Shown here: positions 1-64,000 of the stretch, one piece after another | Layout of the letters: each line of letters opens with the position of its first letter | Numbering within the stretch: the stretch's first letter is position 1 | Assembly (NCBI RefSeq): GCF_000024225.1 | Contig: NC_013203.1 | Span: 186,001 to 250,000, forward strand | DNA length: 64,000 nt | Reading direction: 5' to 3' | Source of the DNA: Lancefieldella parvula DSM 20469 | Lineage (GTDB): Bacteria > Actinomycetota > Coriobacteriia > Coriobacteriales > Atopobiaceae | Position numbers and translations under genes: made by a program | Notes under the pieces: model-generated | The model's database searches: none | What the model was told of the DNA's origin: nothing | The model's input: the letters and a program-made list of their open reading frames with translations, nothing else

Positions 1-1
1 A

Positions 2-1828
2 GATATTGAACTTGCTGCCGGTAAATTCCTGCGTACCAAAAATGCGTTTGTAGATACGTCTTCTGACGTTGAAGCCGGCATTAAGAGCGCAATTGAACAG
101 CTTTTCTCGGATGGTTCAACTTCTTATGTTGCAGCTGAAGCATTTAGCGTAGACGATCCAACTAACGAGAATGCCGTTATTGCAGAATGCTCTGATAGAG
201 AACTTCCTGCTACAGCCACAAATGACATCTCTAAGCTTTATGGTCTGGCTATTCGTACCCGTACAGCAGTTGTTAATGCATCCATCATGCCAAAGATGCT
301 TGAAGCTGCAAACATGACTGACAAGAGTATTCGTGAGGCTGGTATTGAGTCGCCACTTATGGTTATGCGTTGTGATGGTGGTGTAATGACCGTTGATGAG
401 GTTCGTCATCGTCCAATCCTTACTATTCTCTCTGGTCCCGCAGCTGGTGTAGCTGGTGCTTTGATGTACGAGAAGCTTACCGACGGACTGTTCTTTGAGG
501 TTGGTGGCACTTCCACCGATATTTCTTGCGTTAAAGATGGCAAGGTTATGGTTAAGTATGCGGAAGTTGGTGGCCATAAGACGTATCTCTCGTCATTGGA
601 TGTTAGAACCGTTGGTATTGGAGGCGGTTCTATGGTGCAAATTTCTGATGGTAAGGCTGTTGATGTGGGACCTCGTTCTGCCCACATTGCCAACCTGGAT
701 TACGAGGTTTACACCAACGCAGAAAAGATTGTGAACCCACGTCTGGTTGCTGTTCGCCCTATGGATGGAGATCCTGAATACGCAGCTATTGAGTGTGATG
801 ACGGTCTTCGTGTTTGCTTGACTATGGCCGGCGCAGCAAATCTTGCGGGCTTTGTTCCTGAGGGCGATTATGCTTGCGGTTCTGTTGAAGCTGCTCGTGC
901 GGCATGGGCTCCTCTTGCAGAGAATATGGGTGTGAGTGTTGAAGAGGCAGCAGCTCAGGTTCTTGCATTTGCCGCAAAGAAGAACGGTGCTGTAGCTGAA
1001 CAACTTATGAAAGACTATGGCATGGACCCTCGTACAACCGTTTACGTTGGCGGTGGCGGTGGCGCTTCCACTGTTGTGTCACACTTGGCAAAGAGCATGG
1101 GCCATACCTTCCGTATTGCTAAGAACGCTCCTGTTATCTCAACTATTGGCGTTGCTCTTGCAATGGTCCGTGACATGGTTGAGCGTAGCGTTACCAACCC
1201 ATCTGACGATGATATCGTTAGCGTCAGGCGTGAGGCAGAAGCTCGCGCTATCAAGATGGGCGCTGCTCCTGGAACCGTTGAGGTTACTGTTGAGGTGGAT
1301 ACACAGCGTCACGTTGTCCGTGCAATTGCTGTTGGTGCTACTGAACTGCGTAGTAAAGATGTTAATGCCACACGTCTGAGTGCAGATGAGCTTAAGAAAC
1401 TTGTGATAGAGAATCTTGGCGAGGGTGCAGAAAACGTTTCTGAGGTTGCTCATTCTTCCGAGCTCTTTGCCTATACCGCAACCACTACAGAAAAGAAGCT
1501 CTTTGGTCTTCTCACCAAGAAACGCACTGCTCTTCGTCTTATTGATTCCGAGGGCGTTATTAGACTTCAGCGTCCTAATGCTGAGGTGCTTCAAGAAACT
1601 ATTAGTTCATGGCGTAAGGGCGTAACAGCGCTGGTAGAGGACTTAACTGTATACAACGATGGCGGCGCTAATCTGCCAAACGTCTATGTTGTGGTGGGTA
1701 AGCGTATCATCGACCTTTCTGGAATGACTTCGCTTGAGCAGATCTTGAGCCTTGCAGCGGTAGAGCTGGGCGGTTATTCATCTGACGAGCCTGTTATTAT
1801 TGCTGCCACACTTCGTTTGGGCGATTAG
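2..1828 (+). CDS. Hydantoinase/oxoprolinase family protein, 5' end outside window
   Basis: The reading frame is open from the first bases of the window to the TAG ending at 1828, so the N-terminal part is missing; the first visible ATG at 287 is internal. The visible protein has the HyuA-type ATP-binding core: a segment CDGGVMTVDEV near 370-410, SGPAAGVAGA, and FFEVGGTSTDIS near 495-530, followed by VRTVGIGGGS. These are typical of ATP-dependent hydantoinases, 5-oxoprolinases and acetone carboxylase beta subunits (ASKHA fold). A second glycine-rich run (VYVGGGGGAS near 1045-1065) fits the C-terminal half. The substrate cannot be told. The downstream FAD oxidoreductase and putative metallopeptidase follow on the same strand at close spacing and probably form one operon with it. 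Confidence 0.85.
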   Translation, partial: DIELAAGKFLRTKNAFVDTSSDVEAGIKSAIEQLFSDGSTSYVAAEAFSVDDPTNENAVIAECSDRELPATATNDISKLYGLAIRTRTAVVNASIMPKMLEAANMTDKSIREAGIESPLMVMRCDGGVMTVDEVRHRPILTILSGPAAGVAGALMYEKLTDGLFFEVGGTSTDISCVKDGKVMVKYAEVGGHKTYLSSLDVRTVGIGGGSMVQISDGKAVDVGPRSAHIANLDYEVYTNAEKIVNPRLVAVRPMDGDPEYAAIECDDGLRVCLTMAGAANLAGFVPEGDYACGSVEAARAAWAPLAENMGVSVEEAAAQVLAFAAKKNGAVAEQLMKDYGMDPRTTVYVGGGGGASTVVSHLAKSMGHTFRIAKNAPVISTIGVALAMVRDMVERSVTNPSDDDIVSVRREAEARAIKMGAAPGTVEVTVEVDTQRHVVRAIAVGATELRSKDVNATRLSADELKKLVIENLGEGAENVSEVAHSSELFAYTATTTEKKLFGLLTKKRTALRLIDSEGVIRLQRPNAEVLQETISSWRKGVTALVEDLTVYNDGGANLPNVYVVVGKRIIDLSGMTSLEQILSLAAVELGGYSSDEPVIIAATLRLGD

Positions 1829-1834
1829 ACTGAC

Positions 1835-2488
1835 ATGCAGAACGCAAAACACACTCTGGCGAGAAAATCGGCAAACCTTGAAGCGGAGTCTATTTCTGAT
1901 TCTGCTTCACGGTTTCCTTTTCCAACTCGTGAGCTTGCTCTTAAAGAGCTCTCGTGGGATCGCTATGTTATGCGGATTCCTGAGGAGGATAAAAAACGCA
2001 TAGTTGATTTAGCTTGGTCAAAGGGCGAGTGTGCTGCACATATGGTGTTTGAAGAGTCAAATGGTCAAAGTGACTTCTTTCAAATTTGTAAAGATGCAGG
2101 TATGACTATTATCAAAAAAGATATTGATTGCGTATATGGAAACCAGCGCTATTTCAGTGATTACGTTTCTGGTACAAAAGAAATCACACTCTACGAGCAG
2201 TCATGCGCGCTGTGGGCAAAACAAAATCAACTTGACTTGCATGAAGCTCAAAATCTTATTTTGATGCATGAGTTTTTTCATGTTTTGGAGACAACTCGAC
2301 TTGGATTAACGAGCAAAGAATATACCGTTCCACTGTTTACCATTGGTCCTTTTAAGTTGGGAAAAACGGGCATTCATGCACTATCTGAAATTGCAGCGCA
2401 CGCATTTACTAACACTTACTATGGTTTATTAAATAGCTCTTCTGGCTTAAATAGCGTTTCTGACACAGGAGGAAGCAATGATTCATAA
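1835..2488 (+). CDS. Putative zinc metallopeptidase-like protein (HEFFH motif)
   Basis: This is a 217-residue protein that I do not recognise as a named family. It contains LMHEFFHVLE, an HExxH zinc-binding motif, near residue 145. About 30 residues later SEIAAHAF offers a Glu that could be a third ligand, as in gluzincin or ImmA/IrrE-type peptidases. There is no signal peptide or membrane segment, so it should be cytoplasmic. It begins six bases after the hydantoinase-like gene and its 3' end overlaps the next gene by 11 bases, so it looks translationally coupled inside an operon. The start has only a weak ribosome-binding site, so a slightly different start is possible. Peptidase activity is inferred from the motif only. 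Confidence 0.6.
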   Translation: MQNAKHTLARKSANLEAESISDSASRFPFPTRELALKELSWDRYVMRIPEEDKKRIVDLAWSKGECAAHMVFEESNGQSDFFQICKDAGMTIIKKDIDCVYGNQRYFSDYVSGTKEITLYEQSCALWAKQNQLDLHEAQNLILMHEFFHVLETTRLGLTSKEYTVPLFTIGPFKLGKTGIHALSEIAAHAFTNTYYGLLNSSSGLNSVSDTGGSNDS

Positions 2489-3857
2489 AGAAATTACCTG
2501 GAATAACCTACGAATTCCTGTTGTTGGAAGTTTTGATGTAGTTATTATTGGCGGCGGTGTTTCTGGTTCTGCCTGTGGAATTCGCTGTGTTAATGAAGGT
2601 CTTTCAACGCTCATTGTGGATAAGTCAAACTTGCTAGGAGGATCTGCTACACGAGCGCTTGTATGCCCGATGATGCCTACGTATGTCCGTCACCTGCCTG
2701 TTCTTTCTTCCATTGAGCAAGAGCTTTTGGCTTCAGGTGACGCTACGCGTGATAATTACACTACCATGATTTGGTTTGCTCCTGAGCGCTTGGGAGAAGT
2801 ATATGAGCAGCTTTACGCTGCTAAGGACGGTCAGATTCTCTACGATACGTCTCTTGTAGCTGTAGTTTTATCTGATTCTGATGGCGAGAAAACCATTACG
2901 CATGCAATTCTCGCCTCAACCGAGGGCCTGATTGCAGTAGCTGCTCAAACGTGGATTGATGCATCTGGCGATGCGGTTTTGTCCAGAGCTGCTGGCGTAC
3001 CAGTTGCAGCTGGTGATAAGGATGGCATTAATCAGGTTTGCAGCCTGCGTTTTACCATGGGTGGTATTGATGTTGAGCGTTATAGGGATTACGTGCTTTC
3101 GCTTGATGATCACTTCTCACCATTAGTTGATGGATATTTCTTTGAGTCTGCAATGGTTGCGGGTAAAAATTTTAAGCTGGAGCCAAAGTTCCGCGAGGGA
3201 ATTGAAGCAGGCATTCTTGAAGAAGAGGACTTGCGCTACTATCAGATTTTCTCGCTTCCCGGAAAACCAGGTTGCATGGCATTAAACTGCCCACATATTG
3301 CAAGTATGCGTACAAACACTACGGGAGCTGCACGTTCCAATGCAACGATTGAAGCTCACGCCCGCATTCGCCGGCTTGTTACTTTCCTGCAGCGTATGAT
3401 GCCTGGATTTGAACAAAGCTATCTTATGGAGCAGGCTTCACTTTTGGGTGTTCGTGAGAGCTGGCGCGTTGAAGGCCAGGTAATGTTGACTGAAGAGGAT
3501 TACGTTAACCAGGCCCGATTTGATGACGGTCTTGTTCGTGGCGATTGGTACATTGATGTTCACTCCAATAAGGGTGGACTCTTCCATAAAAATACGTACA
3601 AACAAGGTGACTATTACGAGATTCCGTTCCGTTCGATGGTCACCAAACATATCAGCAACCTGGGTGTTATTGGTCGTTGTATCTCTACGACTTTTTTGAT
3701 GCAGGCAAGTGTTCGCATTATTCCAACGGTGACCGATATGGGAGATGCTATGGGTACAGCGTGTGTTCTCGCAAAACGTACGTCAACACCATTGGCCAAA
3801 TTGGATGGCGCGGCGGTTCGTGCAGAAGTAGAACAAATGAAAGCGTTGAATTTATGA
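2478..3857 (+). CDS. FAD-dependent oxidoreductase
   Basis: A 459-residue flavoprotein. The N-terminus has a classic Rossmann dinucleotide-binding motif, VVIIGGGVSGSACGIRC, at about residues 21-37, ending in an acidic residue at the end of strand 2 (LIVDKS). A GG-doublet follows (LLGGSATRAL), as does a second FAD contact region (TWIDASGDAVLSRAAGVP). The C-terminal LGVIGRCISTT and TVTDMGDAMGTACVLAK resemble the FAD_oxidored (PF12831) group. An AGGAGG ribosome-binding site at 2468-2473 supports the ATG at 2478. The gene overlaps the upstream metallopeptidase-like gene and probably shares its operon with the hydantoinase-like protein. The substrate is unknown. Two of the recurrent GGCGAGAA octamers lie inside it (2883 and, inverted, 2908). 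Confidence 0.85.
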   Translation: MIHKEITWNNLRIPVVGSFDVVIIGGGVSGSACGIRCVNEGLSTLIVDKSNLLGGSATRALVCPMMPTYVRHLPVLSSIEQELLASGDATRDNYTTMIWFAPERLGEVYEQLYAAKDGQILYDTSLVAVVLSDSDGEKTITHAILASTEGLIAVAAQTWIDASGDAVLSRAAGVPVAAGDKDGINQVCSLRFTMGGIDVERYRDYVLSLDDHFSPLVDGYFFESAMVAGKNFKLEPKFREGIEAGILEEEDLRYYQIFSLPGKPGCMALNCPHIASMRTNTTGAARSNATIEAHARIRRLVTFLQRMMPGFEQSYLMEQASLLGVRESWRVEGQVMLTEEDYVNQARFDDGLVRGDWYIDVHSNKGGLFHKNTYKQGDYYEIPFRSMVTKHISNLGVIGRCISTTFLMQASVRIIPTVTDMGDAMGTACVLAKRTSTPLAKLDGAAVRAEVEQMKALNL

Positions 3858-3903
3858 TTGCCGCCTGAGAACTACAAAACCTGTGATAAACTTCTACAGT
3901 CAT

Positions 3904-3979
3904 GGGCGATTGGCGCAGTGGCTAGCGCAGGTGCTTTACACGCACAAGGCCGGGAGTTCAAATCTCTCATCGCCCACCA
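3904..3979 (+). tRNA. tRNA-Val (anticodon TAC)
   Basis: A complete cloverleaf of 76 nt can be drawn, with the acceptor stem GGGCGAT pairing with ATCGCCC, an A discriminator and an encoded CCA. The D-arm lies around GGCGCAGTGGCTAGCGC. The anticodon loop TTTACAC gives TAC (Val). The T-arm contains GAGTTCAAATCTC. A rho-independent terminator follows at once. Confidence 0.95.
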
Positions 3980-3990
3980 TAGAATTTCAT

Positions 3991-4016
3991 GCGGCGCCTT
4001 CGGGTGCCGCTTTTTT
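3991..4016 (+). terminator. Rho-independent terminator after tRNA-Val
   Basis: A GC-rich hairpin, GCGGCGCC-TTCG-GGTGCCGC with a UUCG-type tetraloop, is followed directly by six T. It ends the tRNA transcript. Confidence 0.9.
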
Positions 4017-4157
4017 ATCGACTGCTTTTTTCTTATAAAATCGTCACCTTTTTGTAAGTTAGTTCGATGGTATCAATTAGGTATGTGGCGCATTATAAAA
4101 ATGCAGATAAAAATAAAGACGATGTTGTTAAATCCAACAGAGTAAGGGCAACATACT

Positions 4158-5543
4158 ATGAATTTGTTAACAAAAATTGCAGTCGGAAATGTACGCCGTA
4201 ATCTTAGCGACTTTGGGGTTTATTTTGCTGCATTGGCAACGGGTGCTTGCCTTATGTATTCATATGCAGCGTCTGGGGATTATTTGTTTGCCTTGGTGAA
4301 TGACGAATCGGTCCGTTCACTTTTTGTTGCGGAGGCAAATTATAGCCTGGCATTTGGTATTTTGCCTTTTTTGGTGTTTTTGAATGTTACGTCATACGCA
4401 AATAAATTTTTGATTCGTCGGCGTCTTCCTGAATTTGCTCAATATGAGTTGGCAGGTCTCGAAAAGAAAGATGTCATTAGGATATTGCGATATGAAACTA
4501 TTCTGGTTTCAGGAAGTGCGCTCATTGGTGGAATTGTAATAGGTATTGCTATTTCGCCATTTGTAGAAATGATTGTAAGCTGGTCGTACGCACTACCAAT
4601 GAAATTTGTTGTTGTTGCTTCTCCATTGGGTGCCATTGTGACAACAATAATATTTTTTATAACAATGCTCGTGCTCTCTCGGGGTAGTAAACGCATCTTA
4701 AAGAAGTCTACGTTATTGCAGATGATGTCTGCAAAAAAAGAAAATGATTCATCAAAACCACTTTCAATTTCACGAGCAATTTTTGACGCATGTATAGGCG
4801 TTTTGTTGCTGGCAATTGTTTATGTTGTGTGTGCTCAGGCTCCGTTTGCCTTTATTGGTTTCATGATTCCCTTTGGTGCCTGTGCCATTTTTGGATCATT
4901 TTTTGTATTCCGCTCAACACTTGTGTTACTTCCACGTATTCTTAAGAAAATTCCAGGTATATGGTATCGAGGTTTAACCGCATTTTCTGTGCGTCAAGCT
5001 GAAGGTGTCGCACGCAACGCTTCCAAAGCTATGACGTGTTCAGCAGCCCTATCTTCTGTAGGTATGTGCATGTTTGTCTTTGCCGTTGTTCTTCGTACTC
5101 AAATTTTTGAGGTAATTTCTTCACAGGATATGAGTGCTTCGGATGTTTCTGGACCTTTTGGCGTTATTGTATTTACCTGCTCTTTTTATGCGGTTGTGTT
5201 ACTTGTATTTTCTTCTGTCATCTTGGCAGTCCAACAGCTTTCACTTGCTGCAGATAATAAAGAGAGGTATTACAAGCTGTATGAATTAGGAGCTTCTCGA
5301 GAAATACTTTCAAAAAGTTTGCTCACTGGCGTACTGTGCAATTTTTTGCTCCCGGGTATTTTTACCGTGATCCATGCAATTTTTGGACTTAATGTTATTC
5401 GTTTTATGAGCGTAGAAATGTTCCAAACTGCCATTGAGCCAAGTATTTGGCCTGTTGCATTACTCACACTTTTTGGTTTTGTAGTGTATTTCTTTATTAC
5501 GTATATCGGAGCAAAAAAGAACGCATTATCAATGCATATTTAG
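4158..5543 (+). CDS. FtsX-type ABC transporter permease, no partner ATPase nearby
   Basis: A 461-residue membrane protein. It opens with MNLLTKIAVGNVRRNLSDF, the usual start of BceB/VraG-type FtsX permeases, then a hydrophobic segment. Further hydrophobic clusters lie near residues 60-80, 115-140, 155-175, 210-255, 300-320, 345-370, 400-420 and 440-455. The family member that exports or senses bacitracin-like peptides is usually about 650 residues with a large extracellular loop; this one is shorter and lacks that loop. BceB proteins need a BceA ATPase, but none is encoded on either side: tRNA-Val lies upstream and rph downstream. The start has only a weak ribosome-binding site. It could be a decayed orphan, or could use an ATPase encoded elsewhere. 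Confidence 0.75.
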   Translation: MNLLTKIAVGNVRRNLSDFGVYFAALATGACLMYSYAASGDYLFALVNDESVRSLFVAEANYSLAFGILPFLVFLNVTSYANKFLIRRRLPEFAQYELAGLEKKDVIRILRYETILVSGSALIGGIVIGIAISPFVEMIVSWSYALPMKFVVVASPLGAIVTTIIFFITMLVLSRGSKRILKKSTLLQMMSAKKENDSSKPLSISRAIFDACIGVLLLAIVYVVCAQAPFAFIGFMIPFGACAIFGSFFVFRSTLVLLPRILKKIPGIWYRGLTAFSVRQAEGVARNASKAMTCSAALSSVGMCMFVFAVVLRTQIFEVISSQDMSASDVSGPFGVIVFTCSFYAVVLLVFSSVILAVQQLSLAADNKERYYKLYELGASREILSKSLLTGVLCNFLLPGIFTVIHAIFGLNVIRFMSVEMFQTAIEPSIWPVALLTLFGFVVYFFITYIGAKKNALSMHI

Positions 5544-5619
5544 TAATTGCATTAAAGGTAGTGGCAACAAATACCAATAAGTAGAACAAAGCAATACCAA
5601 CAAGAGCAACAATAAAGTG

Positions 5620-5650
5620 TTTCAGAGGGTGGCGTACAGACAGGTATACT
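5620..5650 (+). promoter_or_regulatory. Possible promoter for rph-rdgB
   Basis: A good -10 hexamer TATACT lies at 5645-5650. The -35 candidate (TTTCAG at 5620-5625, spacer 19) is poor. The site is about 55 bases before the rph start, and no other promoter is apparent in the 160-base gap after the permease gene. Confidence 0.3.
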
Positions 5651-5705
5651 AGAGGCGTTTTAAAAAGAATTGACTGCTTTTTATGCAGATGTGAAAAGGA
5701 ACGCT

Positions 5706-6467
5706 ATGAAGTCTGACTCTACGCTGCAATCTAACGCTTCTTCGCAACCTTTACGTTCGTATAATCGTGCGTGGGACCAGATACGACCGGTTACGTTAGA
5801 ACGAAATCTTATGAAGAATGCTGATGGATCTTGTTTGGTTAGCTTTGGTGATACGCGTGTGCTTTGTGCGGCCACCATTGAAGAAGGAGTTCCCGCCTGG
5901 CGTCGTGCTTCTCGTGCTGGTTGGGTGACTGCGGAATACGCAATGCTACCAGCATCAACAAATCAGCGTACTAAGCGAGAGCGCGCCAACCGTAAAGGTC
6001 GCTCTATGGAGATTGAACGTCTTATCGGGCGCTCCCTGCGTTCTGTTGTGGACCTGAATCGTCTTGGCGAGTACACCATTACGCTTGACTGCGATGTTCT
6101 CCAAGCAGACGGTGGCACTCGAACTGCCAGTATAACCGGTGCGTGGGTGGCGCTTCATGATGCGCTTTTTTCGCTTGTCGAGAAGGACGTCTTGTCCAGA
6201 CTTCCCCTTACAGGTCAAGTAGCGGCAATTTCGATGGGCGTAGTTGATGGACAAGTGTTGCTTGACCTGGACTATCCTGAAGACTCACATGCAGATATTG
6301 ATATGAATCTTGTAGGTACCGAGTCTGGCCAGATTATTGAGGTTCAAGGTACGGGCGAAGGTGGACCGTTTGATCGCGAGAAACTCAATCAACTTTTAGA
6401 TGTTGGCCAGGCAGGAATTGCTCATCTTGTTGAGCTGCAAAACCAAGTTACTGGATTTAGGGAGTAA
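5706..6467 (+). CDS. rph: Ribonuclease PH
   Basis: RNase PH trims tRNA 3' ends phosphorolytically. The protein shows the family landmarks in order: [10 protein letters not shown] near the N-terminus, [30 protein letters not shown], the conserved [14 protein letters not shown] phosphate/tRNA-binding arginines, and [19 protein letters not shown]. The ATG at 5706 is preferred over a TTG at 5670 because AAAAGGA lies just before it (5694-5700); the protein is then 253 residues, the usual length. The stop is two bases before the rdgB start, and the rph-rdgB pairing is common in Gram-positive bacteria, which supports both calls and a shared transcript. Confidence 0.95.
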
Positions 6468-6469
6468 GC

Positions 6470-7120
6470 ATGAGTCAGGATAACGCTACTAACCAGAATA
6501 CTAAGGCTGTATTTGATCCCAACAAGACCATAGTTGTGGCAACGGGAAACACTCATAAGTTAGTTGAGATTGAGGCAATTCTTTCTAAAGTTATGCCTGG
6601 TATAAGTTTTGTTGCCCTTGGTCAACTGGGTGATTTTCCTGATCCAGAAGAAAACGGAAAGACTTTTCGTGATAATGCGTTAATTAAAGCAATGGCTGCA
6701 CTTGATGAGGTAGATTGTGTAGCAGCTATTGCTGATGACTCTGGTCTTTGCGTAGATGCTCTTGATGGCGCTCCTGGAATTTATTCTGCACGTTATGCAG
6801 GAGAGCATGGTAATGACGCCGCTAACAATAAGAAACTGTTGGCTGAGCTTGCTGATGTTGCAGACGCTGAGCGTACTGCACGCTTTCACTCAACTGTTGC
6901 CCTCGTATATCGTGACGGTCGCGTACTTGTAGGTGAGGGAGACTGTGAAGGCGTTATTGGTCATGAGCCAAAGGGCTGCAATGGTTTTGGTTACGACCCG
7001 CTGTTTTGGCCGAATGATGCACCAGGTAAAGCTATGGCAGAACTTTCTCCCAATCAGAAAAATGCTATTTCCCACCGTTTCCATGCACTGCAAAATCTCT
7101 CAGAGCAAATTCTTCATTAA
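6470..7120 (+). CDS. rdgB: RdgB/HAM1 family non-canonical purine NTP pyrophosphatase
   Basis: This enzyme hydrolyses dITP, XTP and ITP to the monophosphate, keeping deaminated purines out of nucleic acids. The 216-residue protein begins its domain with VVATGNTHKLVEIEAIL (the substrate-binding SGNxxK-type motif). It continues with PEENGKTFRDNALIKA, AIADDSGLCVDALDGAPGIYSARYAG (metal-binding acidic cluster) and GCNGFGYDPLFWP, and ends with ISHRFHAL, all hallmarks of the family. GGAG at 6461-6464 precedes the ATG. It is translationally coupled to rph. Confidence 0.95.
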   Translation: MSQDNATNQNTKAVFDPNKTIVVATGNTHKLVEIEAILSKVMPGISFVALGQLGDFPDPEENGKTFRDNALIKAMAALDEVDCVAAIADDSGLCVDALDGAPGIYSARYAGEHGNDAANNKKLLAELADVADAERTARFHSTVALVYRDGRVLVGEGDCEGVIGHEPKGCNGFGYDPLFWPNDAPGKAMAELSPNQKNAISHRFHALQNLSEQILH

Positions 7121-7224
7121 GTCGATGAGCGGTAGTTCAATCAGCTGTTTCACATGATAAACTGAGTGTCATTGAGAATTGCGATACCAAAATTAAGGTA
7201 TTGAAAATAGAAGCATTGAGTGCT

Positions 7225-7253
7225 GTTTTGCAATGTTTATGGCAATGCAAAAC
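7225..7253 (+). promoter_or_regulatory. Inverted repeat in the nagB leader
   Basis: GTTTTGCA (7225-7232) and TGCAAAAC (7246-7253) are perfect 8-base inverted arms with a 13-base loop, ending 21 bases before the nagB start. It could be an operator for an amino-sugar regulator or an mRNA hairpin near the ribosome-binding site. No regulator gene is adjacent. Confidence 0.4.
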
Positions 7254-7274
7254 ACTTCATTTATGGAGGTAAGC

Positions 7275-8009
7275 ATGAGGATTGTTCGTACACGTGATTA
7301 CGAGGACATGAGTAGAAAGGCAGCAAATGTTATTTCCGCTCAAATTATTCTAAAACCAAATTGCATTCTTGGTTTGGCAACTGGTTCCACACCAATTGGA
7401 ACATATACGCAGCTTGCCGAGTGGAATAAGAAGGGCGATTTGGATTTCTCGCAAGTTTCTACGTACAACCTCGACGAGTATCGTGGGCTTTCTCATGAAG
7501 ATCCTCAAAGCTATCATTATTTTATGCGTAAGAATCTTTTTGACCTGGTAAATATTGATATTGAGAATACTCATGTGCCTGACGGATCAAATCCTAATGT
7601 TGCAGAAGCTTGCTCTGAGTATGACGCTCTTGTTGCTGCGGCAGGATATCCTGATCTTCAGCTTCTTGGTATTGGTCACAATGGTCACATTGGCTTCAAT
7701 GAACCAGACGATCATTTCTCTAAGGGTACGCATTGCGTTGATCTTACTGAGAGCACTATTCAGGCAAATAGTCGCTTGTTTGACCGCATGGAGGATGTCC
7801 CTCGACAGGCGTATACCATGGGAGTACAGACCATTATGTCTGCTCGTAGTATTTTGGTTGTTGCAAACGGTGAGGATAAGGCTCAGGCCGTCTATGACAT
7901 GTGTTACGGCTCTATCACACCTCAGTGTCCTGCATCCATCTTGCAGCTCCATACCAATTGCACTGTTATTGCTGACGAGGCGGCACTTTCACTCTGTCCT
8001 GCTCAGTAG
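7275..8009 (+). CDS. nagB: Glucosamine-6-phosphate deaminase
   Basis: NagB converts glucosamine-6-phosphate to fructose-6-phosphate and ammonia in amino-sugar catabolism. Visible landmarks are GLATGSTPIGTY (sugar-phosphate loop), YNLDEYRGL (catalytic Asp), LLGIGHNGHIGFNEP (active-site loop with the general-base His) and YTMGVQTIMSAR. The ATG at 7275 has a strong GGAGGT at 7265-7270 and gives the usual 244 residues; upstream in-frame starts would cross the leader hairpin. It is monocistronic. glmS, which runs the opposite reaction, is encoded near 60.6 kb in the same window. Confidence 0.95.
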   Translation: MRIVRTRDYEDMSRKAANVISAQIILKPNCILGLATGSTPIGTYTQLAEWNKKGDLDFSQVSTYNLDEYRGLSHEDPQSYHYFMRKNLFDLVNIDIENTHVPDGSNPNVAEACSEYDALVAAAGYPDLQLLGIGHNGHIGFNEPDDHFSKGTHCVDLTESTIQANSRLFDRMEDVPRQAYTMGVQTIMSARSILVVANGEDKAQAVYDMCYGSITPQCPASILQLHTNCTVIADEAALSLCPAQ

Positions 8010-8065
8010 GTGTGCTTTTTTAAAAGGAAATCGCAAATAAAGCTTTATGGCGAGAAACCCACGGT

Positions 8066-8102
8066 AATGACAACATGCCCGTGTTCTTCTCGTGTCATTT
8101 TT
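8066..8102 (+). terminator. Probable terminator after nagB
   Basis: AATGACA ... TGTCATT arms with a GC-containing interior are followed by a run of six T (about 8097-8102). The stem is imperfect in its middle. Confidence 0.55.
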
Positions 8103-8110
8103 TGTACAGC

Positions 8111-8139
8111 TTGAGATTTTGTTCGCGAGCACGTATAGT
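8111..8139 (+). promoter_or_regulatory. Sigma-70-type promoter for veg-ispE
   Basis: TTGAGA (8111-8116) and TATAGT (8134-8139) are separated by exactly 17 bases, about 100 bases before the veg start. Confidence 0.65.
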
Positions 8140-8241
8140 GGAAACTTGGCTACTGTGACTATTGTTTGTTGATTGGGACAAAATTCCTATAAGGCTTTTC
8201 GTGTGTTGAGTCCAGGAAGTTCCAATTAACTTGGAGGATAG

Positions 8242-8532
8242 ATGGAAAACGAGATTCCGCCAGTTAATCGTGTTGATGAGATTCATCAGAAGCTTCTTGA
8301 GCTTCAGGGTCAAAAAATTAAGGTTAAAGCTAATATGGGACGTTCTCGCATTATTGAACGGACCGGCGTTCTGGTGAATGCTCATCCATCTTTATTTATT
8401 GTAGAAGTTGGCGAGCGTCGCGGTCGTACTGCACGTCAGTCTTATCAGTACGTTGATGTTTTGACCGGTACGGTTGAACTTTTTGACGTTGAAACTGGCG
8501 AGCGTCTGTTTGATTTTGAGTTTGAAGAGTAA
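8242..8532 (+). CDS. veg: Veg family protein
   Basis: A 96-residue protein that fits the Veg family of Gram-positive bacteria (in Bacillus linked to biofilm matrix control and abundant in growing cells). Characteristic segments are GQKIKVKANMGRSR near residues 28-41 and GVLVNAHPSLFIVEV near 47-61, the latter followed by an RQSYQYVDVLTG segment. It is a soluble small beta-barrel. GGAGG lies just before the ATG. The veg-ispE gene order seen here is conserved in many Firmicutes and supports the call. Confidence 0.9.
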   Translation: MENEIPPVNRVDEIHQKLLELQGQKIKVKANMGRSRIIERTGVLVNAHPSLFIVEVGERRGRTARQSYQYVDVLTGTVELFDVETGERLFDFEFEE

Positions 8533-8563
8533 TTAGTAGCACTATCTAGTGAATAGTACTCTT

Positions 8564-9451
8564 ATGACTGCTTCTACGTCTTATAGTGGACGTCAATCCG
8601 CACAAGTTCCTTGCAAGATTAATCTTCATCTGGGTATTCATACTCAGAAAAATCAGCGAGGCTATCATAAAGTTGATTCACTTATGGTTCCCGTGGCCAT
8701 CTACGACACCGTTACGGTTAACGATGCACCGGAGCTTACGGTAACGCACGATCCTACACTCTGCGTTATACCTGAACGTACAACCACGTGGAAAGCAGCT
8801 GTACTTTTAGCGCACAAGCTGGGAATTTCTCCTGATGTCTCTATTGACGTGCATGTACACATTCCCGAGAAAGCCGGTTTAGGTGGATCGTCTGCCGATG
8901 CAGCTGCAACGTTGCGCTTGCTTGCTGAGCGTTGGGGGGTTGACTCGTTAGATCCGCTGGTAGTTGATGTGGCAAAGTCTGTTGGAGCCGATGTACCGTT
9001 CTTCTTGGATCCGCGTCCTTCTCTTATGCTTGGTGCTGGCGATACGCTGGAAGAGGCTTATACACCTACATGTGACGCACCGCTTGTCATTGTATTACCT
9101 GCAGAAAAGGGTATTTTGACACAGGCCGCCTATGATCAGTTTGATGTTGCTCCAGAGCCACCAGCATCGTATGAAGCACTCGCTTCATTGTTTACTTCTG
9201 GCGAGAAAACCGTCCAACAGGTAGCTGATTTACTGTTTAATAATCTGGCGCCAGCTGCAAAAATACTTGAACCGCATGTTGCTGAGGTTGAAGCTTGGCT
9301 TAAACAGCAGCCAGGTGTTCTTGGGGCTCAAGTCTCGGGTTCTGGTAGTAGTTCGTTTGCACTTTGCGAGTCTCAGGATGCAGCGGACGCTATTGCTGAC
9401 GCTGCTAAGGCAATGGGATGGCGGGGCTATTCCACTCAATGTGAGTTGTAG
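8564..9451 (+). CDS. ispE: 4-diphosphocytidyl-2-C-methyl-D-erythritol kinase
   Basis: IspE phosphorylates CDP-methylerythritol in the MEP isoprenoid pathway. The GHMP-kinase ATP-binding motif is clear (IPEKAGLGGSSADAAATLRLL region, about residues 105-125). The N-terminal PCKINLHLGIH and GYHKVDSLM carry the substrate-binding Lys and His, and VGADVPFFL carries the catalytic Asp. The C-terminal GAQVSGSGSSSFAL is the third GHMP motif. The ATG at 8564 is chosen; a GTG at 8549 would add five residues. Neither has a good ribosome-binding site, so coupling to veg translation is likely. Confidence 0.93.
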   Translation: MTASTSYSGRQSAQVPCKINLHLGIHTQKNQRGYHKVDSLMVPVAIYDTVTVNDAPELTVTHDPTLCVIPERTTTWKAAVLLAHKLGISPDVSIDVHVHIPEKAGLGGSSADAAATLRLLAERWGVDSLDPLVVDVAKSVGADVPFFLDPRPSLMLGAGDTLEEAYTPTCDAPLVIVLPAEKGILTQAAYDQFDVAPEPPASYEALASLFTSGEKTVQQVADLLFNNLAPAAKILEPHVAEVEAWLKQQPGVLGAQVSGSGSSSFALCESQDAADAIADAAKAMGWRGYSTQCEL

Positions 9452-9549
9452 TTGCATATTATTCACACAACACATTGGCTACCTATTTCTCGCATTGTCG
9501 TGCGATTTCTGCTAAAGTGACGTTTGCGTTATCGTGTGGTAAGCATGTT

Positions 9550-9574
9550 TGATGCACACATTTTGTGTGCATCA
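9550..9574 (+). repeat. Perfect 11-bp hairpin upstream of tRNA-Pro
   Basis: TGATGCACACA and TGTGTGCATCA are perfect arms around a 3-base loop. There is no T-run on either side, so it is not an ordinary intrinsic terminator. It lies between ispE and tRNA-Pro. Confidence 0.6.
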
Positions 9575-9619
9575 TGGCGCGCATATTGCTGTTGTCTTAA
9601 AGGCAGCAGGTAAGTGATT

Positions 9620-9696
<77 letters not shown>

Positions 9697-10054
9697 TTTT
9701 TTCATCAAACTTTTTAACTTTTAATACTTGATGCTTTGCAAAAAATACAGATTTTTGAAGAAATCAGGTGCGATGGCTTATCTCGTATAGGAGCCTTATT
9801 TTTTTGAACTTTACTTCAATATCATATGAACAAAATGAATGTTATGAACGTTTTTCTTTAGCAAAACATAAATAATTTTGCACAAAATAAACACAAATAG
9901 ACTACAATCAGTTATTGGTATTGCTTACATGAAGGGACGAGCACTTAGAGCATAACTGTGGTGTAATCGCGATGAGCACCAGTGGCGTATATCTGTTCGT
10001 TCGGAATGCAGTTCCTTCAGGATGCAGCGCGCATTTTGTTGAAAGGGGTTTTAT
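9697..10054 (+). promoter_or_regulatory. AT-rich leader of the ula-like PTS operon
   Basis: This 358-base stretch has no gene. It is very AT-rich from about 9700 to 9915. A promoter is possible at 9878-9908 (TTGCAC, 19-base spacer, TACAAT). A purine-rich GAAAGGGG just before 10055 is the ribosome-binding site of the IIC gene. The long leader suggests regulated expression, but I see no clear operator palindrome. Confidence 0.4.
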
Positions 10055-11524
10055 ATGCCTGTTGTTGAGTTTTTTGTAAACGTGCTATCAACACCAGCCA
10101 TCCTAGTTGGCCTAGTTGCCTTGCTAGGTTTGGCACTCCAGAAGAAGCCTGTTGAGGACCTTATTAAAGGTACCCTTAAAACCATCGTTGGCTTCCTTGT
10201 TCTTTCTGCAGGTGCAAGTTTCTTGCAGTCCGGCTCTCTCCTTGCCTTTGGCGAAATCTTCAACTTCGCTTTTGACATGCAGGGCGTTGTTCCAAACAAT
10301 GAAGCCGTTGTTTCCTTGGCACTTGGTGAGTTTGGTCAGGCAACCGCAATCATCATGTGTATCGGTATGGTCCTGAACATTGTTCTCGCACGTTTTTCTC
10401 GCTTTAATTACATCTTCCTCACCGGTCATCACACCCTTTACATGGCAGCCATGCTTGCTATCATCCTGCACGTCGGCGGCCTTTCTGGCTGGATGCTCTA
10501 CATCTCCGGCGCATGCCTGCTTGCTCTGATTATGGTTCTGTCTCCTGCTTACTGCCAGCCAACTATGCGCAAGGTTACTGGTAGTGATTCAGTTGCTCTT
10601 GGTCATTTTGGTGGCGTTGGCTATTGGCTTGCTGGTATGGTAGGTAAGCTTTTTGCTTCCGATCGCGAGAATAGCACCGAGAATATCAAGTTCTCCAAGC
10701 GTCTTATCTTCCTGCGCGACAACACCGTTTCTATTGGTCTGACCATGATTATTATGTTTATGGTTATTACTGGCGTTGCTGTCAGCCGTGGCCTTTTAAC
10801 CATGGTACCTGCAGGAACTACTGCGGCAGAGTTTGCTTCTAACCCACAGTATGCTGGTTTCCAGCATCTCGCTGACCTGTTGAACATTGGTACTGAGACC
10901 ACCACAAATTGGATTGTTTGGGCATTTACTCGCGGTCTCTCCTTTGCTGGCGGTGTTTACATCATTTTGTCTGGTGTCCGCCTGATTATTGGCGAGATTG
11001 TTCCTGCATTTAAGGGTATTGCTCAGAAGCTTGTTCCTGGCGCAAAGCCTGCAATTGACTGTCCAATCGCATTTACCTATGCTCCAAACGCCGTTATTAT
11101 CGGCTTTTTGAGCTCCTTTGTTGGTGGCATCCTTGGCCTGCTTATTCTTGGTGTTATTAACGCACAGATTGCTGCTGTTGCTCTGATTCTCCCAGGCGTT
11201 GTTCCTCATTTCTTCTGTGGCGCAACTGCAGGCGTTTTTGGTAACGCAGAGGGCGGCATCAAGGGCTGCATCGCCGGCGCATTTGTTCATGGCTTGCTTA
11301 TTACCTTCCTGCCTGCACTGTGCATGCCAGTCTTCACCCTCATGGGCTTCACTTCCGCTACCTTCTCAGACGCTGACTTCTCCGTCATGGCTCTGATCTT
11401 TGGTAACGTTGCCTTGAACGTTCAGGGTGCAATTCTTACTGGTATTTGCGTTCTTTGCTTCTGTCTTCCAATCATCTTCAACTTTGTTGCTCCTAAGAAG
11501 GCAGTAGAGCAGAAGTCCGAGTAG
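10055..11524 (+). CDS. ulaA: PTS system IIC component, ascorbate (UlaA/SgaT) family
   Basis: An integral membrane protein of 489 residues that imports and phosphorylates a sugar acid or related substrate with a IIB partner. The N-terminus (NVLSTPAILVGLVALLGLALQKK, spanning a membrane helix) and GHHTLYMAAMLAIIL near residue 128 are typical of the UlaA family. About ten hydrophobic helices are visible. The motif HFFCGATAGVFGNAEGG near 388-402 is a conserved UlaA loop. The IIB gene follows, separated by a stem-loop; no IIA domain gene is present in the operon. The substrate may be ascorbate, but the family includes uncharacterised specificities, and none of the UlaD/E/F catabolic enzymes is encoded nearby. 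Confidence 0.88.
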   Translation: MPVVEFFVNVLSTPAILVGLVALLGLALQKKPVEDLIKGTLKTIVGFLVLSAGASFLQSGSLLAFGEIFNFAFDMQGVVPNNEAVVSLALGEFGQATAIIMCIGMVLNIVLARFSRFNYIFLTGHHTLYMAAMLAIILHVGGLSGWMLYISGACLLALIMVLSPAYCQPTMRKVTGSDSVALGHFGGVGYWLAGMVGKLFASDRENSTENIKFSKRLIFLRDNTVSIGLTMIIMFMVITGVAVSRGLLTMVPAGTTAAEFASNPQYAGFQHLADLLNIGTETTTNWIVWAFTRGLSFAGGVYIILSGVRLIIGEIVPAFKGIAQKLVPGAKPAIDCPIAFTYAPNAVIIGFLSSFVGGILGLLILGVINAQIAAVALILPGVVPHFFCGATAGVFGNAEGGIKGCIAGAFVHGLLITFLPALCMPVFTLMGFTSATFSDADFSVMALIFGNVALNVQGAILTGICVLCFCLPIIFNFVAPKKAVEQKSE

Positions 11525-11596
11525 TAATCCGCTCACAGAATTGCAGCTAAACATCGAGGCAACTGCAATGAATGAGGGTAATATTTAGGTATCTAG

Positions 11597-11626
11597 GTCG
11601 GGCCTCGTCCTTGGATGGGGCTCGAC
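11597..11626 (+). terminator. Intercistronic stem-loop between PTS IIC and IIB
   Basis: A 10-bp stem with a few G-U pairs (GTCGGGCCTC/GGGGCTCGAC) and a 10-base loop is followed by only four T. It may attenuate transcription or protect the upstream mRNA rather than end the operon. Confidence 0.5.
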
Positions 11627-11689
11627 TTTTAACTCAGAAAAATCCACGTAAACCCACATATCATGTGTGGTGAATTGAAAGGGGCATGT

Positions 11690-11974
11690 ATGGCTATCCA
11701 GAAAATTCTTTGTTGTTGCGGAAGTGGACTTGGCTCCAGCCTTATGGTTGAGATGCAAATCCAGGATGTTTTAAACGAGCTGGGCATAAGTGGAGTTGAG
11801 GTTGAGCACTCAACGGTTTCCGACGTTACTCCTGGTGCAGCTGACCTCTTCATTGTTGCTCGCGATCTCGAAGATTTTATCGCTGATATTCCAGATAGCG
11901 AGAAAATCATTCTCTCCAACATTCTTGATAAAGACGAAATGAAGGAAAAGCTTACCGAGAAATTTGGCCTGTAA
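11690..11974 (+). CDS. ulaB: PTS system IIB component, ascorbate (UlaB/lactose-ascorbate) family
   Basis: A 94-residue cytoplasmic phosphotransfer protein. It begins KILCCCGSGLGSSLMVEMQI, the IIB P-loop in which a Cys receives phosphate from IIA, and is followed by a typical short alpha/beta domain. The start at 11690 has AAAGGGG about six bases before it; an upstream in-frame Met at 11663 lacks one. It lies between the IIC gene and the split transketolase genes, so all four probably belong to one uptake and catabolism unit. Confidence 0.9.
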   Translation: MAIQKILCCCGSGLGSSLMVEMQIQDVLNELGISGVEVEHSTVSDVTPGAADLFIVARDLEDFIADIPDSEKIILSNILDKDEMKEKLTEKFGL

Positions 11975-12077
11975 GCGCGGTTCCCTTACGCGGCACCGAC
12001 TCGCATATGGCGCGCACTCACATGCGGCGCACTTGCACGCCGCGCAGAAGCGCACGTAGCACGTGAAAGGAAATTAC

Positions 12078-12899
12078 ATGGACGTCGACCTTAAACAGGT
12101 TGCTCGTGAGGTGCGCAAAAGCATCCTCACGCAGGTTTTTACGGCCAAATCCGGACATCCCGGTGGCTCGCTTTCTGCAACAGAAATCTTGACGTATCTC
12201 TATTTCAAAGAGATGCATGTAGACCCCACCAAGCCAAATTGCTGCTGCAGGGACCGCTTTGTGCTCTCAAAGGGTCACGTTACGCCAGCGCTTTACGGCG
12301 TTTTGGCCGAGCGCGGCTTCTTCCCCAAGGAGGAGCTCAAGACCTTCCGTGCGCTCAATTCGCGCCTTCAAGGTCACCCCAACATGAACGATACCCCCGG
12401 CGTTGACATGAGCACCGGCTCTCTGGGCCAGGGTGTCTCCACTGCCGTTGGTATGGCGCTTGCCGGCAAGAAGTTCAACAAGGACTATCGCGTCTATGCA
12501 CTTCTGGGCGACGGTGAGATTGAGGAGGGTCAGGTCTGGGAGGCCGCAATGTTTGCAGGCAACCACCAGCTTGATAACCTCACGCTTATTGTTGATAACA
12601 ACAATCTGCAGCTTGATGGCACACTTGAGCAGATTAACACGCCGCAGCCAATTGGCGAGAAGTTCAAGGCGTTTAAATTCCACGTTATTGAAGTGGCGGA
12701 TGGACACGACTTTGATCAGCTTGCAGCGGCATTTGCTGAGGCTCGTACCATTAAGGGTCAGCCGACCGTTATTATCGCCCACACCGTAAAGGGCAAAGGC
12801 GTCTCCTTCATGGAGAACCAGGTAGGCTGGCACGGCAAGGCTCCTAACCAGGAGCAATACGAGCAGGCTATGAAAGAGCTTGAGGGAGAGGTGGCATAA
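12078..12899 (+). CDS. Transketolase, N-terminal (thiamine diphosphate-binding) subunit
   Basis: A 273-residue protein covering only the N-terminal domain of transketolase. Landmarks are AKSGHPGGSLSATEIL, DRFVLSKGHVTPALY, MSTGSLGQGVSTAVGMAL and GDGEIEEGQVWEAAM (the ThDP/metal motif GDG...N, with VDNNNLQLDG). The C-terminal half is encoded by the next gene with one intervening base. Split transketolases of this kind are common in Gram-positive sugar-acid operons. The ATG at 12078 has GAAAGGA before it; the GTG at 12063 is less likely. The enzyme transfers two-carbon ketol units in pentose phosphate metabolism, consistent with a role downstream of the PTS. Confidence 0.93.
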   Translation: MDVDLKQVAREVRKSILTQVFTAKSGHPGGSLSATEILTYLYFKEMHVDPTKPNCCCRDRFVLSKGHVTPALYGVLAERGFFPKEELKTFRALNSRLQGHPNMNDTPGVDMSTGSLGQGVSTAVGMALAGKKFNKDYRVYALLGDGEIEEGQVWEAAMFAGNHQLDNLTLIVDNNNLQLDGTLEQINTPQPIGEKFKAFKFHVIEVADGHDFDQLAAAFAEARTIKGQPTVIIAHTVKGKGVSFMENQVGWHGKAPNQEQYEQAMKELEGEVA

Positions 12900-12900
12900 C

Positions 12901-13842
12901 ATGGCAGACGTACAGAAGATTGCCACCAGAGAGGCATACGGAAAAGCTCTGATTGAACTTGGTAAAGAGCACGATGACCTTTTGGTCTTCGACGCTGACT
13001 TGGCAGAGGCTACTCGCTCCGGAAAGTACGGCGAGGAGTATCCTAATCGTTTTGTGGACTGCGGCATTGCTGAGGCTAATATGATTGGTATGGCAGCCGG
13101 TGTTGCAGCTACTGGTCACAAGGTCTTTGCAACTTCGTTTGCAATGTTCACTTCTGGCCGTGCGTTTGAGCAGATTAGAAATTCGGTAGGTTATCCTCAC
13201 CTGAACGTTAAGATTGGCGCTACTCACGGAGGACTCTCGGTAGGAGAGGACGGCGCCACTCACCAGTGCAACGAGGATATTGCTGTTATGCGTACCATCC
13301 CTGGCATGACGGTTATCATCCCATCCGACGCTGTTGAGGCCGAAGCCGCTGTCAAGGCTGCTTACGACCATGACGGTCCTGTCTACATGCGCTTTGGTCG
13401 CCTTCCTGTTCCTGTGTTCAACACCAACCCTGATTACCACTTTGAGCTTGGCAAAGGCATTGTCCTTAAGGAGGGTACTGACGTTACGCTGGTAGCCTGT
13501 GGCCTTATGGTTCCCGTGGCTCTTGAGGTGGCCGAGCAGCTGGCAGCAGAGGGTGTCAACGCTGAGGTCATCAACATCCACACCATTAAGCCTCTGGATA
13601 CCAAGCTGATCGCCGCTTCTGCAACAAAGACTGGCAAGGTTGTGACTATTGAGGAGCATTCCGTCATTGGTGGTTTGGGTAGTGCAGTTTGTCAGGCTCT
13701 TTCCGAGAATACCCCTGTTCCAGTCAAGGTCATCGGCGTCCAGGATACCTATGGCGAGTCCGGACCAGCACTTCAGGTTCTTGCTAAGTACGGCCTGGAT
13801 ACTCCAAGCGTTCTCGTATCCGTTAAGGAGTTCTTGAAGTAA
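12901..13842 (+). CDS. Transketolase, C-terminal subunit
   Basis: A 313-residue protein with the pyrimidine-binding and C-terminal domains of transketolase. Landmarks are LLVFDADLAEATRSG, RFVDCGIAEANMIGMAAG (catalytic Glu of the pyrimidine domain), THGGLSVGEDGATHQ and a C-terminal EEHSVIGGLGSAV segment. It starts one base after the stop of the N-terminal subunit, with GGGAGAGG inside that gene as ribosome-binding site, so the two should be made in equal amounts and form the heterotetramer. A strong terminator follows at 13906-13941, closing the PTS-transketolase unit. Confidence 0.93.
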   Translation: MADVQKIATREAYGKALIELGKEHDDLLVFDADLAEATRSGKYGEEYPNRFVDCGIAEANMIGMAAGVAATGHKVFATSFAMFTSGRAFEQIRNSVGYPHLNVKIGATHGGLSVGEDGATHQCNEDIAVMRTIPGMTVIIPSDAVEAEAAVKAAYDHDGPVYMRFGRLPVPVFNTNPDYHFELGKGIVLKEGTDVTLVACGLMVPVALEVAEQLAAEGVNAEVINIHTIKPLDTKLIAASATKTGKVVTIEEHSVIGGLGSAVCQALSENTPVPVKVIGVQDTYGESGPALQVLAKYGLDTPSVLVSVKEFLK

Positions 13843-13905
13843 GCACTTGTGACCTCGGTGTACGTTACCGTGTTCCGAAGAATCGCTGAGGACCATCGTA
13901 TAAAC

Positions 13906-13941
13906 AAAGCCCTTCTCGTTATCTGGCGAGAAGGGCTTTTT
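13906..13941 (+). terminator. Rho-independent terminator after the transketolase genes
   Basis: AAAGCCCTTCTCG and CGAGAAGGGCTTT form a 13-bp stem with an 8-base loop followed by T residues. The right arm contains the recurring GGCGAGAA octamer. Confidence 0.92.
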
Positions 13942-13997
13942 ACGTGTAGAGAATTTGTAGTGCCACCAGATTGTCTACTTTTATCCTGCCTTATCCC

Positions 13998-14115
13998 GCC
14001 TGAAATGTGCAAAGAATCTGTATTTGAGTCACCGATTCTTTTGCAAAAACAGGCAAATCCACAGATTCTTTGATGTTTTCAGGCAGAATTTACAGATTCT
14101 TTGCAGGAATCAGGC
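13998..14115. repeat. Cluster of four 23-nt repeat units, one inverted and three direct
   Basis: Three direct units begin at 14032, 14062 and 14093, each starting with a CAGATTCTTTG-like block (first unit CCGATTCTTTTG) and ending CAGGC, with a variable middle; gaps are 7-8 bases. One inverted unit covers 13998-14020 (GCCTGAAATG then CAAAGAATCTG). The inverted unit and first direct unit can form a hairpin. No spacers of CRISPR length and no coding frame are present. It sits in the 434-base gap between transketolase and the dehydrogenase gene. Confidence 0.75.
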
Positions 14116-14181
14116 TTGCACTTAACTTCCGCCGTCCATTTGGCGAGAAACCCCGTCTACTAGCAGCGTTTCCGCACAAGA

Positions 14182-14214
14182 AACCCGGCATCCAAACGAA
14201 ATGGATGCCGGGTT
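14182..14214 (-). terminator. Terminator-like hairpin after the 3-hydroxyacyl-CoA dehydrogenase gene
   Basis: AACCCGGCATCC and GGATGCCGGGTT are perfect 12-bp arms with a 9-base loop. On the minus strand it is followed by TT-CTT, a short T-run. Confidence 0.7.
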
Positions 14215-14276
14215 GAAATTGCTTTGCGATCAGAACTTGCGCTCCAGCACGCAAGCGCCCCGCGCGTGCCCGAGCC

Positions 14277-15224
14277 TTACTTGTACTCGTAGAAGCCTTT
14301 GCCAGCAGCAACGCCCGTCTCGCCCTTGTCAATCTTCTCCTTGAGAAGCGCAACAATACGACCCTGTACAGACTCTGGGTCTTTAGCTGCAGGGTTCATT
14401 AGAGCAACGTTGTATGCGGTGACCAAGCCAATGATGTCCAGAATCTGGAATGGACCCTTTGGAGAGCCAGTGCCAATGCGCCAAGCCCTGTCGATGTCCT
14501 CGACGTCACCGACGCCGTTAGCCCAGAGCTGTTCAGCGGAAACCAGAAGAGGTACCAGCATGGAGTTCAGTAGGTAACCAGGCTGCTCCTTCAGGACCTT
14601 GACTGGAATCATACGAATGCTTGCTGCAAATTTGACGACCATGTCAAAGTTCTCTTGAGCGGTGCCTGCGTGACCCATTACCTCGCCAATTGGGTTACGC
14701 CAGATCTCGTTAGCAAAGTGGAGAGCCAGGTACTTCTCGGGACGACCAGTAGCTGCGGCAAACATGCTTGGAATCATGGTTGAGCTGTTGGTTGCAACAA
14801 TAGTCTTCTCGGGCAGATGCTTGGCTAGCTCGGTGTAGAACTCAATCTTCTGCTCTGGATTCTCTGCGACAGACTCGATGACAAAGTCTGCGTCACCAAA
14901 AGCCTCGTCCCAATCGGAGGTGAGCTTGAGGTTGCTGTATGCGCGCTCTACCTGCTCTTTAAGCTGGTCGAGTTTCTCTGGAGTAATCTCGTCCTGAGCA
15001 ATAAGACCGTAAGCGTAAGCCTTAGGATTGGTCTTCATAGCCTCAAGAGTGTTCAGATATACCTCTCTGAGGTGCTCAATCTTTGGACGAGCGCGCTCAA
15101 TTGAAGCCTCGGACCTCAGCCAAATGGTGGTTTTGTAGCCGCGATAAGCAGTCTGGAATGCAATCTGGCTGCCCAGCACGCCGCCACCGGCAACAACAAC
15201 GTTCTTTACCTGCGAAATGTCCAT
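14277..15224 (-). CDS. 3-hydroxyacyl-CoA (3-hydroxybutyryl-CoA) dehydrogenase
   Basis: A 315-residue NAD-dependent dehydrogenase. The N-terminal Rossmann motif VVVAGGGVLGSQIAFQ is at about residues 8-23. DADFVIESVAENPEQKIEFY and ATNSSTMIPSMFA follow. The catalytic His lies in YLALHFANEIWRN, about residue 160, where the family has HFFNP; the Pro is absent here, a variation seen in a divergent subgroup. The C-terminal domain ends with GETGVAAGKGFYEYK. The ATG at 15224 is preferred because AAAGGA lies just upstream; an upstream in-frame GTG would add 18 residues. Neighbours do not encode other fatty-acid or butyrate enzymes, so the substrate is uncertain. Confidence 0.82.
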   Translation of the reverse strand: MDISQVKNVVVAGGGVLGSQIAFQTAYRGYKTTIWLRSEASIERARPKIEHLREVYLNTLEAMKTNPKAYAYGLIAQDEITPEKLDQLKEQVERAYSNLKLTSDWDEAFGDADFVIESVAENPEQKIEFYTELAKHLPEKTIVATNSSTMIPSMFAAATGRPEKYLALHFANEIWRNPIGEVMGHAGTAQENFDMVVKFAASIRMIPVKVLKEQPGYLLNSMLVPLLVSAEQLWANGVGDVEDIDRAWRIGTGSPKGPFQILDIIGLVTAYNVALMNPAAKDPESVQGRIVALLKEKIDKGETGVAAGKGFYEYK

Positions 15225-15562
15225 TGGACTATCCTTTCTACAAGCGTGGCGAGAAATGCCACGCGAACTGTCTACCATCCCTATACCCTAGAAAGTTTCT
15301 GTCAGACATTCGTTTGAAAAGTTTTCGACTTTTATTTAAATCCTACAAATCACTTCTTGGCGAGAAACCACATCTATCGTTTGCAGTTCTTAGGTAGAAT
15401 AGAGGCGTGCAACCAGCAATTGGTTTCAATGTAGCTCATCGTCCGGTTTCGACACGGTCACTCGCTTGGCTTCAACGCAGCCGTTCGACTGAGCTTCAGC
15501 AAAATCATCGGCTGTAATTTAATAAAACGCCAGGCATAACGCTTGGGAAGAATAGAGGCATC
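15225..15562. other. Intergenic region between divergent genes
   Basis: This 338-base region must hold the promoters of the divergent dehydrogenase and the small 15563 gene. Two GGCGAGAA octamers (15248, 15359) lie in it. The string AGAATAGAGGC occurs twice (near 15393 and 15549), the second just before the 15563 start. I could not identify a convincing -35/-10 pair or an RNA gene. Confidence 0.4.
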
Positions 15563-15856
15563 ATGATCGACGGAACATACAAGATTCAAATGGATTCTCC
15601 TGTTGGAGCCAAAGAGGGCACTGCTGTACTCATCACATCTGGTGAGAAACTTACCGGCTCTCTAACTGCCATGGGTGTTCAGATTGATATTGAGAACGGT
15701 AAGGTTACCGACAACTCGTTTACCTTTGGCGGCAAGCTTGAGTCTTTTGTGGGTCCTGTTATCTTTGCTGTTGGCGGCTCTGTTGAGGGTAATACCATTC
15801 AAGGCATTGCCCACATCGCTAACCGAGACTTCGTGTTTACAGGCACAAGGGAGTAG
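15563..15856 (+). CDS. Small conserved hypothetical, beta-rich domain
   Basis: A 97-residue protein opening MIDGTYKIQMDSPVGAKEGTAVL. The repeated pattern of short beta strands (GSLTAMGVQIDIENGKV, NSFTFGGKLES, GSVEGNTIQGIAHI) suggests a single small beta-barrel or lipocalin-like fold. There is no signal peptide. Similar domains occur alone or attached to oxidoreductases in Coriobacteriia as far as I recall; that recollection is not verified. AGAGGC precedes the ATG. No function is proposed. Confidence 0.65.
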   Translation: MIDGTYKIQMDSPVGAKEGTAVLITSGEKLTGSLTAMGVQIDIENGKVTDNSFTFGGKLESFVGPVIFAVGGSVEGNTIQGIAHIANRDFVFTGTRE

Positions 15857-16007
15857 TTAAGGTAGCTGCACTTGTATTTGATTGATTACTCTGCAGTAAT
15901 AAGCGCTATTTATAATTGAAAATGCGTAGCCTAATATAATGTAATTTTTTACAATTAGTTAGTGTTGAATTAGCTAATTAGAGCAATCGTCTGAGAGTGA
16001 GCGGAAT

Positions 16008-18767
16008 ATGCCTTGTGATAAGAAAGAGCTTCTAGAATTTGTCTCCCGCTGGCAAGGCAGGGGTTATGAAAAAGGAGATACTCAGCAATTCTGGCTACAG
16101 CTCTTACGCACTATTGGTTATCTCAAGGTAGATGACGTTCTCTTTGAATTTCACGTCTCATCTGGTGGATTTATTGATGTATGGATTCCTGACGCTGGAG
16201 TTTTAATTGAACAAAAGGCTCTTGGTATTGATTTAGACAAAGAAGAACTCCGTCAAGGTAAACAAAAGACACCTTTAACCCAAGCACTTGATTATGTTGA
16301 CGAGCTTCCTAGGCTAGAGCAGCCTCGCTTCGTCATTACGTGTAATTTCTCTACCTTTAGAGTGTATGATCGTGATGCACACGGAAGGTCGCAACTTCCT
16401 AATAATGCATTCGAGTTCACTCTTGATGAGCTTGCAAGCCATCCAGAGTATCTTGCTTTTATCAATGACCCCACTAACAGCCGTCTTGAAAAAGAAAAGA
16501 CGGTATCCATTAAAGCAGGAGATCTTATTGGAAAGCTCTATGACAAACTGCGTGAAGGATATATTGACCCTGATTCAGAAGAGTCAATGCATGCATTAAA
16601 CGTACTTTGCGTACGTCTAGTATTTTGTTTATATTGCGAAGATGCAGGACTCTTTGGAAAAGACGCTTTCTATAACTATCTGAAAGATGTTCCAGCAAAT
16701 AGAATCAGAACGGCACTAAAGAACCTGTTCCATGCATTAGATACTAATTTGTCTGATCGAGATCCGTACGATCTTGAAGTAAAGGCATTTCCTTATGTAA
16801 ACGGTGGACTTTTTAGAGATGACTCTGAGATTCCTAATTTTACAGATGAAACAAAGAGCTTCTTGTTGGATGAAGTTTCTTCCCATATTAATTGGTCACA
16901 GATTAGCCCTACTATCTTTGGTGGAATTTTTGAGTCAACTCTGAATCCAGAGACTAGACGTTCCGGTGGCATGCACTATACCTCACCAGAAAACATTCAT
17001 AAGGTAATTGATCCACTCTTTTTAGATGACCTTAAAGAAGAGCTTAAGTCCATCTGTACAGAAGAGGGAACAACTCCCCGTAAACGTGAAAATGCTCTTA
17101 AGCGTTTCCATGAGAAAATCTGCTCTCTTACTTTCTTTGATCCTGCTTGTGGCTCAGGCAACTTCCTTACCGAGACCTACACTTGCCTTCGTAAGTTGGA
17201 AGATACGGTTCTTAATGAGCTTAGAAAAGGCCAGACTGGCTTTAGCCTAGGAGATGAAGAAGAAACAGGAAAACGCGTTTCTTTGAATCAGTTCTATGGC
17301 ATTGAGATTAATGATTTTGCTGTAACGGTTGCTGAGACTGCACTTTGGATTAGTCGCCTTAAAGCAAACGGTGAAACATCAATGTTCTACGATGCTGGTG
17401 GTGATGACTTCCCATTAAGTGAAAAAGCTCATATTGTTGAAGGCAATGCTCTCCGTATTGACTGGAATAGCGTATTGCTAGCAAGTGAATGCAACTACAT
17501 TATGGGTAATCCTCCTTTTGTTGGTTATTCTAATCACTCTGCGGAACAACAAAAAGATCGAGCAAGCTTATTCGGTAAGGTGAAAACTGTTGATTATGTA
17601 GCTTGTTGGTATAAGAAGGCAGCTGATTACATTTCCAATTTTCCGATTCACTGCGCATTTGTATCAACTAACTCAATCTGCCAAGGGCAACAAGTACAGC
17701 CTGTATGGGAGCCATTGTTTAACAGTGGTATCCATATTGATTTTGCATGGCAAACGTTTGTATGGAGTTCTGAGGCTTCTATTCAAGCTCATGTTTACGT
17801 GGTAATTATTGGTTTCTCACGTTTTGGATATCAAAATAAAACACTATATCTTAGAGATGGTGTTAAAAAATTATGCTCTAACATCAATGGTTACCTAATG
17901 GACGGACCTAACATTTTTATAGATAAGAGAAACAAGCCAATTTGTAATATACCTCCCATGATCGGTGGTGGTAAGCCTTCTGATGCCGGAAACCTGATTC
18001 TGGAACCTTATGAAAGAGACAAGCTTCTTTTAGAGGAACCTGCGGCAGAGAAATGGATTAAGCCATTCTCGATGGGTAATGAATTTATAAATAATAAAGA
18101 GCGCTTCTGTCTTTGGATGGTGGGAATCACACCATCTGAGTTAGCAGGCCTACCTTTGGTATCTAAACGTGTGGAAGCTGTGCGAGAAATGCGTCTTGCA
18201 TCAAGTAAAGCTGCAACCCGTAAAAAAGCAGAAACTTCATGGTTATTTGATGAGATAAAAGAACCAACCAGTGAAAATTTCATTGTAATCCCCGTAGTTT
18301 CATCTGAACGACGTTTTTATGTTCCTACGGGATTTGTAAATAACGGGCTAATTCCTGGCAATAAGTTATTTTTTATCGATGATGCTACGTTGTATGATTT
18401 TGGAGTAATTAACAGTCAATTTCAAAATGCATGGATGAGAACTGTAGCAGGTCGACTTAAGAGTGACTATAGCTACTCCAATACTATTGTTTATAACAAT
18501 TTTGTATGGCCCGAAGCGACTGTTGAACAAAAGGATGCTATTGAAAAGACTGCAAAAGCAATTCTTGACACAAGATCTAAATACTCTAATCAATCATTGG
18601 CCGAGTTATATAATCCTGATAAGATGCCGTCTGATTTGCTTGCTGCGCATAAAGCTAATGATGTTGCGGTTGAAGCTGCTTATGGTGTTGATTTCGATGG
18701 TGATGAAGAAAAGATAGTTGCACATCTTTTCAAACTTTACGCTGAAAAATTAAGATGTTTGACTTAA
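16008..18767 (+). CDS. MmeI-like type IIG restriction-modification enzyme
   Basis: A 919-residue single-chain enzyme, the length typical of the MmeI family. The N-terminal nuclease shows Asp57 and Glu68-Gln-Lys70 (D-X10-EXK), a PD-(D/E)XK active site. A helical connector follows. The gamma-class adenine methyltransferase has SAM motif I FFDPACGSGNF at about residue 376 and motif IV NPPF at about 501. The C-terminal third should carry target recognition. Such enzymes methylate one strand and cut about 20 bases away, needing no separate subunits, which fits its solitary position. Base composition is more AT-rich than flanking core genes. No GGCGAGAA octamer occurs here, consistent with horizontal acquisition. 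Adjacent on the opposite strand is a putative HEPN-like protein. Confidence 0.9.
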   Translation: MPCDKKELLEFVSRWQGRGYEKGDTQQFWLQLLRTIGYLKVDDVLFEFHVSSGGFIDVWIPDAGVLIEQKALGIDLDKEELRQGKQKTPLTQALDYVDELPRLEQPRFVITCNFSTFRVYDRDAHGRSQLPNNAFEFTLDELASHPEYLAFINDPTNSRLEKEKTVSIKAGDLIGKLYDKLREGYIDPDSEESMHALNVLCVRLVFCLYCEDAGLFGKDAFYNYLKDVPANRIRTALKNLFHALDTNLSDRDPYDLEVKAFPYVNGGLFRDDSEIPNFTDETKSFLLDEVSSHINWSQISPTIFGGIFESTLNPETRRSGGMHYTSPENIHKVIDPLFLDDLKEELKSICTEEGTTPRKRENALKRFHEKICSLTFFDPACGSGNFLTETYTCLRKLEDTVLNELRKGQTGFSLGDEEETGKRVSLNQFYGIEINDFAVTVAETALWISRLKANGETSMFYDAGGDDFPLSEKAHIVEGNALRIDWNSVLLASECNYIMGNPPFVGYSNHSAEQQKDRASLFGKVKTVDYVACWYKKAADYISNFPIHCAFVSTNSICQGQQVQPVWEPLFNSGIHIDFAWQTFVWSSEASIQAHVYVVIIGFSRFGYQNKTLYLRDGVKKLCSNINGYLMDGPNIFIDKRNKPICNIPPMIGGGKPSDAGNLILEPYERDKLLLEEPAAEKWIKPFSMGNEFINNKERFCLWMVGITPSELAGLPLVSKRVEAVREMRLASSKAATRKKAETSWLFDEIKEPTSENFIVIPVVSSERRFYVPTGFVNNGLIPGNKLFFIDDATLYDFGVINSQFQNAWMRTVAGRLKSDYSYSNTIVYNNFVWPEATVEQKDAIEKTAKAILDTRSKYSNQSLAELYNPDKMPSDLLAAHKANDVAVEAAYGVDFDGDEEKIVAHLFKLYAEKLRCLT

Positions 18768-18778
18768 GTCAAACATCT
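18753..18778. repeat. 26-bp perfect palindrome spanning the stop codon of the type IIG gene
   Basis: The sequence AGATGTTTGACTT is followed directly by its exact reverse complement. It overlaps the last codons and TAA (18765-18767). There is no T-run, so it is not a standard terminator. It may be a binding site or a transcript-end hairpin between the convergent genes. Confidence 0.7.
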
Positions 18779-18940
18779 CTAGTGTATTAGGATACATTTT
18801 CATTAGATTTTAAAAGATTGTATTGAACTGAAATAAATCTCTTTTGTGAATTATTTTAGTTCAATATAATAATTATATTAAAAATTGCTTCCATAGACTA
18901 AATCAAATTAAAAGGCTATTGCTGTTGTGTTACTTGGATG

Positions 18941-20914
18941 TTATTCCTTTTCCAAAGGCCAATCAATCAAATAGTCACCATCAATCCCCCCTTTATGGGT
19001 GAAGCGAGATAGCTCATCATTTATTTTAAGTAAAATACTAATTAGCGCCGCTAGCATCATGCAGTAATCATATTGCATTTCTTGATTATTAAAATCAGTT
19101 ATTGCTCCAGAGCCATGATTGTATTTATTCCTTAAGGCTAGAGAATTGCTGAATTTTGCGTTATTGAATAAGTATGCTAAATAGTCGGCTTCATCAGGTG
19201 AAAAAAATCTATCTGTGTACTTAATAATCTTTTTAGACACTAAAGATTCAATTTCATCAAAAGAAAAATCACTAAAATTTGCTGACCCCCGCATCCAAAT
19301 CACTGCAAGTAAATTTGATTGTGGAGTTGGGCGCAAAAATTTATTTTCATTAAATTGTATGAATTTGTTTTCAACTAAATAGTCGATAGAAGGATAAGAG
19401 GTTTTATGAAAGTCTTTTACCGTTAAATCGAATTTATTCATAAGGCTAAATAAATTACGACCTCCTTCTGGATGTGTTGGTGAATAAGCAAGCAGTGATT
19501 GGTCACTAAGGAGCAAACTTGCTGGTTGGATAAATTCAATATCCTCTATTAGATATTTTCTATTAAAAAGAGAAGGTATTTCTGTAAAATCTTTTATTGT
19601 GATAAAAGGAAAATAATTAGTATCAATTGAATGATATTCTGTGTAAAGAATAAACGCTTTAAGAATACGTTCAATTTCAGGTCCTATTGCTTTGCATTTA
19701 TCGAGCAAAGATGTCTCGTCGGTTGGTAGGCTGATACTAAAGCCTGTTATATTAAATTCTTTGTTGATGTAGTCGTTGAAGAACCATTCGATTGCACTTT
19801 CAAGTCGTATTCCCTGGTCCTTTAATATTTTATGGTAACCAGAAATTTCTCCAATTTTAAGAAAAATATCGAGATATGCCTTAGAGGTTATTTTGTATTG
19901 ATTATGATAATGTGGTCCAAAGATTTTTAGCAGTGTTGGTATATCCCGAGAGTGTGAAGAAGAACTTATAAGGTTGTCTTTGTCCAAGAAATCAAACACG
20001 TAAATAAAGTTATTAAGTATTGAGGCGTAATTAGTATATTTTTGAAGCCACTGCTGACTAAAGGAACAGTTGAGAATATTGTTCTCAAATTTATATTTTT
20101 TACAAACTTTTTGTTTTTTACAAAAATAAACTGATGATCCGTAACGTACTCCACCGTTTTTATCTGAGATGATTTCGCTAGTCAAAGATTGATTAATTCT
20201 TTTTGCCGTAGTTCTAACTTCGGGAGATGGGTTATATTTACTGTTGGCACAAGCAGGCCAATTAGAAAGAACTTCAGTATAATTAGCATTTATTTCCGAC
20301 TGTTTATCACCAAGATAGTTCAGCATAATTTGATTAATCCTGTTGTTTGTGAGAGATTTTGGTAAAAAGATTTTTTCATTTTTATAAATAGCGAATGCAC
20401 TAATTATACATTTTGCTGCAATTTTGAAATTAGTTTCCATAGCTTCCGATAATATTTTGTCGTATTTAGTGGAAACTTGATTATTTTCAATTAGTTTTGG
20501 AATTTGGTTGGGGTGATTTTTAAGAAAATTTTGCATATCTTCTTCAAGAGTGATTTCCCAAAACTTTAGTAGGAATATAAAATCCCAAAATTGTTCAATA
20601 TATTGAATTTCGATTTCATTAAATGTTCTCGAGAGTCCCTGTTCATTAAGAGTAATTGTGGTCGTCCGACACGCTTCACTGAAAATTTTATTAACAGATT
20701 TAGATGATATTATTGGACAGGTATCTGAAAAATATGAAGTATTATGCTCGTAGATTAACTTGCATTGATAGATTTCAATAGCATCGTTTATATTTGAAAT
20801 ATCTTCAACAGATGAATCTCTTAATATTTCAACTGCTCGATTAAAATAATAAGATGCCATTAAATCTTCCCGAGGAAAATATATTGCGCGCTTTTCATTA
20901 AAATCAGTGGGCAT
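18941..20914 (-). CDS. Unknown large AT-rich protein with C-terminal RX4H (HEPN-like) motif
   Basis: I do not recognise this family as a whole. The frame is open from 21022 (GTG without ribosome-binding site), but the ATG at 20914 has AAAGGAT just upstream and is chosen, giving 657 residues. The protein is helical and rich in Lys, Asn and Ile. Near the C-terminus SLALRNKYNHGSGA contains R-X4-H followed by Gly, as in the catalytic motif of HEPN RNases and the DUF4209-type LRN..AHG motif. Cys pairs (KKQKVCKKY, NILNCSF) lie mid-protein. Its AT-rich composition and convergent neighbour, a type IIG restriction enzyme, suggest a two-gene defence insert. RNase function is inference only. Confidence 0.55.
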   Translation of the reverse strand: MPTDFNEKRAIYFPREDLMASYYFNRAVEILRDSSVEDISNINDAIEIYQCKLIYEHNTSYFSDTCPIISSKSVNKIFSEACRTTTITLNEQGLSRTFNEIEIQYIEQFWDFIFLLKFWEITLEEDMQNFLKNHPNQIPKLIENNQVSTKYDKILSEAMETNFKIAAKCIISAFAIYKNEKIFLPKSLTNNRINQIMLNYLGDKQSEINANYTEVLSNWPACANSKYNPSPEVRTTAKRINQSLTSEIISDKNGGVRYGSSVYFCKKQKVCKKYKFENNILNCSFSQQWLQKYTNYASILNNFIYVFDFLDKDNLISSSSHSRDIPTLLKIFGPHYHNQYKITSKAYLDIFLKIGEISGYHKILKDQGIRLESAIEWFFNDYINKEFNITGFSISLPTDETSLLDKCKAIGPEIERILKAFILYTEYHSIDTNYFPFITIKDFTEIPSLFNRKYLIEDIEFIQPASLLLSDQSLLAYSPTHPEGGRNLFSLMNKFDLTVKDFHKTSYPSIDYLVENKFIQFNENKFLRPTPQSNLLAVIWMRGSANFSDFSFDEIESLVSKKIIKYTDRFFSPDEADYLAYLFNNAKFSNSLALRNKYNHGSGAITDFNNQEMQYDYCMMLAALISILLKINDELSRFTHKGGIDGDYLIDWPLEKE

Positions 20915-21145
20915 AGGTATCCTTTTTATTTGACCTAGTAAGTTAACTTTACTTTTATGAAACACGAAATCAAAGTAGCACAGAAGCAATTGACTTTCCG
21001 AAATTACTTCGTCTTTTTCCACCCACCGATAAAACTTAACCGTTCATGTAAACCCTACCTGTTTTAACGGGTGGGGTTTCTCGTCAGACATATAGTTAAA
21101 GTACTGTGCTTTTGACATGCAGAAATAAGAGAAAAGAGGCGAGAA

Positions 21146-22333
21146 ATGCAAAAGTTGCAGAAACGGTTTACTGCGTTTTTGAGTATGTTTATGGCTCTGG
21201 TGCTCTCGTTTATGTTGGTAGGGTGCAACGTGGCGCCTTCTCAGCAAGAGAACAAGCCTGCGGAGCAAACGCAGCAGAAAGAGCTTACAACTGGGGCGCT
21301 TGCTGCTACGCATGAGACCAAGTTTGGTGGTATCTATCTGGATATTACCATCGAGGACTTTAATAAGATGGGCTTTGAGTTTGGTGATAGCGTAGACGTT
21401 ACGTTTAGCAACGGCTACAAGCTTATCGATATTCCGTACTATAACGGCTACTATACCAAGACTGGTGAAGCTTTGATTAGCGGATATCCCGGATATCCTC
21501 ATATTGACGTATGCGTGAACAACGGAGATCCTCTGTGGGAGACCGCTGGTCTTAAAGAGGGCGATACCGGCACCGTAACTCTGCACGAGAAGCAGAAATA
21601 CGCAACAGTTCAGAAGGCTCTTGGCGCAACATACACTAAAAATCGCTCTGACTATGCAAGTGACGAGGTCTTTGCCAACTTCCGCGCTATGAGGGGCGGA
21701 AATATGGCAGAGAACGTAATGTATCGTTCGGCTTCACCTATTGATAACCAGAACAATCGTGCTCCTTATGCTGCCGAGCTTGCTCAAAAATGCGGCGTTC
21801 AATACATTTTGGATCTTGCTGATAGCAATGAAGAGATTGAGGGCTATTACCAGAAAGCCGATTACGATGTTTCTTGGCATAAGGGACTATATGAGGCCGG
21901 AAACGTTACGGCTCTGGACTTGAATGCAAATTATCGTAGTAAAAAGTATGCTGAGCGTCTGGTTGCAGGCTTGCGCGAGATGATTAAGCATGAGGGACCA
22001 TATCTTACTCACTGCACGGAAGGCAAGGATCGTACGGGCTTTACCTGCGCTTTGCTTGAAGGCCTTTGCGGTGCATCGTATGAGGAAATGCGCGATGACT
22101 ATATGGCTACCTATGACAACTATTACGGTATTAGCGAGAAGAACGACAAAGCTCGCTACGATGCTGTCGTAGACGTTAAATTCAACGACATTGCTCTTTG
22201 TGTTGGTGGACAGCCTCTGGGTGGCTCGCTTGACGGTTTAGATTATGCAGCTGGTGCTCGTAAGTATCTGACCGACGCTGGAATGACTGATGCCGAAGTC
22301 GATCAGCTTATTGCAAAACTGACAAAGAAGTAG
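21146..22333 (+). CDS. Tyrosine-protein phosphatase lipoprotein
   Basis: A 395-residue secreted protein. It has a signal peptide with lipobox LVGC (Cys at about residue 27), so it should be a membrane-anchored lipoprotein. Residues 65-145 (FGDSVDVTFSNGYK...) resemble the C-terminal beta domain of SAM-hydroxide adenosyltransferases. The C-terminal half carries HCTEGKDRTGF, the CX5R phosphatase signature, matching the Y_phosphatase3 group of secreted tyrosine/lipid phosphatases. FANFRAMRGGNMAENVMYRSASP is the conserved N-terminal segment of that domain. It may act on phosphotyrosine or phosphoinositides outside the cell; the substrate is unknown. A strong terminator follows. Confidence 0.85.
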   Translation: MQKLQKRFTAFLSMFMALVLSFMLVGCNVAPSQQENKPAEQTQQKELTTGALAATHETKFGGIYLDITIEDFNKMGFEFGDSVDVTFSNGYKLIDIPYYNGYYTKTGEALISGYPGYPHIDVCVNNGDPLWETAGLKEGDTGTVTLHEKQKYATVQKALGATYTKNRSDYASDEVFANFRAMRGGNMAENVMYRSASPIDNQNNRAPYAAELAQKCGVQYILDLADSNEEIEGYYQKADYDVSWHKGLYEAGNVTALDLNANYRSKKYAERLVAGLREMIKHEGPYLTHCTEGKDRTGFTCALLEGLCGASYEEMRDDYMATYDNYYGISEKNDKARYDAVVDVKFNDIALCVGGQPLGGSLDGLDYAAGARKYLTDAGMTDAEVDQLIAKLTKK

Positions 22334-22374
22334 TGGTAGCGGGTTGCAGCTACAAAGAACTGACGGATAAGAAT

Positions 22375-22409
22375 CCTGGCGAGAGAAGCGATTTTCTCGC
22401 CAGGTTTTT
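22375..22409 (+). terminator. Rho-independent terminator after the phosphatase gene
   Basis: CCTGGCGAGAGAA and TTTTCTCGCCAGG form a long stem, followed by five T. The right arm contains TTCTCGCC, the inverted form of the recurrent octamer. Confidence 0.92.
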
Positions 22410-22481
22410 AATAGAATGGGTAAGTACTGTTTTCATTATTCTTTAGTTTGGCGTTTCTAATCAACAAATGAATGGATACAT

Positions 22482-22952
22482 ATGGAGTTTACGATTAAAG
22501 AAATTGTTGATAAGAAAGAGAAAGCAACAATAGCTCAAGATATTCTGAACGATTTACCAGAATGGTTTGGGATGCCAGAGAGTACTAAGGAATACGTGGA
22601 TGACTCACAAGATAAACCGTTTCTAGCATGCTTTATTAATGATGAGTCAGTTGGTTTTATTGTTTTGAATGCTACGAGTAAAGACTGTGCGGATATTTTT
22701 GTAATGGGAATCAAGAAAAAATATCATCATAAGGGTATTGGAACAAAGTTAAATACTGCTTATGAGGCCCTGGCAAAACGGCTGGGATATACATTTTCTC
22801 AGGTAAAAACTGTCGCGATGGGACACTATAAGGAGTACGACATAACTAATCAGTTCTATATTTCTATGGGATATAAAGAGCTGGAATGTTTTCCAACTTT
22901 ATGGGATGAATGGAATCCTTGTCAGATTTATATAAAGTACCTCGGGGATTAA
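22482..22952 (+). CDS. GNAT family N-acetyltransferase
   Basis: A 156-residue protein with the GNAT fold. The acetyl-CoA-binding motif A is DIFVMGIKKKYHHKGIGTKLN (R/Q-x-x-G-x-G/A as HHKGIG) at about residues 76-95. A C-terminal YISMGYKELECF is typical of the last strand. It probably acetylates a small molecule or peptide amine. AT-rich base use differs slightly from the core genes. It is followed closely by a second, only distantly similar GNAT gene, suggesting a two-gene unit. Confidence 0.85.
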   Translation: MEFTIKEIVDKKEKATIAQDILNDLPEWFGMPESTKEYVDDSQDKPFLACFINDESVGFIVLNATSKDCADIFVMGIKKKYHHKGIGTKLNTAYEALAKRLGYTFSQVKTVAMGHYKEYDITNQFYISMGYKELECFPTLWDEWNPCQIYIKYLGD

Positions 22953-22988
22953 TGAGTGTTTTAAAGGCTGGCAGTAGGGGTGTCTCTT

Positions 22989-23516
22989 ATGAAAATATAT
23001 TATGATCATGGAAAACTTAAGATAAGGAGCATGCTGGAAGGCGATGCTCAGGCAATCATTGAAGTATTTCAATCGTATGGTTGGAATAACAAAATAGAGA
23101 CTTATCTTGGATATTTCAGAGATCAAGAGACGGATATTCGTAATGTATATATAGCTGAATATGACGATAAAATCGCTGGATATTGTACCTTGCTGTTTGA
23201 CGCTCAGAGTGGACCTTGGAAAAAGGAAGGCAAGCCAGAAATATCAGATTTAAGGGTGTTTGATGCATATCAGCAAAAGGGCATTGGTAATATTCTTTTA
23301 GACGTTATAGAAAAAGATGTCGCAAGATTTTCTGACGAAATAACTCTTGCAGTTGGTCTCCATTACGGTTATGGAAATGCCCAGCGATTGTATGTTAAAA
23401 GAGGTTATGTGCCTGACGGATCTGGAGTATGGTACAACTCTGAGGTGCTTGAACAGTATGCTGAGTGTTGCAATGACGATTCGCTTGTTCTGTATATGAA
23501 TAAAAAGTTACGTTAG
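22989..23516 (+). CDS. GNAT family N-acetyltransferase
   Basis: A 175-residue GNAT protein. Motif A is ISDLRVFDAYQQKGIGNILLD (QQKGIG) at about residues 85-105, and the end has YVKRGYVPDGSGVWYN. This C-terminal pattern is common in acetyltransferases of the aminoglycoside/streptothricin-like group, but no resistance function can be claimed. The ATG at 22989 is preferred over a GTG three codons upstream. It lies 36 bases after the preceding GNAT gene. Confidence 0.83.
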   Translation: MKIYYDHGKLKIRSMLEGDAQAIIEVFQSYGWNNKIETYLGYFRDQETDIRNVYIAEYDDKIAGYCTLLFDAQSGPWKKEGKPEISDLRVFDAYQQKGIGNILLDVIEKDVARFSDEITLAVGLHYGYGNAQRLYVKRGYVPDGSGVWYNSEVLEQYAECCNDDSLVLYMNKKLR

Positions 23517-23901
23517 AAGTTTGTTTTGTTAAGATTTATGTTGGATTAGGCACATAGATACTTTGTGCAAATAAGGGATTCTCATTTAGAATTTTAAATG
23601 GTTTATCCTAATAAAATGGCCCACCGCATTTCAGGACGCATTGCGTAGCCTTGGGTGGGCGCTGATGTAATAGTTATATTTTAAGTCTTCCACTTGTCTA
23701 TCGAGAAATAATTAGAAAAACTATACATAATATTTAGTCTTTAAGGCGTTTTTTAGATTTGCGATACAAATGTGGTATCGAATGTTTCGTTGAGCTTTGG
23801 TTAGCATCCGGAGACAGTCATCTTTTCTTGGCGTATAGTTATAGAGTTACAAGAAGAAATATTGATGTGATACAAGGCGTTTTGCGCCGAGAAGAGTGTT
23901 T
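23517..23901. other. Intergenic region before the tsaB-rimI-tsaD gene
   Basis: 385 bases without a gene. A GCCCACC/GGTGGGC stem at 23619-23660 encloses a long loop; it lacks a T-run and may be a weak terminator for the GNAT genes. The rest is AT-rich with no clear promoter. Confidence 0.4.
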
Positions 23902-26400
23902 ATGCTTGCTATAAAAAATGATACGAGCGTGGTGCTTGCGGTTGATACGTCAACGGACATGTTGGCGTGTACGGTCGCGCGTCTGACCAAGCGCAATGCC
24001 GACGCGGCGGTTGCGGCTGCGGCAGACGGCGCAAGCGCGGCGGACGGTGGGTTCAACGTTGAGGTACTGGCGTCAACAGATCACCTGTGCCGCAGGCAGG
24101 CAAACGTGGAGCTTGTAAGCTCGGTCCAGGAAGCGCTTGTCGCGGCTGACCTAACTATGGCTGACGTCGATGCTGTTATCGCAGGTAGAGGACCTGGTTC
24201 GTTCACAGGTGTCCGTATTGGCGTGGCAACTGCAAAGGGCATCTCCTGCGGTTCTGGCCTGCCACTTTATGGCGCAAGCGCTCTTGATGCTATGGCGTTT
24301 AGCGCGTGGAAGGTGGGCGTGCGCGGCACCGTGGGTGTTGTTGCAGATGCCATGCGCGGCGAGGTCTATCCGGGCATCTACCTGCTGGATGACGCCGGAG
24401 CACATAGAACGTTCCCGGTAGAGACCGTCTTCAAGGCAGACGCCTGTGTGGAGGAGTGGTCGAGCAGGACTGATAAGGACCAATTCACGCTCACAGGCAA
24501 TGGTTTAGTGAAGTACCGTGAGCGTTTTGAGCGCGCGGGTTTCTCGACATACACCGATGAAGCAACGTGGTTCCCAACAGGAGAAGGCCTGGTACGCGCG
24601 GTGTGTATGCCCGAGTATCAGCAGGCGGGCGCGGGCGATCCGGCGCTGGTGCTGCCCATTTACACGCGACTTTCGGATGCGGAGGAGTCGGAGCGCAAGC
24701 GTTTGGGTCTGAAGGAGCCTGCAACGGTGGCTCTGACCGGCGTGGATGATGAGCTGGCTAATATTCACCTGCAGCTTCGCCCGATGACAGTGAATGATCT
24801 TGATCAGGTGGCGGAGCTTGAGGCAGCAACGTATGCCAAAGCTGCGCATTCTACCTGGTCAAAGCAGATGTTTTATGACGAGCTTTCGGGTGTAGGTCGT
24901 AGTTGGTGGTTGGCTCACGACCGCGGAACGGTTATCGGTTTTGCGGGCGGTCGTCTGGCGGGAGCTCAGTTTGAGGTCGAAGAAGTGGTGGTCACGCCCG
25001 AACGTCGCCGCCAGGGCATTGCATCCAAGCTGGTAGAACGTGTGGCGTACGATGCTCAGATGCTGGGCGCGTCTGCGATTACCCTTGAGGTGGAGGAAGA
25101 TAACGCTCCAGCTCAGGGTGCTTATAGCAAGCTGGGATTTACTGAGGTTGGTCGTCGTCCGGGGTATTACGGTTCGGATTGTGCAGCGCTATTGATGACG
25201 GCGCAGTTGCCTCTGGCAGTTGGCGCTGGCTTTGAAGCCAGGAATCCTGAGCCTCATACGTCAGTACGTCCATGGCCTATTGTTGCAGGTGAGCGCTCTG
25301 AAGAGACGCTTGCGGCACTGCGTGAGGCAGGGGATTTGATCCTCAGTCTGGAGTCCTCCTGCGACGAGACTGCCATGTGCATCATGGATTCACACGGTGT
25401 GGTCTGTGCAAACGTTGTCGCAACTCAAATTGACTTCCACGCCCGTTTTGGTGGCGTCGTGCCCGAGATTGCTTCTCGCAAGCATACCGAGGCTATTGTG
25501 GGTCTCTTTGAGGAGACCATGGCCCGTGCGGGCGCTCATTTTGGATGCGATACGCTAGTGCCGTCTGACCTGGCTGCCGTTGGTGTTACCGCAGGTCCTG
25601 GTCTTGTTGGTGCGCTCGTTGTGGGCGTGGCATTTGCCAAGGGCTTCTGCGTGGCTACTGACCTGCCGCTTATTCCCGTTCATCACCTGGAAGGTCACCT
25701 GCTGGCCAACCTGTTTGAGACACCAGACCTGGAGCCACCGTTTGTGGCAAGCTTGGTCTCAGGTGGTAATACTATGCTGGTACACGTGCGTGCCTGGGGA
25801 GATTACGTGGTTCTGGGTTCCACTATTGACGACGCCGTGGGTGAGGCCTTTGATAAGGTTGCTAAGGCGCTTGGTCTGGGCTATCCAGGTGGCCCTGTAA
25901 TCAGTAAACTTGCAGCTCAGGGTAACCCTAAGGCTATTCATTTCCCGCGTGCAATGATGCACAGCGGCGACTATTCCTTTAGTCTCTCGGGCCTAAAGAC
26001 TGCCGTTATCACCTATATTGAAGGCGAGAATCGCGCTGGTAGAGCTATCAATCTGCCCGACTTGGCCGCTTCGTTTGAGCAGGCTGTTATTGACGTACAG
26101 GTTGCAAAGGCTAAAACTGCTGTTGAGGAGACAGGTGTCTCCGATTTTTGCGTGGGTGGTGGCGTTGCTGCAAACCCCGCACTTAGAGCTGCATATAAAG
26201 AAACCTTTGGTAAGATGGGCGTTCGAGTGACAGTGCCTCCGATGTCGGTTTGCGGCGACAATGCCGCAATGATTGCCGTGGGTGCTCTTCGCAGTTATCG
26301 TACGCAGGGTTTCTCGCCATTGACCTTGGATGCAAACCCCAACGCGCAGCTGGGATTGTGGTCGTCGGATGCGGCACCCGTTATCCCAAGCGGCATGTAA
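23902..26400 (+). CDS. tsaB-rimI-tsaD: TsaB-RimI-TsaD triple fusion (tRNA t6A synthesis and S18 N-acetyltransferase)
   Basis: One 832-residue frame joins three normally separate proteins. Residues 1 to about 270 are TsaB (VVLAVDTSTDMLACTV, GRGPGSFTGVRIGVATAKG). About 285-430 is a RimI-type GNAT (LRPMTVNDLDQVAELE, VEEVVVTPERRRQGIASKLV, NAPAQGAYSKLGF). About 478-832 is TsaD (LESSCDETAMCI, metal site VHHLEGHLLAN, DDAVGEAFDKVAK, SGLKTAVITY, CVGGGVAANPALR, CGDNAAMIAVGAL). TsaB and TsaD are partners in making N6-threonylcarbamoyladenosine at tRNA position 37; RimI acetylates ribosomal protein S18. The ATG at 23902 is chosen. GC content is higher than neighbours. The nadE start lies ten bases after the stop. 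Confidence 0.95.
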   Translation: MLAIKNDTSVVLAVDTSTDMLACTVARLTKRNADAAVAAAADGASAADGGFNVEVLASTDHLCRRQANVELVSSVQEALVAADLTMADVDAVIAGRGPGSFTGVRIGVATAKGISCGSGLPLYGASALDAMAFSAWKVGVRGTVGVVADAMRGEVYPGIYLLDDAGAHRTFPVETVFKADACVEEWSSRTDKDQFTLTGNGLVKYRERFERAGFSTYTDEATWFPTGEGLVRAVCMPEYQQAGAGDPALVLPIYTRLSDAEESERKRLGLKEPATVALTGVDDELANIHLQLRPMTVNDLDQVAELEAATYAKAAHSTWSKQMFYDELSGVGRSWWLAHDRGTVIGFAGGRLAGAQFEVEEVVVTPERRRQGIASKLVERVAYDAQMLGASAITLEVEEDNAPAQGAYSKLGFTEVGRRPGYYGSDCAALLMTAQLPLAVGAGFEARNPEPHTSVRPWPIVAGERSEETLAALREAGDLILSLESSCDETAMCIMDSHGVVCANVVATQIDFHARFGGVVPEIASRKHTEAIVGLFEETMARAGAHFGCDTLVPSDLAAVGVTAGPGLVGALVVGVAFAKGFCVATDLPLIPVHHLEGHLLANLFETPDLEPPFVASLVSGGNTMLVHVRAWGDYVVLGSTIDDAVGEAFDKVAKALGLGYPGGPVISKLAAQGNPKAIHFPRAMMHSGDYSFSLSGLKTAVITYIEGENRAGRAINLPDLAASFEQAVIDVQVAKAKTAVEETGVSDFCVGGGVAANPALRAAYKETFGKMGVRVTVPPMSVCGDNAAMIAVGALRSYRTQGFSPLTLDANPNAQLGLWSSDAAPVIPSGM

Positions 26401-26410
26401 GGAGACCATT

Positions 26411-28441
26411 GTGCAAGACGGATTTATCAAAGTTGCAAGTATTACGCCGCGCGTCCGCGTTGCCGACGTTGCGTTCAACGTGGAGAGTTGCCTGGCTGCT
26501 ATTGAAGAAGCTGCAGGTAATCGCGGCGCTAAGGTGGTCGTGCTGCCTGAACTCTGCATTACGGGCTACACCTGCGAGGATCTGTTCTGGCAGGATGCTC
26601 TCCTAGACGCTGCCGAGCGCGGACTGGTTTCTATTGCTGCTCGCACGGCTGACGTTGACGCGTTGCTGCTGCTAGGCTTGCCCGTTCGTGTAGCTAGCAA
26701 GCTCTACAACTGCGCCGCTGTCCTTTTTAGGGGAGAGCTTTTGGGCCTGGTTCCCAAGCGCTATGTGCCCATGTACAACGAGTTTTACGAGGGTCGTCAC
26801 TTTGTTTCTGGTCCTAAGACCGTTACTAGCGTGGACTTTGGCCTGTTGGGCGAGGTGCCGTTTGGTACCAATCAGCTGTTTGCATGTGACACTATCCCTG
26901 AGCTGGTCGTGGGTGCAGAGATTTGCGAGGACCTTTGGGTGCCCATGCCACCTTCAAACTCACACGCCGTTGCTGGTGCTACGCTAATCTGCAACTTGTC
27001 TGCGTCGCCCGCGCTGGCTGGTAAGTCTGCGTACCGTCGTCAGCTGGTTGCACAGCAGAGCGCGCGTCTAATCTGCGGTTACGCTTACGCTAGTGCAGGT
27101 GAGGGTGAGTCTACGACTGATTTGGTTTTCTCGGGCCATAATCTTGTTGTCGAGAATGGCCGTGTGCTTGCCGATTCTGGTGTGTTTGGCGAGGGTATTG
27201 CAGTATCTGAGATTGACGTGTTGTCGCTTGCGGCTGACCGTAGACGCACCTCGACGTTTGAGGTTGCTCCGACGCCGGAGGATTACAAGCACCTGACCAC
27301 GTATTTCTCGCTGGAGTTTGACGGCGAGGGTGAGGACAGCGCGCACGATGCTGCAAGTTGCGGCCACGACGGCGAGGGCAGCGAGATTTCGGTGCGCACA
27401 CCGCTGACCAGATTCGTTGACCCGCATCCGTTTGTGCCTGCGATGGACGATGCACGCGCAACACGCTGCGAGGAGATCCTATCAATTCAGGCTCACGGTT
27501 TGGCTTCGAGGCTGGCACACACCGGCTCTGACCACGCGGTTATTGGCATTTCGGGTGGACTTGACTCTACGCTGGCTCTTCTCGTTACCGTGCGAGCTTT
27601 TGACCAGCTGGGATACGATCGCTCGGGCATTGTAGCTGTGACGATGCCGGGATTTGGCACCACAGACCGCACGTACACTAACGCTATTGAGTTGGTGCAG
27701 TCGCTTGGCGCTGACCTGCGTGAGATTTCCATTGTTGATTCAGTGTTGCAACACTTTGCTGACATTGATCATGACCAGGACATTCACGATGTTGTGTACG
27801 AAAACGCACAGGCTCGTGAGCGCACGCAGATTTTGATGGACGTTGCCAATCAGGTGGGCGGCATGGTCATTGGCACGGGCGACCTTTCTGAGCTGGCACT
27901 TGGTTGGGCAACGTACAACGGTGACCAGATGTCCATGTACGGCATAAACGCTTCGGTGCCAAAAACGCTGGTCAGATATCTTGTTGATTACTGCGCCGAC
28001 ACGTATGAGGAGCAGGGCGAGGATGAAATTGCTCACGTTTTGCGCGACGTTTTAGATACGCCAGTTTCTCCTGAGTTGCTGCCGTCTGCGGCGGACGGTT
28101 CTATTGAGCAGAAGACGGAGGACTTAGTTGGCCCTTACGAGCTGCACGATTTCTTCTTGTTCCATGTGCTTCGTCACGGAAGCGGCCCACTAAAGGTTTT
28201 GCGTCTTGCCGAGTGTGCATTTGGTACAGATACTGACCACGAGGTTTACGACCACGAGACCATCGTGCATTGGTTGAAGGTGTTCTATCGTCGCTTCTTC
28301 TCGCAGCAGTTCAAGCGCTCGGCAATGCCCGACGGACCAAAAGTTGGCTCGGTTTCACTTTCGCCACGCGGTGATTTACGCATGCCGTCTGACGCTTCCA
28401 GCTCGCTTTGGCTCTCTGAACTGGAGAGCTTGGACGCGTAA
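26411..28441 (+). CDS. nadE: Glutamine-dependent NAD+ synthase
   Basis: A 676-residue two-domain enzyme converting deamido-NAD+ to NAD+ with glutamine. The N-terminal nitrilase-type glutaminase shows Glu (VVLPELCITGYTCEDLF), Lys (GLVPKRYVPMYNEFYE) and the nucleophile Cys (VVGAEICEDLW). The synthetase domain carries the ATP PPi-loop GISGGLDSTLALL at about residue 382. GTGDLSELALGWATYNGD and KRSAMPDGPKVGS are conserved. The start is the GTG at 26411 with GGAG at 26401-26404; a longer frame from 26330 runs inside the upstream gene. It is probably cotranscribed with the tsaB-rimI-tsaD fusion. Confidence 0.93.
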   Translation: MQDGFIKVASITPRVRVADVAFNVESCLAAIEEAAGNRGAKVVVLPELCITGYTCEDLFWQDALLDAAERGLVSIAARTADVDALLLLGLPVRVASKLYNCAAVLFRGELLGLVPKRYVPMYNEFYEGRHFVSGPKTVTSVDFGLLGEVPFGTNQLFACDTIPELVVGAEICEDLWVPMPPSNSHAVAGATLICNLSASPALAGKSAYRRQLVAQQSARLICGYAYASAGEGESTTDLVFSGHNLVVENGRVLADSGVFGEGIAVSEIDVLSLAADRRRTSTFEVAPTPEDYKHLTTYFSLEFDGEGEDSAHDAASCGHDGEGSEISVRTPLTRFVDPHPFVPAMDDARATRCEEILSIQAHGLASRLAHTGSDHAVIGISGGLDSTLALLVTVRAFDQLGYDRSGIVAVTMPGFGTTDRTYTNAIELVQSLGADLREISIVDSVLQHFADIDHDQDIHDVVYENAQARERTQILMDVANQVGGMVIGTGDLSELALGWATYNGDQMSMYGINASVPKTLVRYLVDYCADTYEEQGEDEIAHVLRDVLDTPVSPELLPSAADGSIEQKTEDLVGPYELHDFFLFHVLRHGSGPLKVLRLAECAFGTDTDHEVYDHETIVHWLKVFYRRFFSQQFKRSAMPDGPKVGSVSLSPRGDLRMPSDASSSLWLSELESLDA

Positions 28442-28572
28442 AGTGCCTGGTATCTAGACGCTTACCTCTTGTGATTGCGCTCTAGCCGCCTGTTTAATGT
28501 GTACTAGTTATAGCTTGTTCGTACCCTAGCCGTTCGCACATAACCGCTGACGGTCTATACTGCACGCCCGCA

Positions 28573-28602
28573 GAAAATCTAAGTCGGTTTTGTAAGATTT
28601 TC
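28573..28602. promoter_or_regulatory. Inverted repeat at the groES promoter
   Basis: GAAAATCT (28573-28580) and AGATTTTC (28595-28602) are perfect arms 14 bases apart; the right arm overlaps the -35/spacer of the predicted groES promoter. It is not the CIRCE element and could be an operator of another heat-shock or stress repressor. Confidence 0.45.
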
Positions 28603-28619
28603 ACAATATTTTGTATAAA
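28590..28619 (+). promoter_or_regulatory. Predicted groESL promoter
   Basis: TTGTAA (28590-28595), an 18-base spacer and TATAAA (28614-28619), about 88 bases before groES. Confidence 0.55.
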
Positions 28620-28706
28620 TTGTTTTTCTGTGTGGAATAACTAATAGCGTTGGAAAAGGGCGCTTGACGCCAATATCGGGCTTGGCCCGAAAGGGAGGTT
28701 TTCATT

Positions 28707-28997
28707 ATGAATTTGAAGCCACTTGGAGATCGTGTTTTGGTAAAGCCTGCTCCAAAAGAGGAGAAGACATCCTCTGGTCTCTACATTGCATCCGCAGCTC
28801 AGGAGCTCCCTCAGCGCGGTGAGGTTCTTGCAGTTGGAACTGGCAAGCTTGATCAGAATGGCAATCGCATTGCTCTCGATGTCAAAGTTGGCGACCAGGT
28901 ATTTTATGGCAAGTTCGGCGGTACCGAGGTCAAGGTAGACGGTGAGGAACTCCTGCTTCTCCGTGCTGATGACATCCTTGCAATCCTTGAGGACTAG
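28707..28997 (+). CDS. groES: Co-chaperonin GroES
   Basis: A 96-residue subunit of the heptameric lid of the GroEL folding chamber. MNLKPLGDRVLVKP is the conserved start. A mobile-loop region (EEKTSSGLYIASAAQ) and a C-terminal ELLLLRADDILAILED complete the family pattern. GGGAGG precedes the ATG. groEL follows 62 bases later on the same strand, the usual order. Confidence 0.97.
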   Translation: MNLKPLGDRVLVKPAPKEEKTSSGLYIASAAQELPQRGEVLAVGTGKLDQNGNRIALDVKVGDQVFYGKFGGTEVKVDGEELLLLRADDILAILED

Positions 28998-29035
28998 TCG
29001 CTTGCAGCTTGTTCGCATGTTTTGTTCACGTGTAA

Positions 29036-30697
<1,662 letters not shown>

Positions 30698-30719
30698 TCT
30701 GAACCTTCGGGTTACTTCA

Positions 30720-30753
30720 ATCGGGTCCAGCCTTTCGCTGGGCCCGATTTTTT
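30720..30753 (+). terminator. Rho-independent terminator after groEL
   Basis: TCGGGTCCAGC and GCTGGGCCCGA form an 11-bp stem with a 5-base loop, followed by six T. Confidence 0.92.
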
Positions 30754-30906
30754 CTACCACCACAGTTATCTGGCTAGAAGATGGTTTTGTCACAGAAAAA
30801 AGATTGTCTTGCTGCAAATTTAACGCTCACTCGCTTAGCACCTATTAATCGAAATCGTATGAATGTGGCGTCATTTGAGCGGAATTATTAGTCGTCACAG
30901 GTTAAA

Positions 30907-31056
30907 ATGTTTATTTGCAATTGCGGTTGCAATTGTGACTGCGACTGCGGCTACATCCACAACTGCTACTGCTCGGTTGGTCCGTCCGAACAGCTCGCAC
31001 GTTTGAACCATCGCTACGCGCCAAAGGAGAGGAGGCACCATGGCTCAAAATCATAA
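30907..31056 (+). CDS. Putative 49-residue cysteine-rich micro-protein (CxCxCxC)
   Basis: An ATG at 30907 opens a short frame whose first 22 residues hold eight Cys: positions 4, 6, 8, 10, 12, 14, 20 and 22, that is six in strict C-x-C spacing then another C-x-C. The C-terminal half is basic (RHHGSKS end). A weak AGG lies six bases before the ATG. The frame overlaps the start of the following 4Fe-4S protein gene by 17 bases, and that gene's ribosome-binding site lies inside it, so the two may be translationally coupled. A metallothionein- or metal-chaperone-like role is possible. It could also be a chance frame through a short TGC/TGT-rich repeat. Confidence 0.45.
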   Translation: MFICNCGCNCDCDCGYIHNCYCSVGPSEQLARLNHRYAPKERRHHGSKS

Positions 31057-32425
31057 CGAGGATCGAGATTTTCTCGACGACCTTATTGATATCCAGGATT
31101 CCCTGCGGGTGCTTTCTAATCCGCTTGACGCGCTGATGGGAAGCTTGTCTGTTGATCCAAACACAGATAAGCCGTTTGAGCCGATGGACTACAAAGAAAT
31201 CCCTTGGTCAAACGCTAACCGTTGTCTGAGATGTGCCTCCGGAAAACCTGAGGCATGCTCCCGCTGTCTTGATGTTTGTCCAGCTAATTGCATTGATATC
31301 CATAATCAGTCTGTCCGCATTGACGATGAGGCTTGTCTCCAGTGCGGTCTTTGTGTTGCCGCATGTCCAACCGAGACGTTCAACACGCGTCGTCACACTT
31401 CTCGCATGCTGTATGACCAGGTGGCTCGTGCAGCTTCGGCATACGAGCAGTGCTACATTACCTGCACACGTGCGCTGGGGAGAAAACCTGAGGGCAACGA
31501 GATTTGTCTGCCCTGCGTGGGTATGCTCTCCGCTGATATCTGGTTCTCGATCCTTACAGACTTTGACAACGTAAGTGTTTACCTGCCTCTAGGCGTTTGT
31601 GACCGCTGCCGCACTACCACTGGCGAGGAAGCATATTCTGAAGCCATCGCCACTGCTGAGGAGTGGACGGGCGCCACGGTTGGCCTTGAGGTCGACGGCA
31701 ACAACCTCAACCACAATTTCACGCGCGCCTATATTCGTTCGCAGTTTATTTCTAACGCAATGAACGGTGCTGAACGCCTGGTATCTGCATCAACGCCTGT
31801 TCTTGCGGGTGCCAAGGCAATCGCTGACCGCATTAACACTCATGCTCGCTCTTTAGATAAACTTCAGACGCAGCTTGATGACGTGATGGGCCTGCGTACT
31901 ACTGATATGAGGCAGTCTATGCTTACGCAGGATCGCCGTTTGGTTATGGGCGCGCTCCAGCACGATCCAGACCTTGCTCCTTACGTTAAACTTAAGGCTC
32001 CTATTTGGGATTCCAGCAAATGTACGGTTTGTGGCGACTGTAAAAATACTTGCACTACCCATGCAATTGATATTGATGAACGCGGTAAGCTGACCATCAA
32101 AATGCCGTTCTGTGTTAACTGTGGTGCCTGTGAAATTGTCTGTCCGGAGCCTGGAGCACTTACGATGGTACCGATGAATACCTCTGAGCTGGTCGTTCGC
32201 GATCGCAAGGCTGAGGAGACCGAGCGTCTTGAGGCTTTGGCTCGTCGTAAGGCTCGCTTTATTTTTGACACTGGCAAGGAACAGCTCAAACATCTGACAG
32301 ACTCGCTTGCTGAGGACTCAGATGCGGATCACGCCGCAAACTCCAGTGTAGACCCTGCAGAGGACCCTGCGAAGAATTTAGGCGACGCCGCACAACAGTT
32401 GCCAAAAGAGGATAATAGGGAGTAG
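31040..32425 (+). CDS. Multi-cluster 4Fe-4S ferredoxin-type protein
   Basis: A 461-residue protein with two pairs of ferredoxin-like motifs. The N-terminal pair is CLRCASG...CSRCLDVCP (with an insertion) and CLQCGLCVAACP, near residues 55-115. The C-terminal pair is CTVCGDCKNTC and CVNCGACEIVCP, near 330-375. Between them lies a Cys-containing middle (ITCTRALG, ICLPCVG, GVCDRCRTT) that may bind more metal. The tail is acidic and low-complexity. It should carry electrons in the cytoplasm, perhaps between clusters of a redox partner, but no oxidoreductase subunit is adjacent. The ATG at 31040 has GGAGAGGAGG just upstream. The family seems restricted, and its function is unknown to me. Confidence 0.8.
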   Translation: MAQNHNEDRDFLDDLIDIQDSLRVLSNPLDALMGSLSVDPNTDKPFEPMDYKEIPWSNANRCLRCASGKPEACSRCLDVCPANCIDIHNQSVRIDDEACLQCGLCVAACPTETFNTRRHTSRMLYDQVARAASAYEQCYITCTRALGRKPEGNEICLPCVGMLSADIWFSILTDFDNVSVYLPLGVCDRCRTTTGEEAYSEAIATAEEWTGATVGLEVDGNNLNHNFTRAYIRSQFISNAMNGAERLVSASTPVLAGAKAIADRINTHARSLDKLQTQLDDVMGLRTTDMRQSMLTQDRRLVMGALQHDPDLAPYVKLKAPIWDSSKCTVCGDCKNTCTTHAIDIDERGKLTIKMPFCVNCGACEIVCPEPGALTMVPMNTSELVVRDRKAEETERLEALARRKARFIFDTGKEQLKHLTDSLAEDSDADHAANSSVDPAEDPAKNLGDAAQQLPKEDNRE

Positions 32426-32517
32426 CAAGCACACACAGCACAACGCTTCTAGCTCCACGTTTTTCTCGCGAGAAACACAAGTAACCGTAACCGTCCACCG
32501 ACAATAAGAGGACTCAC

Positions 32518-33582
32518 ATGTCGCTTTCAATTGGTATCGTTGGTCTGCCAAACGTTGGTAAATCTACGCTGTTCACCGCACTGACCCGCAAAGGTGGTCT
32601 GGCTGCAAACTATCCGTTTGCTACCATCGACCCTAATGTGGGAATTGTTGACGTGCCCGACGCAAGGCTCCAGAAACTGGCCGAGATTGTTAATCCTGGT
32701 CGTATTATGCCTGCAACCGTTGAATTTGTGGACATCGCTGGCCTGGTCAAAGGTGCAAACGAAGGCGAAGGCCTGGGCAATCAGTTCTTAGCAAACATTC
32801 GCAACACCGATGCTATCTGCGAGGTTGTTCGCTACTTCAAAGACCCTGATGTCATTCACGTCGAGGGCCGCGTCAATCCTGACGAGGACGTGGACATCAT
32901 CCAGACGGAACTTATCCTCGCTGACCTGGGAACTATTGAGCGTGCTCTGCCTAAACTGGAGAAAGAGGCCAAGCGCGATAAGGACCTCCAACCCAAGCTC
33001 AACGTGGCAAAGCGCCTTCAAGAGTGGCTGAATGAGGGTAATCGTGCCGCAGACATGGAGATGACTGACGAGGAGCGCCTGGCTGCTAGGGATTTGTTCC
33101 TGCTTACTATGAAGCCAATCCTGTACGTTGCGAATGTTGACGAAGACATGCTCACCGAGCCAGCTCCTGTTATTAATGGCGTCCAGTCAATCCCTGTTTG
33201 CGCAGGTGTTGAGGCTGAGCTGGCTGACCTTGATCCAGAGGAGGCTGCAGAGTACCTGGAGTCCTTGGGACTTGAGCACTCCGGCTTGGAGACGCTTGCT
33301 CAGGCAGCGTACAAGTTGCTTGGTCTGCAGAGCTACTTCACTGCTGGTCCTATGGAGGTTAGGGCATGGACCGTTCGCATTGGCGCCAAGGCTCCCGAGG
33401 CTGCTGGCGTCATCCACTCTGACTTTGAGCGCGGCTTCATCAAGGCAGAGGTCGCCAGCTACAACGATTACGTGGAGCTCGGCGGCGAGGCTGGATGCAA
33501 AGCTGCAGGCAAGTTGCGCATTGAGGGCAAGGATTACGTGGTCGAGGATGGCGACGTCATGCACTTCCGCTTTAACGTCTAA
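32518..33582 (+). CDS. ychF: Ribosome-binding GTPase/ATPase YchF (OLA1 family)
   Basis: A 354-residue P-loop NTPase. G1 is [14 protein letters not shown] at residues 6-19, and G3 is [20 protein letters not shown]. The YchF-specific NxxE replacement allows ATP preference: the region [14 protein letters not shown] is the altered G4. The C-terminal TGS domain ends with [13 protein letters not shown]. YchF binds ribosomes and influences translation under stress. It is monocistronic with a strong terminator. Confidence 0.96.
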
Positions 33583-33611
33583 GCAACAAAAACGCTAACA
33601 GTAAACGTAGA

Positions 33612-33646
33612 ACGGGCGAGAAGATCGGTCTTCTCGCCCGTTTTTG
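33612..33646 (+). terminator. Rho-independent terminator after ychF
   Basis: ACGGGCGAGAAGA and TCTTCTCGCCCGT form a 13-bp stem with loop TCGG, followed by T residues. Both arms contain the recurring octamer GGCGAGAA (33615 and inverted 33631). Confidence 0.93.
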
Positions 33647-33726
33647 TGTGGAGTGTGGTGGCGCTGTTGGTCGCATGTTGTTGCTTCCGACCGCGCATTG
33701 CTTGGGATGCGCGATACTGCGAGTCG

Positions 33727-35418
33727 TTAACGCTTTGGTGCCTGATCGGTGCCTAGGACCACGGTAATGTCCGTGTCAGTGGGGTAGGTACCGTCGTTTG
33801 CCTTGATGTTTGCAGTAGGGATGTCTAGCGCCTTTGCAACACCAACAGCCTTAGCCAGGCCTGTGCGTGTGCCGTCGTAGACAATAATCGAGTTGCTTGG
33901 ATGCTCTTGCGAACTGTCGGCGTAGGCGGTGTAACCCTTTGTCTTCAGGATGCCAGCCTTCTGAGCTGCAAGTCCTTGAACATCGGTACCGTTGAGTACG
34001 GCAACTTCTCCGGTGTAGTCCGGCTTAATGTTGTCGGTTGCGGAAGCGTCACCTGCAACGGTACCAGCAATACCTGTGGTTTCATCGGTACTTGCATCTT
34101 CCAGAGGAGGCAGCGCCTGGTTTACGCGGTCCATCATGGTCTTCCACGCGTCCTTATCAACAATCTCATACCAGACATCATCGATAAGCTCAGACGTTGT
34201 CGGCGTACGTGCGGAATACATATCCTTGGAGGTGTCCAGGCCTCTTAAAGACATAGCTAAGCCTACGATATCGGTAACGTTAAAGTCGGTGGTTACACTT
34301 TCAGCCATGGTGGAAACAGCTCCCGACATAGAAACAGGATCCAGCTTTAGGACTTTCTTGGCAATAGCCGTTAAAATCATGCGCTGGTTAGCCGCACGGT
34401 AGAAGTCGCCGGCGCCGTAATTGTCGTACGCGTGGCGACTGCGAGAAAGGCCAAGTGCTTGCTGTCCGTTAAGCTGCTGCTCTCCCGCGGGTAGATCGAT
34501 GCCAGAATATTGCATGTCGGAAACAGCTACGGGCAGGTTGACCGTAATACCGCCAATGGAGTCCACAATTTTGGTGAATGACTCAAAGTCTACCTCGGCA
34601 TAGTGCGAGATATTAACGTTTGCCAGTTTGGAAACGGCTTCGACCATTCCGGACGCACCGCCGTAGCTGTACGCGGAGTTAATCTTCTGTTTTCCGTGTT
34701 CTCCCAGGTCAACCATAGTGTCTCGTGGAATAGAAATCAACGTAATTTTCTTGTTCTTTGGGTCTACGCGGGCAAGAATGATAGTGTCGGCGCGGAAGTT
34801 TGCGTTGGAATCACCCCAGTTCTCTGCGCGTCCCTCGTCCTTATCCACGCCAAGAAGCAGCATGTAGAATGGATCAGATGGAGCAACTTGTACCAGCGTA
34901 GCCTGCAAGTTTGCGTCCAGACCCTGACGGAGTTTTGAGTTGGTATCTAACATCCACCAGGCAAACGCTATACCTGCTACCAGTAGCAACGTTCCCAGGA
35001 TGCCCCCAAAAATCTTAAGGCCACGACCGCGAGAAGATCCTTGGCGCTTCTTGGAATACGCACCAACGCCCTCAGCACGTGAAGGAGCATGGCTGACGGC
35101 GCCAGCACGATGTGATGCATAGCGGGCGTTTCTTGGCTGCGTAGCAGGGTTATCCTCTGGCCACTCGTCACCCACATTGGTCTGGCCAATCAACGGCTCG
35201 CGAGTAAACCTGGATCCGTGAGATTCTGCGTGATTATTGCGAGCAGAGCTAGCACCAGCACTTCGAACACTGCCCAGCGTACGAGGCTGATAGCCACCCT
35301 GATCATATGCGTCATAATCGTCCTGTGCGAAGTCCTCTGTATCGTACTCAGGGGTATCTTCGTATCTATCACGGCTGTTGCGACCGCGATTCTGAGATGA
35401 ATGTGACCTTCTGGCCAT
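33727..35418 (-). CDS. LytR-CpsA-Psr (LCP) family cell-wall glycopolymer ligase
   Basis: A 563-residue protein. The first 135 residues are a polar, Arg/Ser/Tyr-rich cytoplasmic tail. A membrane helix (FGGILGTLLLVAGIAFAWWML) follows. The LCP domain shows LLGVDKDEG, FRADTIILARVDPKNKKITLISIPRDTMV and the Arg-rich LSRSRHAYDNYGAGDFYRAANQ motif that binds the polyprenyl phosphate headgroup. A C-terminal LytR_C domain begins VAVLNGTDVQGLA. LCP enzymes attach wall teichoic acid-like polymers to peptidoglycan. The ATG at 35418 has AAAGGAG upstream; a start twelve codons earlier is less likely. Confidence 0.92.
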   Translation of the reverse strand: MARRSHSSQNRGRNSRDRYEDTPEYDTEDFAQDDYDAYDQGGYQPRTLGSVRSAGASSARNNHAESHGSRFTREPLIGQTNVGDEWPEDNPATQPRNARYASHRAGAVSHAPSRAEGVGAYSKKRQGSSRGRGLKIFGGILGTLLLVAGIAFAWWMLDTNSKLRQGLDANLQATLVQVAPSDPFYMLLLGVDKDEGRAENWGDSNANFRADTIILARVDPKNKKITLISIPRDTMVDLGEHGKQKINSAYSYGGASGMVEAVSKLANVNISHYAEVDFESFTKIVDSIGGITVNLPVAVSDMQYSGIDLPAGEQQLNGQQALGLSRSRHAYDNYGAGDFYRAANQRMILTAIAKKVLKLDPVSMSGAVSTMAESVTTDFNVTDIVGLAMSLRGLDTSKDMYSARTPTTSELIDDVWYEIVDKDAWKTMMDRVNQALPPLEDASTDETTGIAGTVAGDASATDNIKPDYTGEVAVLNGTDVQGLAAQKAGILKTKGYTAYADSSQEHPSNSIIVYDGTRTGLAKAVGVAKALDIPTANIKANDGTYPTDTDITVVLGTDQAPKR

Positions 35419-35522
35419 TGGGGCTCCTTTGTATTTAATCTGCGATTTGCCCAATGCGTTTTGTCAAACATCTACTATACGCAATTTTGCGTTTTTGTGC
35501 TTCATAGAAACAAACCTGCCAC

Positions 35523-35557
35523 AAAAAATCCCCGCTCCAACAAGTGAAGCAGGGATT
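35523..35557 (-). terminator. Terminator of the LPXTG surface protein gene
   Basis: On the minus strand AATCCCTGCT ... AGCGGGGATT forms an imperfect stem followed by TTTTTTG. Confidence 0.8.
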
Positions 35558-35586
35558 TATTACGCGAGAAGTTCGTGCAGCTTGTA

Positions 35587-37113
35587 TTACTTACGGTGAC
35601 GATTCTTTAGAGCATAGCCAAGAGTTGAAGCAACGCTACCAACAGTAGCTACTGCAACAAGAGCAATCTCGGAAACTTCGCCAGTCTCTGGAAGCTTAGA
35701 TTGCTTCTTTTTAGGTTTCTTTGGAGTCTCTGATGGAGGAGCTGCAGGTGGAGTGTTCGGCGGGGTGGTTGGTGGAACGGTTGGGGTTTTCTCGTTCTCA
35801 ACAGTCTTGATAACGCCGCTTGTTGCAGAGACGGTTAAGTTGTAGGTATCAGTACTAAGTTCGTAACCGTTAGGAGCGGTAATCTCTTGAACAGTGTAAG
35901 TGCCTGCAGGAAGCTTTTCGGTAGTAGCAGTGCCGTCCTCACCTGTGGTGATAGTCCAGGTCTTGGTTGGATCAGCAACGCTGGTTACCTTAAAAACAGC
36001 GCCCGCAAGCTTGGTGTTGTGGTCATCCTTATCAACCTTAATGACGCGGATGCGAGCGACGATAGTAGAAGTACCTTCTCCACTGGAAGTTGCATTACGC
36101 CAGACCCAGTCAGAGCTGTACTCAGGTTTATCGGAATACATCTTGATGAGGTTACGCAGGGCAACGCCAGGAACGTAGGTGGTTCGATACATAAACTTAT
36201 AGCTCTGACCATTACTGAAGTCTACGCCGGAAAGATCAAGATCAAACGACTTACCATCAGGAGAAATGGTAATCATGTCGTCGGTAATTGGAACACGGTG
36301 AGCGGTACCTGGAATGGTTGAACCGTACTCATCAAAGACACCAGTCCAAAGTTCAAAAGAGCCTGGAACGTAGGTAATCTCTGCAGGAAGGTCTCCGCCA
36401 CCCCAGTCAAGGAGCTGATCGTGAAGGTGGACATTGTTGAAGTTACCGCGGGAGAAGTTGATACGACCAGTCCACTGAATCTCGTTTGCGTTGCCTTCGA
36501 TAACCTTTCCCCACTTATAGAGATACTCGGTATCAATAACGCCAAGAGCGGTGACGTCAAACGTTACAGGAACAATGTTGCCAGAAACAGTAAAGTTAAA
36601 GGTCTTGCCGGTACCTGTTTGAATACGTTCTGAATTAATGGTAAAGCCAAGACGGACACTACCACGCAGGTCAGTGTGATTGTTAACGTAGTCGGTAAAG
36701 ACAACACGCATGGTTCCGCCAAAACCATCAGCACCTGGGCTGACGTGAGCAACTGCCATAACCTCACCAGTTGCTGCATCAGTGATGTTGAAGGTAGATG
36801 CAGGATGAGCCGCAGTAAACCTCATAGTGTCAGGAAGGGTGACGTCAAAGTAGTCACCAGGCTCAACATGAGCATTAGCAGAGGCGTCCCAGTTCATTGC
36901 AATGGCATAAAGATTTGCCTTGTTGACAACAGTGGTTGGGTTACCAAAACGGTCTTCAATTCTAAAGTCTGTAATGGTTGCAACAACCGCCTTAGGGGCG
37001 CCCGTTGCGCCTTCAACGCTTGTGGGCTCAGCAAAAGCTAATTTCACTGCAAGAGGAAGCGATAGAGCAAGAACGAGGACAAAACTAAAAAGCTTTAACA
37101 GTCGTTTGTTCAT
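35587..37113 (-). CDS. Sortase-anchored surface adhesin (LPXTG) with SpaA-type domain
   Basis: A 508-residue secreted wall protein. It has a signal peptide (LLKLFSFVLVLALSLPLA) ending near AFA-EP. The N-terminal region (residues 30-330) contains adhesion-type Ig-like folds with GDYFDVTLPD and FDEYGSTIPG, resembling collagen-binding A domains. A SpaA/Cna-B repeat follows (IRVIKVDKDDHNTKLAGAVFKVTS ... GTYTVQEITAPNGY), which usually forms an internal isopeptide bond. A Pro/Thr-rich linker leads to LPETG, a membrane helix and the basic tail KNRHRK. The ATG at 37113 has AAAGGAG upstream. It probably mediates binding to host surfaces or other bacteria; the ligand is unknown. Confidence 0.93.
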   Translation of the reverse strand: MNKRLLKLFSFVLVLALSLPLAVKLAFAEPTSVEGATGAPKAVVATITDFRIEDRFGNPTTVVNKANLYAIAMNWDASANAHVEPGDYFDVTLPDTMRFTAAHPASTFNITDAATGEVMAVAHVSPGADGFGGTMRVVFTDYVNNHTDLRGSVRLGFTINSERIQTGTGKTFNFTVSGNIVPVTFDVTALGVIDTEYLYKWGKVIEGNANEIQWTGRINFSRGNFNNVHLHDQLLDWGGGDLPAEITYVPGSFELWTGVFDEYGSTIPGTAHRVPITDDMITISPDGKSFDLDLSGVDFSNGQSYKFMYRTTYVPGVALRNLIKMYSDKPEYSSDWVWRNATSSGEGTSTIVARIRVIKVDKDDHNTKLAGAVFKVTSVADPTKTWTITTGEDGTATTEKLPAGTYTVQEITAPNGYELSTDTYNLTVSATSGVIKTVENEKTPTVPPTTPPNTPPAAPPSETPKKPKKKQSKLPETGEVSEIALVAVATVGSVASTLGYALKNRHRK

Positions 37114-37434
37114 CAGGACTCCTTTGCTATTGATGTATTCATTTTGTATCAATACAAGGAGAATTTAGTTGAGAATCTGTGTATATCCTTTTTGTACATA
37201 TATGAAGACTATTTTGAGCACATGGGGTTTCTTGCCAAGGAAATACGAGTGTCTTTTGTTTGCGTAGAATAAGAAGACTTTTTGGCGTGGGCAATCTCTT
37301 GTGGTGCCATCGGCTGGTTGAAGGTATTATTAATAGCAATAAATTCGTGGTAGAGATATGTGCCCATACGTGCGACATTGTGCGCCGGCGCAGAATCCAA
37401 GAGTGACCGGGAAACCGGAGAAGCGGAGTTATGC
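37114..37434. other. Divergent promoter region between the LPXTG gene and guaA
   Basis: 321 bases without a gene. The first 90 bases on the adhesin side are AT-rich. On the guaA side a weak TTGAAG-16-TAAATT pair is possible (37318-37345). A GGAG at 37425-37428 is the guaA ribosome-binding site. I see no riboswitch. Confidence 0.35.
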
Positions 37435-39024
37435 ATGAGTGAGTCCAGGCCCAAGCAGTTTGTTGCAGTTCTAGACTTTGGTGCCCAGTACGGCCAGTTA
37501 ATTGCACGTCGCGTGCGCGATCTTAACGTCTACTCCGAGATTGTTCCTTGTGATATTTCCGCAGATGAGCTTCGTGAGCTTAATCCATCTGCGCTTATTT
37601 TGTCCGGCGGCCCTGCTTCCGTTTACGCCGAGGACGCGCCAAAGATTGACCCAGAGATTCTGGAGCTTGGTATTCCTGTCTTTGGTTTCTGCTATGGACA
37701 GCAGATTATGGCGGTTACCCTGGGCGGCACTGTTGGACATACCGAGAAGGGCGAGTATGGCCCAGCTCATCTGACTCGTGCAGGGGAGAGTCGTATTTTT
37801 GACGGCACCGCTGAGCAGCAGACCGTTTGGATGAGCCACCGCGACGCTGTCTCTGAGGTTCCAGATGGCTTTACCGTTACCGCTTCTACCGACGTTTGCC
37901 CTATTGCAGCTATGGAAAACGCTGCTAAGAATCTATATTCAACTCAGTTTCATCCAGAGGTCAACCACACCGAATGTGGTTCCCAGATGCTTTCTAACTT
38001 TCTATTTAATATCTGTGGCTTTGAAAAGACTTGGACTATGGACAACATCATTGAGCAGAAAGTGGAGGAGATTCGCCAGAAGGTTGGTAATGGACGTGTC
38101 ATTTTGGCGCTCTCCGGTGGCGTAGACTCTTCCGTTGTTGCCGCTCTTGTCCATCGTGCTATTGGTGATCAGCTGACCTGCGTGTTTGTCAATCACGGTA
38201 TGCTTCGTAAGGGCGAACCAGAGATGGTTGAGCAGGTCTTCTGCAAGCAGTTTAACGTGCCTTTGATTCACGTTCACGCGGAGGAGCGCTACGCAGAGCT
38301 TTTAGCTGGCGTTACTGAGCCAGAGAAGAAGCGTCGTCTGATTGGTACCGAGTTCTGGAAGGTCTTCTTTGATGAGGCTCAGAAGCTGGATGGCGTTCAG
38401 TTCCTGGCACAGGGCACCATTTATCCTGACATTATTGAGTCTGGCGCTCGTAAGACGGGCGGTAAGGCTGCAACCATCAAGAGCCACCACAACCTGATTC
38501 CATTCCCAGAAGGCGTTCACTTTGACCTGATTGAGCCTCTGGATCACTTCTTCAAGGACGAGGTCCGCGCGCTGGGCGTTTCTCTTGGTCTGCCAGAGAA
38601 CCTTGTCTACAGACAGCCTTTCCCAGGTCCTGGTCTTGCTATCCGCATCATTGGTGACGTTACCCCAGAAAAGCTGGAAATTCTTCGCAACGCAGATGCA
38701 ATTGTCCGAGAAGAGATTGACGCTTACAATGCTCAGCTCTTTGACGAGACAGGCGATCGTAACTCCGAGCACAGTGTTTGGCAGTACTTTGCTGTGCTAC
38801 CCGACATTAAGTCCGTTGGTGTTATGGGTGATGAGCGCACGTATGCTCGTCCAGTTATCCTGCGCGCCGTTGAGTCCAGTGACGCTATGACCGCTGACTG
38901 GGCAAAGCTCCCATATGAGCTGCTAACTCGCATTTCTTCTAGGATTGTTAGCGAGGTTGCTGGTGTTAACCGCGTAGCATACGACATTACTCCTAAGCCA
39001 CCTGCGACTATTGAGTGGGAGTAG
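37435..39024 (+). CDS. guaA: GMP synthase (glutamine-hydrolysing)
   Basis: A 529-residue two-domain enzyme aminating XMP to GMP. The class I glutaminase shows LDFGAQYGQLIARRVR, PVFGFCYGQQIM (nucleophile Cys) and FHPEVNHTECG (His/Glu). The ATP-pyrophosphatase domain has LALSGGVDSSVVAAL. The C-terminal dimerisation domain has RQPFPGPGLAIRIIG and ends KPPATIEWE. The ATG at 37435 has GGAG nearby; upstream frame extension is not conserved. The 3' end of guaA is a classical integration site for genomic islands, and here an island starts immediately downstream. Confidence 0.97.
   Translation: MSESRPKQFVAVLDFGAQYGQLIARRVRDLNVYSEIVPCDISADELRELNPSALILSGGPASVYAEDAPKIDPEILELGIPVFGFCYGQQIMAVTLGGTVGHTEKGEYGPAHLTRAGESRIFDGTAEQQTVWMSHRDAVSEVPDGFTVTASTDVCPIAAMENAAKNLYSTQFHPEVNHTECGSQMLSNFLFNICGFEKTWTMDNIIEQKVEEIRQKVGNGRVILALSGGVDSSVVAALVHRAIGDQLTCVFVNHGMLRKGEPEMVEQVFCKQFNVPLIHVHAEERYAELLAGVTEPEKKRRLIGTEFWKVFFDEAQKLDGVQFLAQGTIYPDIIESGARKTGGKAATIKSHHNLIPFPEGVHFDLIEPLDHFFKDEVRALGVSLGLPENLVYRQPFPGPGLAIRIIGDVTPEKLEILRNADAIVREEIDAYNAQLFDETGDRNSEHSVWQYFAVLPDIKSVGVMGDERTYARPVILRAVESSDAMTADWAKLPYELLTRISSRIVSEVAGVNRVAYDITPKPPATIEWE
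38995..39024 (+). repeat. Putative att site in the guaA 3' end
   Basis: The last 30 bases of guaA. The final 12 (GAGTGGGAGTAG, 39013-39024) recur exactly at 44174-44185. The preceding 18 (38995-39012) recur with one mismatch at 59475-59492. This is what integration at guaA would leave. Confidence 0.6.
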
Positions 39025-39150
39025 CCTAAGCACTCATCGAAACCATTGATATTATTGATTATTCTAAGGTTTCAAGTGGTTAGCTGAAGTATTTTTGAAG
39101 TACTTTTTCATAAGAAAAAAGTGGTAAGCCTCTTTCAAGAGAAAATAATT

Positions 39151-39181
39151 AAGCCAACAGAGTGTAAATTCTGCTGGCTTT
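39151..39181. terminator. Bidirectional terminator between guaA and the DUF6414-like gene
   Basis: AAGCCAACAGA and TCTGCTGGCTT form a stem with one mismatch, flanked by an A-rich side and a T-rich side, so it can serve both strands. Confidence 0.8.
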
Positions 39182-39188
39182 TAATTTT

Positions 39189-40067
39189 TTATTCATAGTA
39201 GATTGCGATAGGATGAATGATTTTAACTTCGTCTTTATTTATAATTTCAGGGAGAATAGCTGAGTTTATTTGGTTTATTATTTCTGCAAATATTGGCAAA
39301 TTTTGCTTAATATTTCTATGAATAATATTTGTAATATAACCAAATACTTTTATTTTTCCGCCATATTTAAATGATGACATTTGTATATCATCCCGAATAA
39401 ATTCATCTGACAAAGTAACAATACAATCATTTATACAGAGAACTCTTTGATAAGGTATTATTTTTGTTATGATGTCAATTAATTTTAACGCATTGCTATA
39501 TTCTGATTCTTGCTCTTTTCTAAATGCTGCAAGTTTATTATCTATCTCTTTAATTATTTGCTTTTTATTTGGTGTTCCAGTTGTTAATTTTGATTTTTCA
39601 TTTTCGGTTTCTTTAATTAGATTTTCCATAGATGAATCAATTAAAAAATTTATAAAATTTGTATCACTAAATAACTCTTTGTAGTATAAGAAATCGAGAA
39701 TATAAAATGAGTTGAAAAGTTCTATGAATTTACCTATATTTCCGTCTTTTAAATCTTCATGTTTATTTATGTGATTAATTAATAAATTAAAAGCATTGTC
39801 ATGTAACATTTTTGTTTCAACTTTGTTAATCAACGTACTGTCTTTATTTGCTTTTAAGCTTTTAAAGATATATTCAACTTTCCCTTCTATTCCTTTACCC
39901 AATAGGGTGAAATCAATAGCTGCATTTGGGCTAATTGAGTGGGAAGATTCTTTACTGGATTCGTTAATTTGTTGTGTATTTTCTTCATTCGTTTTTATTA
40001 ACCCATCATATATTTGAGCAATATATGAATTTAATGTTTCAGTATCAAGATATATAAATCTCCTCAT
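39189..40067 (-). CDS. DUF6414-like protein of unknown function
   Basis: A 292-residue, strongly AT-rich soluble protein. It opens MRRFIYLDTETLNSYIAQIYDG, a start I associate with DUF6414 proteins. A helical middle (NEKSKLTTGTPNKKQIIKEIDNK) and a C-terminal mixed domain (GGKIKVFGYITNIIHRNI) follow. AAGGAG lies six bases before the ATG. It is 13 bases downstream of the Fic remnant on the same strand, so the two may have been cotranscribed. Such genes are often found in mobile and defence islands, but no role is established to my knowledge. Confidence 0.55.
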   Translation of the reverse strand: MRRFIYLDTETLNSYIAQIYDGLIKTNEENTQQINESSKESSHSISPNAAIDFTLLGKGIEGKVEYIFKSLKANKDSTLINKVETKMLHDNAFNLLINHINKHEDLKDGNIGKFIELFNSFYILDFLYYKELFSDTNFINFLIDSSMENLIKETENEKSKLTTGTPNKKQIIKEIDNKLAAFRKEQESEYSNALKLIDIITKIIPYQRVLCINDCIVTLSDEFIRDDIQMSSFKYGGKIKVFGYITNIIHRNIKQNLPIFAEIINQINSAILPEIINKDEVKIIHPIAIYYE

Positions 40068-40080
40068 AATTTTCTCCTTA

Positions 40081-40440
40081 TTACCATTCCAAGAAATTCA
40101 TAATTACATTAATCATAATTTCTTTTTCTCCTGATTTTGATTCTGCTAATAGTAAAGTAATTGCAACTAAGGTGCTGTCAGAAATTATTTTTTCATTATC
40201 CTCAAATAGTAAATTATTTTTGTTTAGGAAATGTAGGAAGATACTTGTAGCGATTCTTTTGCATCCATCAATAAAAGGATGATCTTTGACTATAAAATAA
40301 AGAAGGTTTGCTGCTTTTTCTTGAACAGATGGATACATATCTTCTCCAAATGTAGTTTGATAAACGGAACCAATAATACCTTCTAATGCACCTTTACTTT
40401 TCTCCTTACCAAATATAGTTGATGTAGCACTAAACGCCAT
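40081..40440 (-). pseudogene. C-terminal remnant of a Fic/Doc (RhuM-Fic type) protein
   Basis: 119 residues covering only the Fic core. The motif VKDHPFIDGCKRIATSIFLHFL matches HPFxDGxxR, with the GC-K form seen in the RhuM-Fic subgroup. IIGSVYQTTFGEDMYPSVQEKAANLLYF is the helix pair before it. Full members are about 330 residues with an N-terminal RhuM domain, which is missing. The frame begins right at the junction with the type III restriction remnant (40442), has no ribosome-binding site, and so is probably a truncation product of a rearrangement. Fic enzymes AMPylate proteins; activity here is doubtful. Confidence 0.7.
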
Positions 40441-40441
40441 A

Positions 40442-41305
40442 TTATCATTAGATAAGATTTCTGATGATGAATTATATGAAGCTACCCTTGAGATATTAAA
40501 TCAAGGAATTATGGAAGATGTCATCGCAAGAATTATTGAGAAAAAACAAGTGTAGAAAATGGTGCATTAGTTCTTAAGGAATCCACAGTAAATTATTATG
40601 TATTAGATGAAGTAATGCCATATGGAGACTTTTTAAAACAAATACAGTCTGATACAGGACTACCTGTGCAAGTAATGCATAGAGCATTATGTGAATATCA
40701 TAAATCAAATAAGCTTGATAAAGCATTCTTTAATAGGAGAATACACTAACTAACTTTATTAAAGCCTTTCAAACTTGGTTTGAGGAAGCCTTTCTAAAGA
40801 GATTTTCATATAAGGCTTTGCGCGTAGATTCTTTAGAAACAGCTCTGATGGATATTAATGGTGAGCCAAAAGATGAGATTGTACAAGGAGCAGTAGGAAT
40901 TATTAGAGATGATAACCTTTCAGTCCCTGATAACTTCTTGGATGACAAAGTGATTTTTGATAGTCCTAAGGAAAAGATAGCATCAAAGATAGTAATATTG
41001 ATAAGGTTGTAGTGTTCGGAAAAATTCCAAGAAGAAGTGTTCAGGTGCCTCTGTATTTTGGTGGAACAACTAGCCCAGATTTTATGCATGTCATTAAGAA
41101 AAATGAAGATACTGAAATCAATTTGATTGTTGAAACCAAAGATGTGGATAAGGAATCAACATTGCGTGTTACAGAAAAATTGAAAATTGAATCAGCTAAG
41201 AAATTCTTTGGAGAACTGAAAAAAAAGAAGGTATTAATGTTTCCTTTGAAAAAGCAACTTAAAGATGATGATGTTGTAAATATGATTAATAAGCTTGTGC
41301 GATAA
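40442..41305 (+). pseudogene. res: Type III restriction enzyme R (res) subunit, C-terminal fragment broken by frameshifts
   Basis: Successive frames give one protein in pieces: DKISDDELYEATLEILNQG to a stop at 40553; ENGALVLKESTVNYY to a stop near 40747; NFIKAFQTWFEEAFLKRFSY through DEIVQGAVGIIRD to a stop at 41012; and VVFGKIPRRSVQVPLYFGGT, TTSPDFMHVIKK, IVETKDVDKES to 41305. The last blocks are the conserved C-terminal nuclease region of Res proteins (ETK of the PD-(D/E)XK site). No start or helicase part is present. At least three frame interruptions make it non-functional. It runs against the Fic remnant at 40440, marking a deletion junction. Confidence 0.85.
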
Positions 41306-41353
41306 CTTAAGATGAAAGATGTATAGTCTATTTTTTGAAGGGGGAATTTTAAA

Positions 41354-44041
41354 ATGGCTATAGCTAAATGGTATAAAATTGATTTTCATACGCATACTCC
41401 AGAGAGTAGGTGTTTCCCAGATAAATCTATTACGGCAGCAAGATGGTTACAGGCTGCTAAAGATAGCGGATTGAATGCTGTAGTTGTAACTGATCATAAT
41501 TCAGTTGGATTTATTAGTGAAATAGAAAAAGTCAAAAATCAATTTGAGGAGCTTAATCCTATTAAGGGTAATCTCTTTAAAGTTTTCTATGGTATAGAAT
41601 TATGTGTTTCAGCTGAGTTCACACATATACTTATAATTTTTGATGACAAAATGTCAGTGACTGAAATTGAAGATGCAGTCATTGGTTGTTTGGGATTAAA
41701 AAGAAATGATTGGGCAAATACGGAGATAAATGTTTCTGAGGATAAATTAAAAAAGTTATGCCAAGAATACGAAAATAAAGTGTTTGTTATACCTGCTCAT
41801 TTTGCATCAAATAAAGGCTTAGGAACATGTAGAACAAATGCAATAAAAAAATATCAAGAGTTTGTTAAGTTTTCAGCCGTAGAGGTTAGAAATTCTACAG
41901 ATGTTAAAGAATATAAAAACAAACTAAATAATAAAGTGATTAATGAAGCTGTTTTAGTAACTGGATCCGACAATCCGTCAAATAAAGACGAGACTCAACA
42001 TTCTATTGAAGGGTTTGGAAAGATATTTACGTGGATTAAAGTTTCAGATTTATCATTCAATGCATTAAGACAAGTTTTTATTGGTCCTGAACATAGATGT
42101 ATAAATTGGTTGGATTTAGAAGCAATTGGCATAGATTATAATCCAAACAATATATCATTTAATTATATATCAGGGATAAACTTTAAGGGCATATCACATA
42201 TGACTGATATGAATATAAGATTTTCACCACATCTAAATTGCATTGTTGGTGGAAGGGGAACTGGAAAATCAACACTTGTAGAAGCTATTAATTATGGCGT
42301 AGGTAATGAGTCTGATTTAAAAAGATGTAATTTAATGGAAAAAACTTTTGATAAAAGCGGGTCAATTAGTACTTTCTTTAATTTTGGGGAAGTAAAAGCA
42401 TACAAGGCAAATTGTATTAGGAGTGGAAAGCAAACTGTTTTAACAATAGAAGATGATAATGGTGTTGTAGATAATCCACCAGAATTTAAAATAGACTTCT
42501 ATGGTCAAAAGGAAATATTTGGATTAATAGAGGATGATAATGATATAAGTAGCAGTGATATAAGCCCATTGATAAAATTGATAGATGATAAAGTGAAAGC
42601 GGAGTTGTTTTCATATAAAGATGATATTGAAAATTCTATATCGAGCATGGTATCCTTATCAAATAATTACAAAGCTAATCGCAAAAAAATCCAAGATATG
42701 CCTGGAATAAAAGCCGAAATAGAAAAGAGTGAGGCTATTCTAAAAAAATTCCAAGCTAGTGGTATTGAAAGTGCTCGTGCAGAATATGAACAAACTGATA
42801 ATGTTATTAAAACAATTAATGAGAAAGTTCAAACTGAAAAAGAGGTTATTAACGAATCTATTCAAAGATTTTCAGAACTAAAGGAAGATTTAAACAGAGA
42901 TATTTTAGTTTTGTTGGAAAAGTTAGGTAGCGATGATGAGAATATCCAAATAGTTACAGAATTAAAAGATATAAACGATGAAATTATAAATCATGCTAAT
43001 AATAAGATAGATTCTTTAAGCAAATTAGAAGAAAAATTTAATTCTTCAAATATTTACAATAAATTAAAAGTTGATTATGAAAAGTATAAAGAAGCGGTGG
43101 AAGAGGTTAATAATACCGGTGGGGAGAACATTGATTATATACAAAATCAATTGCAAAATAATAGAAACCGCTATGATCAATTAAATCAATTGCAGCAACA
43201 ACAACGGATTCTTAAAGAGAAAATTAGGCAATCTATATGTGATTTTGTGGAAAAAAGGATTAAATTGTCTGACAAAAGAAAACATGTAATCCTTGAGTTA
43301 GGACTTGATACTATAAAAATTGAGATTGTTCCTTTGGGGCATATTTCAAGATGGAAAGCAAATTTACAAAAGGAATTTGGTAAAGAAGGAATATTTGATT
43401 CTGAGTTTGAAAAACTATCAGAAAATGTTTTATCAAAAACTAATAATTTTGAAAACTATAAAAAATTCCTTGAGTTTTTATTAATTGATGATACTGGAGA
43501 TATAGAGTGTCTTTATGAAGATATAAAAACCGATCCAAGGTTTAATAAACTATGGTTAGATAAGCATAAGAACGATACATTAAGTTCAATGGTAAAAATA
43601 ATTCCTGAAGATAAAGTGAATATAAAAATTTTAGAGGATTCTGGTGAAATTGATATAAATGATGGCTCTCCAGGTCAAAAGAGTGCAGCGCTACTTGCTT
43701 TTATTCTTAATAGTGGAGATAGCCCGTTAGTGATAGATCAACCAGAGGATGATTTAGATAACAGTTTAATATATAGTTTAGTTGTTACATCCATTAGGCG
43801 AATGAAAAAGAAACGTCAAATAATTATAGTAACTCATAATCCCAATATACCGGTATTAGGAGATGCAGAAGGAATATTGATTTTAGATAGAGATTCCTTT
43901 GGCAAAGTTACATTTAGAAAAGATAAGAAGGCGGGCTGTATAGAAGAACAAGTAATAAAAGAAGGAATTTGTGAAATAATGGAAGGTGGAGAAGCAGCTT
44001 TTAAAAAAAGAGAAGAAAAATATCTAAGCCTTCTGGGTTGA
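41354..44041 (+). CDS. PHP-domain/SMC-like ATPase (TrlF-type)
   Basis: An 895-residue protein. The N-terminal PHP phosphoesterase domain has DFHTHTPESR at residues 9-18, VVTDHNSVG and IPAHFAS metal ligands. An ABC/SMC-like ATPase follows: Walker A CIVGGRGTGKSTLVEA at about 298, a long coiled-coil arm (about 430-680), a signature-like DGSPGQKSAALLAF at about 774 and Walker B PLVIDQPEDDLDN at about 795, then an H-loop IIVTHNPNIPV. This architecture matches TrlF-type PHP-ATPases and resembles nuclease-ATPase defence proteins. It is very AT-rich and lies in an island with restriction remnants. The ATG has GAAGGGGG upstream. Anti-phage function is inferred from context. Confidence 0.82.
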   Translation: MAIAKWYKIDFHTHTPESRCFPDKSITAARWLQAAKDSGLNAVVVTDHNSVGFISEIEKVKNQFEELNPIKGNLFKVFYGIELCVSAEFTHILIIFDDKMSVTEIEDAVIGCLGLKRNDWANTEINVSEDKLKKLCQEYENKVFVIPAHFASNKGLGTCRTNAIKKYQEFVKFSAVEVRNSTDVKEYKNKLNNKVINEAVLVTGSDNPSNKDETQHSIEGFGKIFTWIKVSDLSFNALRQVFIGPEHRCINWLDLEAIGIDYNPNNISFNYISGINFKGISHMTDMNIRFSPHLNCIVGGRGTGKSTLVEAINYGVGNESDLKRCNLMEKTFDKSGSISTFFNFGEVKAYKANCIRSGKQTVLTIEDDNGVVDNPPEFKIDFYGQKEIFGLIEDDNDISSSDISPLIKLIDDKVKAELFSYKDDIENSISSMVSLSNNYKANRKKIQDMPGIKAEIEKSEAILKKFQASGIESARAEYEQTDNVIKTINEKVQTEKEVINESIQRFSELKEDLNRDILVLLEKLGSDDENIQIVTELKDINDEIINHANNKIDSLSKLEEKFNSSNIYNKLKVDYEKYKEAVEEVNNTGGENIDYIQNQLQNNRNRYDQLNQLQQQQRILKEKIRQSICDFVEKRIKLSDKRKHVILELGLDTIKIEIVPLGHISRWKANLQKEFGKEGIFDSEFEKLSENVLSKTNNFENYKKFLEFLLIDDTGDIECLYEDIKTDPRFNKLWLDKHKNDTLSSMVKIIPEDKVNIKILEDSGEIDINDGSPGQKSAALLAFILNSGDSPLVIDQPEDDLDNSLIYSLVVTSIRRMKKKRQIIIVTHNPNIPVLGDAEGILILDRDSFGKVTFRKDKKAGCIEEQVIKEGICEIMEGGEAAFKKREEKYLSLLG

Positions 44042-44771
44042 TAATTAGTACAATTTATTTTATTGAAGTATTTTGCTTAAAAAGTACCTATAAAAATAAA
44101 GGAAACACAAAATGTATGCGAATAAGAATCTTGCAAATGCTTATTTTATAATGGGTAACAGACTTTATATGAAGAGTGGGAGTAGGGAAATAGCCCATTT
44201 CATCTAGTCTCATCCTACACGTCTAGTCGTGGTGATTAGCAACTAATAGCCTGTATTAGACAAAGCCACTGGGACTTTTGGGGAGTGGAAAATGCTAGAA
44301 AGCCCTGAAATCTTCGAGTTTTGGGGCTTGTTTTATGGGTGTTAACCCGCGGAAATACTCTTCACTCCACTGTGTTGGGGTGACGCGTTGCGACCCGTTG
44401 CAAAGAGAAGTGACTAGATGCCAAGACATGCCAAAGCGAGAAGAGTATTTTCATCGCGTTTTTTAGCCGCATGGGCATTTTAGGACGAACCATGTAGTCA
44501 TTTTGTAGTCACCACGCCTTTTCAGCCCTCCGTTTCGCAAAGCCGCAGGTAGAAGTGAAGAGCGACAAATCGAGAAAATTCTCGTTTTCCGGCGATTCCG
44601 GGCCGTTTTCGGGGTATTCGGAAAGCCGTTTGTCACTCTCAACATCGTGTGCAATAGGCGATTTCGGGCCCGTTTTGGCCCCCGAAAACCGGCAATAGTA
44701 ATGCGAGAGTGACGATTTGCGGCAAAGAAAAGGGGCACTGCAGCGTCCCCGTAAGCGCTCTACGCTCTGCC
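44042..44771. other. 730-base non-coding junction between two island segments
   Basis: This stretch has no convincing gene. It contains the 12-base guaA-end copy (44174-44185), a stem-loop at 44301-44328 (AGCCCTGAAA/TTTTGGGGCT with a following TTTT) and separated inverted arms AAATACTCTTC (about 44353) and GAAGAGTATTT (about 44442). Composition changes from AT-rich to GC-rich at about 44,460. Short frames on the minus strand from 44463 to 44856 have no recognisable features. Confidence 0.5.
44174..44185 (+). repeat. 12-bp copy of the guaA 3' end (att-like)
   Basis: GAGTGGGAGTAG here is identical to the last 12 bases of guaA including its stop codon. It bounds the AT-rich part of the island (39025-44185). 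Confidence 0.6.
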
Positions 44772-45491
44772 CTAGCCCATGAAACGGGCCTTCCAGGACT
44801 CGTAGTCGCCCTCGTCTATCTCGCCCGATGCAAGCTGGTCCCTCATGCGTTTCCATGCCTTGAGGGTCTGCACGGCCTTCTGCGAGCCTTCCTTCTTGGG
44901 ATCGGGCGCTATGGCCACCCCGTCTTCGGTGACGACGGGTATGAGGCTCAGCTCCCTCTCGTAGCGGAATAGGACCTCGAGAGTACCCCTCGCGCCGCTT
45001 ACGCCTATCTTGCGTATGGAGTCGGCGGCGACGTCGTCGACTTCATCGCCCGTGACGAGGACGACCTGGTCTTCGTCCACTGCCAGGTCGCACAGAACGG
45101 CGGCGAGGGATTTCCCGAGGAGGACGCGGACCGCGCGGCGCTCGAACGGCTCGCGGCTGCCTACCTCGTCGAGCACCTGGACTCCGAGGAAATCCGGATT
45201 AGGTTCGACGTTGTGAGCATGTTCATCGTCGGCGAGAGTCGGGCGCTTCTCCGTCACCACCTCAACGCGCTCGGCACGCTCTAAGCGCAGGGCATCCCTG
45301 GGAGCTTCGGCTCCCAGGGCGCTGGCTATGCTCAAAGCATGTCCATCATCTTCAATATGACGCTTATGCGGGCGATTGAAAGCAACGGTCTTGCCCAGAT
45401 TCAAATCGCAGTTTGTCGGCCTGTTGGACGAAGGCCGCGAACTCTTGCTGAGCATCAAGTGAAGGAAGGGAGACGATAGTGGTACCAACAA
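44772..45491 (-). CDS. Doubtful GC-rich ORF at the end of the hsd segment
   Basis: The frame is open but overlaps the silent hsdS cassette in another frame and lies antisense to a YraN-like remnant. Only the last 65-70 residues look protein-like: GTLEVLFRYERELSLIP, then a helical tail LKAWKRMRDQLASGEIDEGDYESWKARF. That tail resembles the short alpha-helical C-terminal domains found at the ends of many actinobacterial proteins. A genuine gene, if any, would be a truncated one within about 44772-44985. Confidence 0.25.
   Translation of the reverse strand: MLVPLSSPFLHLMLSKSSRPSSNRPTNCDLNLGKTVAFNRPHKRHIEDDGHALSIASALGAEAPRDALRLERAERVEVVTEKRPTLADDEHAHNVEPNPDFLGVQVLDEVGSREPFERRAVRVLLGKSLAAVLCDLAVDEDQVVLVTGDEVDDVAADSIRKIGVSGARGTLEVLFRYERELSLIPVVTEDGVAIAPDPKKEGSQKAVQTLKAWKRMRDQLASGEIDEGDYESWKARFMG
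44973..45284 (+). pseudogene. YraN-like (UPF0102) nuclease-fold fragment
   Basis: A plus-strand frame without a start reads GGDVVDFIARDEDDLVFVHCQ, then GFPEEDADRAALERLAAAYL and IRFDVVSMFIV. The order and spacing match YraN/UPF0102 proteins (GEVDLIARD...LVFVEVK...PEEAV...RFDVVSV). The catalytic EVK is replaced by HCQ and the N-terminal third is missing, upstream of a TAG at 44970. GC content is far above the neighbouring AT-rich island. It is probably a decayed fragment carried in by the element. Confidence 0.55.
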
Positions 45492-45926
45492 TTTTTGCGT
45501 TAAGGTTCTTCATTGTCTGTCCAACGGCTTTGCTTTCAAGGGCGTCCTTGAAAGACGGAAATGACAGCACACGTTGGAGATAATCAGGGCGACACTGCGC
45601 TGATGGACGGACAATCATGCTGCCTGTGCCGCACAAATAGCCCTCTTCACAAACAACCGCACATCTGCCAATTTCACCTCGGCGTCCAAGAACAATATCG
45701 CCAGGTTTAAGGTGATAGGTCTCCATTTCGTCATACTTACTGTCACTGATTGTGAGGTCGTTGTCAGGAACTATCTTTCTGCCTGCCATATGAGACGGAT
45801 TAACAAGCGCGTGCCCGCCAGTGATGTAGTCTTGCTTATGTAGCGAGCTACCAAAAGGCCCAATTCGCAGTTCGCAGAAGTCCTTGATGTAATGTTGCGG
45901 CCAAGGCGAGCTTTCATCAATCGGAT

Positions 45927-45966
45927 CCCCGAACATCTCGACAAACCGGGATTTGACGAGGGTGTC
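45927..45966 (-). repeat. 40-bp central hsdS repeat, silent copy
   Basis: It encodes the central conserved region and matches 51590-51629 in the active gene with one mismatch, in the same orientation. Confidence 0.9.
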
Positions 45967-46475
45967 AAGGCGAGATGTTTGCTCCTGGGTTATAGCAATC
46001 TGTTGGTTGATTTTATTGAGTACGGCTGTTTGCGCAGACAAAGTTTCCTCATTTGGAATGGCTATCTCAATTTCCGAGATCTTACTCAGCTTGATGGAGG
46101 GAAAAGAGGGGTTTTCGATTAGTCGATTGGGCTTATTGTATTTGAAGTAGTGCTGAAGAAAAGTCGACATGGAGCCTTTGGGTGTCACGCAAGCCAAGTG
46201 CGAAACGACATAACATGGTCGTTCAAGGGTATAGACGTAGCCTTTTAGGCATGACATGCCGCTCTTCGCAAACAACACTGTTCCTGCAGGAAATAACTTG
46301 AGCTTGAGCTGCTTTGCCGTCGGCTCATCAACCTTATCAAGCATATCGTAATCGCCGTTCTTGATAAGGCCAGATAAACTACCTGCCCTAACAAAAGGAA
46401 TCCCCTCTTCAGAAAAATCGCTTGCCTTCGGTGCGACGTTTCCAGTGGTAACGTTTGCGATGTCCCCAAGCCGAA

Positions 46476-46500
46476 CTCGCTCGCCGACAAATTGCGGTTT
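46476..46500 (-). repeat. 25-bp 5' hsdS repeat, silent copy
   Basis: Identical to 52130-52154 at the start of the active hsdS, same orientation. It is a likely recombination site, lying 34 bases beyond the recombinase stop codon. Confidence 0.9.
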
Positions 46501-46533
46501 GGCATGGAATCACCAGTACAGTTCGTTCTTTGC

Positions 46534-47520
46534 CTAGGCGATAAATTTTCGATGGGCTTGTTTGACATTTTCTTGGTCAACCATCGCGTAACACAGTGTG
46601 GTATCTATCTTGCTATGTCCCAACAACACCTGCACCTGCTCTATTGGCATTCCTTTATCGATGGCTCGAGTGGCCATGGTTCTTCTGAATTTATGTGGGT
46701 GCACCCTCGGAAGCCCGAGAGATCTGCCCAGCATGCGCAGTCGCAGCTCTACCCCGCTAATTTCAAGGCGCTTCTTTGTTCCATCGAGTGAAATAAACAA
46801 AGCAGGGTTCTCATCATGGCGACTATTTAGGTACTCATGCAGGTGCACTTTAGTACGCGCATCAAAATAGACTCTGCGCTCCTTGTCGCCTTTGCCTCTC
46901 ACTACGCATTGCCTGCCCTCAAAGTCGATGTCTTCTCGATTGAGTCTCACAAGCTCGCCAACGCGCATACCCGATGAAGTGAGAAGGTCTACGAGCGCTA
47001 GATCTCGAACGCATGTACATCCATCACGCATGGTTTCAAGTTCGTCATCAGTGATTACGGGCTTGATGTTCCGAGGAGAACGAATCTTCTTAATGCGCCT
47101 TACAGGACTCTTCAGGATGTAATCCTCCGCCTCAAGCCAAGAGAAAAGGCTTGAGATAACCCGCCGCACGTTGTCGACCGTGATTTTAGAGACGCCTTTA
47201 CGTTGCCCGTACTCAATGAGGTAGCTGCGCACTTCCTCAGTTGTTACCTGGCGAAATCCCGTTGTGATGTTCACCATGTAATGATGCAGAACACTTGCGT
47301 AGTAGCTTATCGTGCGTTCAGAGCATCCCTCCAGTCGCTTGGCTGCATAAAACGCATCAAGCATCCGCTTATTGCTCATCGATGTCTTTGCGTCTGCCCT
47401 GGCCGCATCATCATCCAGGCATTGGCGCAACACTGCGTGAAGGAGGTCCCTCTGACTTCCGCTCAGTGCTCCCTCCATCAAGTGTTCAATCCTGCTGATT
47501 GTCTGCTTGTATTCGTTCAT
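46534..47520 (-). CDS. Tyrosine recombinase associated with hsdS switching
   Basis: A 328-residue phage-integrase-family protein. The N-terminal SAM-like DNA-binding domain lies at residues 50-150. The catalytic residues appear in order: Arg in SSGMRVGEL (about 198), HPHKFRRT (His-x-x-Arg, about 276), LLGHSKIDTT (His, about 300) and the nucleophile Tyr in LCYAMVD (about 311). It lies between hsdR and the silent hsdS cassette, the position of the recombinase in phase-variable type I systems. It could also be the integrase of the island, but xerC/psrA-like enzymes at hsd loci are more usual here. Confidence 0.9.
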   Translation of the reverse strand: MNEYKQTISRIEHLMEGALSGSQRDLLHAVLRQCLDDDAARADAKTSMSNKRMLDAFYAAKRLEGCSERTISYYASVLHHYMVNITTGFRQVTTEEVRSYLIEYGQRKGVSKITVDNVRRVISSLFSWLEAEDYILKSPVRRIKKIRSPRNIKPVITDDELETMRDGCTCVRDLALVDLLTSSGMRVGELVRLNREDIDFEGRQCVVRGKGDKERRVYFDARTKVHLHEYLNSRHDENPALFISLDGTKKRLEISGVELRLRMLGRSLGLPRVHPHKFRRTMATRAIDKGMPIEQVQVLLGHSKIDTTLCYAMVDQENVKQAHRKFIA

Positions 47521-47615
47521 AACCCATCCTTTCCAGAATGGGCCAGGCAGGGATGCGGGCGGACGGGCGCGACTAGCGCCAATTTTGCTTGGCCTAGGCG
47601 TACGTCCGCCCTCAG

Positions 47616-50600
47616 TTAAGCGGCAGGCGTGGTAGCGTTGTCGTTTACCGATTGAATAATCTGCACGAGGCGTCGTTGCCTTCTTCCGTCGAAGAGCCTT
47701 ACGAAGCTCTGCGGTTGATCAAATGGAGGCTTGCCCAAATCGGCCAAATCCATAAAGCCATTGGTCTCTACGTAGTCGACGATCTTGTGAACGAAATCCA
47801 TCTGCTGGCGCGAAAGAGACTCGTCTCCTAGAAATTCCGCAAAAGCATCCATCGCGGCTTCATGCGAAAGACCTGCAACTTGCCGTACAAGCTTCCCGAA
47901 TGGAGTGTCACCATAAGCGGCTCGATAGTCCGCTTCATTACCTAGTTCGACCGTGAAAATACGCTCCAGCTCATTGAGCTCGAAGGAAGTCATCTGTTGG
48001 TTGTGATGAATCTTGGCGATTACCGTGTGGTTCGCATTCTGAGCGATATAGCGACTTACCTTTAGCTTATAGTCCTCGAAATCCTCTTTAGGGCTAATAG
48101 CATCGCCCTCGCAGCGTCCAACAACGGAGTCGGTGACTCGCGTTTCCACCATCAGAGGCCTGCTGTCGCCGATGAGGAACTTCATAAGGTCACGCAGCTC
48201 TACGCGTACCTCTTCAAGCGTGATTAGACTTGCACTCTCAAGGAAGCCCTCGGATGTAACGCGTTTCAGGAGATCCATTTTCTCCCGCACCTGGGGAATG
48301 CTTGCCTTATTTTGCAGCCTCACGGCAATGCCCACCACGCGTGTGCGATGGTTTTCTGTGTTGGTTCCACTTATGAGCACCACCATATAGGCATACATGA
48401 GCGCATCGAAGCGCAATGAGAGCTCTTCTTCACCATCTGCACGCACTAGAGGGGCGACCTTGTTGAGGTCTGCTATATCTACGTCCTCGAGGACTTGATA
48501 TGAAGGAACTTGCGAGAACTTGTCAACTTCACGGATGTGCAATTTGACCGCAGCAGTAAGCGGTTCCTTAACGCTTTGGACTTTAACCGCCATTTCCTGG
48601 ACTACTCGGACGCGCCACTCCTGGTAATCATCAGATGCGAAATCTGCTCCCTGCAGGGCTTGGGCAAGCAGAGCCTGACGCTTGAAAACCTTCTCCTGCA
48701 TGCTTTCCGGGTTAGCACCCTCTGCTAACTTTTGCTCCTGGCGGAAAAACTCGAAGTTACCGCACCAGTCGAAAATGAAGAAGTGCTTCTTGTCTTCGTA
48801 TTCTCCAGACACTTTGTCTTGGGCATGTATTCCCTCACAAAGCCTGGTTCCACGTCCTATCATCTGCCAGAACTTGACCTTCGACTTCACTTGCTTGAAG
48901 AACACGAGGTTAACGACTTCGGGCACGTCGATACCCGTGTCCATCATGTCGACAGACACGGTGATGGTGGGCATTTCCTTCGTCTCGAAGTCAGTAATAA
49001 CAGTTGGGGCGTAATCGTCCGTGTGCACAACGCGCTTGCAAAAACCTTGTGCGCCAAACTTCGGATAGAGCTCGTTGAAGCGTTTGACGATTATCTCTGC
49101 ATGCTTGCGGTTCTGGGCGAAGATGATCGTCTTTCCTATGTGCTCGCCGCCCTTGATTTTGATTCCCTCATCCATGAGGGTCGTAAGGACGAGATCGATT
49201 GTGTGCTCGTTGAATACAAAGCGGTCTAGCGCGCTTGCCTCGACGTAATCAGGTGCGGAAGTTCCCTGCGCTTCCTCCCAGTCATCGTCGTAGCGCTGGC
49301 GATCTTCCTCCGATAGCTCGTCATATGTGATGCCCTTGGAGAGAAAGTTCGTCTGGACCTCGATGTTGTAGTAGGGGACGAGAACCTTGTCTTTCTCAAC
49401 CGCGGTCGCATACTCGTAGAGGTACGTTGGGATACCGCGTTCGACTTGGAAGAAGTCATAAGTATTGCGATCGACTTCATCTTTGGGGGTTGCCGTGAGC
49501 CCAACCACCGGTGAATCGAAGTAATCGAAAATGGCGCGGTATTTTTTGAAAATAGAACGATGGGCTTCGTCAACGATGATGAGGTCGAAATGAGCCGGCG
49601 TAAACAGGCGCGCATCCCCATCTCTCTTCACGTCATCTACCGCATTCAATATGGTGGGGTACGTGGAGAATACAATGCGTGCATCGACATTCTTCGCCTT
49701 GTCATCGGTCTCACAAAGGTTGCACACGGTCATTGTGGTTAGGTAGTTTTGGAAGGCATTCTTTGCCTGTCGAACCAATGCAACACGGTCTGCAAGGAAA
49801 AGAACGTTAGTCACCGCTCCCGCACGGGAGAGCACGTCCACCAAACCTGCTGCGGTTCGCGTCTTTCCAGTTCCCGTGGCCATAACGAGAAGGCTTCTCC
49901 GATGCCCTTCTTCCATATTCTGGCACACGGCTTCAATGGCCTCTACCTGGTAGTAGCGGTTTCGCCCGCCGCCAGCAATGTCGCGATTGACGGGCACGGT
50001 GGAAAGATTCTTTACCTTACCGCGCCTGTTCATAAGGCGCTCGAGATCTTCTCTGCCAAAGACGCCCGAACAGGCACGAGGTGCAGCAGTTCCGTCATCC
50101 ATGAAGCGCGTCTCAAAGCCATTGGAGAGGAAGACGAAGGGTCGGTACCCGTACTTCTTTTCCAGGCAGTTTGCATAGAGACGAGCCTGTTGCTCACCTT
50201 TCAAGGGATCGTACATGGTGCGCTTGGCCTCGACGATTGCCAAGGGCTTGCCATTCCTGCCCAGAAGTACGTAATCGATAAATCCAGTACCCGTGGGGTT
50301 CGGCATACCGCTAACTTCAGCCTCGGTCTTTACACTGTCATCGAGGTTCCAACCTGCATATTCAAGATCAACATCGATATAGCGCTTGCGCGTCTCATAT
50401 TCGGGAATCTCATCCGGATTGAAATGCGTTTCCTCGGGGCGCTGCTCCTTGGTTTCGCTGAACTGTGCCCGCTGTGCCCTCACCTGCTCTTCCAGTTGGG
50501 CTATGCGAGCATCTTTTTCTGCATTCTCCTGCAGGGTCTTTCGCAGTTTCTGCTCGTCAAGCGCCTGTTTCAGGACGGGAATCGCCTTGGGATCAAAATG

Positions 50601-50993
50601 GCGCTCCTCGTAACTTGGCCCATAGCAGTAGTCAATCCACTCAACGAAGTTAAAAAGTCCTGCTAATGCAGCGAGGGCATCGCGTGCATCAATTTGCCGT
50701 TGGGTGTGAGCCGCGTTGTTGCCGAGCTTCCAGATGTAGCGCAGCTGGCCCCAGGTAGTAGTGTCCATGGCATTCTTGAAGCTTGCCTCATGAATGAGGG
50801 AGGCGAGGTTGCTACGCCATGGCTCGTTCATTGTTTCGTCGGCCGCATAAACCCATTTGACGGCAAGTTCCATCGCCTTACGGCATGCAAGTGCGCACAT
50901 AGCGGGACTTGATGCGAAGGTGCGTTCTGCATCTTCGCAAGCGCCAGAGAACATCTCGTACTCTTTAATGTCCTTAAGGAAGCTGAAATTCAT
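47616..50993 (-). CDS. hsdR: Type I restriction enzyme, R subunit
   Basis: A 1125-residue ATP-dependent translocase and nuclease. The N-terminal region (residues 1-120) resembles DUF4145, and a coiled coil follows (about 130-180). The nuclease site has GKPLAIVEAKRT at about 250. The helicase core has LVMATGTGKTRTAAG (Walker A, about 370), LIIVDEAHRSIF (DEAH, about 470), VVGLTATPKDE and QMIGRGTRL. A C-terminal helical domain binds HsdM. It starts nine bases after hsdS on the same strand. Confidence 0.95.
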   Translation of the reverse strand: MNFSFLKDIKEYEMFSGACEDAERTFASSPAMCALACRKAMELAVKWVYAADETMNEPWRSNLASLIHEASFKNAMDTTTWGQLRYIWKLGNNAAHTQRQIDARDALAALAGLFNFVEWIDYCYGPSYEERHFDPKAIPVLKQALDEQKLRKTLQENAEKDARIAQLEEQVRAQRAQFSETKEQRPEETHFNPDEIPEYETRKRYIDVDLEYAGWNLDDSVKTEAEVSGMPNPTGTGFIDYVLLGRNGKPLAIVEAKRTMYDPLKGEQQARLYANCLEKKYGYRPFVFLSNGFETRFMDDGTAAPRACSGVFGREDLERLMNRRGKVKNLSTVPVNRDIAGGGRNRYYQVEAIEAVCQNMEEGHRRSLLVMATGTGKTRTAAGLVDVLSRAGAVTNVLFLADRVALVRQAKNAFQNYLTTMTVCNLCETDDKAKNVDARIVFSTYPTILNAVDDVKRDGDARLFTPAHFDLIIVDEAHRSIFKKYRAIFDYFDSPVVGLTATPKDEVDRNTYDFFQVERGIPTYLYEYATAVEKDKVLVPYYNIEVQTNFLSKGITYDELSEEDRQRYDDDWEEAQGTSAPDYVEASALDRFVFNEHTIDLVLTTLMDEGIKIKGGEHIGKTIIFAQNRKHAEIIVKRFNELYPKFGAQGFCKRVVHTDDYAPTVITDFETKEMPTITVSVDMMDTGIDVPEVVNLVFFKQVKSKVKFWQMIGRGTRLCEGIHAQDKVSGEYEDKKHFFIFDWCGNFEFFRQEQKLAEGANPESMQEKVFKRQALLAQALQGADFASDDYQEWRVRVVQEMAVKVQSVKEPLTAAVKLHIREVDKFSQVPSYQVLEDVDIADLNKVAPLVRADGEEELSLRFDALMYAYMVVLISGTNTENHRTRVVGIAVRLQNKASIPQVREKMDLLKRVTSEGFLESASLITLEEVRVELRDLMKFLIGDSRPLMVETRVTDSVVGRCEGDAISPKEDFEDYKLKVSRYIAQNANHTVIAKIHHNQQMTSFELNELERIFTVELGNEADYRAAYGDTPFGKLVRQVAGLSHEAAMDAFAEFLGDESLSRQQMDFVHKIVDYVETNGFMDLADLGKPPFDQPQSFVRLFDGRRQRRLVQIIQSVNDNATTPAA

Positions 50994-51002
50994 GATGTTG
51001 TC

Positions 51003-52163
51003 CTATATCGCGAAGTATTCCTGAGCGAGACTGTCGTACAACGTCTGGAGTTTTTTCTTCTGCTCTTCTGCTACAACTCGCAGTTTGTCGACCTGCCGGA
51101 CAAAGGTCGCGAACTCTTGCTGAAGAGATGGAGGGGGCACGCAGAACATTTTTCTTGATAGAGCTGTTTTGTTAAGGATGCCTTTGAGCTGCATGTTGAT
51201 ATCAGAGCAAAGATAGTCTTTTGAAAGCGACAGCATCCAGTAAAGATACTCAGTCAAGATTCCATCTGCAGGAATAATCGCATTTATTTGTTGGTTGAAT
51301 GCTACGGGTCTATCGGCAATCGCCACTTTGCCTATGGATTTAACGCTTCCTGCAATGCATGACATCAGCACGCTTCCTGATGGAGCAATCCTGCCCGCAG
51401 ATGCCCCGTCCTCAGAAAGCGATTCAGCTGCCTTTGTAAGCACTGGGGTTGATGTGATGTTGTCTGTTTTAATCCATTCAATATAGTCGCCGTAGTACTC
51501 AGGTTTTTTTCTTGATGGGGTATTCCCTGTGATTATTTTGGCAAAGCTATCTAGGCGCGACTTCTTATTCGAATTTAGAGCGATTGGGTCCCCGAACATC
51601 TCGATAAACCGGGATTTGACGAGGGTGTCGAGCGAAGCAATAAATTCTCCTCTTGCCTCAATCTGCTTTTCAAGTCGCGATAAGACAACAAGTCTTTTTT
51701 CCTGTACATCAATACTAGGCAAGGGCATCTCAAGCAAGCTAAGTGCATCGAATTTGAGATTGCTGCGCACGGTACCAGACGACCTAAACGCTATCTGGTT
51801 GAGTCCAGGCTTACTCTTGAGAAATCGCAGCAGGTAACCCGGCGCCAGATGTCTCGTATCAACCGAAAAGACTACATAGAGCGGGCTTACAACCACTCTA
51901 TCGGCAGACTCTTGTAGTGCAATTGAACCTACGTTAATACGAGACGGGTTATAGGCAAGCATTCCTCTTTCGACAAGGCGATATGCTTCCAGTTCCTTGC
52001 TAAAGACCTCTTTGGAAAAGTATTCAGTTGATGGTACGAATCCATGTGAGTTCGTAACACTATATACATCCGTGCACTTTGCACCCTTATTTCTTTTGCC
52101 CGCAGCGCTAACAAAAGATGTAAGTCTCACTCGCTCGCCGACAAATTGCGGTTTGCTAGTCAT
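51003..52163 (-). CDS. hsdS: Type I restriction enzyme, active specificity (S) subunit
   Basis: A 386-residue subunit with two target-recognition domains separated and followed by conserved helices. The N-terminus MTSKPQFVGERVRL carries the shared 25-base repeat. The central helix LDTLVKSRFIEMFGDPI carries the 40-base repeat. The second domain begins after SRLDSFAKIITGNTPSRKKPEYYGD. The C-terminal coil is EFATFVRQVDKLR to QTLYDSLAQEYFAI. The start overlaps the hsdM stop by eight bases (ATGACTAG), so translation is coupled. Recombination with the silent cassette at 45.4-46.5 kb could change either recognition domain. Confidence 0.93.
   Translation of the reverse strand: MTSKPQFVGERVRLTSFVSAAGKRNKGAKCTDVYSVTNSHGFVPSTEYFSKEVFSKELEAYRLVERGMLAYNPSRINVGSIALQESADRVVVSPLYVVFSVDTRHLAPGYLLRFLKSKPGLNQIAFRSSGTVRSNLKFDALSLLEMPLPSIDVQEKRLVVLSRLEKQIEARGEFIASLDTLVKSRFIEMFGDPIALNSNKKSRLDSFAKIITGNTPSRKKPEYYGDYIEWIKTDNITSTPVLTKAAESLSEDGASAGRIAPSGSVLMSCIAGSVKSIGKVAIADRPVAFNQQINAIIPADGILTEYLYWMLSLSKDYLCSDINMQLKGILNKTALSRKMFCVPPPSLQQEFATFVRQVDKLRVVAEEQKKKLQTLYDSLAQEYFAI
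51590..51629 (-). repeat. 40-bp central hsdS repeat, active copy
   Basis: Matches the silent copy at 45927-45966 with one mismatch. Confidence 0.9.
52130..52154 (-). repeat. 25-bp 5' hsdS repeat, active copy
   Basis: Identical to the silent copy at 46476-46500. It begins nine bases after the ATG. Confidence 0.9.
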
Positions 52164-53676
52164 CTAGCCCACCGCCAAGCACCTTCTTGAGCTCTGCAAG
52201 ACCTGTCGCCATTTCCTTATTCAGCTCGTCGAGCTCTGCCACAATCTGTTCCGTAGGAGGATATTCAATGCGCTCGTACTCAGTCTCAACGTACTTGTTG
52301 AAGCTGAAGTCGTAGTCGTTGTCGATGATGTCCTGCTTGGAGACGAGGAAGCTCTTCTGCTTGCGGTCGCGTTTCTCTTCACTTTCCAAATGAGCCCAAC
52401 GCTCCAGAATGTCTGGCACGTCGTTGTGGGCATCATCGATATCTCGCTTGTCATCGAGTGTGTAGCCGTCGCCCTCCATGTTGTAGAGCCACACCTTGTC
52501 AGTGCCACCGGCATTGGTTTTCGTGAAGACAAGTACAGCGGTACTTACACCGGAATAGGGTTTGAATACGCCGCTTGGCATGTAGATGATGGCGCGCAGC
52601 TGCTGGTTGTCAACGAGCTCTTGGCGCAGCTGACGATACGCCTTGGAATTGGTGCGGAAGAGCACGCCGTTGGGAACGATGCATGCGCAGCGGCCGCCCA
52701 CTTTGAGCATACGCAAAAAGAGCGCCACAAAGAGCAGTTCGGTCTGCTTGCTGTTACAAATCGCCTTGAGGCTTGGTGCGATGTCTTCTGTGTCGACGCT
52801 ACCTGTAAAAGGCGGGTTGGCAAGCACGAGGTCGTACTTGTCGCTGGTGGTGTTTTGCTTACTTACCGAATCAACTAGCTTGATGTCTGGCTGGCTAATG
52901 CCGTGCAGCATCAGGTTCATAGCGCTGATGCGGAACATGGTCTGGTCGGTCTCGCCTCCAGAGAACTGATGACGACCCTCCGCAACAACATTGCCATCCG
53001 CGTCCTTCTCCGCCGCCTCACCGGCAAAGACTGTCCAGTCATCGTCTTTCATAGCTGAGTCATTACGAAGATGGTCGGCGGCACTGATGAGAAAGCCCGC
53101 CGTACCCATGGCGGGGTCGCAGATGCGCTCACCGGGACGGGGATCGACCATAGCAACCATCATGTCGCGGATGTGTTTGGGCGTGCGGAACTGACCATTG
53201 GTGCCAGCGGTGGAAAGCTTGGAGAGCATGTATTCGTAGAGGTCTCCGAGATCATCCATGTCGTTCTCGAAGTCGTTCATGAGAGAGTCGATGCCCGAGA
53301 CTGCTTTCTGCAGGGTGCGTGGGTTGTTGATGCCGAAGGTGGCGTCACGCATGCTGCGTGCAAAGGGCGTGTCATCATGCAAGGTTTTGATGAAGGGAAA
53401 AACCTTGTCCCGTATGGCTTCGAGCATTTTTTCCGGCGCCATGTTCTTGATGGAGCACCAGCGCATCTCCTGCCCCTCTGACGTCTGAGGGAAAAGGTAC
53501 TCCTGCGGAATGCCAAGCTCTTCCATGCGCTCTGATTCTAGTTCCTTATCGTCGAGCGAACGGATGAACATAAGGTAGGTAAGCTGGGTGATAACTTCCT
53601 GCGGGTTGGTGATGCCGCCTTCCCACATCCTCTGCCAAACGTCGTCTACCTTGCTCTTGGTTGCTCCGGTAATCAT
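52156..53676 (-). CDS. hsdM: Type I restriction enzyme, modification (M) subunit
   Basis: A 506-residue N6-adenine methyltransferase. The N-terminal HsdM_N helical domain (VWQRMWEGGITNPQEVITQL) precedes the catalytic domain with SAM motif I RICDPAMGTAGFLISA (about 183) and motif IV LVLANPPFTG (about 286). GVLFRTNSKAYRQLRQELVDN is conserved. It lies 42 bases after the half-sized hsdS-like gene and overlaps hsdS, so the operon order is S-half, M, S, R. Confidence 0.95.
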   Translation of the reverse strand: MITGATKSKVDDVWQRMWEGGITNPQEVITQLTYLMFIRSLDDKELESERMEELGIPQEYLFPQTSEGQEMRWCSIKNMAPEKMLEAIRDKVFPFIKTLHDDTPFARSMRDATFGINNPRTLQKAVSGIDSLMNDFENDMDDLGDLYEYMLSKLSTAGTNGQFRTPKHIRDMMVAMVDPRPGERICDPAMGTAGFLISAADHLRNDSAMKDDDWTVFAGEAAEKDADGNVVAEGRHQFSGGETDQTMFRISAMNLMLHGISQPDIKLVDSVSKQNTTSDKYDLVLANPPFTGSVDTEDIAPSLKAICNSKQTELLFVALFLRMLKVGGRCACIVPNGVLFRTNSKAYRQLRQELVDNQQLRAIIYMPSGVFKPYSGVSTAVLVFTKTNAGGTDKVWLYNMEGDGYTLDDKRDIDDAHNDVPDILERWAHLESEEKRDRKQKSFLVSKQDIIDNDYDFSFNKYVETEYERIEYPPTEQIVAELDELNKEMATGLAELKKVLGGGLDD

Positions 53677-53718
53677 GAGTGCTCCTTTTTGGTGGTGTAA
53701 TCAGAATCGTTCCGTAAA

Positions 53719-54306
53719 TCAGTGCATTGCTATTTGGTCAAACGTGCTGAAGAGCAGCTGGTCGCTCTTCGCTTCCGCCAGGCGATAGAGCTCCTTACGC
53801 TTTTGCGTGTTCTCGAAGAGCTCTGCAAGCAGCTGCTGCACGCTTTTCGACGGAGTGAGTACTGGTATGTCCAAGATGTCCTTCTTCTTGAGAAGCTGCA
53901 GCGTCACCCCCTTGCTCTCGCTCTGCAAAAGCTGTCGTGTCTGAGGCAAAGTAAGAAATGCAGCTAGGTATCTCATGTCGATGTCTGCATCAGGAAGTGG
54001 TCTGATGATGAGCCCAAATGAAGTGACCAACAGACCCTCATGTGCGCAATCGATATAGGCACAGTCATAGGGGGTTGATGTCTTTAGAATTACATCACCA
54101 CAATGTGTGAGGAGATCTTCTTTTACTGCAGAGACCTTCGCTTCCACGAGTTCCTGATTGATGACTCGTCCGTTTTCTATTGCTTTTGGAACAAGGACCT
54201 GCGTTGCGTGAAATGGGACACCTTTTGTCTGCCGCTTCGCACGGCTAACGGGTGCGCCGGTCTTGACCGAACACAGTGCACCCAAGTGTTGATATGCAGC
54301 AGGCAT
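53719..54306 (-). CDS. Half-sized HsdS-like protein
   Basis: A 195-residue protein with a single recognition-domain-like unit. It opens with YQHLGALCSVKTGAPVSRAK, contains KEDLLTHCGDVILKTSTPYD and GLLVTSFGLIIRPL, and ends with a helix (LLAELFENTQKRKELYRLAEAKSDQLLF) resembling the conserved dimerising helix of S subunits. GAGGAG precedes the ATG. It is the first gene of the hsd operon. It might act as a half S subunit forming homodimers, or be a remnant of another system. It makes three S-type reading frames in 9 kb. Confidence 0.75.
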   Translation of the reverse strand: MPAAYQHLGALCSVKTGAPVSRAKRQTKGVPFHATQVLVPKAIENGRVINQELVEAKVSAVKEDLLTHCGDVILKTSTPYDCAYIDCAHEGLLVTSFGLIIRPLPDADIDMRYLAAFLTLPQTRQLLQSESKGVTLQLLKKKDILDIPVLTPSKSVQQLLAELFENTQKRKELYRLAEAKSDQLLFSTFDQIAMH

Positions 54307-54336
54307 CTTCGCTCCTCTCTTGAAGGACGGATTTTT

Positions 54337-54354
54337 GTTCTTACCATTATGAAC
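54337..54354. promoter_or_regulatory. Palindromic operator 1, hsd/abiH intergenic region
   Basis: GTTCTTACCATTATGAAC is an imperfect 18-bp palindrome (GTTC-WTA-N4-TAW-GAAC), 31 bases upstream of the half-hsdS start. Confidence 0.65.
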
Positions 54355-54392
54355 ATTTTATTCAAAATTATCGTTGGGTCAAGTGATAAACT

Positions 54393-54410
54393 GTTCTTAT
54401 CGGTATGAAC
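54393..54410. promoter_or_regulatory. Palindromic operator 2, hsd/abiH intergenic region
   Basis: GTTCTTATCGGTATGAAC has the same outer bases as operator 1; the two sites are 38 bases apart, on the abiH side. A shared regulator of both divergent units is likely. Confidence 0.65.
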
Positions 54411-54439
54411 ATCTAGGTGCGTATAGCGAGGAAATACAC

Positions 54440-55822
54440 ATGGATGACCTGTCACAGAACTCTTCAGAATCAACCGAGGGCAATAGCCCATTCAGCGGCC
54501 TGGCAAAGGCAATCAAGCAAGATGGAAGCTTCCCTGCGAGTTCATTTGGAAACGGAGCGTTTTCCAATGCTATTTTGGAGCATTCGAAGATACCCGAACC
54601 AGATTATCCGTACCTTATCGATGCTTCACCTACGGACTATTTACTTAAACCTGACTGGAACCAGCTAATCATCATAGGAAACGGCTTTGACCTAGAGTGC
54701 GGACTACACTCGACCTACCGTGATTTCTTCGCGTCGAGGCGGAAGATTCTTCTTTGCGAAACAACCCCGGGTAAACGCAGCGAACAAAGCTGGGGTAAAT
54801 GCCTGAAGGAAGCTGGGATATCGGCGTGGGAACTGATTCTCCAAGACAAGTACGAGTCGTATTGGTACGACATCGAAAGAGCCATCAAGGACTGGGTTGC
54901 ATGGGACTATACCAGGATTGGATTCCCTTCGAAAAATACTGCCATTGTCCTGCAGTACATTAAGAGCGGTGCAAAGTCGGACCAGGCCGACCCCGACAGG
55001 TTGGTAGGTGCTAAGGTCGCCCGCTATGTCGAGGACACGCATCCTGCGGCTGAGATTAGAGGTTGGGAGGCGGAGGACGTCTATGACTTCCTCCTTGAAG
55101 AACTACACGCTTTGGAGCATGAATTTGCATCTTACTTGAAAGGTGAGATTGCGCGTAGCAGCGACTATAAACAAAACGCTATCAGGCTCATGTGGAATCT
55201 TCTAAATGACGAGTTTCCAAAAGACAGCGATAAATACGAAATTGAAGAGTCCGTGCTCAGCTTCAATTACACAAGGCCCTTTGGCAGTCAGCTAGGGAGG
55301 GCCCCACGCACAAACATTCTCTCTAATGTGCATGGCAGCATCGAAAAGGACAACATCGTATTCGGCATAGACGGTAGTGATTGCATGGGCCTCAACAAAG
55401 TTATTGAGTTCACTAAAACCTATCGTCTGATGGCTTTGGGAAGCCCCGATTTCAGCCGAGTCGTCCATGGCGATGGGAAAAGCCCGATGAGTCATTCAAC
55501 GGATTTAATTAAATTCTACGGGCATTCGCTTGCAGATTCAGACTATTCGTACTTCCAAGCGATATTCGACAGAGTTGGCCTATACAGTGGGAACACGCGC
55601 CTTGTCTTCTACTATCGCCCTCACAAGCTAAGAGATGGATCAATGCGCTCCGAGAAGGACGTAAGAGAATCCACAATGAAAAGCGCTATCAAGTTACTCA
55701 CCGCCTACGGGAGGACAATGGAGAATGTCGATCATGGCAAGAACCTTATTCACAAATTATTGCTTGAAGGGCGTTTATCGGTGAAGTTACTCCCCGATGA
55801 CGAAGTTGTTCCCATAGGCTAA
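54440..55822 (+). CDS. abiH: AbiH family abortive-infection protein
   Basis: A 460-residue protein. The family landmark is QLIIIGNGFDLECGLHSTYRDFF at about residues 74-96 (GNGFD-x-x-x-G-L-x-T-x-Y-x-D-F). SVLSFNYTRPFG near 278 and FGIDG and YGHSLADSDYSYF further on are also conserved. The first 60 residues are poorly conserved and polar. AbiH blocks phage growth in Lactococcus by an unknown mechanism. The ATG at 54440 has GCGAGGAAA before it. It is divergent from the type I restriction operon and shares a palindrome-bearing regulatory region with it. Confidence 0.88.
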   Translation: MDDLSQNSSESTEGNSPFSGLAKAIKQDGSFPASSFGNGAFSNAILEHSKIPEPDYPYLIDASPTDYLLKPDWNQLIIIGNGFDLECGLHSTYRDFFASRRKILLCETTPGKRSEQSWGKCLKEAGISAWELILQDKYESYWYDIERAIKDWVAWDYTRIGFPSKNTAIVLQYIKSGAKSDQADPDRLVGAKVARYVEDTHPAAEIRGWEAEDVYDFLLEELHALEHEFASYLKGEIARSSDYKQNAIRLMWNLLNDEFPKDSDKYEIEESVLSFNYTRPFGSQLGRAPRTNILSNVHGSIEKDNIVFGIDGSDCMGLNKVIEFTKTYRLMALGSPDFSRVVHGDGKSPMSHSTDLIKFYGHSLADSDYSYFQAIFDRVGLYSGNTRLVFYYRPHKLRDGSMRSEKDVRESTMKSAIKLLTAYGRTMENVDHGKNLIHKLLLEGRLSVKLLPDDEVVPIG

Positions 55823-56130
55823 ATCCCTATTCGCTAATCAATGCGTGCTAAGACCATAGCTTAAGTTATCTGTCAAATGTAGCACGAAACCGTGCTGTAT
55901 CGTAGCACAATCTAAACGATAGCAAGCTTCCTATGTCGTACGCACAAGGCGCACGCATAGGGCTTGGGTCGGTGGCGGCAATAAACCCTTCGTCAGCGTA
56001 TGCGTTGCCGTGGGGCCGTCTTGCGACCGAGCGTCGCGGCCCTCCGGCCGATGACGCTGCGGGGGGGATGCCCCGCGCCCCTGGGAGGCAGGCGCCCTCC
56101 GAGCACCTGCCCTGAAGATGAAGAACAACG
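55823..56130. other. Possible origin-of-transfer region upstream of mobC remnant
   Basis: 308 bases without a gene. Three adjacent hairpins occur at about 56031-56057 (GCGTC...GACGC around GGCC), 56059-56076 (GCGGGG/CCCCGC) and 56084-56100 (GGAGG/CCTCC). GC content jumps to well above the flanking genes. Position directly before a mobC remnant suggests an oriT, but no nick site is recognisable. Confidence 0.3.
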
Positions 56131-56538
56131 ATGAACGGACGCTGTGAGTGCGTATACGTGAGGCTCACGCCCGGCGAGAAGGACCGGGCGCTCGACTTCG
56201 CGTCGCGAAACGGCCTCACTGTCTCGTAGCTCGTTCGCGCGCTCGTCCAGCTGCCCGCCGACTGCATGGTGGAAGGCACCCGCACCGCCGTGGTGCTCGA
56301 CCGCGCCTCCGCAGGTAGGCTCGATCGCGAGATGCGTTGCTGGGGAAACCGCTACAACCAGGCCGTGCACGCGCTCAACCGCATCGCCTACTACGCCGCG
56401 CGCGACAGCCTCAGGACCCATGAGGCGCAGCGGCTGCTGAGCGTCGTGGTGGGAAACCTGGAGGATTTGAACGTCGCCGTCGTGCAGCTGCGCGAGGAGA
56501 CGCATGATCTCTGTAGTCACGCAATCGTGAGCGTGTAG
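56131..56538 (+). pseudogene. mobC-like relaxosome protein, interrupted by in-frame TAG
   Basis: Reading from the ATG at 56131 gives MNGRCECVYVRLTPGEKDR, then FASRNGLTVS, a TAG at codon 33 (56227-56229), then LVRALVQLPADCM, RCWGNRYNQAVHALNRIAYY and a C-terminal helical region to 56538, all in one frame. This is the ribbon-helix-helix plus helical layout of MobC/BfmC-type mobilisation proteins, including N-x-A-x-N-L-N-like helix GNRYNQAVHALNRIA. GC-rich. One stop makes it a probable pseudogene. Confidence 0.75.
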
Positions 56539-56555
56539 CCGTACCCTGAGAGAAG

Positions 56556-56774
56556 TGCATATCCGGCCATACGAGCGCTCGTGCCGTGTAGCGCTACCTC
56601 GAGAGGGATGGACGCGTCCTGGCAATTGACTTCCTGAACATCGACGCCCCGGTCTCCAGGGTGAGGAATGGCTTCGAGGACCACGGGCGCATCGACTGGT
56701 GGTGCGAGATGGACCGCACGCGCGCTGCCTTCGGAAACGATGCCGCCTGGAACGGACACCGCGCGCGGCCATGA
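56556..56774 (+). pseudogene. Relaxase (MobA-like) N-terminal remnant
   Basis: In one frame: CISGHTSARAV, TAG (56589-56591) where the family has Trp, then RYLERDGRVLAIDFLNIDAP and HGRIDWWCEMDRTRAAFGND, ending at TGA 56772-56774. GHTS..RYLER and the WW/AFGND segment are typical of actinobacterial mobilisation relaxases. The rest of the protein is missing and no start codon is seen. With the mobC remnant it marks a defunct mobilisable element. Confidence 0.7.
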
Positions 56775-56783
56775 GGTTCCAGA

Positions 56784-57101
56784 TCAGATGTCGTTGCCCA
56801 TGGCGCGAAGCGTCTCGTCTAACTCGTCTTTTCTGACACGCAGAAGTCTCCCGATCCTTATGGCGGTGGTCCACTGCCGTTTGATGAGCTTGTAGATCGA
56901 CGTCTTCGATACGCGCAGGTATTCCGCGACCTGTGGCACGTCTACGAGGTCGTTGGGCAGGTCGTTCGCCTCGGATGTCGAGGAGGCGGCAGATTCCCGT
57001 ATCTTCGCCCCGACATTCTCGAGGCTTTCGGCATCATTATCCGATATTCCGATAGGCGTCGGGAATGCGTCTCGTGGCATCTGGAGGATGTCGTCGTTCA
57101 T
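56784..57101 (-). CDS. Excisionase-like helix-turn-helix protein
   Basis: About 105 residues. The C-terminal part is a MerR/excisionase-type DNA-binding domain (HTH_17): LVDVPQVAEYLRVSKTSIYKLIKRQW, then IRIGRLLRVRKDELDETL. The first half is polar. The start is uncertain: ATGs at 57101 and 57131 and a TTG at 57245 are all in frame without a good ribosome-binding site. Such proteins control excision or copy number in integrated elements; its position beside mob remnants fits. Confidence 0.7.
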   Translation of the reverse strand: MNDDILQMPRDAFPTPIGISDNDAESLENVGAKIRESAASSTSEANDLPNDLVDVPQVAEYLRVSKTSIYKLIKRQWTTAIRIGRLLRVRKDELDETLRAMGNDI

Positions 57102-57325
57102 GGGATGGTCTACCGTCCTTTCTTCTGGCATCTGGTGCGCTTGGGTCGCAACAAGGTCCAAGGAGTCGCGTTTCTTGGACGTGACAAGCAGAGAGATGCC
57201 TAATGGGAGGCGCGTGCGCAATGTCCCAGTGCCAATGTTGACCAACCGGCTGAAACAGGACGAGAAATCTTTCTGAGGTGGGATAATACAATAGTGAATA
57301 GGAAGAACACAGAAAGGGGTATCTA

Positions 57326-57988
57326 GTGAAAAAGCAGCTCGTCATTGTCGCAAACGAAAAATATCTAAAGTATGCAACCTACCTGCAGGGTCTCATTAGC
57401 TGTATCGACGATGAAGAAGACAGGCAAGTCGGCACCAAGGACGGTGCAGTATCTGCCGTTATTTGGGACGAAGAGCACCATAAGGCGAATTCAAAAAGCC
57501 TGGCATCTGGCAATAGCGTTGTATTCTTCGGCGACAGCGAGTATGTCCGCAAGAACTGCTCCGAAATCAATACAAAGTTTTCGAAGTTCGGCATGACCTA
57601 TGGTTGGCTAGGCAACCATGCAAATCTCTGCGTGGCCAATGATACACTGAACGAAGATAATGCTGCTGATTTCTATCAGATGGCCGAAGAATACGGAAAG
57701 CGCTTCGAAAAAGAACTTTCGTTCTTGTTCAGTCCCAAGAGGGATAAGGAGATTGGGAACGACGTGGTCGATCACGCAATTGCTGTCGTTGAGTTCGCTT
57801 TCCCCCCGGCACGTATCGTCGATCTTGTCATGAACAGGGGTAAATCCTCTAAGCTTTCCAATAGGTTGGCCATGGCGATTGGAAAAGGCGTTGACAAGAC
57901 AAAGAATGCCGAAGCCGTCGACCAGCAGTACACCTTGCTCACCCTGGTCTTCTACATGGATAGTCTCAGCGAATTCCTGGGCATCTAA
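57326..57988 (+). CDS. Unknown protein, first gene of a two-gene module
   Basis: A 220-residue soluble protein I do not recognise. It opens KKQLVIVANEKYLKYATYLQGLI, a beta-alpha start. SVVFFGDSEYVRKNCSEIN near 70-90 and MTYGWLGNHANLCV near 97-110 suggest a Rossmann-like or TIR-like alpha/beta fold. The C-terminal half is helical with a hydrophobic stretch (AIAVVEFAFPPARIVDLVM). The gene has GAAAGGGG before a GTG at 57326. It is followed by the next gene after a single base, so the pair is translationally coupled. Confidence 0.65.
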   Translation: MKKQLVIVANEKYLKYATYLQGLISCIDDEEDRQVGTKDGAVSAVIWDEEHHKANSKSLASGNSVVFFGDSEYVRKNCSEINTKFSKFGMTYGWLGNHANLCVANDTLNEDNAADFYQMAEEYGKRFEKELSFLFSPKRDKEIGNDVVDHAIAVVEFAFPPARIVDLVMNRGKSSKLSNRLAMAIGKGVDKTKNAEAVDQQYTLLTLVFYMDSLSEFLGI

Positions 57989-57989
57989 C

Positions 57990-59051
57990 ATGAACGGTTT
58001 TGAGGAGGGTTACTCATTCTATGCCGACTCGAGCGGGGCAAACGTCGCTGCTCAAATGGGTAACCTATGGGTCGGAGAAGTAAATGCAGCAATAGACACA
58101 CTCAGAAGTGACCTTCTCGAGTTTTCAACAAGTGGAAAGACTATCGATACGTTAAGCGGCGATCTTGCTGAATTCTGGCATGCGGACACTTACAACATCG
58201 ACGCAATCCTAAACGGATCAGAAAATCGCGCGCACGTTCCAAGATCAACTAGGTTCGCCTCGGCAGATGTGGAGCTTGACACGGGCGAGTCTTTCCAAGT
58301 CAAGTACTGCCAAGATGGCGCCCACAGCGCGAAAGCTCACGCCGTTTCCTACAATGAAGCTTCTCGAAATCCTAGTACCTCAAAAGGAGCCACCGAAGCA
58401 ATCCGAGCTGGAGCAAATCCCAACGATTCTGTTTATAAAGGCATGGGAAGGGTTATTCCCGAGGGACAAAAAGAAGATGCTGTCAGAGAGCTGAAAAGGA
58501 GAATTGCAAAAGAGTCCGTAACGAGAAAAGAGCAGGTCAGCCGGCTCGAAGAAACGCGAGAAGCGTTGACGGATACGGTCGGTAATGGGGATGGTGTCAA
58601 ATCCAAATCACTGTCCAGAGAGGCTTCTAAAGAACTCGCTCGAGAGGTCAAGGAAGGAAGAGTCGACCTTGACGCGAAAGACATCAGCACTGAGCAGCTT
58701 GTAAAGCTCGAGCATGTTATGAAGTCGTCTCTAAAAACAGGAATGACTGCTGCGACTATTGCCATGGCCGTTAAGGCAGCACCGATTATTGTATCGACGA
58801 TTAAAGATGCAGCTATTGAGGGTCGCATCGATGTTGATCAGCTTCTGAATGACGGGGCAGACACTGCAAAAACCGGCGCAGGGGCATTTCTTTCGGGAAC
58901 CATTACGGCAGCTTTGACAGAGTCTATGAAGTCAGGACTTCTCGGTGAGACCTTCAAAAATGCATCTTCTGAAGCTGTTGCGCTAGCTGTTGTTCTGGCA
59001 GGAGAAGGCCTGCGAGAAGGATATCGTCTTGCCAAGGGCGAAATCACGTAG
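57990..59051 (+). CDS. Unknown nuclease-like/membrane protein, N-terminal part of a TAG-split frame
   Basis: 353 residues up to a TAG. The N-terminal domain has LSGDLAEFWHADTYNIDA and ADVELDTGESFQVKYCQDG, a D...QxK pattern like Mrr-type PD-(D/E)XK nucleases; this is an inference. A coiled segment (residues 165-240) follows, then hydrophobic helices near 255-275, 305-320 and 330-345. The next frame (59052-59471) continues without frame change, starting with GTG directly after the TAG, and supplies a glycine-zipper membrane segment. The two together look like one 490-residue protein. It is coupled to the 57326 gene and lies in the mobile segment with AbiH and restriction genes. Confidence 0.6.
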   Translation: MNGFEEGYSFYADSSGANVAAQMGNLWVGEVNAAIDTLRSDLLEFSTSGKTIDTLSGDLAEFWHADTYNIDAILNGSENRAHVPRSTRFASADVELDTGESFQVKYCQDGAHSAKAHAVSYNEASRNPSTSKGATEAIRAGANPNDSVYKGMGRVIPEGQKEDAVRELKRRIAKESVTRKEQVSRLEETREALTDTVGNGDGVKSKSLSREASKELAREVKEGRVDLDAKDISTEQLVKLEHVMKSSLKTGMTAATIAMAVKAAPIIVSTIKDAAIEGRIDVDQLLNDGADTAKTGAGAFLSGTITAALTESMKSGLLGETFKNASSEAVALAVVLAGEGLREGYRLAKGEIT

Positions 59052-59471
59052 GTGCAGTTTACTGAGATCATTTTCCGCAAGTCTTATTATGCGCTGATTG
59101 CCATGGGCGGGGGTCATTTAGGGCAGGCTCTTATTCCTGTTCCTGTTATCGGATACATGCTCGGCAGCTTGGCAGGTTCTCTTGTTGGCGGAATAACCTA
59201 CGAAATTGGAAGTACTGTGTTTGTTGGCCTGTGCGTCAACAGAGGTATGACGTTTTTCGGATTGGTTGAACAGGATTACACGCTTCCCGAGAATGTACTT
59301 AAGAGCATCGGCTTGGAAGTGTTTGAGTATGAGACCTTTGAATTCGAGAAGCCGGCATTCGAAACTTTTGCGCCCGAAACCCTGGCACTCGAATCATCTC
59401 GTCTTGATCAATTTGAAATCAGGTATTCGCGCAGGGGTCTTATCGCCTTCAACAAAATTGGTTATATCTAG
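59052..59471 (+). CDS. C-terminal part of the TAG-split membrane protein
   Basis: 139 residues in the same frame as the preceding gene; its GTG begins right after the TAG at 59049-59051. IPVPVIGYMLGSLAGSLVGG is a glycine-zipper (GxxxGxxxG) transmembrane segment. A charged repeat-like tail follows (GLEVFEYETFEFEKPAF) and it ends RRGLIAFNKIGYI. There is no separate ribosome-binding site. It is best read as the end of the upstream protein, either lost by a nonsense mutation or made by read-through or re-initiation at the GTG. Confidence 0.55.
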   Translation: MQFTEIIFRKSYYALIAMGGGHLGQALIPVPVIGYMLGSLAGSLVGGITYEIGSTVFVGLCVNRGMTFFGLVEQDYTLPENVLKSIGLEVFEYETFEFEKPAFETFAPETLALESSRLDQFEIRYSRRGLIAFNKIGYI

Positions 59472-59474
59472 CAA

Positions 59475-59492
59475 AAGCTACCTGCGACTATT
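59475..59492 (+). repeat. 18-bp near-copy of the guaA 3' region (att-like)
   Basis: AAGCTACCTGCGACTATT matches 38995-39012 in guaA except for one base. It marks the probable right end of the island. Confidence 0.6.
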
Positions 59493-59589
59493 CTTTGAGC
59501 ATATGATGCTTCAGCAAGAGAAGATAGACCTCAACTGCACAAAATTTTTTCATATTTTTATTATTTGAGCGAATTATGTTATTTATAAA

Positions 59590-59609
59590 TATTGCCGATA
59601 TCGGCAATA
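59590..59609. promoter_or_regulatory. Perfect 20-bp palindromic operator upstream of the HTH-Fic gene
   Basis: TATTGCCGATATCGGCAATA precedes a -10 hexamer TATAAT at 59625-59630 and would cover the -35 region. A half-site TTGCCGATA recurs at 59645-59653, abutting the ribosome-binding site. Confidence 0.7.
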
Positions 59610-59668
59610 AATATCCTCTTTTGCTATAATAATCTCATCAGTTTTTGCCGATAGGGAGGTGAAGCTCG

Positions 59669-60568
59669 ATGGGATTTCTTTCTGTAGCAGAGGTTGCTGA
59701 GCTCTGGGGCATATCTGAGAGAAGTGTTCGCAATTACTGTGCTAATGGTCGCGTGCCGGATGCTTTTCTCGTGGGAAAAACTTGGAACATTCCAGCCGAT
59801 GCGGCAAAACCTTCTCGAAAAAATGCTAAAACATCGTCAACAAGTTCGCTGCTTTCACGCTTGATTGAAGAAAAGCCCTCAAAAATAAAGGGCGGCATTT
59901 ACCATAAGATTCAAGTTGAGCTTACCTACAATTCTAATCACATTGAGGGAAACAAACTCTCCCTTAATCAGACGCGCATGATTTTTGAGACGGCGACTAT
60001 CGGTGTTGAAGAAAATCCTGTTCACATTGATGACATCGTAGAAACTCAGAACCACTTTCGCGCTATCGATTACGTGATTGACCATGCAAAAGACCCCCTT
60101 ACAGAGGGCATTATCAAAGAACTTCACCGTATTCTTAAAACAGGAACAACAGATTCTGTAAAAGATTGGTTTGCTGTTGGAGGTTACAAACGCCTACCAA
60201 ATGAGGTTGGTGGGCGAGAAACCACTCTTCCAGAAAATGTTGCTAAAGAGATGAAATCGCTGTTAAGGGCATATAACTCAAACAGCTCTCATACCTTTGA
60301 AGACATTGTTGATTATCACGTTCGTTTTGAACGCATTCATCCATTCCAAGACGGAAATGGACGTGTCGGCAGGTTGATTATGCTTAAAGAATGCCTTACC
60401 CATGACGTTGTCCCGTTCGTAATTTCTGATGACATTAAGTCTTTCTACTATCGAGGGCTCTCTAAGTGGAATAAGGAGAACGGCTATCTTCTTGATACGT
60501 GTCTTACAGCCCAAGATAGATTTAAAGCCACGCTGGATTACTTCCGAATTGCCTATATAACTCGCTAA
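59669..60568 (+). CDS. Fic family AMPylase with N-terminal HTH
   Basis: A 299-residue protein. Residues 1-50 form an excisionase-like HTH (LSVAEVAELWGISERSVRNYC). The Fic core has the active motif HPFQDGNGRVGRL at about residues 227-239, matching HPFx(D/E)GNGRxxR. An inhibitory helix motif, YNSNHIEGN, occurs at about residues 89-97, placing it among self-inhibited Fic proteins (class II). Fic enzymes transfer AMP to a hydroxyl of target proteins, here unknown. GGGAGGTG precedes the ATG. The palindrome upstream suggests it represses its own promoter. Confidence 0.92.
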   Translation: MGFLSVAEVAELWGISERSVRNYCANGRVPDAFLVGKTWNIPADAAKPSRKNAKTSSTSSLLSRLIEEKPSKIKGGIYHKIQVELTYNSNHIEGNKLSLNQTRMIFETATIGVEENPVHIDDIVETQNHFRAIDYVIDHAKDPLTEGIIKELHRILKTGTTDSVKDWFAVGGYKRLPNEVGGRETTLPENVAKEMKSLLRAYNSNSSHTFEDIVDYHVRFERIHPFQDGNGRVGRLIMLKECLTHDVVPFVISDDIKSFYYRGLSKWNKENGYLLDTCLTAQDRFKATLDYFRIAYITR

Positions 60569-60637
60569 AATAGAGTGGATTAATTAAAACTAATCGTTTC
60601 TGTGACACTCCCAGAAGCATACGATTGGAGCTTATAT

Positions 60638-62467
60638 ATGTGCGGCATCGTTGGTTTCACCGGACACCAAAGTGCAAAAGATATTCTTATTGAAGGTCTT
60701 AAACGTCTCGAATATCGTGGGTATGACTCTGTCGGCATCGCTTTGCAAAACGCTACCAATAAAGAACTTACGGTCGTACATCGCGTAGGAAAAGTTGCGG
60801 GATTAGCTGAAGCGGTGGAGTACCTCGATAACGTAAGTCCCTGTGGCATTGGACATACCCGCTGGGCAACGCATGGTGCTCCAAGCGAGCGTAATGCTCA
60901 CCCACATACCTCTTGCGATAATAAAATTGCTGTCGTACATAATGGCATCATCGAGAATTTTGCCGAACTCCGTGAGCAACTTGAAGCTCATGGGCACAAA
61001 TTCCGCAGCGACACCGATACTGAAGTTGTCGCTCACCTTATTGAAGAAGCCTACAGCGGCAACCTTCGCGATGCTGTTGCCAAGGCATGCTCGCAGATAG
61101 TAGGAACCTATGGACTTGCTGTTATATGCTCTCAGGAACCTGGTCGCATCGTAGTTACTCGTAAAGATTCCCCCATCGTCCTTGCACATGGCGAGAAGGG
61201 CAGCTACGTTGCATCCGACATCATCGCGGTTATCGAAGCCTCCCGAGACGTTACTGTCCTTGGCGACAACGAGTTTGCCGTTATGGAGCCCGATGGCATC
61301 AGCTACACCGATGCTGAAGGCAATCCTATTCAACCTAAAGTTATGCACGTCGATTGGGATGTTGACGTTGCCGAGAAGGGCGGCTACCCCGATTTCATGC
61401 TCAAAGAAATCCATGAGCAGCCACGTGTTATCCGCGACACCCTTGCAGGACGTCTGACCAACGGCGTACTTTCCATTGATGAGCTAGGTATGTCCTTGGA
61501 GCAGCTCCGTTTAATTGATCGCGTTTATATCATTGCTTGTGGAACCAGCTACCACGCCGGTCTTATCGCCCGTCAGCTTATCGAAGGCTGGGCACGCATA
61601 CCTGTCGAAGTTGAAGCTGCAAGCGAATTTCGTTATCGCAACCCCATTATTACTCCGTCAACGCTGGTAGTTGCCGTTTCTCAGTCCGGTGAAACTGCTG
61701 ACACTCTCGCAGCCATCCGCGATGCCCGCATCAAAGGGGCCAAGGTTTTTGGCATTACCAACGTTATTGGTAGTCCCGTGGCCCGTGAATCCGATGGTGT
61801 TATTTATACTAAGGCTAACAAGGAGATTGCCGTTGCCTCAACCAAATCTTTCCTCGGCCAGATTGTGAGCCTGACGCTTCTTGCCATGGTTCTTGCGCAG
61901 GCAAAAGGAAAGCTCTCAATCGCTCAGATACGCCTGCTCTTTAAGGAACTTGCCGATACCGCCGAGCAGGTCGAGGAGGTCCTCAGCGATACAAAGGCTA
62001 TCGACATCGCAGCGCAGGCCTGCAAAGATGCTAATGATGCCTTGTTCATTGGCCGCGGCATGGGGGCTGCCATCTGCTACGAAGGCGCCCTCAAACTCAA
62101 GGAAATTAGTTATCTTCATGCCGAGGCATACGCGGCCGGAGAGATGAAGCATGGCCCCATTGCACTTCTGTCCAAAGGCTATCCTGTCATTGCCGTAGCA
62201 ACTAACTCCCCGGTATACGACAAGATGATCTCCAATATCCAGGAATCCCGAGCACGCGGCGCCATGATTATTGCCGTAGCAACCGAAGGTGATCAGGAAA
62301 TCAAAAAGCATGCCGACTATGTCATCTACGTGCCTAAAGTCAGAGATGCCTTCTCACCAATCATTGCCTCGGTACCTCTCCAGCTTTTTGCGCGCTCCAT
62401 GGCTCTTGCACGCGGCTGTGACGTTGATAAGCCAAGAAACCTTGCAAAGTCAGTAACGGTCGAATAA
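60638..62467 (+). CDS. glmS: Glutamine-fructose-6-phosphate aminotransferase
   Basis: A 609-residue enzyme making glucosamine-6-phosphate for cell-wall precursors. The start is fixed by the N-terminal nucleophile: the ATG at 60638 is followed by Cys in MCGIVGFTGHQSAKD; TTGGAG lies just upstream. RLEYRGYDSVGIAL, TRWATHGAPSERNAHPH and SDTDTEVVAHLIEE define the glutaminase. Two SIS domains follow (IACGTSYHAGLIAR, VAVSQSGETADTLAAIR; GRGMGAAICYEGALKLKE, YAAGEMKHGPIALL). The C-terminus DKPRNLAKSVTVE is invariant in the family. There is no glmS ribozyme in the short leader. Confidence 0.97.
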   Translation: MCGIVGFTGHQSAKDILIEGLKRLEYRGYDSVGIALQNATNKELTVVHRVGKVAGLAEAVEYLDNVSPCGIGHTRWATHGAPSERNAHPHTSCDNKIAVVHNGIIENFAELREQLEAHGHKFRSDTDTEVVAHLIEEAYSGNLRDAVAKACSQIVGTYGLAVICSQEPGRIVVTRKDSPIVLAHGEKGSYVASDIIAVIEASRDVTVLGDNEFAVMEPDGISYTDAEGNPIQPKVMHVDWDVDVAEKGGYPDFMLKEIHEQPRVIRDTLAGRLTNGVLSIDELGMSLEQLRLIDRVYIIACGTSYHAGLIARQLIEGWARIPVEVEAASEFRYRNPIITPSTLVVAVSQSGETADTLAAIRDARIKGAKVFGITNVIGSPVARESDGVIYTKANKEIAVASTKSFLGQIVSLTLLAMVLAQAKGKLSIAQIRLLFKELADTAEQVEEVLSDTKAIDIAAQACKDANDALFIGRGMGAAICYEGALKLKEISYLHAEAYAAGEMKHGPIALLSKGYPVIAVATNSPVYDKMISNIQESRARGAMIIAVATEGDQEIKKHADYVIYVPKVRDAFSPIIASVPLQLFARSMALARGCDVDKPRNLAKSVTVE

Positions 62468-62526
62468 GACACTGACGAGCCTGAAGAACGGCGGAACAAA
62501 ACCTCAAAAAATTTTCTAAAATCTTC

Positions 62527-62555
62527 TTGACAACTATTACGACTCTCGATATATT
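62527..62555 (+). promoter_or_regulatory. padR promoter
   Basis: A perfect -35 TTGACA (62527-62532), a 17-base spacer and TATATT (62550-62555). Confidence 0.85.
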
Positions 62556-62596
62556 ATGTATAACGATATAACGTTACTCGATATATCGAGAGTCGT
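62539..62596. promoter_or_regulatory. PadR operator, 16-bp inverted arms
   Basis: ACGACTCTCGATATAT (62539-62554) and ATATATCGAGAGTCGT (62581-62596) are exact inverted arms 26 bases apart; the left arm overlaps the spacer and -10 of the promoter. Confidence 0.8.
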
Positions 62597-62638
62597 AGTT
62601 CTGTTTTTCGTCATAGTTACACAACGAAAGGAGGGGTT

Positions 62639-62977
62639 ATGGCAAAGGCAATCGATTCCGGTACACTCACTGAACCGACGTTTTACATTCTTCTTTCTCT
62701 TTATCAACCTATGCACGGATATGCCATTATGCAAAACGTCCAAGAGATTACTGACGGTCGAGTTGCCATCGGAGCGGGCACACTTTACGGTGCCATTAAT
62801 TCGCTCATTGAAAAAGGTTGGATAGAAGCTCTGCACAACCAACCCAGCGACCGTAAAAAAGAGTACCGAATCACTCAGCAGGGCAAGCAAGCTTTTTTGC
62901 AGGAAGTTAATCGACTACAGGCACTTCTCGCTAACGCACAAAACGTCATCAACACAGCCAATACAAAGGAGTCTTGA
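62639..62977 (+). CDS. PadR family transcriptional regulator
   Basis: A 112-residue winged-helix repressor: LTEPTFYILLSLYQPMHGYAIMQNV, then GTLYGAINSLIEKGWIE and KKEYRITQQGKQAFLQEV are the family's helices and wing. AAAGGAGGGG lies before the ATG. It should bind the large inverted repeat over its own promoter. It is followed two bases later by a DUF2812 membrane protein gene, a pairing seen widely in Gram-positive bacteria. Confidence 0.94.
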   Translation: MAKAIDSGTLTEPTFYILLSLYQPMHGYAIMQNVQEITDGRVAIGAGTLYGAINSLIEKGWIEALHNQPSDRKKEYRITQQGKQAFLQEVNRLQALLANAQNVINTANTKES

Positions 62978-62979
62978 TT

Positions 62980-63531
62980 ATGAGCACCTCAACAACAATC
63001 AAAAAATTCTTTACCGACTTTGATGCAGAAGAAGCATGGCTCAATCAAATGAGCGCCCAGGGTAAAGAGCTGGTTAACTATCGCGGCGGAACGTACACAT
63101 TTACTACAAGCGAGCCTCATATGTGGCAATATGCCATTGAGATCTTGGGTACAACCTCAAAAGAAGGTCGCGATTACCTCAGCTTCCTTGAAGACATGGG
63201 TATTGAAACCGTATCCACCTATGCCGGCCGAGCTTATCTGCGCAAGAAGGATGACGGAACCCCCTTTGTTCTCCACAGCGATCTGAAGTCTCGCATCGCC
63301 CAAGCTCAAAAGGCCAATTTTTGGCCCCCCATTATAATTACACAACTTTTCATTGTACTGGCACTTTGTGTAAACGGAGTTTTCCAACAGGTATCTCCTG
63401 TCGCCTTCGGCATTCTCGCTGGAATAGGTATTGCATTCATAATCGCTGCGGCTATTGAATTCTTTGTTTTTGCAAAACCATATCGCAAGCGCATCCGCCA
63501 GCTAAAGCAAGAGCTTGCTATTAAAGAGTAG
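62980..63531 (+). CDS. DUF2812 domain membrane protein
   Basis: A 183-residue protein. The N-terminal soluble domain (FFTDFDAEEAWLNQMSAQGKEL) is DUF2812. Two membrane helices follow (IIITQLFIVLALCVNGVF; AFGILAGIGIAFIIAAAIEFFVFA), then a basic tail. The start at 62980 has AAAGGA. It is usually cotranscribed with a PadR regulator; function unknown, perhaps stress sensing at the membrane. Confidence 0.9.
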   Translation: MSTSTTIKKFFTDFDAEEAWLNQMSAQGKELVNYRGGTYTFTTSEPHMWQYAIEILGTTSKEGRDYLSFLEDMGIETVSTYAGRAYLRKKDDGTPFVLHSDLKSRIAQAQKANFWPPIIITQLFIVLALCVNGVFQQVSPVAFGILAGIGIAFIIAAAIEFFVFAKPYRKRIRQLKQELAIKE

Positions 63532-63615
63532 CGAGAAGAACTTGTCGTAATGTATGTGATAACTGTTCAGTAATTGTCATGTAAACTTAGTCTTAGTTGA
63601 TACAAAGTGTCATAC

Positions 63616-63650
63616 AAACAGGGCCACATCTTTCGATGCGACCCTGTTTT
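63616..63650. terminator. Bidirectional terminator after DUF2812 and the surface protein gene
   Basis: AAACAGGG...CCCTGTTT arms with an internal GATG/CATC stem (two mismatches), T-run on both strands. Confidence 0.85.
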
Positions 63651-63683
63651 GTTCTTACCTGTGAGATCTAGCCAATGGGAGTG

Positions 63684-64000
63684 TTATTCGCGCCGGCCTC
63701 TACGACGAAGGTATATTCCGCCACCAATGAGAACCACTGTTGTAGAGGCAAGTGCGATTGCAATACCTGTAGCGTTCGAGTCCCCCGTATAAGGGACAAC
63801 TCCACCGGATTTCTTAGCAGGTTTTCTGTTGGACTTTTGAGGTGTGTCTTCTTTTGGCTTAGGGGTATCGTGAGGAACTTCTGTATTGGTAATGGTAAAG
63901 CCTGTTGTGGCGCGAGCGGATGTCCTTGTTGATAATCTTGCCGACAATTTCCTCAGCAACTGTCTGCATGAGACAAGAATTTCGGATACACGATCAATAG
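63684..64000 (-). CDS. C-terminus of a sortase-anchored surface protein, partial
   Basis: The minus-strand frame ends at 63684 and stays open to the window edge. The certain part begins TTGFTITNTEVPHDTPKPK, the usual end of a Cna-B repeat with a Pro/Lys linker, then the sorting signal VPYTG (an LPXTG variant), a membrane helix (GIAIALASTTVVLIGGGIYL) and a basic tail RRRGRRE. Upstream of TTGF the same frame no longer looks like Cna-B; another frame reads VAEEIVGKIINKDIR, so a frameshift near 63920 may have occurred and the gene may be broken. Confidence 0.7.
   Translation of the reverse strand, partial: IDRVSEILVSCRQLLRKLSARLSTRTSARATTGFTITNTEVPHDTPKPKEDTPQKSNRKPAKKSGGVVPYTGDSNATGIAIALASTTVVLIGGGIYLRRRGRRE

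Follow-up and report, generated by a model that had tools for sequence, protein, structure and literature searches.

How could a bacterium exchange the recognition domains of two hsdS genes that point in the same direction? The question is raised by a locus of Lancefieldella (Atopobium) parvula, an oral bacterium, in a window of 64,000 nucleotides, which is the whole stretch of DNA that was analysed. As an earlier note on this DNA had correctly argued, simple inversion is unable to exchange direct copies, with hsdR lying between them, and only excision or conversion can. The answer that is considered likely here is specificity switching by a Xer-like recombinase, through excision of an hsdR-bearing circle and its reinsertion at like sites, which would give four forms.

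The operon and its silent hsdS

The minus strand carries, in the same orientation throughout, a half-size HsdS-like gene (53719..54306), hsdM (52156..53676), hsdS (51003..52163), hsdR (47616..50993), a Xer-like tyrosine recombinase gene (46534..47520) and a start-less hsdS (45364..46509). Coordinates and Pfam agree with the earlier description of a locus in a single orientation with a recombinase and a start-less hsdS. The modification subunit HsdM (506 aa) matches N6_Mtase (1.2e-59) and HsdM_N (2.9e-14), and its gene overlaps that of the expressed HsdS (386 aa; Methylase_S, 2.3e-22) by 8 bp. The restriction subunit HsdR (1125 aa) matches ResIII (3.3e-40) and EcoEI_R_C (5.5e-25), and its gene is located inside the segment bounded by the two hsdS copies. 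With HsdM, HsdS and HsdR domains in a single operon according to Pfam, the system belongs to Type I restriction-modification, its activity being predicted. The half-size gene 5' of hsdM (NCBIfam MADS5, 4.4e-7) probably serves the operon as an accessory component; it has no recombination site, its homologues in the genomes G027 and G062 are 48-49% identical, and a copy is also present in locus L051. The recombinase and hsdM are absent from four other genomes of the genus, all from sister species.

The silent hsdS (Methylase_S, 1.7e-17) is open over 381 codons with zero internal stops. Its frame is preceded by a TGA four codons ahead of the box that begins the region common to both copies, and there is no start codon from this TGA to the box, which bears out the earlier reading that it has none. 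It also lacks the conserved C-terminal tail, a feature that had escaped the earlier note, and both its recognition domains, TRD1 and TRD2, differ from those of the expressed copy. Global alignment of the DNA between the boxes gives 52-53% identity, the level of shuffled sequence; judged in this way, the recognition domains of the two copies are unrelated, as had been claimed. Since it is devoid of both start and tail, the silent copy can be regarded as a cassette between sites.

The recombinase (328 aa; Phage_integrase, 6.4e-31) is intact, and R186, H276, R279, H302 and Y311 are invariant in the alignment, which places it among the Xer-like tyrosine recombinases. It scores 232 bits against NCBIfam NF040815 (cutoff 220) and falls far under the XerC/XerD equivalog cutoffs, and a search of viral contigs gave distant relatives only (38-41%). 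It shares with XerA, XerC and XerD the fold family, the catalytic residues and a six-base site centre with partly palindromic arms; unlike these, it is encoded by one dedicated gene that sits within an hsd locus, and its sites lie in coding sequence and are of three core types. The gap of 95 bp between hsdR and the recombinase gene (47521..47615, minus strand) folds into two hairpins, the second of which covers the recombinase ribosome-binding site and abuts its ATG. A leader stretch of 111 nt reaches -52.8 kcal/mol (z -4.8). The window's own 45-nt start hairpin (z -0.2) is not significant alone, and the significance lies in the whole leader and in a family-wide trend of hairpin enrichment ahead of the recombinase. 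A search of the gap for a sigma-70 promoter of the recombinase found none.

Six sites of three types

The two hsdS copies have just three short boxes in common, at the start, the middle and the end, and each is a near-palindrome with a central in-frame AAA-N6-TTT, a property missed by the earlier note. The start repeat is exact, as this note had stated, yet it counts 27 identical bases instead of 25. The middle repeat does correspond to 40 bases with one mismatch, flanked by 24 and 16 identical bases, and the similar 3' region extends over 50 bp at 88% identity. No match to the start repeat was found among viral contigs. When up to one mismatch is allowed, the motif CAAAYCSCRRTTTGTCG is confined, in the whole 1.54-Mb genome, to the six hsdS box positions, and the boxes are therefore far beyond chance.

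The expressed hsdS reads, in order, ATG, start site, TRD1, middle site, TRD2, end site and the conserved tail LQTLYDSLAQEYFAI. All sites are on the minus strand. The start site is AAA CCGCAA TTT in the expressed (52143..52154) and in the silent copy (46489..46500), and the middle site AAA TCCCGG TTT in both (51606..51617 and 45943..45954). The end site is AAA CTGCGA GTT in the expressed (51075..51086) and AAA CTGCGA TTT in the silent copy (45403..45414). For all three types, the six-base core is thus identical between like sites, and it differs from one type to another, so that only like sites should recombine. The recombinase is presumed to act on these six sites. Some of its arms are imperfect, since the expressed copy has TTTATCG instead of TTTGTCG at the middle site and GTTG instead of TTTG at the end site.

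These imperfect arms at two sites, together with the missing start codon and tail, might suggest a decaying remnant, in which the silent hsdS is a dead duplicate and switching has been lost. Such a fate is improbable for a reading frame that stays open without a stop over its full length and in which Pfam recognises both domains, and for copies that agree in every core next to an intact recombinase. Moreover, absence of start and tail is the rule among the silent copies of relatives: the conserved tail is found in 44 of 52 upstream hsdS copies of their loci and in 0 of 48 downstream ones.

Relatives with the recombinase

Of the 76 loci with this recombinase that could be typed, 58 have their hsdS copies in direct and 18 in inverted orientation. 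Because of this proportion, and of the precedent of the pneumococcal SpnIV/tvr locus, in which directly oriented hsdS parts are shuffled by recombinase-driven circle excision and reintegration (PMC6265443), the direct layout is not odd. The premise that known phase-variable hsd loci invert does not hold for tvr, and the idea of a captured rearranged state loses its ground as the M-S-R-int-S order of the window recurs in loci L046 and L064. In the window, L046 and L064, hsdR is inside the segment; it lies outside in 53 of the 58 direct loci. Direct loci of the order M-S-int-S-R are found in Clostridia, Bacteroidota, Eggerthellaceae and Coriobacteriaceae. They resemble the window in their recombinase, a homologue with about 55-64% identity in most of them, in the same site core and in a tail-less silent hsdS that adjoins the recombinase.

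The known inverting hsdS loci (pneumococcal SpnIII/ivr/cod with PsrA; Streptococcus suis) also combine a locus-encoded recombinase, silent hsdS copies and exchange at repeats within hsdS, but they rely on inverted repeats and switch by one inversion at a time, whereas all copies in L. parvula are direct and two recombination steps would be needed (PMC4948785, PMC7394358). Inverted repeats between opposed hsdS genes, typical of ivr/cod, do not occur here, every hsdS being on one strand. An inverting shufflon that happens to be captured in one orientation would still accord with the inverted minority of the same recombinase family, and with 19-bp imperfect inverted pairs between start box and end box, the best inverted pair of the locus. 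It is nevertheless very improbable, as the reversed start core TTGCGG differs from the end core CTGCGA at 2 of 6 positions, and a true inversion, in Lactococcus, uses two sites with the same core. Mismatched cores and the direct order kept by sister loci led to the rejection of a captured inversion.

Mosaic hsdS alleles in relatives, whose absence the earlier note would have held against switching, were sought and found. Comparison of the assembled loci reveals exchanged or duplicated domain blocks that end exactly at sites. Blocks bounded by two sites are 100% identical between the copies of one locus in L049 (middle to end, 569 bp), L092 (middle to end, 567 bp) and L064 (start to middle, 522 bp). 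The silent TRD1 of L048 is 99.2% identical to the expressed TRD1 of L049, with flanks at 89-91%. The Lactococcus plasmids pJM2A and pUCCL627F have backbones that are 100% identical and TRD2 blocks swapped across the recombinase, and between pJM1A and pJM2A the crossover is located at TAAATCATCATTTA, with its AAA-N6-TTT core. The domains of the window itself form a cross-genus mosaic: the silent TRD2 is 67% like that of L047 and 61% like that of L046, the silent TRD1 52% like that of L051 and the expressed TRD2 70% like that of L051. L064 is a MAG, and duplicated blocks in it and in draft assemblies could be products of mixed-population assembly, which would still mean variation.

It could be imagined that such exchanges arise by RecA-dependent gene conversion between hsdS copies, the recombinase being irrelevant. 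Exact common stretches of 27, 24 and 16 bp, and the non-reciprocal duplicates in L049, L064 and L092, can be cited in its favour. Yet these stretches are very short, the blocks end at AAA-N6-TTT cores in unrelated genomes, and the recombinase is present throughout. Within loci, the six-base cores are identical for middle sites in 49 of 49 pairs and for end sites in 60 of 63, compared with 36.5% identity between loci, while neighbouring third positions diverge; the start cores agree within each of the 7 coriobacterial pairs that were checked, and mostly differ from locus to locus. In tvr, furthermore, loss of tvrR strongly reduced shuffling, and excision still took place when recA was mutated (PMC6265443). 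Conversion by RecA is accordingly an unlikely source of the exchanges.

Among the recombinase relatives examined, direct loci of the excision type extend over several phyla and outnumber inverted ones about three to one. A survey of REBASE looked only for inverted repeats (PMC7394358), and many phase-variable methylation systems may therefore be uncounted. The site rule, an in-frame AAA-N6-TTT with like core pairing with like core, offers a simple sequence test for direct switching systems.

A circle that would carry hsdR

In the proposed mechanism of excision and reinsertion, the expressed hsdS would serve as a platform, with hsdM, the ATG and two further codons on one side and the conserved tail on the other, and the silent hsdS as a cassette without the platform's start and tail. 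Acting on a pair of like sites, the recombinase would release the intervening DNA as a circle that bears hsdR, the recombinase gene and cassette sequence equivalent to two domains, and this circle would reinsert at the same site or at another one. Enumeration of the states predicts four integrated outcomes, two TRD1 times two TRD2. We infer that this strain switches. Deletion of hsdR, an outcome foreseen in the earlier note, would be no end point if the circle reinserts; as an end state it was rejected, because reintegration restores hsdR and because L046 and L064 share the layout.

The closest known counterpart is SpnIV/tvr, likewise an hsdM-hsdS-hsdR system of Type I whose tyrosine recombinase is encoded in the locus, with all hsdS parts direct, short direct repeats with a common core at midpoint and tail, N- and C-terminal domains that retain their positions, and a structured RNA ahead of the recombinase gene. 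Switching by excision and reintegration is thus already known, and L. parvula departs from tvr in having hsdR on the excisable segment, a start site, the lack of a toxin-antitoxin pair and a hairpin over the recombinase ribosome-binding site. In tvr, by contrast, hsdR is outside the excised segment, a phd-doc-like pair, tvrAT, is present where L. parvula has only the short hsdR-recombinase gap, and the attenuator is terminator-like. Without a 5' repeat, the hsdM-side domain of tvr is immobile, while the start site at the very beginning of hsdS in L. parvula would make both domains mobile, so that the TRD1s should move as well.

The same sites and recombinase might also act by unequal or double exchange between sister chromosomes, without passing through a free circle. 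Such exchange counts as a sub-variant of excision and reinsertion, with which its probability overlaps, and it is the less favoured form. A domain duplicated across both copies can only arise by a step that is intermolecular or non-reciprocal, and in L049 hsdM lies inside the excisable segment and would be carried by the circle, a poor fit with a productive circle that leaves room for sister-chromosome exchange. Circles, however, have been directly shown in tvr (PMC6265443), and a circle reinserted into a sister chromosome also yields duplicates. A circle would therefore seem to be the intermediate.

As long as the circle carries hsdR, restriction would presumably be off. The variant with hsdR inside opens to experiment the question of how cells withstand an abrupt shift in restriction specificity; the authors of the tvr study found no obvious alleviation mechanism in that locus (PMC6265443). 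It is possible to speculate, quite tentatively, that with hsdR and the hsdS tail on the circle, away from the promoter on the hsdM side, the cell is restriction-free exactly while specificity changes, an alleviation through topology; that the hairpin over the ribosome-binding site keeps the recombinase low on read-through transcripts; and that, within this one recombinase family, the placement of the six-base cores is all that sets excision against inversion. Locus L137, which has M, S and R with a middle site and no adjoining recombinase, could be an excised or an ancestral form.

Site architecture of the two hsdS copies

On the minus strand, the locus (45364-54306) consists of a half-size HsdS-like gene, hsdM, hsdS, hsdR, a tyrosine recombinase gene and a second, start-less hsdS. 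The expressed hsdS (52163-51003) and the silent copy (46509-45364) have three boxes in common: an exact start box of 27 bp, a middle box of 24 and 16 bp flanking a single mismatch, and an end box of 50 bp with 88% identity. Outside these boxes they are 52-53% identical, which is the level of shuffled sequence. The earlier note's description of a silent copy sharing repeats with the expressed one is borne out and was slightly conservative. Every box contains an in-frame core AAA-N6-TTT (or GTT), of which the six central bases are the same in both copies and different among box types: AAA CCGCAA TTT (start), AAA TCCCGG TTT (middle) and AAA CTGCGA TTT/GTT (end). The flanking arms (GACAAA/TTTGTC) make up a partial palindrome, as would be expected of sites used by Xer-like recombinases (Xer/dif). 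Genome-wide, the box motif occurs at one mismatch or less in the six hsdS positions and nowhere else. Another hsdS in this genome (G000:C1:1375384-1376316, a 459-aa frame) contains no site-motif match.

In the expressed copy, the ATG is located three codons ahead of the start site, and the end site is followed by a conserved tail, LQTLYDSLAQEYFAI. The silent copy lacks both: it has a TGA four codons upstream and, after the end site, a short tail of unrelated sequence. It is a cassette truncated at its own sites. Similarly, in the coriobacterial loci checked, no start codon closely precedes the start site of silent copies, and in L046, the closest relative (73-74% identical), in-frame start candidates are at least 37 codons upstream.

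Exchange and locus layout among relatives

Among 140 genomes of the family, 15 have the recombinase; in total it is known from hundreds of genomes, of which the best 80 were taken for comparison. Within loci, the cores are identical in all 49 middle pairs and in 60 of 63 end pairs, as compared to 36.5% identity between loci; the three non-matching pairs seem to stem from wrongly assigned motifs in half-genes or tails. In three genomes, a site-to-site domain block is 100% identical in both hsdS copies while the remainder differs, from middle to end in L049 and L092 and from start to middle in L064. Since L064 has the gene order of the window, exchange appears to work with hsdR and the recombinase gene between the copies. 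Duplicated blocks in draft genomes may represent mixed populations in the assembly. Around the locus, L048 and L049 share 89-91% identity, but between start site and middle site the silent TRD1 (first target recognition domain) of L048 is 99.2% identical to the expressed TRD1 of L049. In Lactococcus, the plasmids pJM2A and pUCCL627F show 100% identity apart from the shuffled blocks, with TRD2 blocks swapped across the recombinase gene, and between pJM1A and pJM2A the crossover falls inside TAAATCATCATTTA. Here, two oppositely oriented sites have one core in common, and inversion occurs. The start and end cores of the window are mismatched in reverse, so that direct exchange is expected. Mosaic hsdS alleles in relatives, proposed earlier as a check, were found: the window's silent TRD2 is similar to TRD2s of L047 and L046, and its silent TRD1 and expressed TRD2 to those of L051. 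By these likenesses, the domains are mosaic across genera. This is a real and very probably functional switching locus of the direct-repeat type.

Of 95 loci examined for layout (19 incomplete), 58 are direct, their hsdS copies all pointing the same way as the recombinase gene and lying on both its sides, and 18 have oppositely oriented copies; direct is therefore the common orientation. Relative to the recombinase gene, the conserved tail is found in 44 of 52 upstream and 0 of 48 downstream copies of direct loci. As hsdR is downstream of the second hsdS in 53 direct loci and ahead of the recombinase gene, like in the window, in L046 and L064, hsdR inside the segment is a rare variant of the direct form. 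L050 (2785-12172, coriobacterial), combining hsdR inside the segment with an inverted silent copy, links direct and inverted forms. In L049 (6571-15750, Rubneribacter badeniensis) the order is recombinase, silent hsdS, hsdM, hsdS, hsdR, and hsdM would be the gene within the excisable segment. An archaeal recombinase, on Methanosphaera plasmid pNP174 (L153/L154), is 49.5% identical and has no annotated hsd genes nearby.

A probable tvr-like mechanism

Probably, like sites recombine, and the segment with hsdR and the recombinase gene leaves as a circle and reinserts. Enumeration of states under like-with-like recombination gives four integrated arrangements, which bring all TRD1 x TRD2 combinations into the expressed position, as well as four excised states. 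In each of the latter, the tail, hsdR and the recombinase gene are on the circle, while hsdM and a tail-less hsdS stay on the chromosome. Restriction would presumably be affected by the move of hsdR onto this putative circle. In this enumeration, the same four-domain locus without a start site yields only two of the combinations, with the hsdM-proximal domain fixed. In the known precedent, the pneumococcal SpnIV (tvr) locus, this domain is fixed, and circles, direct repeats and recombinase dependence have been demonstrated (PMC6265443). The window locus differs in where hsdR lies, in having a start site, in lacking tvrAT and in the kind of RNA structure ahead of the recombinase gene. It probably works like tvr but is a distinct locus type, best classed as tvr-like, with hsdR inside and three sites as the new elements.

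Recombinase leader and neighbourhood

The recombinase scores above the cutoff of the NCBIfam Xer/integron model, and none of its catalytic residues varies in the alignment of the family. The 95-bp gap 5' of its gene contains two strong hairpins (z -4.8), the second covering the ribosome-binding site and abutting the ATG. Family-wide, a start helix is found at 68 of 99 recombinase starts, where dinucleotide shuffles predict 21.9, as compared to 8 of 83 hsdM (15.7 expected) and 20 of 85 hsdR starts (17.5 expected), counts that draw on related, non-independent sequences. The hairpin sequences of coriobacterial and clostridial recombinase starts are unrelated to each other. A likely role is to stop the recombinase being made from read-through transcripts. 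The first hairpin, 3' of hsdR (47521-47615, minus strand), is GGGCGGACG...CGUCCGCCC; in L028/L046 it is conserved as GGGCGGAUG...CAUCCGCCC, a compensating change.

The half-size HsdS-like gene (53719-54306, minus strand), directly upstream of hsdM, contains no recombination site. It is 48-49% identical in genomes G027 and G062, also occurs in L051 and is more conserved than the variable domains; possibly, it is a fixed accessory or alternative specificity half. An AbiH-family gene (54374-55822) and a TrlF/Ppl-like ATPase gene (41354-44041), both on the plus strand, flank the locus and make its surroundings a defence island. The interval from the ATPase gene to the silent hsdS (44042-45364) seems to contain gene debris only, including a minus-strand frame ending in LASGEIDEGDYESWKARFMG.
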